32,265 nucleotides of DNA from Bacteroidales bacterium (lineage in GTDB: Bacteria > Bacteroidota > Bacteroidia > Bacteroidales > CAIWKO01). Under the pieces are notes generated by a model. That model worked only from the letters and a program-made list of their open reading frames with translations. It did not search any database and was not told the DNA's origin. The translations under genes were made by a program, and so were the position numbers. Below, one piece after another: positions 1 to 32,265 of the stretch. How positions within the stretch are numbered: position 1 is the stretch's first letter; each line of letters starts with the position of its first letter. The stretch covers positions 1 to 32,265 of the forward strand of contig JAGNBV010000026.1 in NCBI GenBank assembly GCA_018004645.1. Reading direction: 5' to 3'.

Positions 1-3000
1 CACAAGTCGAAAAAGAAGAGCTTTCGCTCATTACATGCGCTGAATAATAGCAGTTTGACACAGTTGCGTTTTGCCACATATATCCTACTATACCGCCTGC
101 ATAAGAGGGGCACTCAGAACTATACATATTATAATAACCAGAAGTGCCTATCACAGTAGCTGAAGAATGGCTGTTTGAAATTGCATCTTCAGAAACACCC
201 GCTATGCCACCTACACAAGATTGTCCGGAACCAGCAGTACCATTAACACATAGGCATTGTATCAACCCTGCAGAATTGCAGTTTGACACGGTACCATTTG
301 AATAATTATATCCCACAATCCCACCAGCAAATACACCACCTTCGTCACGTAAATAAATATCCATATAGCTAATACAAACATTATTTATAGATCCGTTAGA
401 GCAACCAAATAAACCCACGTATTTAATATTGGTATTATAATTAAGATTGTTCGCGTATATTTTTAGGCCGGTTATTATTTTACCATTACCGTCAAAGTTC
501 CCTTTGAACTGGTTGGTTGGTGTTCCAATGGGTGTCCAACCCACACCTGTTTGATAACCCGAAAGGTCAATGTTGTTGGCAAGTTTGTAATATACTCCAG
601 CATTGGCGTAAGGGGCAGTACCATTGTTTACCCAAGTTGCCAATTGTGCAAGTTCCGCCGCAGTTGTGATCAGGTAAGGGTTTCCTGCAGTACCTGGCAA
701 TGCAGAGAAAATCGCGGTATACGAAATATCTGCATTTACTGTCACCGTTCTTGGATTAGAAGTATTTCCATCGTTCCATTGGGTAAAGTAATAACCCGTG
801 TGTGGTGTTGCAGATATTATTCCCTGGAAATTGTTGCTACAAGTTGGAAATTGCGCAACAGCAACTGTTCCATACGATACATCATTTGCTAAAACTGTAA
901 TTAACGGAATGTGTTCAAAAACTGCAGTATAAGTAATATTTGAATTTACATTTACCGTTCTTGGATTAGTAGTATTTCCATCGTTCCATTGGTAAAAGCA
1001 ATAACCAGTGTTTGGAGTTGCGGAAAAAACAGCCTGATTGTCGGTACAATTGGGTTGAGTGGTAATTTCAACAAAACCAAATTGATTATCATTACTTTCA
1101 ACTACTAAGATTACGTCAAAAATTGGATTTTCGACAGAAATATTCGAAAAAAGGTTTGTCCAGTCAGTTGAGTTTTGATATAAATATAAATAACCACAAG
1201 TAACAAATACAGGAGTTGCTGCTGGAACATTTGTAAAAGCATTTGTTGCTATTGCCGGTGGGTTTGAAGCATCTGAATAGATTTTTTCCATTCCGGTACA
1301 GCCATAAAATGCGCATGTTGCAACATTCGTAACACTATTTCCAAAAGTTAAGCCTTTCACTGCGGTACCAAACAGATATGATGTCGTATTCAAGTAACCG
1401 CTTGAAAGATTTGGCGTAATATTTCTTCCATAATAAACTGTATCTATCGGACAATTATAAAAACTTCCATAATTATATTGTACTGAATTATAAGTGTAAT
1501 TAACACATATGCTTAAATCCGTACCTGCATCTAAAACAGTTAGATTATGTAATGAAGTACAACTTTGAAAAGCTTTTAGTCCAATTGTAGTTACAGAGCT
1601 TGGTACTATTAACTCAGGAATACTTGAACATCCATAAAAAGCAGAATTATTAATTGTTGTAACAGCGCTTGGTAATGAAAGTGGCGTTAATTGGGTACAG
1701 CCATAAAATGCGCATGTTGCAACATTTGTAACGCTATTCCCAAAAGTTAAGCCTTTCACTGCTGTGCCAAACAGATATGATGTCGTATTCAAGTTACCGC
1801 TTGAAAGATTTGGTGTAATATTTCTTCCATAATAAACTGTATCTATCGGACAATTATAAAAACTTCCATAATAATTTGGCGTTGTGCCAGACATTGTATT
1901 TACATATATGCTTAAACTTGAACTCCCATCTGAAATAGTAAGCTTATGTAAAGAGCTACAGCCCTGAAAAGCACTCGATCCTATTGATGTAACAGCACCC
2001 GGTATTATTAACTCAGGAATACTTGAACATCCATAAAAAGCAGAATTATTAATTGTTGTAACAGCGCTTGGTAATGAAAGTGGCGTTAATTGGGTACATC
2101 CATAAAATGCGCATGTTGCAACATTTGTAACGCTATTCCCAAAAGTCAAGCCTTTCACGACTGTGCCAAACAATACAGAAATTGATGTCAATGATCCTGT
2201 TGAATATGTTGGTGTAATATTCCTTCCATAGTAAACTGTATCTATTGGACAATTATAAAAACTTCCATAATAATATGGCGTTGTGCCAGACATTGTATTT
2301 ACATATATGCTTAAACTTGAACTCCCATCTGAAATAGTAAGCTTATGTAAAGAGCTACAGCCTTGAAAAGCACTTTGTCCGATTGTTGTAACAGAACCCG
2401 GTATTATTAACTCAGGGATGCTTGAACATCCGTAAAAAGCATAATCGTAAATTGTTGTTACAGCACTTGGTAGTATTAATTCAGGGATACCTGTACATCC
2501 GTAAAAAGCATAATAGTTAATAGTTGTAATTGCGTTTGGCAATGAAAGTGGCGTTAATTGAGTACAACCATAAAATGCATATCGTGCTACATTTGTAACG
2601 CTATTCCCAAAAGTTAAGCTCTTTACGGCAGTACCAAACATTGCTGATGTTGATGTATATGATCCCCCTGAAATACTTGGTGCTATATTTCTTCCATAAT
2701 AAACAGTATCTATCGGGCAATTACGGAAACTTCCATCTGTATAGGTGCTTGTATTAACATATATGTTTAAACTTGAACTTCCATCTGAAATAGTAAGCTT
2801 ATGTAAAGAGCTACAGTTCTGAAAAGCACTCGATCCTATTGATGTAACAGCACCCGGTATTATTAACTCAGGGATACTTGAACATCCGTAAAAAGCACAA
2901 TAGTCAATAGTTGTAACAGCGTTTGGTAATGAAAGTGGTGTTAATTGCGTACAATCATAAAATGCATATGGTGCAACATTTATAACGCTATTCCCAAATG

Positions 3001-5116
3001 TTAAGCCTTTCACGGCTGTGCCAAACAAAGCAGAAATTGATGTCAATGATCCTGTTGAATATGTTGGTGTAATATTCCTTCCATAGTAAACTGTATCTAT
3101 GGGGCAATTATAAAAACTCCCATAATAATATGGCGTTGAGCCAGACATTGTATTTACATATATGCTTAAATTTGAACTTGCACTGGAAATACTCAGCTTA
3201 TGTAAAGAGCTACAGCCTTGAAAAGCACTTTGTCCGATTGTTGTAACAGAACCCGGTATTATTAACTCAGGGATGCTTGAACATCCGTAAAAAGCATAAT
3301 AGTTAATAGTTGTAATTGCGTTTGGCAATGAAAGTGGCGTTAATAGAGTGCAACCATAAAATGCATATCGTGCAACATTTGTTACACTATTCCCAAAAGT
3401 TAAGCTATTTACCGCAGTGCCAAACAATGCAGAAATTGATGTCAATGATCCTATTGAATATGTTGGTGTAATATTCCTTCCATAGTAAATTGTATCTATT
3501 GGACAATTATAAAAACTTCCATAATAATTTGGCGTTGTGCCAGACATTGTATTTACATATATGCTTAAACTTGAACTCCCATCTGAAATAGTAAGCTTAT
3601 GTATAGAGCTGCAACCTTGGAAAGCACATGCTCCAATTGCTGTTACCGAACCAGTTATCGTTAATTCAGGAATACTTGAACATCCATAAAAAGCATAATT
3701 ACTAATTGTTGTAACAGCACTTGGTAATGAAAGTGGCGTTAATTGTGTACAACCATAAAATGCGTATTGTGCAACATTTGTAACGCTATTCCCAAACGTT
3801 AAGCCTTTCACGTCTGTGCCAAACAATGCAGAAATTGATGTCAATGATCCCGTTGAATATGTTGGTGTAATATTCCTTCCATAGTAAACTGTATCTATTG
3901 GACAATTATAAAAACTTCCATAATAATATGGCGTTGAGCCAGACATTGTATTTACATATATGCTTAAATTTGAACTCCCATCTGAAATAGTAAGCTTATT
4001 TATAGAGCTGCAACCTTGGAAAGCACATGCTCCAATTGCTGTTACCGAACCAGGTATCGTTAATTCAGGAATACCTGTACATCCGTAAAAAGCATAATCA
4101 TTGATGGTTGTAAAAGCGTTTGGAAATGAAAGTGGCATTAATTGCGTACAACCATAAAATGCGCATGTTGCAACATTTGTAACGCTATTCCCAAAAGTTA
4201 AGCTCTTTACGGCAGTACCAAACAAAGTAGAAACTGATGTATATGAGCCTGTTGAACTACTATGTGTAATATTTCTTCCAAAATAAATTGTATCTATGGG
4301 ACAATTATAAAAACTTCCGTATGTGGTGGTACTTTTATTAACATACATGGATAAACTTGAGCTTGCATCTGAAAAGGTAAGTTTATGCAAAGAGTTACAG
4401 CCTTGGAAAGCACATGCTCCAATTGCTGTTACCGAACCAGGTATCGTTAATTCTGGGATACCTGTACAACCGTAAAAAGCATAATCGTTAATAGCTGTAA
4501 AAGCGTTTGGAAATGAAAGTGTCATTAATGGCGTACAACCATAAAATGCATATCGTGCAACATTTGTAACGCTATTCCCAAAAGTTAAGCTATTTACGGC
4601 AGCACCAAACAATGCTGATGTTGATGTAAATGATCCTCCGGAACTACTTGGTGTAATATTTCTTCCACAATAAACAGTATCTATCGGGCAATTAAGGAAA
4701 CTTCCATTTGTGTATGTGCTTGTATTAACATATATACTTAAACTTGAACTCCCATCTGAAATAGTAAGCTTATGTAAAGAGCTGCAACCTTGGAAAGCAC
4801 TTATTCCAATTGCTGTTACTGAACCAGGTATCGTTAACTCAAGAATATTTGTACATCCATAAAAAGCATAATTACCAACAGAAGTAACCGAACTGCCAAT
4901 TTGTACACTTGTAATTTGCAACAAATAAGAATTCCAGGGCGGGTTGCTCGTAGTAGAATAATTTGTCATACTACCACTGCCGTCAATGGTCAACTTCCCG
5001 TCGTCAGTTAAAACCCAGGTTAAACTTGTTCCACAAGTTCCCTGATCAATAATATTTTGAGCAGTTGCAAAAAGTGCAGAAGAAAGAAAAACTGTAATGA
5101 GTAATAATTTTTTCAT
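1..5116 (-). CDS. Giant BspA-like LRR surface protein with InlB-B-like and GLUG repeats, 3' end outside window
   Basis: Reading leftwards from the ATG at 5116, the frame stays open to the window edge (1,705 codons visible, no stop), so the C-terminus is missing. Domain order: a signal peptide beginning MKKLLLITVF and ending near ATAQ; a short domain with GTCGTSLTWVL and DDGKLTIDGSG; a long BspA/TpLRR (LRR_5) region with repeats such as SVTNVATCAFYGC and IPELIIPGAVTSIG; a closing segment with SNPPAIATNAF and VTCGYLYLYQ; two 70-residue InlB-B/Flg_new-like repeats sharing QWNDGNT and NPRTV; then GLUG motifs (GGIVGY, GGIAGV, GGIVGY). I checked the frame at nine repeat anchors and both QWNDGN motifs; all agree. 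These families are typical of adhesins and host- or glycan-binding surface proteins. The binding partner is unknown, and any T9SS sorting domain would lie outside the window. The gene is visibly more AT-rich than the metabolic genes downstream. Confidence 0.93.
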   Translation of the reverse strand, partial: MKKLLLITVFLSSALFATAQNIIDQGTCGTSLTWVLTDDGKLTIDGSGSMTNYSTTSNPPWNSYLLQITSVQIGSSVTSVGNYAFYGCTNILELTIPGSVTAIGISAFQGCSSLHKLTISDGSSSLSIYVNTSTYTNGSFLNCPIDTVYCGRNITPSSSGGSFTSTSALFGAAVNSLTFGNSVTNVARYAFYGCTPLMTLSFPNAFTAINDYAFYGCTGIPELTIPGSVTAIGACAFQGCNSLHKLTFSDASSSLSMYVNKSTTTYGSFYNCPIDTIYFGRNITHSSSTGSYTSVSTLFGTAVKSLTFGNSVTNVATCAFYGCTQLMPLSFPNAFTTINDYAFYGCTGIPELTIPGSVTAIGACAFQGCSSINKLTISDGSSNLSIYVNTMSGSTPYYYGSFYNCPIDTVYYGRNITPTYSTGSLTSISALFGTDVKGLTFGNSVTNVAQYAFYGCTQLTPLSLPSAVTTISNYAFYGCSSIPELTITGSVTAIGACAFQGCSSIHKLTISDGSSSLSIYVNTMSGTTPNYYGSFYNCPIDTIYYGRNITPTYSIGSLTSISALFGTAVNSLTFGNSVTNVARYAFYGCTLLTPLSLPNAITTINYYAFYGCSSIPELIIPGSVTTIGQSAFQGCSSLHKLSISSASSNLSIYVNTMSGSTPYYYGSFYNCPIDTVYYGRNITPTYSTGSLTSISALFGTAVKGLTFGNSVINVAPYAFYDCTQLTPLSLPNAVTTIDYCAFYGCSSIPELIIPGAVTSIGSSAFQNCSSLHKLTISDGSSSLNIYVNTSTYTDGSFRNCPIDTVYYGRNIAPSISGGSYTSTSAMFGTAVKSLTFGNSVTNVARYAFYGCTQLTPLSLPNAITTINYYAFYGCTGIPELILPSAVTTIYDYAFYGCSSIPELIIPGSVTTIGQSAFQGCSSLHKLTISDGSSSLSIYVNTMSGTTPYYYGSFYNCPIDTVYYGRNITPTYSTGSLTSISVLFGTVVKGLTFGNSVTNVATCAFYGCTQLTPLSLPSAVTTINNSAFYGCSSIPELIIPGAVTSIGSSAFQGCSSLHKLTISDGSSSLSIYVNTMSGTTPNYYGSFYNCPIDTVYYGRNITPNLSSGNLNTTSYLFGTAVKGLTFGNSVTNVATCAFYGCTQLTPLSLPSAVTTINNSAFYGCSSIPELIVPSSVTTIGLKAFQSCTSLHNLTVLDAGTDLSICVNYTYNSVQYNYGSFYNCPIDTVYYGRNITPNLSSGYLNTTSYLFGTAVKGLTFGNSVTNVATCAFYGCTGMEKIYSDASNPPAIATNAFTNVPAATPVFVTCGYLYLYQNSTDWTNLFSNISVENPIFDVILVVESNDNQFGFVEITTQPNCTDNQAVFSATPNTGYCFYQWNDGNTTNPRTVNVNSNITYTAVFEHIPLITVLANDVSYGTVAVAQFPTCSNNFQGIISATPHTGYYFTQWNDGNTSNPRTVTVNADISYTAIFSALPGTAGNPYLITTAAELAQLATWVNNGTAPYANAGVYYKLANNIDLSGYQTGVGWTPIGTPTNQFKGNFDGNGKIITGLKIYANNLNYNTNIKYVGLFGCSNGSINNVCISYMDIYLRDEGGVFAGGIVGYNYSNGTVSNCNSAGLIQCLCVNGTAGSGQSCVGGIAGVSEDAISNSHSSATVIGTSGYYNMYSSECPSYAGGIVGYMWQNATVSNCYYSAHVMSESSSFSTC
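38..326 (-). repeat. GLUG motif repeats at the visible C-terminal end
   Basis: Three GG-I-x-G segments (GGIVGYN, GGIAGVS, GGIVGYM), each followed by a variable stretch and V/ISN-C/S, match the GLUG motif (PF07581) pattern seen in bacterial adhesins and proteases. A preceding segment with FKGNFDGNGKIITGL and YVGLFG is the usual lead-in. The array probably continues beyond position 1. Confidence 0.75.
716..1085 (-). repeat. Two InlB-B/Flg_new-like repeats in the surface protein
   Basis: Two copies spaced 210 nt (70 codons) apart share a core FSATP/ISATP..TGY....QWNDGNT..NPRTV.VN..I.YTA.F. The TGG codons of QWND start at 988 and 778 on the minus strand, both in the frame of the LRR protein. Repeats of this type form small beta-grasp modules in bacterial surface proteins and often act as spacers. 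Confidence 0.8.
1290..4925 (-). repeat. Nine-copy higher-order tandem repeat (mostly 399 bp) inside the LRR gene
   Basis: The codons for YGRNITP-type motifs recur with the GGA codon starting at 4666, 4279, 3880, 3481, 3082, 2695, 2227, 1828 and 1429. Spacings are 387, 399, 399, 399, 387, 468, 399 and 399 nt, all multiples of three. One 399-nt unit translates as five LRR-like segments of 23, 23, 35, 29 and 23 residues. The 387-nt units have a 31-residue version of the 35-residue segment. The 468-nt unit carries one extra 23-residue LRR (about 2400-2530). Stretches between copies are nearly identical at the DNA level, for example the segment encoding SDGSSSLSIYVNT. Recent duplication or gene conversion within the gene is the likely origin. 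Confidence 0.93.
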
Positions 5117-5159
5117 TAATTAATTGATTTTTTCTTACTCATTTGGCTTTTCAGTTACG

Positions 5160-5230
5160 CCCCCCGAACAAACCTTTCGGGGCAGGCCGTTTTTTTTTCG
5201 CCTCAGCGAAGTGGTTTCTAACCTCCACTT
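5160..5230 (-). promoter_or_regulatory. Cluster of three hairpins just upstream of the LRR gene start
   Basis: CCCCGAA / TTCGGGG (5162-5168 with 5176-5182, 7-nt loop) can be extended by GCC/GGC across a 2-nt bulge on the minus strand. TTCGC / GCGAA encloses a 4-nt loop (5197-5210). AAGTGG / CCACTT (5209-5214 with 5225-5230) shares two bases with the previous hairpin, so the two compete slightly. A run of nine A (minus strand) separates the first two. In the mRNA they would sit 45-115 nt before the start codon. They match no riboswitch class I recognise. Confidence 0.45.
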
Positions 5231-5473
5231 TTGAATGTCTATTTTCAAAAAACTTTTAAGAACTGGCAAATTATTTCTTTTTCAGTTCTCTTTTTTGTCC
5301 GATGTTTCGATTACGCTTACCCATAACTTTATTCTTGTCGCATTGAATTATTTCTACTTCAAACCTCTCTTTTCAGCAATTTGATTCGTGTTTTATACTA
5401 CACATTAACTGCATCTTGCGGATTTAATACGAATATTTATAATAGTAATTATGGATGTTTTTGCCATACAATG

Positions 5474-5504
5474 CAAAATTAAACATTTTAATATCGAATA
5501 CAAT
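5474..5504 (-). promoter_or_regulatory. Candidate Bacteroidota-type promoter for the LRR gene
   Basis: On the minus strand TAATTTTG (5481-5474) matches the -7 consensus TAnnTTTG. ATTG (5504-5501) lies 19 nt upstream, one mismatch from the -33 TTTG box. Transcription would start near 5467 and give an untranslated leader of about 350 nt. Assignment rests on motif matching only. Confidence 0.45.
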
Positions 5505-5813
5505 TAATTTATAAATATTTTATTACAGGTTTTCTCAAGAAGGCTTTGCGCATGTACTTATTGGGAAAGAGCCATCTCTCCCACAGGCACATAACTTCCC
5601 TGTGCATGGTAATATTGATTAATACAAAGTATTCAATAGCGGAATTTGCCTATGGGTGCTGGGGACAGAAGCTGGGTGATTTAATACTGAGTGGATGAAT
5701 GCGCACAAGAAGGAGCTTTTGCCAGTCATCCGCACATTGGTGTCCGGTATGCAGGCTTATAAACAAGAAATTTCAATCCGCCTTACCGCACTGATTGATG
5801 GTTCTTTTTGGTT

Positions 5814-6395
5814 TTATTTGGCTCCAAAATCCTTTTTGATCGTAATATATCCCGGATATTGCAAAGCATAGTTTCCGACCATGACAGTAGGCTTGGCTTT
5901 TAGGGAGATACGCGTGGGGCGGTTGCCGGCATCCACCAGGTTAAGACCAAAATTGATAATATTTTTCCCCGCCTGCCCTGAAAGCAGTTTCACCAGGTCG
6001 GTATTTACCTGTATCGGGAAAGTGCCTGTGCCGTTGTTTGGTGCTATCTCCACCCTTTTGGCTGTGGTGCCAGTGGCTATCTGGGTATCGTCAATTAACG
6101 CAATCCAGTCGAGTTTATTCAGCGCTGCTTTTTCTTTGTTGGGGTTGCGGGCTTCCACGTTCAGCGTAAAGTGCAGCGGTAAGGAGCCGGAAGCCACATT
6201 GGCCAGCAAAGCAGCGCCATCAACCAGCTTCAGGTCGCTGAAAGATTTTAGTTTCTGAACATTGACGCCGCCCAGCGTGATGTTTTCGGCTGTAGACAAG
6301 CGAAAATCGCAGGTCAGCAGATTGGTCAACTGATTTATCTGAGCACAGGATACCAGGAATAGAACTGCCAAAAAGAACACTACTTTTGTTTTCAT
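5814..6395 (-). CDS. Putative LEA14-like (LEA type 2) lipoprotein
   Basis: About 193 residues from the ATG at 6395. An in-frame ATG at 6437 exists, but starting at 6395 puts MKTKVVFF directly before a hydrophobic stretch and a lipobox, FLVSC, so I prefer it. The protein would be lipidated at that Cys and held in the envelope. The remainder is a beta-rich domain containing LPLHFTLNVEARNPNKEKAALNKLDW and IALIDDTQIATG, features of the LEA14/WHy fold (desiccation- and stress-associated in plants, of unknown role in Bacteroidota lipoproteins). It is the last gene of the leftward run from hutI, 116 bp after the preceding gene, so it may have its own promoter. The family call is by pattern only. Confidence 0.75.
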   Translation of the reverse strand: MKTKVVFFLAVLFLVSCAQINQLTNLLTCDFRLSTAENITLGGVNVQKLKSFSDLKLVDGAALLANVASGSLPLHFTLNVEARNPNKEKAALNKLDWIALIDDTQIATGTTAKRVEIAPNNGTGTFPIQVNTDLVKLLSGQAGKNIINFGLNLVDAGNRPTRISLKAKPTVMVGNYALQYPGYITIKKDFGAK

Positions 6396-6511
6396 AGCTT
6401 TGAATTTTTTTACAATATGTTTTTGTTTCGGTATCAAATCACTGTTAAGGTAAAATATACAAAACAGCTTTGTATTCTATTTCAAAAACCACGCCGGAAT
6501 ACACCTCCCAG

Positions 6512-6832
6512 CTATCCCGATTTGTTTTTCCAAAATATTCCACGAAAAACTGAAACAATCCTTTCTGTCAATAGTCCGTAAATCATACAATTGACTAAAA
6601 GTCCACCCCAAAAAACCAGCGGTCCGCCAAGCGAAAGACTTGTCAAAACCAGGGTATGAGTCGGAAAGCGAAGAATATAAAAAAGCCCAACAAAAAAACT
6701 CATAAAAGTGTCATCTGCGCTTAAAGTTCCTTCATCTTCGGCCAATGCAGCAAATGATGAGGGGATTAACAGCACACATAATATGATAGTCGTAAGAAGA
6801 AAAACGCTCCAGTTAAAATTTTTCAATTTCAT
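6512..6832 (-). CDS. Small membrane protein of unknown function
   Basis: About 106 residues from the ATG at 6832 (MKLKNFNWSVF); another in-frame ATG at 6853 would add seven residues including a basic segment. An N-terminal hydrophobic segment ending SSFAALAE resembles a cleavable signal peptide. An acidic linker (EDEGTLSADDTF) and two further hydrophobic segments follow (about residues 44-60 and 66-92), before a basic tail. I recognise no family. It lies 42 bp downstream of the next gene in the same leftward run, so co-transcription is possible. Confidence 0.6.
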   Translation of the reverse strand: MKLKNFNWSVFLLTTIILCVLLIPSSFAALAEDEGTLSADDTFMSFFVGLFYILRFPTHTLVLTSLSLGGPLVFWGGLLVNCMIYGLLTERIVSVFRGIFWKNKSG

Positions 6833-6874
6833 AAAATGGCGTTTTACATCCAAAGATATTATGTGCTGTTCCGC

Positions 6875-7297
6875 TTATACCTTTATATTATCCAGGCCGT
6901 TCTCTTCAAATTCCTTGATATACTTTTTGGTGTAGGGCTCCAATAGTTCCACTTTTTCTTCCAGAGACTTATTTTCCAAATCTTCGCCAAGCACTTTTTC
7001 GGCATCCCTTTCGGCAAGCCCGAATATCAGGGTATCCCAAAAACACTCGTCATCATAATCGTTGATGAGGTCAATAACTTCTTCATCCATTTGCAACGAA
7101 GGCACAAAGAGGTTTTGTTCTTTGTTGAATTCCACCAGCCCTTTCAGACCGGCTTCTTCAGCTTTTGAAAAAACTGTTTGAACCATATCGTTCAGTACAA
7201 TATTTTCGGTTTCATCAATCACCCAGTCGCCCACATATACAAGTTTAAGAAGTTCTTTGTATTGTTCAGGTGATAATTCAAGACTAACTTTTTTCAT
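6875..7297 (-). CDS. Acidic cytoplasmic protein of unknown function
   Basis: 140 residues, strongly acidic, with no signal peptide or membrane segment. Its N-terminus (MKKVSLELSPEQYKELLKLV, then YVGDWVIDETE) is helical. The C-terminal part (LEEKVELLEPYTKKYIKEFEENG) is also predicted helical. It reads like a conserved hypothetical protein, but I cannot assign a family. Only 10 bp separate it from the end of ftcD upstream, so it is very probably co-transcribed with ftcD. Confidence 0.75.
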   Translation of the reverse strand: MKKVSLELSPEQYKELLKLVYVGDWVIDETENIVLNDMVQTVFSKAEEAGLKGLVEFNKEQNLFVPSLQMDEEVIDLINDYDDECFWDTLIFGLAERDAEKVLGEDLENKSLEEKVELLEPYTKKYIKEFEENGLDNIKV

Positions 7298-7307
7298 GGT
7301 ATTTTAT

Positions 7308-9005
7308 TTAGAAATTAATATTTTCATGTACTATTTTTAACACGGATTCCTCTTCGGCAATGGCTTTTTTGAGCATTTCCTCACCTTTGGCGATGGTATT
7401 GGCTACAAAGTCTTTGTCTTTCAGTCCGCAGGCATTGATCTTAACGTTGAGAAAAGCGCCCATCACAGCCGATCTGGCACACAGCGCTCCCACACCGGCA
7501 TCGGTAACTGAATTGGGGTTACCCACCTCGGCCATAGCCTTGATGATTTCAAAAGAAGCCAGGGCTTTTTCCATGGTTTTATAGGGTACTTCGATGGCAT
7601 AGCGTGTAGCATCCTGTATGGCTTGGGTGCGGATGGCTTTTTCCTGGTCGTTGCCCTTTGGCAGGCCGAAAGCATTCATTATTTTGTTGAATGCATTGGT
7701 ATCCTCATCCACCAGCGCCAGCAGTTCGTCCTTGATCTTCTGACCTTTTTCGGCCCAGTTAGAAAATTCTTCCCAACGTTCGTCCCATCCGGGTTTATGT
7801 GATGACAGGTTGGCCACCATGGTTGCCAGCGAAGCGCCCAGAGCGCCCATATATGCCGAAATGGAACCTCCACCGGGGGCCGGCGATTCCGAAGCCGTTT
7901 CATCAGCAAAAGCAGCACAGCTCATGTCTATCAGCTTGCGGGTTTTGACGGCCTTTTTATCTTCGAGGACAAATTCAATGATCTTTTCACGCGGGTTAAA
8001 AGGTTTCAGATCGTCGAGGCCCAGCGATTTTATGGCAATTTTTATCAGTTCATCCTGTGAAACACCTACCGACCGATGTTGCTTTTTCAGGAAATATTTC
8101 CCGGCATCCAGCATGGCTTTCAGGGGTATCAGCCCGACAATTTCCGATCCGGTAACCCGCAGTCCGCGTTCTCCGGATTTTATGCAGGCTTCTTCAAAAG
8201 CCACATGAACCGGAGTGATGCTGATATTGGTCAGGTTGATGGATATCTGGGCAATGCCGTACTCTTCGATAAACCAGCCGATGGCTTTGCAGGCTTTGAG
8301 CGAACCGGGAATCATGACATTGTTGCCTTCGGCATCCTTAACAATTTTACCGGTAACAGGGTTGCCTTCACGTTTTGGGCGGCCTTTTTCACGAATATCA
8401 AAAGCCACGGCGTTAGCGCGTCGTGTGGATGTTGTATTCAGATTTATGTTGTATGCCACCAGAAAATCACGGGCGCCGATAGCAGTGGCTCCGGCATGTG
8501 CATTGAATTTGGCAGGGCCGAAATCCGGTTTCCAGTGGAGGTCGGAAAGTTTTTTCTGCAAACCTTCATATTCACCGGCGCGACAGTTGGCCAGATTGCG
8601 CCGTTCTTCGGTAAAAGCAGCATTTTCGTAACAATACACAGGGATGCCAAGTTCGTTGCCAACCCGTTCGGCAAGTTTGTGTGCAAAAACCACGGTTTCT
8701 TCCATAGTAATGCCAGCAATGGGTACAAAGGGGCACACATCGGTGGCGCCAAAACGGGGGTGTTCGCCTTTATGCTTGCGCATATCAATGATCTCTGAAG
8801 CTTTTTTTATTCCCCTGAAAGCGGCTTCCACCACATCTTCGGGGGCTCCGGCAATCGTAACCACGGTGCGGTTGGTGGCCTTTCCTGGATCCACATCGAG
8901 AAGTTTTACACCCGGCACGGCTTCCATCACATCGGTTATCTGTTTAATGATGTTCATATTGTTCCCCTCGCTGAAGTTGGGAACACATTCAATAAGTTGT
9001 TTCAT
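7308..9005 (-). CDS. ftcD: Bifunctional glutamate formimidoyltransferase / formimidoyl-THF cyclodeaminase
   Basis: 565 residues. It transfers the formimino group of N-formimino-L-glutamate to tetrahydrofolate and then deaminates the product to 5,10-methenyl-THF, feeding histidine carbon into glutamate and the C1 pool. The ATG at 9005 is chosen over 9032 because MKQLIECVPNFSEG is the standard N-terminus. It also places the His of GEHPRFGATDVCPF at residue 82, the position of the catalytic His of the mammalian enzyme. The middle domain shows HAGATAIGARDFLVAYN. The cyclodeaminase domain begins near residue 365 and has ASESPAPGGGSISAYMGALG. Full length matches fused FTCD enzymes. It lies in the same run as hutI, but two genes intervene. 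The transferase and cyclodeaminase are often separate genes in bacteria; here they are fused. Confidence 0.97.
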   Translation of the reverse strand: MKQLIECVPNFSEGNNMNIIKQITDVMEAVPGVKLLDVDPGKATNRTVVTIAGAPEDVVEAAFRGIKKASEIIDMRKHKGEHPRFGATDVCPFVPIAGITMEETVVFAHKLAERVGNELGIPVYCYENAAFTEERRNLANCRAGEYEGLQKKLSDLHWKPDFGPAKFNAHAGATAIGARDFLVAYNINLNTTSTRRANAVAFDIREKGRPKREGNPVTGKIVKDAEGNNVMIPGSLKACKAIGWFIEEYGIAQISINLTNISITPVHVAFEEACIKSGERGLRVTGSEIVGLIPLKAMLDAGKYFLKKQHRSVGVSQDELIKIAIKSLGLDDLKPFNPREKIIEFVLEDKKAVKTRKLIDMSCAAFADETASESPAPGGGSISAYMGALGASLATMVANLSSHKPGWDERWEEFSNWAEKGQKIKDELLALVDEDTNAFNKIMNAFGLPKGNDQEKAIRTQAIQDATRYAIEVPYKTMEKALASFEIIKAMAEVGNPNSVTDAGVGALCARSAVMGAFLNVKINACGLKDKDFVANTIAKGEEMLKKAIAEEESVLKIVHENINF

Positions 9006-9063
9006 AGCAGTTTTGAATTTTACAGGCCGCAAAATTACTAATTAATAACGACCACCTAATGAT

Positions 9064-11256
9064 TTATTTCACATTCAGTTCGATGATAGCTTTCGGGGAT
9101 TTCATTTCTTCGGGCATATTGCTGAAATCCGCAATCTTAAAAGCAACAGACCCCTGTGGCAGCTCTTTGGTGCCCAGGTAGCCTTTTATCAGGTCCTGAC
9201 GTTTCTGAATCAGGTTATTAAATAATCCTTCCACTTTCTCGCTGCCAACGAGTTGCATACAACGGCTGTTCAGATTCCCATGATCTTCGCCTTCAATACC
9301 CACAAATAATAAAAAGGCAGGGTCGGCATCCACCACTTTGGATGCAGCAATTTTGATGGATGCAGGATCGGTGCCGGGCTGAACGGTTTTCGCAACAAAC
9401 AACTGTTTGGCTTCCTGCACGGCTATCATAGCTTTTTCTTCGCCAGGATCGGTGGTTTGGACAAAAGTATAGCTCAATTCCGATTTTTTGGCAATGATTT
9501 CCGCTATTTTATCGAGCTTGCCACGTTGATTTTCGGTAAGGCTGTCCTGCAGGTATTCAAAAGGTATCTGCTTGATGCTCTCAGGGTTGGCACCAAAGAG
9601 TTTGCCTATGGCTTCAAAAGGTTCGGAAATGGCTTTCAACAAAAATTCCTCCAGTGTTTTCCAGATAATCTTGCGCAGTTTGAACGAAGGATCGGAAGGT
9701 TTTCCACTTACCGGCAGGTCAATTTTGATATTACCCTCGCGGTCTTTGATAATATACAAAGCCAGCGCCACAGGTAGTTTATAGGCCGAGGTGTCCTTGG
9801 TTTTTTTGCCGAACTCCAGTTGTGCCAGCTTAAGGTTATTCAGGTTGTCGAGCAGGTTGGGAGTCATTTTCAGGGTGCAGTCATAATTAAATGTGCCCCG
9901 GGTGATCGGCCTTGCCAGGAAATATTCCGAATAGGGAGAAAACGTCACTAAATTCAGATTGGCAATAGTTCCTTTGAATATAATATTGGAGGTGTTCACC
10001 ATATCCACCGTGCCTTTTCCTTTAAAAGTCCCGGGGCCGTTGAGGTTCATCGAAAAATCAACCGGGATGCCGGTCGCCTGGTCGCTGAATCCGGTCAGTC
10101 CGACGTTAAGGTTTTGGATATCAAAATTGAAAGGCCTGTTCAGTGTGAGGTCAGAGAAATTTATGTTACCACCCCTTATCACCAGGCTGTCGATAGAATA
10201 ATGCATCACAGTGGTATCGGTTGTGGTATCGGCAGACGCTGCCGTGTCGTTGAGAATTGGCGCCAGTATCCGCTGTATATTGGTGTTGCCTCTTTCGAGT
10301 ACAGCAACGATATTGGGTTCATCCAGCAAAACTTTGTCGATACAGAAGTTGGATTTGCCAATATCCAGCGAATCCATACGTACATAAATATCTTTAAATG
10401 AGCAAAATGGTTTATTATCCAATTCTGTCACGGACAGGTTTTTGATGCCGGCCTCACCGGTAACAACGATGTTGAGGAAATTTTCCAGTTCGCCGTCCAC
10501 TTTCAGGTTGGTGTATAATTGGCCGCTATTGATGTTCGCATCAAGAAATGGCCTGGTATAGCCTGCAAAGGGCGTGATATCTATGTTGTTTGTTTTCAGG
10601 GAGACTGAATATTTTCCGGCTGCCTGATTCAGTGAGCCATCCACGGCCACTTCGCCGCCTTCGCCCAAAAGAAATTCCACGCCCAGGTCGGATTGTTTGC
10701 TGTTCCACGAAATCTCAGGAACCTTCACCCCCAGGTTTTTCAACTCGGTTTTGGTGTCCAGGGATTTGTCTTCGTAGCTTATGTAACCCCCATTAATACT
10801 GAAGTTTTTTACGGTGTATTTCAGGGTATCGCTGCTTTCTTCTTCAGGGATAGTGTCCGCGGCAGTGGTATCCCCCGGAGCAAGAAAATCGTTAAAATTA
10901 AAAACGCTGTCGGCATAGACTATAGATACCCAGGGCTTGTCAAGGCGGATTTCGGAAAATGCAATTTCTTTATGAAGCAGGTTCCAGGGGTCGAAATTCA
11001 CAAATAACTCTTGAAAATTGACGAAGGTGTCTTTTTTGTTCAGCTCGTACATGGTAAAATCCTCAATCTTCACGGTCCACTTGAAATAATTGATGTGCAA
11101 GCCGGCAATGTCCACCTTGCGGCCGATAAGGTCCTCGCTGTTTTTGACCACGTACCATTTTACAATGCTGGAGAGAAAAAACAACAGTAAAAATATCAGC
11201 AGGGCTATGCTGCCAAGTATGATGTACCTCTTTTTAATTTTGAATTTTTGTTTCAT
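9064..11256 (-). CDS. DUF748 / AsmA-like inner-membrane-anchored protein
   Basis: 730 residues. A basic N-terminus (MKQKFKIKKRY) precedes one strong membrane segment at about residues 12-35. A long beta-rich region follows with SEDLIGRKVDIAGLHINYFKW near the start, and repeated statements of the pattern LxIRGGNINFSDLTLNRPF and FNFDIQNLNVGL. This is the DUF748 arrangement within the AsmA-like superfamily, whose larger relatives form envelope bridges for lipid transport or outer-membrane biogenesis. Here the function is an inference. It starts 10 bp after the racemase gene and ends 58 bp before ftcD, so it sits inside the histidine-degradation run without an obvious biochemical link. The C-terminal segment (about 600-730) is more polar and contains a region rich in KxAExIAKKSELSYTF. 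Confidence 0.85.
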   Translation of the reverse strand: MKQKFKIKKRYIILGSIALLIFLLLFFLSSIVKWYVVKNSEDLIGRKVDIAGLHINYFKWTVKIEDFTMYELNKKDTFVNFQELFVNFDPWNLLHKEIAFSEIRLDKPWVSIVYADSVFNFNDFLAPGDTTAADTIPEEESSDTLKYTVKNFSINGGYISYEDKSLDTKTELKNLGVKVPEISWNSKQSDLGVEFLLGEGGEVAVDGSLNQAAGKYSVSLKTNNIDITPFAGYTRPFLDANINSGQLYTNLKVDGELENFLNIVVTGEAGIKNLSVTELDNKPFCSFKDIYVRMDSLDIGKSNFCIDKVLLDEPNIVAVLERGNTNIQRILAPILNDTAASADTTTDTTVMHYSIDSLVIRGGNINFSDLTLNRPFNFDIQNLNVGLTGFSDQATGIPVDFSMNLNGPGTFKGKGTVDMVNTSNIIFKGTIANLNLVTFSPYSEYFLARPITRGTFNYDCTLKMTPNLLDNLNNLKLAQLEFGKKTKDTSAYKLPVALALYIIKDREGNIKIDLPVSGKPSDPSFKLRKIIWKTLEEFLLKAISEPFEAIGKLFGANPESIKQIPFEYLQDSLTENQRGKLDKIAEIIAKKSELSYTFVQTTDPGEEKAMIAVQEAKQLFVAKTVQPGTDPASIKIAASKVVDADPAFLLFVGIEGEDHGNLNSRCMQLVGSEKVEGLFNNLIQKRQDLIKGYLGTKELPQGSVAFKIADFSNMPEEMKSPKAIIELNVK

Positions 11257-11266
11257 AACAGCACAT

Positions 11267-11959
11267 TTAATTATTCAAAGCAAAATCAACCGCTGCACAG
11301 GAATGAATATAAGTGGAATCGAACACCGGTATATCCGTATGTTCCTGTTTGATCAACAGCGGAATTTCGGTACAACCAAGAATAACGCCCTGTGTGCCAA
11401 GTTTTTCCATATCTTTCATGATACCCAACATCCTTTCGCGCGATGATTCACTGATGATTCCATTAAACAATTCATTGAAGATTGTGGCCTGAATAAAGTC
11501 GCGGTCTTCGGTTCCGGGTATTACAATTTCCACGCCATTTTTGCGGCAACGTTCCTTATAAAAATCCATTTCCATGGTTTGCCGGGTAGCCAGTAAACCT
11601 ACTTTGGTGTATCCATTTCTTTTGATTTCCTTAATGGTTTCATCCACAATGTGAATCAGGGGAATGTGGACACCTGCCATTATGCCATCGGCCACCATGT
11701 GCATCGTATTGGCGCATATAAGCAGGCAATCGGCGCCCGCTTTTTCGATGGCCAATGCGGCTTTATTCATCAGGGAGCCTACCTCATCATATTTTTTAGC
11801 ATTGACCAGCACTTCCACCTCATGAAAGTTCACCGAGTACATCACTATTTTTGCCGTGTTACGGTTTCCTGCCTTCAGGAGCATTTGCTGGTTGATGATG
11901 CGGTAATAATCCTGGGTGGATTCCCAGGTGGTGCCGCCTAAAAGTCCTATGGTTTTCAT
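11267..11959 (-). CDS. Aspartate/glutamate racemase family protein
   Basis: 230 residues. The N-terminus MKTIGLLGGTTWEST is the hallmark of the Asp/Glu/hydantoin racemase family (YgeA-like). Both catalytic cysteines are present: Cys82 in ICANTMH and Cys196 in VILGCTEIPLL. Such enzymes interconvert L- and D-amino acids without a cofactor through a two-cysteine proton relay; the substrate here is not evident. Its ATG overlaps the hutI stop by 4 bp (ATGA), indicating translational coupling. The pairing with histidine-derived glutamate chemistry is suggestive, but a substrate cannot be read from the sequence. Confidence 0.92.
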   Translation of the reverse strand: MKTIGLLGGTTWESTQDYYRIINQQMLLKAGNRNTAKIVMYSVNFHEVEVLVNAKKYDEVGSLMNKAALAIEKAGADCLLICANTMHMVADGIMAGVHIPLIHIVDETIKEIKRNGYTKVGLLATRQTMEMDFYKERCRKNGVEIVIPGTEDRDFIQATIFNELFNGIISESSRERMLGIMKDMEKLGTQGVILGCTEIPLLIKQEHTDIPVFDSTYIHSCAAVDFALNN

Positions 11960-13215
11960 TTTTGAATTTTTCCGTTAATGATTACAGTATCCACTTTGTT
12001 GCTGCCGTATGCATAAGGCATAAATTCCACCGAGGGTATGGGTTTGGTGATAAAGACATTAGCTTTTTTGCCCACGGCTATGCTTCCCAGTCCATCTGAA
12101 ACCCCCATGGCATAGGCGCCGTTGATAGTTACGGCATGTATGGCTTCTTCGGGCAACATTTTGTATTTTATACAACCCATCGAAAGTATCAGCTGCATAT
12201 TTCCCGAAGGCGACGAGCCGGGGTTATAATCGCTGGCCATAGCCAGAGGCAGGCCTGCGTTTATCATTTTTCGGGCGGGTGCGTATGGCATACCGAGGAA
12301 AAAAGCAGCACCGGGCAAGAGTGTAGGCATGGTTTCGCTTCCCAATAGCGCCTGTATTTCATCATCACCTGTGTGTTCCAGGTGGTCCACCGAAAGGGCG
12401 TTATATTTTACACCTGCCTGTATGCCACCAGAGTAATCCAGTTCGTTGGCGTGGATTTTTGGCCTGAGTCCGTATTTGATACCTGCCATCAGCATCCGTT
12501 CAGTTTCCTCCACGGTAAAAAAACCGCGGTCGCAGAACACGTCGATATAATCGGCCAGTTCGTCGGTAGCCACCAACGGTATCATTTCGTTGATGATCAG
12601 ATCCACGTATTCGCCTTGTCTGCCTTTGTATTCGAGAGGCACGGCATGGGCGCCCAAAAACGTTGCCCTGATGGTCAGGGGAGATAATTTTTTGAGTTTT
12701 TTGATTACCCTCAGCATTTTCAGCTCGTCGGTTGTGGTGAGCCCATAGCCGCTTTTAATCTCCACAGCGCCGGTACCCAATCTCATTATTTCTTCCAGCC
12801 TGGGTAGTGCCTGTTGAATCAATTCTTCTTCCGAAGTGTTGTGCAGTTTTTTTGCCGAGTTAAGAATGCCTCCTCCCCGCTTTGCTATCTCTTCATACGA
12901 CAAACCCTTGATTTTGTCAATATATTCAATTTCACGGCTGCCGGCATAAACCAGGTGGGTGTGTGCATCGCAGAAACAAGGAAAAACCATGCGGCCGCCG
13001 GCATCCAGCACTTTATTTCCCGAGCCGGTGTTATACAGCGTTGCATCAAAACTTTTCATAGAGCCAAATTCGCTGATTGTTCCTTTTTCAATAATCAGAA
13101 AGGCATCTTTTATGGATTTCAATTCCGACATCTTTTTTCCGGAAACTTTCATAACCAATTTTTCAGGATTTGGTTCCACCTGAACCAATTCTTTGATGTT
13201 TTTTATTACCAGCAT
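11956..13215 (-). CDS. hutI: Imidazolonepropionase
   Basis: About 419 residues from the ATG at 13215 (MLVIKNIKELV); a further in-frame ATG at 13242 would add nine residues with no family support. It hydrolyses 4-imidazolone-5-propionate to N-formimino-L-glutamate, step three of histidine degradation, in the cytoplasm. Amidohydrolase signatures: metal ligands in FCDAHTHLVYAGSRE (His85, His87), then EIKSGYGLTTTDELKMLR, FLGAHAVP, KIHANELDYSGG, SVDHLEH, and the Asp in ASDYNPGSSPSGN. All expected ligands are present and the length is typical. It is the first gene of the leftward run; its product is the FtcD substrate. hutH and hutU are not in this window, so the upper half of the pathway must be elsewhere or absent. 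Confidence 0.97.
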   Translation of the reverse strand: MLVIKNIKELVQVEPNPEKLVMKVSGKKMSELKSIKDAFLIIEKGTISEFGSMKSFDATLYNTGSGNKVLDAGGRMVFPCFCDAHTHLVYAGSREIEYIDKIKGLSYEEIAKRGGGILNSAKKLHNTSEEELIQQALPRLEEIMRLGTGAVEIKSGYGLTTTDELKMLRVIKKLKKLSPLTIRATFLGAHAVPLEYKGRQGEYVDLIINEMIPLVATDELADYIDVFCDRGFFTVEETERMLMAGIKYGLRPKIHANELDYSGGIQAGVKYNALSVDHLEHTGDDEIQALLGSETMPTLLPGAAFFLGMPYAPARKMINAGLPLAMASDYNPGSSPSGNMQLILSMGCIKYKMLPEEAIHAVTINGAYAMGVSDGLGSIAVGKKANVFITKPIPSVEFMPYAYGSNKVDTVIINGKIQK

Positions 13216-13236
13216 GATTCTTAAAGTTTTATGTTT

Positions 13237-13363
13237 CAACAATAAAAAAACACAGTTAAATGCAAAAAAAGTACCTATAAACAGATATTGTAGTTAATTA
13301 TTTGTTAAAGCTTTAATAACAAATTTATGCATTTCTGTACGTGCAAAATTATTATTATTTTTG
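13237..13363. promoter_or_regulatory. Divergent promoter region between hutI and the first C10 protease
   Basis: On the plus strand TATTTTTG (13356-13363) matches the -7 consensus TAnnTTTG and would start transcription about 12 bp before the ATG at 13382. No clean -33 TTTG lies at the usual spacing. On the minus strand TATTGTTG (13244-13237) is one mismatch from the -7 consensus, 22 bp before the hutI ATG. The region is AT-rich and otherwise empty. Confidence 0.4.
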
Positions 13364-13381
13364 TTAAAATTTAATAGAAGA

Positions 13382-15451
13382 ATGAAACGTATATTTGTTA
13401 TTATCTCTGCACTACTTATTGTCAGTGCCACCGAGGCAAAAAAAGTTGACCTGCCGCTGGCTACAAAAACGGGAATTGCATATTATTACGAACATGCCGG
13501 CCAATTTACCACAGTGGATTTAAAAAACATGACTGTAAGCGATGTCTTTACGGAATGGGATGGTAATGTTCCATTGTATTACATAATAAATTTTTCATCC
13601 AAAGGCTTTGTCATAGTATCTGCCGATGATAATATCAGTCCGGTGATAGGATATTCCTACGAATCCAATCTTGATCCTGCAAAAATGCCTGTCAACCTGA
13701 AATGCTTTATGTCGGAGGTACGGCAGGAAATAAAAACCGCCTTAGCCGAAAATATAAAAGCGGATGAGTACATAAGCAGCCAGTGGGCTTATTATAGTAC
13801 AGCTGAAAACCTCACTGTGAAAAAAAGCAAGGCCGTAGTACCTTTGTTGCCCAGCAGTTGGAATCAGGATAAGTATTACAATCAGTTTTGTCCGGTAGCC
13901 GAAGGGGGCCCCGATGGCAAGGCTTATGCAGGATGCGTGGCCACTGCCATGTCGCAGGTCATGTATTATTACCGGTATCCCATAACCGGTCAGGGCACTC
14001 ACGGAGGTATAAATTTCGGCACAACAACCTATGACTGGGAAAATATGCTTGATGAACTCAGCAATTATAACGAAGCGGTAGCCGAACTGATGTATCACTG
14101 CGGTAAAGCCGTTGATATGGACTATGCCGCCGACGGCTCGGCAGCCAGTTCATCCTCATGCACCACGGCATTGAAAAATTATTTCAAATACGACAGCAAT
14201 GTTGACTTTGAGATGAAATACCTCTATTCTGCTTCCGGATGGACCAGCCTGCTGAAAGCCAACCTCGACGCCAAACACCCCATGATTTATTCCGGCTCGG
14301 ATGGTTTTGAAGGCGGACATGCATGGAACTGCGACGGGTACGATGCCAGTGATAATTTTCACATGAACTGGGGCTGGGGCGGCTACGCCAACGGATACTA
14401 TGCTACCAGCAACCTGGTGGCTGCTGGCAGCACTTTTAACAGCAATCAGGGGGTGGTCAGGAATATTTACCCTCCGGCCGCAAGTTATCCCTACAACTGT
14501 TCGGGCACCAAATCTATTACAGGAGTTACAGGCACTGTGGAAGACGGTAGCGGACCCAACGATTATGCAAACAACAAAGATTGCCTGTGGCTCATTGACC
14601 CTGCAGAAACCGTTTCAAGAATCATCCTGACCTTCACAGACTTCAGCACACAGGCTACCACCGATGTGGTCACCGTTTATGACGGCAGCACCACCGCTTC
14701 GCCGGTATTAGGCACTTACTCGGGTAGCACGCTGCCCTCCGCTGTTACATCTACAGGCCCACAAATGCTGATTCGCTTTCAGACCAATGCCAGCACCACC
14801 AACACAGGCTGGAGAGCCTCCTACCGATGCACTTTCCCTACCTATTGCTCCGGAATAACCAATTTAACTGCTGCCACCGGAACGATAAGCGACGGCAGCG
14901 CTGCTGAAAACTATACATACAACCACCTTTGCCGCTGGTTGATTGCTCCGGCCAACGCATCCTCCATAACCCTGACGTTCACGGCTTTCAATCTTGCCAC
15001 CAACGACAATGTAAAAATTTATGATCAGAATACCAACAACCTGCTGGATGATTATACAGGCACAAGCCTGCCAGGTGTGAAAACATACAATACCAGCAAG
15101 GTTCTGGTACTGTTTAAATCCGATGGCTACCTCAATGCACAGGGTTTTAACCTTAATTACACGTCATCCAGTCAACTCGGCATCGAAGACAATGGCGGCC
15201 CGGGCATGATGAATATCTATCCGAATCCCGCCAACAGCTTCCTGAATGTGCAGTTTACCCTTGACGAAGCGCAGGATGTCAATATTGAACTGTGTTCGAT
15301 GACTGGTATGGCAATCTTCAGAGAAGGAAAAAGCCACTTCTCCGGAGAGTATTTCAACACCATCAATACCTCCGGCCTCAGCCAGGGCGTTTATCTGCTA
15401 AGGATCACCGGCGAAAAGCTATCTGCATGTAAAAAAGTTATTATTGAATAA
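13382..15451 (+). CDS. C10 family (streptopain-like) cysteine protease with two CUB-like domains and T9SS sorting domain (copy 1)
   Basis: About 689 residues from the ATG at 13382; a TTG 21 bp upstream is in frame, but the signal peptide (MKRIFVIISALLIVSATEA) starts at the ATG. Domain order: Spi-like prodomain (about 20-130, with FVIVSADDNISPVIGYS); C10 catalytic domain with nucleophile Cys185 in YAGCVATAMSQVMYYY and His313 in GGHAWNCDGY, then FHMNWGWGGYANGYY; two CUB-like beta domains (about 370-480 and 485-595, each starting with a Cys and EDGSG or SDGSA followed by DCLWLI or LCRWLI); and a T9SS type A sorting domain (IYPNPANSFLNVQF ... GLSQGVYLLRI). It would be exported as a zymogen, pass the outer membrane by T9SS and be anchored or released. 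SpeB and interpain A belong to this family. First of three tandem paralogues. Confidence 0.95.
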   Translation: MKRIFVIISALLIVSATEAKKVDLPLATKTGIAYYYEHAGQFTTVDLKNMTVSDVFTEWDGNVPLYYIINFSSKGFVIVSADDNISPVIGYSYESNLDPAKMPVNLKCFMSEVRQEIKTALAENIKADEYISSQWAYYSTAENLTVKKSKAVVPLLPSSWNQDKYYNQFCPVAEGGPDGKAYAGCVATAMSQVMYYYRYPITGQGTHGGINFGTTTYDWENMLDELSNYNEAVAELMYHCGKAVDMDYAADGSAASSSSCTTALKNYFKYDSNVDFEMKYLYSASGWTSLLKANLDAKHPMIYSGSDGFEGGHAWNCDGYDASDNFHMNWGWGGYANGYYATSNLVAAGSTFNSNQGVVRNIYPPAASYPYNCSGTKSITGVTGTVEDGSGPNDYANNKDCLWLIDPAETVSRIILTFTDFSTQATTDVVTVYDGSTTASPVLGTYSGSTLPSAVTSTGPQMLIRFQTNASTTNTGWRASYRCTFPTYCSGITNLTAATGTISDGSAAENYTYNHLCRWLIAPANASSITLTFTAFNLATNDNVKIYDQNTNNLLDDYTGTSLPGVKTYNTSKVLVLFKSDGYLNAQGFNLNYTSSSQLGIEDNGGPGMMNIYPNPANSFLNVQFTLDEAQDVNIELCSMTGMAIFREGKSHFSGEYFNTINTSGLSQGVYLLRITGEKLSACKKVIIE

Positions 15452-15461
15452 TAGCGCTTTT

Positions 15462-17594
15462 ATGCAAAAAAAACTCATTGCCATAGTCTGCTGCATACTG
15501 ATCCAAAGTGTTGCTTTTTCAAAAAACATCAGCCAGCAACAGGCTATACTCGCCGGCAAAAATTTCTTTTATGAAAGGTTAAGCCTTGTTTCTTCCATAG
15601 ATTATAAAACTCTTGAAACAGAAAGCGTCTTTCCCAGAACCGTTGATGACCAAATTCTGTTTTACACCATTACCTTTAAAAATAAAGGGTTCGTGGTAGT
15701 TTCGTCCAACGATATTTTCCGGCCGGTACTGTGTTATGTCTTCGACAGCCGTTATGATATGCAAAACCTGCCTCCTGCCTTCGTCAGGTGGATGGAAGAT
15801 TATGAAAAACAGATGCTTTATGTATTACAAAACCATCCCCTGCAAAATACTTCCGTTGCCGCTGAATGGGACAGGCTGCTCACAGCCGCTCCCCAACAGT
15901 TAATTATGAGCAAAGAAACTACAGCCGTTCCTCCCCTGCTGAAAACTACCTGGAACCAGGACAAATATTATAATAATTTTTGTCCTCCTGCTGCCGGCGG
16001 CCCCGACGGTCGTGCTTACGCAGGTTGTGTGCCCACAGCCATGGGACAGATCATGAATTATTACCGGCATCCTGTTACAGGCATCGGTTCATATGTGTAC
16101 AATGACACTGTTGGCCCTTTAGTGTATGATTCGCTGGCAGCAGATTTTGGCAATACGGTGTATCGCTGGGATCAGATGCCATTGGCTGTTACCGAACGAC
16201 AGAACGATTCTGCCGTAGCAAAACTGCTTTACCACCTTGGAGTTTCTGTTAATCTGAATTACGATTCTTCCGGTTCAGGAATGTACAACCACAAAGCAGC
16301 TTATGCCCTGCGCACTTATTTTGGCTATGCTCCCGATTGTCAATACATTTTCAGGGATACGGCTACGCATACTAATTGGAAACAACTGATATTGAACCAT
16401 CTGAACGCCAAAAAGCCATTGTATTATGCAGGGTGGGCAGATACTATCAATGTTTCAGGGCATGCTTTTGTGTGCGACGGCTATCAGGACACCAGTTACT
16501 TTCATTTCAACTGGGGCTGGGGCGGATCCGCTGACGGCTATTTTCTGCTTGACAACCTGACTCCGGGAGGTTCTGACTTTACATTGGACCACGAACTTAT
16601 CATCAACTTTTATCCCGATACAGCATCGGCCTACCACCATCCGTGTAATAACATTACCACCCTGACAAAGACCAAGGGTACCTTCTCTGACGGCAGCGGA
16701 CCCCTGCATAATTATCAGGACAATGCCGACTGCCTCTGGATAATTGAACCCGCCGACTCAATTATCAACATCAAACTGAGCTTTTTGGAATTTGACACCG
16801 AACAGGATTCCGACATCGTGATTGTATATAAAGGCAATAATACCTCCGGGCCTGTATTGGGAACATTTACCGGCAGCACGCTGCCTCAGCAGATAACTGC
16901 CACCGGAAAAGCACTTTGCGTGCGTTTTATTTCAAACAACAGCGTTACTTCTTCCGGCTTTCTGGCCTCATACACATGCACACTGCCTGTATATTGCACC
17001 GTTGCCATTGTTGACCTCACTGCCGCCGCAGGAACCTTTGAGGATGGCAGCGGCACCTATCTGTATCATCCCAACCAGTTTTGCCGCTGGCGCATCAAAC
17101 CGGCCGGCGCCACCGCGATAACCCTGCATTTCAACGCATTTGACATAACTCCGGGCGATTATGTCCGTGTTACTGATCTGGAAGACAACACCTTAATCGC
17201 AGAGCTCACGGGTAGTGTTATTCCGGATGATATCATTTGTAATTCAGGACAAATATTGGTACAGCTCAAAACCTTTGACAAAGTGATGGCTCAGGGTTTT
17301 TCTATTTCCTACTACAATTCCAGCAACCTGAACGAAATACCTCACACGGAATTTTCAGTCTCTCCCAACCCTGCCAAAGACCTGCTGACACTCACATTCC
17401 AAAACGGCCAGCAAGAGGAGTATGCGCTGAAAATTTTCTCGGTAGAAGGCAGGCTGCTTTTTGAAAAAGCATTCCGCCTGTCGCCCGGCCAACAAAATCA
17501 AGTTATCGATGTATCTATGCTCCAGCCGGGGTTTTACCTGTTACACATCGCGTCGGGCAACGTGAACAGCACTAAAAAAATCATTATCGAATAA
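15462..17594 (+). CDS. C10 family cysteine protease with CUB-like and T9SS sorting domains (copy 2)
   Basis: 710 residues from the ATG at 15462, 10 bp after copy 1, so almost surely in the same transcript. Signal peptide MQKKLIAIVCCILIQSVAFS. The order repeats copy 1: Spi-like prodomain (GFVVVSSNDIFRPVLCYV), catalytic Cys189 in YAGCVPTAMGQIMNYY, His334 in SGHAFVCDGY, FHFNWGWGGSADGYF, two CUB-like domains (EDGSGTYLYHPNQFCRWRI in the second), and a C-terminal T9SS domain (SVSPNPAKDLLTLTF ... QPGFYLLHI). The catalytic domain has an insertion relative to copy 1 around YNDTVGPLVYDSLAADFG. The active-site residues are intact. The Pro after CV (CVATAM in the others, CVPTAM here) is a small distinction next to the nucleophile that might affect substrate choice. 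Confidence 0.95.
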   Translation: MQKKLIAIVCCILIQSVAFSKNISQQQAILAGKNFFYERLSLVSSIDYKTLETESVFPRTVDDQILFYTITFKNKGFVVVSSNDIFRPVLCYVFDSRYDMQNLPPAFVRWMEDYEKQMLYVLQNHPLQNTSVAAEWDRLLTAAPQQLIMSKETTAVPPLLKTTWNQDKYYNNFCPPAAGGPDGRAYAGCVPTAMGQIMNYYRHPVTGIGSYVYNDTVGPLVYDSLAADFGNTVYRWDQMPLAVTERQNDSAVAKLLYHLGVSVNLNYDSSGSGMYNHKAAYALRTYFGYAPDCQYIFRDTATHTNWKQLILNHLNAKKPLYYAGWADTINVSGHAFVCDGYQDTSYFHFNWGWGGSADGYFLLDNLTPGGSDFTLDHELIINFYPDTASAYHHPCNNITTLTKTKGTFSDGSGPLHNYQDNADCLWIIEPADSIINIKLSFLEFDTEQDSDIVIVYKGNNTSGPVLGTFTGSTLPQQITATGKALCVRFISNNSVTSSGFLASYTCTLPVYCTVAIVDLTAAAGTFEDGSGTYLYHPNQFCRWRIKPAGATAITLHFNAFDITPGDYVRVTDLEDNTLIAELTGSVIPDDIICNSGQILVQLKTFDKVMAQGFSISYYNSSNLNEIPHTEFSVSPNPAKDLLTLTFQNGQQEEYALKIFSVEGRLLFEKAFRLSPGQQNQVIDVSMLQPGFYLLHIASGNVNSTKKIIIE

Positions 17595-17602
17595 TATTAT
17601 TT

Positions 17603-19705
17603 ATGAAGAAAATACACATATATTTTTCCCTGATAGGTCTTTTTCTTGCAAACATATCGCTGACTTTTGCCGAAAAAATTGACGTAAAAACGGCACAAAC
17701 CCTCGCCACTAATTTTTATTATGAAAAGTGCCTGTTATTTGGTTATGATTTAAAACAACCGGAAGAGCTTACGCTGAGCTTCACGAAAACAAAAAACAGC
17801 GAGGAAATGTATTATATTTTTTCTTCACAAAACGGCTATATCATTGTAGCTGCCGAAGATGATGCATACCCTGTGTTAGCCTACTCGTTTGAAGGGCCCT
17901 ACACGGGCAAAAATATTTCTCCCGAATTCGGCTATTGGATGAGTATTTATGAAGATCAAATAATACATATCCGCAAAAACTCGATGAAAGCCGATAAAAA
18001 AATTTCTGACACCTGGAATTTTTACCTTACGGATTTTATTTGCGATGAGCAACTGAAAAACGGCACCAAATCGGTAGCGCCCCTGCTCATGTCCACCTGG
18101 GATCAGGGAACCTATTACAACTACTTATGTCCTCCCGATCCTGCCGGCGCCGGTGGCCATGTCTATGCCGGATGTGTAGCTACCGCCATGGCGCAGGTAA
18201 TGTATTATTACAGATATCCTGTGCAAGGCACCGGTTCTCATGGATATTATTCAAATTATGGTTACCTGTCGGCCAATTTTGGAGCAACTACCTACCAATG
18301 GAATGAGATGCAAAACAATATCGGCGGCAAATTCAACTACAGCATGGCGCTCATACAGTTGCACTGCGGCATAGCCATCGACATGGATTACAGTCCCGAT
18401 GGGTCAGGAGCCAGTATGTACGATGCCGCCTCTGCCATGAAATCATATTTCGGTTATTCCGCTTCCACACAATTATATCGTAAAGATGATTACACCGAAA
18501 CCCAGTGGAAAAATATGCTGATTGACGACCTGGACAACAAAATGCCCATACAATATGCCGGCTATGGCGAAAGCGGGCATGCCTTTGTGTGCGACGGGTA
18601 TCAGGGCACCGACTTTTTTCATTTCAACTGGGGATGGAGCGGGTATTACAACGGCTATTTTTACCTGAACAACCTCAACCCGGGCTACACTTTCAGCAAC
18701 TGGCAGCAGGCCATCCTGAACTCTTACCCTGCCACCGCTTTTCCTCAGCAATGCAGCAACACCACACTGGTTCAGAGCACCTGCGGCACCGTGGAAGACG
18801 GCAGCAGCCCTGCGAATGATTATGAGAACAACAAAGACTGTATGTGGCTGATTGCGCCTACCGATCCCGTAGATTACATCAGGATTACATTTGAAAGGTT
18901 GAACACCGAAGCCGGCAATGACTTTATCACTATTTACGATGGAGAAACCACCAGTGACCCTGTGTTAGGTGTTTTTTCGGGCAGCACCATTCCATCTGAT
19001 GTTTTATCTACCGGCAACAAGGTACTGGTACGTTTTACCACCAACAGTTCGGTAGTGGCTGATGGCTGGCTGTTGACCTACAACGGAAAAATCACCAGTT
19101 TTTGCAGCGGAGTAACAGAATTGACAGCACCTTCGGGAGTGATTTCTGACGGAAGCGGTACCTATAACTATAATAACAGTACGCTGTGCCACTGGCGTAT
19201 CAGCCCTCCGGATGCCGGTACCATTTCCATCACGTTCAACAACCTGGATTTAGCGCAGGACAATGATTTTGTCAAAATTTATGATGACAATTCCGACACC
19301 GAACTGATGACTTTGCATGCCGGAGACCTGCCACCGACGTTTACCACATACACCGGAAAAGTACTGTTACTTTTTTTTACCAGCGTTATGGATAATGCCG
19401 GCGGATGGGAACTTTCCTACACCTCTGCCCCGCTTTCGGTGAGTGAAAACCCCGAAGCTTTTGTCAGCATAGCCCCCAACCCTGCTTCGGAATATGTCAA
19501 ATTACAGGCCTTTCTGCCGCAGGCAACAACAGTAGACCTTGCCATTTGCAATAATCTGGGCAGTGTTGTTTTATCAAGGCAATTATCATCAACCGATGGC
19601 CGCTTCGACGAGGCCGTGGATGTCAGTGATCTTTCGCAGGGAATTTATTTCCTGAAACTTGCTGCTGACTCATTTCAGCAAACGCAGAAGCTGATTATCC
19701 GTTAA
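17603..19705 (+). CDS. C10 family cysteine protease with CUB-like and T9SS sorting domains (copy 3)
   Basis: 700 residues, 8 bp after copy 2. Signal peptide beginning MKKIHIYFSLIGLF and ending LTFA. Spi-like prodomain (GYIIVAAEDDAYPVLAYSF), catalytic Cys191 in YAGCVATAMAQVMYYY, His326 in SGHAFVCDGYQGTDFFHFNW, then WGWSGYYNGYFYL. Two CUB-like domains follow (EDGSSPANDYENN and SDGSGTYNYNNSTLC openings), then a T9SS sorting domain (SIAPNPASEYVKLQAF ... LSQGIYFLKLA). Prodomains diverge more than catalytic cores among the three copies. This fits a gene triplication followed by specialisation. All three appear active on residue grounds. Confidence 0.95.
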   Translation: MKKIHIYFSLIGLFLANISLTFAEKIDVKTAQTLATNFYYEKCLLFGYDLKQPEELTLSFTKTKNSEEMYYIFSSQNGYIIVAAEDDAYPVLAYSFEGPYTGKNISPEFGYWMSIYEDQIIHIRKNSMKADKKISDTWNFYLTDFICDEQLKNGTKSVAPLLMSTWDQGTYYNYLCPPDPAGAGGHVYAGCVATAMAQVMYYYRYPVQGTGSHGYYSNYGYLSANFGATTYQWNEMQNNIGGKFNYSMALIQLHCGIAIDMDYSPDGSGASMYDAASAMKSYFGYSASTQLYRKDDYTETQWKNMLIDDLDNKMPIQYAGYGESGHAFVCDGYQGTDFFHFNWGWSGYYNGYFYLNNLNPGYTFSNWQQAILNSYPATAFPQQCSNTTLVQSTCGTVEDGSSPANDYENNKDCMWLIAPTDPVDYIRITFERLNTEAGNDFITIYDGETTSDPVLGVFSGSTIPSDVLSTGNKVLVRFTTNSSVVADGWLLTYNGKITSFCSGVTELTAPSGVISDGSGTYNYNNSTLCHWRISPPDAGTISITFNNLDLAQDNDFVKIYDDNSDTELMTLHAGDLPPTFTTYTGKVLLLFFTSVMDNAGGWELSYTSAPLSVSENPEAFVSIAPNPASEYVKLQAFLPQATTVDLAICNNLGSVVLSRQLSSTDGRFDEAVDVSDLSQGIYFLKLAADSFQQTQKLIIR

Positions 19706-19726
19706 CACCGTCCGGTTTTTTGTTAA
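19702..19726 (+). terminator. Possible weak terminator after the protease array
   Basis: The stop codon of copy 3 lies inside TTAAC...GTTAA (19702-19706 with 19722-19726). A small inner stem ACC/GGT and a run of six T (19716-19721) lie between. The hairpin is weak and asymmetric, so transcription may partly read through into aroC. Confidence 0.3.
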
Positions 19727-19779
19727 TAATCGTGTTGATTTTTCAGGGTCAGCATAAGCGTGTTTTACCAGTTTATTCA

Positions 19780-19787
19780 TACTTTTG
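19780..19787 (+). promoter_or_regulatory. Candidate -7 promoter element for aroC
   Basis: TACTTTTG matches TAnnTTTG and ends 5 bp before the chosen aroC ATG at 19793. It would give a very short leader. I find no TTTG at the normal -33 distance, so support is limited. Confidence 0.3.
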
Positions 19788-19792
19788 TATTT

Positions 19793-20875
19793 ATGAGCAA
19801 TACATTCGGAGAACTGTTCAGGCTAAGTATTTTTGGTGATTCACACGGACCTTCCATGGGGGGCATCATTGATGGCTGTCCTTCTGGTCTTGTCATCGAC
19901 GAAAACAAAATCCTTGCAGACCTGCAACGCCGGCAAAGCGGCACCACCAGTTTCGCTTCGGCACGCAAAGAGCCGGACAAGTTCACGTTGCTATCGGGCA
20001 TCAGCCAGGGGAAAACCACAGGAGGGCCTATAGGGTTTCTCATTCCCAACAAGGATAGCAAACGGGCAGATTACCAACATCTGGACGATATCTTCAGGCC
20101 TTCACATGCTGATTTTACTTATTATGCCAAATACGGCACCATGGAAAGTGCAGGAAAACTGCACGCTTCGGGGAGAATCTTTGTTCCCGTGGTGCTGGCC
20201 GGCTCTATAGCAAAGCAGATACTTGCCCTGCATGGTATCAGGGTCTTTGCCTACGTCAGGCAGATTGGAACCATTTCCACCCCTTTCAGCTATGAAGAAA
20301 TCGACCCGGAAACAATAGAAAACAGTCCTGTACGTTGTCCTGATAAGAAAGCAACAAAAGAAATGCTCCACCTGCTTGATAAGCTAAAAAAACTTGGCGA
20401 CAGTACCGGCGGCATCATCAGTGGTGTTGTCGAGGGTTGTCCTCCCGGACTGGGCGACCCGGTGTTCGGCAAACTCCAGGCAAAACTGGCTCAAGCCATG
20501 TTTTCTATAAACGCCGTCAAAGGTTTTGAATATGGCAGTGGTTTTGCCGCCGCAGGCATGAAAGGCAGCGAGCACAACGACCTTTTTGTGGTGAAACAAA
20601 ACCGCCTGCGCACCGCCACCAACAACTCGGGCGGAATACAGGGCGGGATAAGCAACGGAGAAGACATCTATTTTTCCGTAGCTTTTAAACCCGTGCCCGG
20701 GATAAAAATAAAGCAAAAAACGGTGAACCGTCAGGCACAAACCGTTGAGTTTTCAACCGGTGGAAGGCATGATGTATGTTTTGTTCCACGCGCCATACCG
20801 GTAGTTGAAGCCATGACCGCCCTGGTAGTTACCGATAGTCTTTTTAAGCAACAGGTCTATGCCGAGAAACAATAA
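19793..20875 (+). CDS. aroC: Chorismate synthase
   Basis: About 360 residues from the ATG at 19793, since MSNTFGELFRLSIFGDSHG is the usual N-terminus. It converts 5-enolpyruvylshikimate 3-phosphate to chorismate using reduced FMN, the last step of the shikimate pathway. Visible signatures: FGDSHGPSMGGIIDGCPSG near residues 13-31, the RRQSGTTSFASARKEPD region, FRPSHADFTYYAKYG, NNSGGIQGGISNGEDIYF, and GGRHDVCFVPRAIPVVEAM near the C-terminus. All family blocks are present and the length is normal. No other aro genes are nearby. Its last 17 bp overlap the start of the next gene in another frame. Confidence 0.97.
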   Translation: MSNTFGELFRLSIFGDSHGPSMGGIIDGCPSGLVIDENKILADLQRRQSGTTSFASARKEPDKFTLLSGISQGKTTGGPIGFLIPNKDSKRADYQHLDDIFRPSHADFTYYAKYGTMESAGKLHASGRIFVPVVLAGSIAKQILALHGIRVFAYVRQIGTISTPFSYEEIDPETIENSPVRCPDKKATKEMLHLLDKLKKLGDSTGGIISGVVEGCPPGLGDPVFGKLQAKLAQAMFSINAVKGFEYGSGFAAAGMKGSEHNDLFVVKQNRLRTATNNSGGIQGGISNGEDIYFSVAFKPVPGIKIKQKTVNRQAQTVEFSTGGRHDVCFVPRAIPVVEAMTALVVTDSLFKQQVYAEKQ

Positions 20876-22835
20876 AAATATTCTGCTCCTGCTTATTTTG
20901 CTGAACCTCGGCATGTTTTCATTTGCTCAGGACGAAAACCCGTGTACCGAACTGGCCAACAAAAAAGCCAAAAAGGTGTACAATGAAGCCTTTGAAAATT
21001 TCAGAAACCGCCGTTTTATTGATGCTTCAGCCCAGTTTAAAGAAGTACTCGAATATGAACCACAATGCGGACAATGTTACTTTTTCCTGGGCATGATCAA
21101 CTTCAAAAAAGCTGATTACAACCTGACAGCAGCACAGAATTACTTTGAAAAATCCGTGGAACTCTGCCCTGATTTTGATGTTTACGTGTACTATTACCTG
21201 GGGCAAATATATTATGGTGCCGAAAAATGGGAACAAGCCGAAAATGCTTTAAAAAAGTTCCTCAAAGATCCCGAAAAGATTGAAAACGATGCAGAGTTGA
21301 ACGATGCATCGGCCATGTACAAATGGGCGGTGTTTTATAATAAGGCCTACAGCAACCCGGTGCCTTTTAATCCCAGATATATCAAGGGCGTGTCGTCCGT
21401 TTCGGATGAATACATACCCTCCATCTCGCCCGACGGAGAATATATGTTTTATGTGCGGGTGATAGAATTGCCGCCCAACAAAAACGACCTTGTGCCCAAA
21501 CCGGTATATAAAGAAAAGTTTTATTACAGCGAAAAGAAAAACGGGCAATACGACAATGGCAAAGAAATGCCATACCCGTTCAACGTGAACGATTATGAAG
21601 GAGGCGCAACGCTGACTATCGACAATAACGAGCTATACTACTCAGTACGAAAGTATAAAGGCTCCTACTTCAACGGCGACATCTATTATTCCAGAAAAGA
21701 CGAATCCGGCACCTGGAGCGAGATAGCGCCTGTCGAAAACATCAATAACCCCGACACCTGGGAAAGTATGCCGAGCATTTCTTCCGATGGCAAGACACTG
21801 TATTTTGTCAGTGACAGACCCGGGGGCATAGGCGGCCTCGACTTATATCGTTCGGTAAAAGGAGAGGATGGTATTTGGGGAAAACCCGAGAACCTTGGGC
21901 CTCAGATTAACACCAAAAACAATGAAAAAACACCTTTTCTGCATACCGACAGCCAGACCTTGTACTTTTCGTCGGATTCGCCCGACCTGATGGGACTGGG
22001 CGGCTTTGACATCTACTACTCGCGTATTCAGGCCGATGGCAGTTGGAAGAAGCCTGCCAACCTCGGTTATCCGATAAACTCCGCTGCCGACGATGCCGGT
22101 TTTTTCGTGAGCCTCGACGGCAAAACGGCTTTTTTCTCTTCTACCAAGCTGGTGGGCGTGGGTGGCTGGGATGTCTATGAGTTTGATCTCTATGCCGATG
22201 CCCGTCCCGAAGAAATGAAACTGGTGAAGGGCGACGTAAAGGATGAAACCTCCGAGCAGCCTCTCACGGCGCGTATAGAGATAAAAAATGTGGAAACCAA
22301 AAAAATCACCAAAATACCGGTGGATTCGCTCACGGGGAAATATGTGATAGCCATCAATACCCGCGAAAACTTTGTGCTGACTGTAAAAAAAGACGACTAC
22401 GCCTACGAGTCGAAACTCATCCCCGCTAACATCAACGAACGGTCGGAACCCGTGCAGGAGCTGAATTTTGAGATAAAACCCATTGAAGTTGGCAAATCAT
22501 ATCAGCTCAACGACATATATTTTGCTTCCAACTCTTATGAGCTAAACCACGAATCAGAAGCCATACTTGACGGTTTCATCGAGTTCCTGACGGAAAACCC
22601 GAAGATAAAAACCGCCATCCACGGCCACACCGACAATATAGGCAAAGACGAGGACAATATGTTACTTTCGGACAACCGTTCCAAATCGGTTTATAACTAC
22701 CTTACTGAACATGGCATAGCGGCCTCACGACTTTCCTACAAGGGTTTTGGAGAAACCAAGCCCGTGGCAGACAACGATACCGAAGCCGGCAGGGCAAAAA
22801 ACCGCCGCACAGAGTTTGTGATACTTGAAAAATAA
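20859..22835 (+). CDS. PorE-like envelope protein: TPR, PD40 beta-propeller, CRD and OmpA C-terminal domain
   Basis: 658 residues, starting inside the end of aroC. A signal peptide (MPRNNKNILLLLILLNLGMF, cleavage near FAQ) is followed by TPR-like helices (about 30-150, e.g. GQCYFFLGMINFKKADY). Next come PD40/WD40-like propeller blades (about 180-445, with SPDGEYMFYV, SSDGKTLYFVSDRPGG and SLDGKTAFFSS). A carboxypeptidase-regulatory-like domain spans about 455-540. An OmpA_C peptidoglycan-binding domain occupies about 550-658 (IHGHTDNIGKDEDN, LSDNRSKSVYNYL, KNRRTEFVI). This order equals that described for T9SS component PorE of Porphyromonas gingivalis. PorE is a lipoprotein, and here I see no lipobox Cys at the cleavage site. 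The adjacent T9SS substrates add context but are not proof; Bacteroidota carry several proteins of this build. Confidence 0.88.
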   Translation: MPRNNKNILLLLILLNLGMFSFAQDENPCTELANKKAKKVYNEAFENFRNRRFIDASAQFKEVLEYEPQCGQCYFFLGMINFKKADYNLTAAQNYFEKSVELCPDFDVYVYYYLGQIYYGAEKWEQAENALKKFLKDPEKIENDAELNDASAMYKWAVFYNKAYSNPVPFNPRYIKGVSSVSDEYIPSISPDGEYMFYVRVIELPPNKNDLVPKPVYKEKFYYSEKKNGQYDNGKEMPYPFNVNDYEGGATLTIDNNELYYSVRKYKGSYFNGDIYYSRKDESGTWSEIAPVENINNPDTWESMPSISSDGKTLYFVSDRPGGIGGLDLYRSVKGEDGIWGKPENLGPQINTKNNEKTPFLHTDSQTLYFSSDSPDLMGLGGFDIYYSRIQADGSWKKPANLGYPINSAADDAGFFVSLDGKTAFFSSTKLVGVGGWDVYEFDLYADARPEEMKLVKGDVKDETSEQPLTARIEIKNVETKKITKIPVDSLTGKYVIAINTRENFVLTVKKDDYAYESKLIPANINERSEPVQELNFEIKPIEVGKSYQLNDIYFASNSYELNHESEAILDGFIEFLTENPKIKTAIHGHTDNIGKDEDNMLLSDNRSKSVYNYLTEHGIAASRLSYKGFGETKPVADNDTEAGRAKNRRTEFVILEK

Positions 22836-22846
22836 AAAGTTTATTT
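22830..22846. terminator. Symmetric AT hairpin between convergent genes
   Basis: AAATAAA (22830-22836), loop AAG, TTTATTT (22840-22846). It spans the stop codon region of the OmpA gene and the end of the convergent pirin gene, which are only 5 bp apart. A stem of seven A/T pairs flanked by A and T could act weakly in both directions. Confidence 0.3.
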
Positions 22847-23695
22847 GATAAACGTCCCGTTGTCAAATTCTTCGAAAGCGGTCTGCAGTTCTTCCTGCGT
22901 GTTCATCACTATAGGCCCTCCCCAGGCCACCGGTTCTTTTAAGGGTTTACCCATCAGAAACAGAAAACGCACTGCATTTTCGAGGGTATGTACCCTAAAA
23001 TGGCTACCTTCCGAAAACAGGAGCAGATCCCGGTTTTCGGCTTTTTCACCACCGGAACCTTCTTCGCCAAAATACCCTTCACCTTCGATAACATAACAAA
23101 AAACGTTGTCATCAGCAGGTGTTGGCAACACAAATTCTCCTGCTGCCGGCACCCTCACATCCAGGAATACCGGATCGGTAATAATGTCTTTTACCGGCCC
23201 TGCGGTACCTTCGAAACTTCCGCAGATCACCCGTACGCTGCAATTGCCGGAGGTAACAATTTCAGGTATTTCGCTGCTTTTGACTTCCTGGTAGCGGGGT
23301 TTCATCATTTTGCGTGAGGCCGGAAGATTAGCCCAAAGCTGAAAGCCGAGCATAACGCCATCGCCTCCTGGCTGAGGCATTTCCTGATGGATGATACCGC
23401 TGCCGGCCGTCATCCACTGCACATCGCCGGCCGAAATCACCCCTTTGTTGCCCATGCTGTCCTGGTGTTCCACTTCGCCTTTCAGCATATAGGTGATTGT
23501 TTCTATTCCCCGGTGCGGATGCCAGGGAAATCCTTTTATGTAATCCTCAGGATGGTCGTTGCGGAAATCATCCAGCATCAGAAAAGGATCGAAAGCCGGT
23601 ACATCGTGGTATCCTAATGCCCTGCGCAACCTAACGCCTGCGCCTTCCATAACGGGTTGACTTTTTCGTTTTAATACGGGTTTTCTTATCTTCAT
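22841..23695 (-). CDS. Pirin family cupin protein
   Basis: About 284 residues from the ATG at 23695; an in-frame ATG at 23722 would overlap manA by 20 bp. N-terminal cupin metal ligands are all present: His59 and His61 in GFPWHPHRGIETITYML, then His103 and Glu105 in GSGIIHQEMP. Pirins are Fe-dependent cupins, and some bacterial members have quercetin 2,3-dioxygenase activity or regulate other enzymes; the substrate here is unknown. The second cupin half (DNVFCYVIEGEGYFGEEG) lacks metal ligands, as usual. The gene follows manA in the same direction, and the C-terminus meets the convergent OmpA-domain gene almost directly. Confidence 0.93.
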   Translation of the reverse strand: MKIRKPVLKRKSQPVMEGAGVRLRRALGYHDVPAFDPFLMLDDFRNDHPEDYIKGFPWHPHRGIETITYMLKGEVEHQDSMGNKGVISAGDVQWMTAGSGIIHQEMPQPGGDGVMLGFQLWANLPASRKMMKPRYQEVKSSEIPEIVTSGNCSVRVICGSFEGTAGPVKDIITDPVFLDVRVPAAGEFVLPTPADDNVFCYVIEGEGYFGEEGSGGEKAENRDLLLFSEGSHFRVHTLENAVRFLFLMGKPLKEPVAWGGPIVMNTQEELQTAFEEFDNGTFIK

Positions 23696-23702
23696 AATGT
23701 TT

Positions 23703-24683
23703 TTATTTGACGTATGTTTCAAGGATTCTGCAACTTGGCTGAGGGATAATGGTAAACTTTTTAATCATGGCCGGCACCAGCAGCGATTCTCCAATACTAA
23801 CGTTTTCGCGGCTTTCGCCACAGTCCACTGTAAAAGCTCCCTCCAGGCACATATAAGCAACAAACGAATCTTTTTCATAAAAATCTTGTTCAAGAGCATT
23901 ATCCAGGTCGAGCAGGTTGACCGTGAAAAATTCAGTCTCCTGCAGCAGTACCGGCCGGTTTTTTGTAACAGGCGGATGGGATTTATAAGACTCTTTTTCA
24001 TCAAAATTGATTGCATCAAGAGCCAAGTCAGTATGCAGCTCGCGGGTCATTCCCGCCTGATCGATACGGTCCCAGTCGAAGATGCGGTAAGTGATGTCGG
24101 ATGCCTGCTGGATTTCGGCCAGCAAAATACCCGGTCCGATAGCATGTACGTGTCCAGTTGGTACGTTAAACACATCGCCCACCCCGACTTTTTCAAAGTT
24201 CAGGATATCTTTAAGTGATTTGCCGGCCAGGTGTTGCAGGTATTCCTCCTTGCTGGTTTTCCTGTTAAATCCGCTGATCAGTTCGGCGCCGGGGTCGGCT
24301 GCCACCACATACCACATTTCGGCCTTGCCGCTGCATGAGTGGCGGCGCATGGCAAGCTGGTCACCGGGATGTACCTGCACCGAAAGAAAATCTTCGGCAT
24401 TGATAAACTTAAACAACAAGGGAAACTCATCGCCAAATTTATCATATATGCCATCGCCCACCAAATCACCCATATATACCTCCACCAAATCATTCAAGGA
24501 ATTGCCACGGAGAAATCCATTGGAAACCATGCTGGGCGAATCAGTCAGTCCGGAGATGGCCCACAATTCGCCACAATTATTCAAATGAGGATGATGCTGC
24601 TTCAGCACCTGGTCGATTTTGTGGCCGCCCCAAATTTTTTCTTTAAAAACAGGAGTGAATTTCAAGGGATATAAATCATTCAT
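23703..24683 (-). CDS. manA: Mannose-6-phosphate isomerase, class I
   Basis: 326 residues, the short bacterial form. It interconverts mannose 6-phosphate and fructose 6-phosphate, linking glycolysis to GDP-mannose and related sugars. The N-terminus (LKFTPVFKEKIWGGHKI) and zinc-site motifs are visible: Gln103 and His105 in SVQVHPGDQLAMRRH, Glu122 in KAEMWYVV, and a His in NVPTGHVHAIGPG (178/180), followed by LLAEIQQASDITYRIFDWDR. It begins the two-gene leftward unit with the pirin gene 7 bp downstream. A promoter-like TATCTTTG lies 18-25 bp upstream of the start. Confidence 0.95.
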   Translation of the reverse strand: MNDLYPLKFTPVFKEKIWGGHKIDQVLKQHHPHLNNCGELWAISGLTDSPSMVSNGFLRGNSLNDLVEVYMGDLVGDGIYDKFGDEFPLLFKFINAEDFLSVQVHPGDQLAMRRHSCSGKAEMWYVVAADPGAELISGFNRKTSKEEYLQHLAGKSLKDILNFEKVGVGDVFNVPTGHVHAIGPGILLAEIQQASDITYRIFDWDRIDQAGMTRELHTDLALDAINFDEKESYKSHPPVTKNRPVLLQETEFFTVNLLDLDNALEQDFYEKDSFVAYMCLEGAFTVDCGESRENVSIGESLLVPAMIKKFTIIPQPSCRILETYVK

Positions 24684-24700
24684 AAAATAAGTTTATAAAG

Positions 24701-24708
24701 CAAAGATA
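24701..24708 (-). promoter_or_regulatory. Candidate -7 promoter element for manA-pirin
   Basis: TATCTTTG on the minus strand matches TAnnTTTG and lies 18-25 bp before the manA ATG at 24683. No clear -33 TTTG is visible at 19-21 bp upstream. Confidence 0.4.
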
Positions 24709-24929
24709 GTAAAAAGGGCGGGTATAGAAAATACTGTCTTGTACTTTTTGGATGTTTTTAGTTGGTTTGTCATACATCAGTGCGATATGGTAATATCATC
24801 ATAGAAAATTGTTAACTGAAACTGACAAGTCTCTTCCGAAAGCCTGAAAACGCTATAAATCCAGAATCTCACAAGATCAAGAATAAATAAATAATATTTT
24901 AATATCAATAAACCTGTTTTTTGCACTAA

Positions 24930-24945
24930 TATATTTGTATTTTTG
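24930..24945 (+). promoter_or_regulatory. Two abutting -7 promoter-like elements for the mutase operon
   Basis: TATATTTG (24930-24937) and TATTTTTG (24938-24945) both match TAnnTTTG, back to back. A TTTG at 24920-24923 is too close to either to be a standard -33 box. The start would be near 24945-24952, about 35 bp before the ATG of the small subunit. Confidence 0.4.
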
Positions 24946-24984
24946 CCTTGAATTTCTGACGAAATACCGTTAAAAAATTACGCA

Positions 24985-26856
24985 ATGAAAAAAGACACTG
25001 CTCAAACCAAACTTTTTGATGAGTTTCCTCCCATAGACACCCAAATGTGGGAAGAAAAAATTCAGGCCGACCTGAAAGGCGCAGATTATGAAAAAAAACT
25101 TATCTGGAAGACCATAGAAGGCCTTAAAATAAAACCTTATTACCGGGCCGAACACACCGAAAACCTTTCGCATCTGCAGGCGCTACCCGGCGAATATCCT
25201 TTTGTTCGCGGCTACAGGGCAAACTCCAACGTATGGCGCATCCGCGAAGATATAGTAGTAACAGATGTTGCCAAAGCCAACGCCGACGCATTAAAAGCGA
25301 TTTCGAGAGGCGCCACCGCAATTACTTTCAAAGTGAAAGAGCTTGCCTACAGAGAAGAAATGGCTACCCTGCTGAAGGGCATCAACATGGAAGAAATTGC
25401 CGTACATTTCTTTTCATCGTTTTCCTATTCCCTGCTGGCCAATCTGCTGATTGAATATGTGAAAAACTCAGGTTTTAAGCCCGATAAAATCAAAGGCTCT
25501 TTCAACTTTGATTCCATAGGATATTACTTGCTGCATGGCGAATACTATAACAGCAAAGAAGACAACTTCAACGAAGCTGCCGCCCTGATAAAACAGATGA
25601 AGGCCAATCTACCGCAGTTCCGCATCATCAACGTCAACGGTGTTCATTTTATGAATGCAGGGGCTACCGCTGTTCAGGAACTGGCTTATGTGCTGGCTTC
25701 AGCCAACGAATACGCCGCCCAGATGAGCGACCGCAGCCTTGACATTGACGATGTTTTTGCCGGCATACAACTCACTTTCGGCATAGGTTCCAATTATTTC
25801 ATGGAAATAGCCAAACTTCGCGCCGCACGGTTGTTGTGGGCACGTTTGGCCGAACAATACAAACCCGCCCGGCCTGCCTCCCTCACCGTGGCTATACATG
25901 CATGCAGCGGCACCTGGAACAAATCGGTGTTCGATCCTTATGTAAACCTGCTGCGTCTGACTACCGAATGTATGTCGGCAGCCATAGGCGGAGCAAACGC
26001 CATTACCGTGCTGCCTTTTAATAATACCTATGCGGAAGCCGACGAATTCAGCGCACGTATTGCCCGTAACATCCAGATCATTTTAAAAGAAGAAGCTTAC
26101 CTCGACAAGGTCATCGACCCTGCTGCAGGCTCTTATTATCTAGAATCGCTTACCGATGAGCTGGCGCAATTATCATGGGAGTACTTTAAACGCATCGAAG
26201 AAAAAGGCGGTATGCTCACCATCATGGAGTCGGGAAGCCTGAAACAGGAAATCGAATATACCGCCGCCCAGCGAAACATGGATATCGCCATGCGCAAAAC
26301 TCCTGTGTTGGGAACCAACATCTTCCCCAACCTGAAGGAAACAATGCTTGATCAAATACAAATCAGCCGTGGTGCAGACGAACACCCTTACCTGAAATGC
26401 TACCGTGGTGCCGAAATGTTTGAATACATCCGGCTTTCCACCGAACAATTTGTAAAAAAAGGAAATAAGCGGCCGAAAGTTTTTCTGGCCACCTACGGCA
26501 ACCTGGCCATGCGAAAAGCAAGAGCCGGTTTTACCACCAACTTTTTCGGCTGTGCAGGTTACGAAATCAGCGATGAATTTGTGATGAAAGATATTGCCGC
26601 CACGGTGCAGGACATAAAAAACTATGATGCCAACATCGTGGTCATCTGCAGCTCCGATGAGGAATATGCCCAGCAGGCGGGCGAACTGGTCAGCGCGGTG
26701 AAACAATTCAACCCACAGATTAAGGTTATTGTTGCCGGCTATCCCAAAGAGCTCACAGAACAATTAAAATCCGCAGGGGTGGACGATTTTATCCATGTAC
26801 GTGTCAATGTTGCAGAAACACTGGCCGGATACAACAAACTTTTCGGAATAAACTAA
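24985..26856 (+). CDS. mutA: Methylmalonyl-CoA mutase small (non-catalytic) subunit
   Basis: 623 residues, normal for the small subunit. It pairs with the catalytic subunit to interconvert succinyl-CoA and (R)-methylmalonyl-CoA in propionate formation or use. It shows the family barrel (for example NAGATAVQELAYVLASANEY, GIGSNYFMEIAKLRAARLLW, and RIARNIQIILKEEAYLDKVIDPAAGSYYLE). The C-terminal flavodoxin-like domain has FLATYGNLAMRKARAGFTTN where the catalytic subunit has the cobalamin-binding DxHxxG. The loss of that motif identifies it as the non-cobalamin-binding subunit. The catalytic subunit gene follows after 51 bp. No mutase chaperone (meaB) or epimerase gene is next to them. Confidence 0.96.
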   Translation: MKKDTAQTKLFDEFPPIDTQMWEEKIQADLKGADYEKKLIWKTIEGLKIKPYYRAEHTENLSHLQALPGEYPFVRGYRANSNVWRIREDIVVTDVAKANADALKAISRGATAITFKVKELAYREEMATLLKGINMEEIAVHFFSSFSYSLLANLLIEYVKNSGFKPDKIKGSFNFDSIGYYLLHGEYYNSKEDNFNEAAALIKQMKANLPQFRIINVNGVHFMNAGATAVQELAYVLASANEYAAQMSDRSLDIDDVFAGIQLTFGIGSNYFMEIAKLRAARLLWARLAEQYKPARPASLTVAIHACSGTWNKSVFDPYVNLLRLTTECMSAAIGGANAITVLPFNNTYAEADEFSARIARNIQIILKEEAYLDKVIDPAAGSYYLESLTDELAQLSWEYFKRIEEKGGMLTIMESGSLKQEIEYTAAQRNMDIAMRKTPVLGTNIFPNLKETMLDQIQISRGADEHPYLKCYRGAEMFEYIRLSTEQFVKKGNKRPKVFLATYGNLAMRKARAGFTTNFFGCAGYEISDEFVMKDIAATVQDIKNYDANIVVICSSDEEYAQQAGELVSAVKQFNPQIKVIVAGYPKELTEQLKSAGVDDFIHVRVNVAETLAGYNKLFGIN

Positions 26857-26907
26857 CATAAACATATCATAAGCGTTATAAATCACCGATAGCTCAAAAT
26901 TAAAAAT

Positions 26908-29052
26908 ATGAGACCAGATTTTAAAAACATTGATTACAAGCCGGATTCAAAAACCAACACCAGCGGGACCACGTCAGACCCGTCCGGCGAAACTATGATT
27001 ACCCCGGAACTTATTCCGCTAAAACCTTTTTATACTGCCGCCGACCAGGCAGGTATGGAACATCTGAATTACGCGGCAGGTATCCCCCCCTACCTCAGAG
27101 GGCCTTATTCTACCATGTACGTGATGCAACCCTGGACTATCCGCCAGTATGCAGGATTTTCGACAGCCGAAGAGTCCAATGCTTTTTACCGCCGCAACCT
27201 TGCTGCCGGACAAAAAGGATTATCGGTGGCTTTTGACCTGGCCACCCACCGCGGCTACGACTCTGACCACGACCGCGTGGTGGGCGATGTGGGAAAAGCC
27301 GGTGTTGCCATTGATTCCATACTTGACATGAAGATATTGTTCGACAATATCCCCCTCGACAAAATGTCGGTATCCATGACCATGAACGGGGCGGTACTTC
27401 CCATCCTGGCTTTCTATATCGTGGCTGCCGAAGAGCAGGGTGTCTCCATGGAAAAACTTACCGGCACCATTCAAAACGACATCCTGAAAGAATTTATGGT
27501 GCGCAACACCTATATTTATCCGCCGCTGCCCTCGATGAAGATCATTGCCGATATTTTTGAATTTACTTCGAAAAATATGCCCAAATTCAATTCTATCAGC
27601 ATCAGCGGGTACCACATGCAGGAAGCCGGCGCCACCGCTGACATCGAACTGGCCTATACGCTTGCCGACGGGCTGGAATACCTGAGAGCAGGAGTCAATG
27701 CCGGCATGGATATTGACACTTTTGCTCCGCGTTTGTCATTTTTCTGGGGAATAGGCATGAACCACTTCATGGAAATAGCCAAAATGAGGGCTGCCCGTAT
27801 GTTGTGGGCAAAACTGGTCAACACGTTCAATCCCAAAAACCCCAAATCGCTGGCCTTGCGCACGCACAGCCAAACATCGGGCTGGAGCCTCACCGAACAA
27901 GATCCTTTTAACAATGTGGCCCGTACCTGTGTTGAAGCGCTGGGAGCGGCCCTGGGGCATACCCAGTCGTTGCACACCAACGCCCTGGATGAAGCCATCG
28001 CCCTGCCAACCGACTTTTCGGCACGTATCGCCAGAAATACACAGATATACCTTCAGGAAGAAACCAACATTTGCAAAGTGGTTGACCCCTGGGGCGGTTC
28101 ATATTATGTGGAATACCTTACCCATGAACTGGCGCACAAAGCATGGGAACACATCCAGGAAATTGAACACTTGGGCGGAATGGCCAAAGCCATAGAAACA
28201 GGTATCCCCAAAATGCGTATCGAAGAAGCTTCGGCACGTAAGCAGGCCCGCATCGACTCGGGAAAGGACACCATCGTCGGTGTGAACAAATACCGTCTGG
28301 AAAAAGAGGCCCCGATAGAAACCCTGGAAATAGACAATACCGCAGTGCGCGAAGCTCAGCTAAAACGGTTGGAACAACTCAGGGCAAACCGCGACAATGA
28401 AAAAGTGCAACAATGTTTAGAAAAAATAACCCAGGCATGTGAAAGCGGCAACGGAAACCTTCTCGAACTCGCCGTTGATGCCGCGCGCCAGAGAGCCTCT
28501 CTGGGCGAGATATCCTTTGCATGCGAAAAAGTTTTCGGGAGGTACAAAGCTGTGATAAGATCAATTTCTGGCGTTTATTCATCCGAATCGGTGAATGACG
28601 ATACCTACAAAAAAGCCTGTGAACTAGCCGACCAGTTTGCATCGCTCGAAGGCCGCCGCCCCAGGATCATGATAGCCAAAATGGGCCAGGATGGCCACGA
28701 CCGAGGCGCCAAAGTAGTAGCCACCGGATATGCCGACATAGGCTTTGACGTGGACATCGGCCCCTTATTCCAGACACCCGCCGAAGCGGCCAAACAAGCC
28801 GTGGAAAACGACGTGCACATACTAGGCGTTTCCAGTCTGGCTGCCGGCCACAAAACGCTGGTGCCGCAGGTAATTGAAGAACTGAAAAAGCTGGGACGTG
28901 AAGACATCATGGTCATTGTTGGAGGCGTTATCCCTCCGCAGGATTATGATTTTCTTTACAAGGCCGGAGCCATCGCCATTTTTGGACCGGGAACCAAAAT
29001 TCCTGAAGCCGCCATCAAAATACTGGAGATATTAATAGAAGCCAGGAAATAA
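26908..29052 (+). CDS. mutB: Methylmalonyl-CoA mutase large (catalytic, B12-binding) subunit
   Basis: 714 residues. The adenosylcobalamin-dependent catalytic subunit. Substrate-site blocks: [60 protein letters not shown], and [19 protein letters not shown]. The C-terminal cobalamin domain has the complete signature DGHDRG (Asp595, His597 as lower axial ligand) in [20 protein letters not shown], then [14 protein letters not shown] and [15 protein letters not shown]. All expected elements are intact. It is co-oriented with mutA and probably in one transcript. Confidence 0.98.
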
Positions 29053-29161
29053 GTTTCCTGCATTCACATGTTCCGGTTTTCATTTTGTGTTCGCTGTGTT
29101 TTTTGGCTGCCAGTGTTTGGCGTGAAATTTGCCTATGTGACATGTTAAAAATGTAAGCACC

Positions 29162-29542
29162 ATGAACCGTTTCATCACCTTCTTACTTGCCGTATTCATT
29201 GGAATGCCCGTGGTTTTCGGACAAACTACCATCAAGGGGAAAGTTTTCTCAAAGACTGATGGCAAGGCCATTGCCGGAGCTACTGTCATTGCAAAAGATT
29301 CGCCCGAAATCCTTACGTTAAGTGACTCAGAAGGAAACTTCAAAATAAAAGTCCCGCACGGCACCGCAGCACTCGAAGTGAATGCGGCAGGTTATACCTC
29401 AAAAACCAGAGGCATTGAAGGCAAAAGAAAAGTGAATTTCGAACTGGCACCTGCCAGCACTGACCCCAGGATAAACATGATGAAATCACGTCATATAAAG
29501 ATTTCGCAACCCGCCACCATTGACGAAAAGTTGACAAAGTAG
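29162..29542 (+). CDS. Small secreted protein with carboxypeptidase-regulatory-like domain
   Basis: 126 residues. A signal peptide (MNRFITFLLAVFIGMPVVFG, cleavage before QTT) is followed by one CarboxypepD_reg-like beta-sandwich domain (about 23-105): IKGKVFSKTDGKAIAGATVI, LTLSDSEGNFKIKVP, LEVNAAGYTSKTRGI. This domain is common at the N-terminus of SusC/TonB-dependent receptors and in other Bacteroidota envelope proteins; here it stands alone with a short basic tail (HIKISQPATIDEKLTK). Its role is unknown. It is 109 bp from mutB and converges with the next gene, 9 bp away. Confidence 0.8.
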   Translation: MNRFITFLLAVFIGMPVVFGQTTIKGKVFSKTDGKAIAGATVIAKDSPEILTLSDSEGNFKIKVPHGTAALEVNAAGYTSKTRGIEGKRKVNFELAPASTDPRINMMKSRHIKISQPATIDEKLTK

Positions 29543-29551
29543 CCTGCCGGC

Positions 29552-30394
29552 CTAATCCGCAAAGGTAAAATCTACGGTGATTTTTGTCCTGTCATCGGGA
29601 TGCACCCTGGCTTTAAAGCTTTTTCCGGTCAATGTCTTCAGTTTTAATACCGTTTCGGTAGGCATGGCTATTTCTTTTTCGAAAAAGTAAGATGTTTCTC
29701 CGTGCAGGGACACCTCATAGCCAATCATCACCACCGGGTTGAAATCTTCGCTTTTTCCGGTGTCTTCAACACTCATAAGTTTGGCCATGCCGTCGATACC
29801 GGCCTGCTCCACCCTCAGATGGTCCTGGGCTGTCCAACCTTTTCCGCCATAGGTGGGCTTTTGACCTGATCCGGTCATGGTTTGGGTAGCCTGGGCATTA
29901 AACACCACATTGTTTTTGTCGGCTCTGTCCACTTTGACGGCAAACTGCGCTCCCGGCTGAAATTGCGCCACTGCCGTACGGGGCATGATGGTATCAAAAC
30001 TCACCTCATATTCAGGATCATAGTTGTTATCAATACGTAAAACCAGGTTCAACAGCGGCTGGTCGTTGATAGTAACTATCCCACCCTTGCTGTTTTCGCC
30101 GATACTTACAATGGTAGCCGTGGCATCGCTGCCTGCCACCAGTATCTGTCCTGCCAGTTTTCCCCTGCCCCAGAAAAAGTTGAAACCTTTTTTTCCCCAC
30201 AGGTTCTTAAACAAGCCGATAAAGGGTAAGAACGAAAGCACAAAAACCAGCACCATAGCCACAGCAAACAGGGTGTTCCACACCGGTTCGCCCCACCTGG
30301 AAACAATTTTGGGCTCAAATGCCGCAATCAGCACTATGGGGACAACACCAAGAAAAGGCAAGGCAAAAGTCCAGATAAACTTATTTTTTTTCAT
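29552..30394 (-). CDS. Membrane protein with two related beta domains, unknown function
   Basis: 280 residues. Two membrane segments near the N-terminus (about 8-28 and 39-62) are followed by a soluble region. The region contains two similar modules. The first (about 92-165) runs ATIVSIGENSKGGIVTINDQP, LNLVLRI, YEVSFDTIMPRTAVAQFQPG, VKVDRADKNNVVF. The second (about 203-280) runs KLMSVEDTGKSEDFNPVV, IGYEVSL, YFFEKEIAMPTETVLKLKTG-like, ARVHPDDRTKITVDF. Matching features include a (V/I)S(I/V)x-(D/E) opening, an alternating strand and a closing V-x-(V/H)-D/P-D-x-x-x-(V/I). I cannot name the family. It is convergent with the CRD gene and divergent from the M28 gene. Confidence 0.7.
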   Translation of the reverse strand: MKKNKFIWTFALPFLGVVPIVLIAAFEPKIVSRWGEPVWNTLFAVAMVLVFVLSFLPFIGLFKNLWGKKGFNFFWGRGKLAGQILVAGSDATATIVSIGENSKGGIVTINDQPLLNLVLRIDNNYDPEYEVSFDTIMPRTAVAQFQPGAQFAVKVDRADKNNVVFNAQATQTMTGSGQKPTYGGKGWTAQDHLRVEQAGIDGMAKLMSVEDTGKSEDFNPVVMIGYEVSLHGETSYFFEKEIAMPTETVLKLKTLTGKSFKARVHPDDRTKITVDFTFAD

Positions 30395-30511
30395 AATCGA
30401 CGGATATTTGATATTACAATTTCAATATATGGTTAATTACCTGCTTCCTCTTCATCAATCTTTGTAATTTAGCAAGCCTAATTTACAACTTTTTCAGATA
30501 ATTTACCCGCC

Positions 30512-31999
30512 ATGAAAAAAATTACAGCCCTGATAATAATAGTTTATGTCCTGACGATGAAAGGTGCCGCCCAGACAAATACCGATGCAGAAAAGGGCTT
30601 GCAACAAATCTCGGTAACTGAAATGATGAAGGATATTGAGTTTTTCGCTTCTCCAAAATTAGAGGGCCGTTTTCCAGGCAGCAAGGGATATGACAAAGCA
30701 GCCGGTTATTCCGCCGAATATTTTAAAAATATTGGGTTGACGCCATACAGCCACAATAGTTATATACAGCCTGTCCCTGTAGAGTACAATGAATTTACCG
30801 GGGCTGTAAAACTCGAAAAAATACAGCAGGGCAAAGCCGTGAAGCAGTTTACACACGGCAGCGATTTTGTATGCCGGGGGTTTTCAGGCACAGGGAACAT
30901 CACGGCGCCTGTGGTGTTTTGCGGCTATGGCATGACTTTTCCGGAACTTGGTTACGATGATTATGCTTCGGCTGATGTGAAAGATAAAATAGTGCTGGTC
31001 TTCAAGCAAAACCCTTCCTGGGCAAATAATATAGAGGGCATCAATATGATGCTGACCCGCTATAAGGCCGGCAATGCAGCAAAACACGGCGCCAAAGCCA
31101 TACTTTTTGTTAGCACTCCCAATATGGCAAATCCGCAAAAGCCCATCGGCAGCATTATGGATGGGACAGGCGAACAACTGCCTGATTTTCCTCAGATTCA
31201 GATCAGCCTGGAGTTGGCAAACGAACTGCTTATGGCCTCAGAAAAAAATCTCAGTTCCCTGCAGGCGTGGATTGATTCGCTGAAAAAGCCTGTCAGCATA
31301 GAGATTAACGACACTATGCACCTGCAAGTGAACACGAAATATGAAAAAGAACATTTTTCGAAAAACATCATTGCTGTTTTGCCCGGGTCTGACGCTAAGC
31401 TGAAAGATGAATACCTGGTCATCGGGGCACATCTCGACCATGTAGGAAAACAGGGCAACATATTTTTTCCGGGCGCCAACGACAACGCCTCGGGCAGTGC
31501 AGCCGTGCTGCAGATAGCAAGGACTTTTGCCACTGCGGAAATCAAACCAAAACGGTCAATAATTTTTGTGTTGTTTACCAGCGAAGAACAAGGGCTTAAC
31601 GGTTCAAGATTTTTCACCGACAATCCCCCGGCACCGCTTGAAAAAATCATTGCCATGTTCAACCTTGACTGCATAGGCCATGGCGACAGCATACAAGTGG
31701 GAGGAGGAAGCACGGTGCCGTTGCTTTGGCATGCAGCGCGCCGGCAGGACTCGCTGCATACGCGCCTGATGACTGCAAAAACCTGGCCCGGCGGCGGATC
31801 CGATGCCCAGCCATTTTTTGAAAATGGCATCCCCACCTTATACTTTGCCACCAAAAACTCGTACACCCATCTGCACCTCACCACCGACACTCCCCCAACC
31901 CTGAATACAGAACTGCTGGAAAAAGTAACCAGGCTGGTTTTTCTAACCGCCTTCGAAATTGCCGGTGGTAATTATTCAAAAGAGCTCCTGGTGAAATAA
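30512..31999 (+). CDS. Secreted M28 family zinc metallopeptidase with inserted PA-like domain
   Basis: 495 residues. Signal peptide (MKKITALIIIVYVLTMKGAAQ). The N-terminal part (FFASPKLEGRFPGSKGYDKAAGYSAEYFKNIGL) is typical of Bacteroidota M28 peptidases. A PA-like insertion (about 110-270) includes VVFCGYGMTFPELGYDDY and AKHGAKAILFV. Zinc and catalytic residues are all present: His307 in GAHLDH, bridging Asp324 in GANDNASG, general-base Glu358 and ligand Glu359 in TSEEQG, Asp386 in NLDCIG, and a His in YTHLHLTTD (453/455). M28 enzymes are aminopeptidases or carboxypeptidases; this one acts outside the cytoplasm. It fits with the C10 proteases as part of extracellular peptide use (inference). 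Confidence 0.95.
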   Translation: MKKITALIIIVYVLTMKGAAQTNTDAEKGLQQISVTEMMKDIEFFASPKLEGRFPGSKGYDKAAGYSAEYFKNIGLTPYSHNSYIQPVPVEYNEFTGAVKLEKIQQGKAVKQFTHGSDFVCRGFSGTGNITAPVVFCGYGMTFPELGYDDYASADVKDKIVLVFKQNPSWANNIEGINMMLTRYKAGNAAKHGAKAILFVSTPNMANPQKPIGSIMDGTGEQLPDFPQIQISLELANELLMASEKNLSSLQAWIDSLKKPVSIEINDTMHLQVNTKYEKEHFSKNIIAVLPGSDAKLKDEYLVIGAHLDHVGKQGNIFFPGANDNASGSAAVLQIARTFATAEIKPKRSIIFVLFTSEEQGLNGSRFFTDNPPAPLEKIIAMFNLDCIGHGDSIQVGGGSTVPLLWHAARRQDSLHTRLMTAKTWPGGGSDAQPFFENGIPTLYFATKNSYTHLHLTTDTPPTLNTELLEKVTRLVFLTAFEIAGGNYSKELLVK

Positions 32000-32016
32000 T
32001 CTGTAATACCTATTGG

Positions 32017-32036
32017 AAAATAATTCGTATTATTTT
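32017..32036 (+). terminator. AT-rich hairpin after the M28 gene
   Basis: AAAATAAT, loop TCGT, ATTATTTT: a perfect 8-bp stem 17 bp after the M28 stop. It is AT-only in the stem with no long T-run beyond it, so terminator strength is doubtful. Confidence 0.35.
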
Positions 32037-32044
32037 AACCATCG

Positions 32045-32095
32045 GCCTGCCTACCGGCAAGGCAGGCATAACCCTGTCAGACTGTCGCAGACAGG
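32045..32095. repeat. Nested GC-rich inverted repeats (REP-like intergenic element)
   Basis: GCCTGCCT (32045-32052) pairs with AGGCAGGC (32060-32067) around a 7-nt loop. CCTGTC (32073-32078) pairs with GACAGG (32090-32095). A second CTGTC (32082-32086) competes for the same GACAG with a 3-nt loop. The GC-rich block is unlike the surrounding AT-rich DNA and resembles dispersed palindromic units common between genes in Bacteroidota. The family was not checked. Confidence 0.6.
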
Positions 32096-32265
32096 CAGGC
32101 AAATAAGAAATAACAATACGTCCTATTGGACTAATTGATATTTCAATATATTCTAAGTTTCATAAAATATTCGTATTTATCAAAATATTTTATTTTTTCG
32201 TAGAAAAAAAGTGCGTTGGCCTGGCCCAGACGGCGGGCCAGCTCAGGCGTGAATCAGAAAATATT

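Follow-up and report, generated by a model that had tools for sequence, protein, structure and literature searches.

The locus and its gene

The window, i.e. the whole stretch of DNA analysed here (32,265 nucleotides), is the entire contig C107 of a 3.29-Mb Bacteroidales genome that consists of 213 contigs. A gene for a BspA-like leucine-rich repeat (LRR) protein, putatively located on the cell surface, occupies one end of it on the minus strand, where the frame is open throughout from position 5116 down to base 2 and then exits the contig end (Table 1). Elsewhere in the window there are three consecutive genes of the Peptidase C10 family (13361-19705, plus strand), in all of which a Spi inhibitor prodomain is combined with CUB domains and a sorting domain for type IX secretion, as well as two adjacent methylmalonyl-CoA mutase genes (24985-29052, plus strand), of which the second has a strong and the first a weak match to the B12-binding domain.

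The cut end of the LRR gene is overlapped by contig C78 over 249 nt with 1 mismatch, and C78 carries the same frame onward for 803 codons, which gives a full-length protein of about 2,425 aa with C78 counted (1705 - 83 + 803); the join was made from this sequence overlap rather than from reads. The mismatch, found between positions 1-249 of the window and positions 1-249 of C78 (L011), is a single base difference that makes a codon either Met or Val, and it suggests that there may be strain variation in the source sample.

Table 1. Positions of the LRR gene, its repeat units and its other features in the window
Feature	Coordinates	Strand	Remarks
Gene for BspA-like LRR protein (putative surface protein)	2..5116	(-)	open frame, 1705 aa here, 3' end cut by contig end
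Probable signal peptide MKKLLLITVFLSSALFATAQ	5057..5116	(-)	read by eye from translation
Unit 0, shortened first super-unit	4598..4918	(-)	without one 23-residue LRR
Super-unit 1	4211..4597	(-)	129 aa
Super-unit 2	3812..4210	(-)	133 aa
Super-unit 3	3413..3811	(-)	133 aa
Super-unit 4	3014..3412	(-)	133 aa
Super-unit 5	2627..3013	(-)	129 aa
Super-unit 6	2159..2626	(-)	156 aa, extra 23-residue LRR
Super-unit 7	1760..2158	(-)	133 aa
Super-unit 8	1361..1759	(-)	133 aa, most divergent of the units
Terminal single LRR	1292..1360	(-)	start of ninth unit
Long-segment pair (35+29 residues), unit 7	1760..1951	(-)	
Remaining long-segment pairs	1361-1552, 2159-2350, 2627-2806, 3014-3205, 3413-3604, 3812-4003, 4211-4390, 4598-4777	(-)	
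Predicted loop, 35-residue segment, unit 7	1862..1897	(-)	unit positions 88-99; low pLDDT at equivalent positions in units 2-4; pN/pS 0.88
Predicted loop, 29-residue segment, unit 7	1772..1813	(-)	unit positions 116-129; low pLDDT at equivalent positions in units 2-4; pN/pS 0.77
First InlB B-repeat-like domain (Flg_new_2)	908..1111	(-)	approximate boundaries, placed by reading; Flg_new_2 passed in two stretches
Second InlB B-repeat-like domain (PF18998)	701..898	(-)	Pfam match
GLUG motif (PF07581)	149..226	(-)	Pfam match; more GLUG motifs on C78

The initial annotation had recognised a BspA-like LRR protein, and the profile search agrees: LRR_5 (PF13306) matches in nine stretches, every one of them above the cut-off (E=1.6e-182, 597.3 bits vs a cut-off of 27.7). 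No further LRR_5 gene was detected by profile search in the source genome. Weak Pfam matches (Thioredoxin_3, PTPLA, MucB_RseB_C) and NCBIfam matches far under their cut-offs (HupY, Gli349) were discarded as artefacts of the repeat composition. In the protein, InlB-B-like, GLUG and Ig-like regions come after the BspA-type solenoid, and the frame on C78 adds GLUG, He_PIG, a borderline dockerin match and a C-terminal sorting domain (Por_Secre_tail). This sorting domain lies at the end of the frame (PF18962, 34.7 bits; TIGR04183, 32.8 bits), and its assignment to the gene rests on the 249-nt overlap with one mismatch. The genome as a whole holds a gene of the SprA family (SprA_N, 568 bits) and 150 matches to the sorting domain, so that genes of the type IX secretion system (T9SS) are present. 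The protein would be exported by Sec and then by T9SS. A second sorting-domain match is found on C78 (2448-2633, plus strand), in an open frame of 81 codons directly behind the LRR gene, which ends at 2411; the match may be what is left of a cargo gene that was duplicated or truncated.

Anatomy of the repeat array and its predicted fold

The motif NCPIDT serves as an anchor for the repeat, as it occurs nine times in the frame at spacings of 129, 133, 133, 133, 129, 156, 133 and 133 residues (387, 399 or 468 nt in the DNA). The underlying super-unit contains 133 residues (23+23+23+35+29), i.e. three standard LRRs and two long segments, and this layout is seen in the units themselves, in line with the unequal LRR segments that had been proposed. 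A period of 399 nt was called independently by TRF, and its scores (1559 and 2931) exclude a chance origin. The initial annotation counted nine copies of 133 residues; the nine anchors and the period stand, but if the units are cut at the first standard LRR, the array really comprises 8 complete super-units (1361-4597), a shortened unit 0 and a single closing LRR. Its reading of the length variants was accurate: the 156-residue unit 6 (468 nt) contains one additional 23-residue LRR, and the 387-nt spacing reflects the loss of four codons, which units 0, 1 and 5 lack in the loop of their 35-residue segment.

Repeats of 23-25 residues form a recognised class of LRRs, the TpLRRs (PMC2946307), and BspA-like families are widespread (PMC2843621). 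The protein shares with them (LRR_5, PF13306) the 23-residue LRRs with the AFxxC signature, the predicted solenoid fold and a probable N-terminal secretion signal. Three of the five segments in each unit match the TpLRR consensus LxxLxLxxxLxxIgxxAFxx(C/N)xx, whereas the 35- and 29-residue segments break the length rule; unlike in other BspA-like proteins, two of five turns are long here, and the five together return regularly as a block of 133 residues. The locus is, in other words, a regular array in a known kind of protein, the BspA-type LRR.

The fold was predicted with AlphaFold for units 2-4 (pLDDT 84.5, pTM 0.85), from a shallow alignment of 11 rows, eight of which came from the window itself. 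In the model each long segment makes one LRR turn, in which the standard strand is followed by a second short strand and then by a loop of low confidence (unit positions ~88-99 and ~117-128). Periodic bulges had been suggested for the long segments, and the model would support this, as the LRR turns that they form have extra strands and loops of low confidence. The best fold matches in the PDB are BspA-type structures, 4fs7 (E=3e-9) and 4gt6, and also 4cp6 and 4h09, with TM-scores of at most 0.46-0.48 between the model and the solved structures; no solved chain matched the long-segment pair by sequence. An alignment-free prediction of units 6-8 reached a pLDDT of 64 and was set aside.

Divergence and exchange between the units

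The DNA of the units had been described as nearly identical, and active change of copy number had been proposed on this ground. We find otherwise. Pairs of units are 74-95% identical at the nucleotide and 63-93% at the amino acid level, no two are identical, and the longest exact repeat in the array is 106 nt. Synonymous divergence (dS) is 0.11-0.63 in most pairs, namely those without the divergent last unit (this run had two units merged, and we prefer the regional pN/pS values given below). Such silent divergence, together with the lack of an identical pair, argues that the last whole-unit duplications were not recent, and active copy-number change is not supported in the one genome of the species that was compared. 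The repeat region (1291-4925) has a G+C content of 35%, as compared to 44% in the whole window.

Separate segments of one unit have different closest partner units. A PHI-type statistic was 0.339 vs 0.495 +/- 0.018 in permuted data, and none of 1000 permutations gave so low a value. Several shared tracts with global p values of 0.000-0.004 were revealed by a GENECONV-like run test, third codon positions included. The units are mosaics and therefore pieces have been exchanged within the array; this exchange is statistically clear, even though gene conversion and unequal crossing-over are indistinguishable as its route.

These findings bear on the possibility that the gene encodes a size- or phase-variable adhesin, in which the number of super-units changes rapidly by recombination. 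The tandem units, which are in frame and include one that has an additional LRR and some that lack four codons, would agree with it, as would the clear mosaicism with exact tracts of up to 106 nt shared between units and the reported differences among Flavobacterium psychrophilum isolates in the copy number of tandem LRR genes (PMC8400371). However, the units are not near-identical in either overall identity or dS, and the array, like the long-segment pair, is absent from all three genomes of the same genus (3/3), one of which has a different LRR_5-type protein. With one genome of the species compared, we regard rapid variation as unlikely.

A more technical explanation is that an assembly artefact accounts in part for the number of units or for the mosaic pattern, i.e. 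a collapsed or chimeric repeat put together from mixed strains. The contig does end within the gene, the mismatch in the C78 overlap hints at mixed strains, and a short-read assembler would also be expected to yield an array without exact repeats longer than 106 nt. The units are nevertheless diverged enough for reads of 150 bases to be placed, the frame is open throughout, and mosaicism extends across most units rather than being confined to one junction; an artefact of this kind therefore seems to us rather improbable.

Constraint, relatives and a putative role

For the eight units taken together pN/pS is 0.37, and its distribution along the unit is uneven. The lowest values are found in the FYNCP (0.07) and IDTVYYGRNIT (0.14) cores, the three cores FYNCP, IDTVYYGRNIT and FGT spanning 0.07-0.14; standard LRRs have values of 0.23-0.43, and everything outside the loops falls between 0.07 and 0.49. 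The solenoid scaffold is thus kept under purifying selection. The highest values are those of the loops, 0.88 in the 35-residue and 0.77 in the 29-residue segment, but the model and the alignment were both consulted when the limits of the loops were chosen, and so the contrast between loop and core is descriptive. High loop values fit with exposed loops and fall short of diversifying selection; as they are below 1, relaxed constraint explains them as well as a role in binding does.

It is in this context that the array might be regarded as an inert spacer, in which repeats amplified by slippage during replication or recombination only lengthen a stalk and the function resides in the C-terminal domains. 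The nearly unconstrained loops speak for this, as do the several different domains that follow the solenoid. On the other hand, scaffold and core residues are conserved in all units and the motif of the long pair is conserved across other genomes, although this weighs little given that the scaffold of a spacer would also be constrained. We give the spacer a low probability.

The conservation just mentioned comes from a profile of the long-segment pair, run on 393 sampled genomes of the window's own order. It matched in 14 of the 393, the source genome included, and CPLxTLYLGRN-type motifs were present in 11 of the 12 regions read, which came from eight of the matching genomes. The long segments, presented as unusual in the initial annotation, thus have counterparts, as a matching CP[IL]xTxYxGRN pair is found in 13 other genomes of the order and in Bacteroidia bacterium MS499-82 (L023, BNTU01000006.1). 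The latter encodes a BspA-like protein that has the pair three times at irregular spacing and also bears a sorting domain. In G715 (L072), the pair and one LRR are together repeated in tandem, as a super-repeat with a unit of 246 nt, 3.1 copies and 85% matches. These two loci, as well as G561, G651, G415 and others, resemble the window in that a matching pair is followed by a standard LRR. They differ in having mostly irregular spacing or a block of 81-82 residues, which holds one standard LRR vs three in the window unit, and fewer copies.

Wider searches gave little more. The pair profile matched only two genomes class-wide, one of them weakly. A strict DNA pattern found no copy outside the window, yet it recovered only one of the nine copies within it and is a weak negative, because it needs codons with T in second position (such as Leu or Phe) at sites that are Tyr or Cys in most copies. 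Among viral contigs no relative was found by profile, nor by a strict DNA pattern of the same kind, and phage and plasmid records gave general BspA-like LRR matches only (<60% identity). A thin search of the open-access literature returned no description of the 133-residue unit or the long pair. We take the pair of long LRR turns to be a recurring BspA-like element for which no name and no sequence relative of known structure were found.

It is useful to compare the array with other higher-order LRR arrangements. LRR super-motifs such as STT, known from the TLR7 family and small proteoglycans (PMC1899181), also show a higher-order period made of unequal LRRs; they are however vertebrate, about 80 residues long, present in three copies and built from other LRR classes. 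The tandem LRR genes of F. psychrophilum (PMC8400371) likewise encode LRR proteins of Bacteroidota that are proposed to lie at the cell surface and vary in number. There it is the number of whole LRR genes that varies between isolates, whereas here the repeats lie inside one gene of one genome.

On balance we consider it fairly likely that the gene encodes a T9SS-exported surface protein whose BspA-type solenoid grew by block duplication and exchange within the array and now offers a multivalent binding surface. The N-terminal half would be a long solenoid that arose when a block of five turns (three standard ones of 23 residues and the two long ones with loops) was duplicated in tandem; at a later stage, pieces would have been swapped between blocks through gene conversion or unequal crossing-over. 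Loops would then emerge at a fixed period from a scaffold held by purifying selection, and such an arrangement would most likely bind a glycan, a polymer or another cell in a multivalent manner. The product is probably a surface binding protein, for which the role of an adhesin is plausible. A more specific version, in which the two long turns make up one conserved ligand-binding module placed every five turns, and the variable loops of a multivalent, T9SS-exported display are reshuffled by recombination inside the array while the scaffold is kept, is in our opinion a long shot. If the loops do bind ligands, their display at regular intervals would account for the retention of such an array; otherwise it may be an example of ordinary repeat-protein evolution. 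The pair of long turns has joined in a higher-order duplication in two or more genomes of the order.
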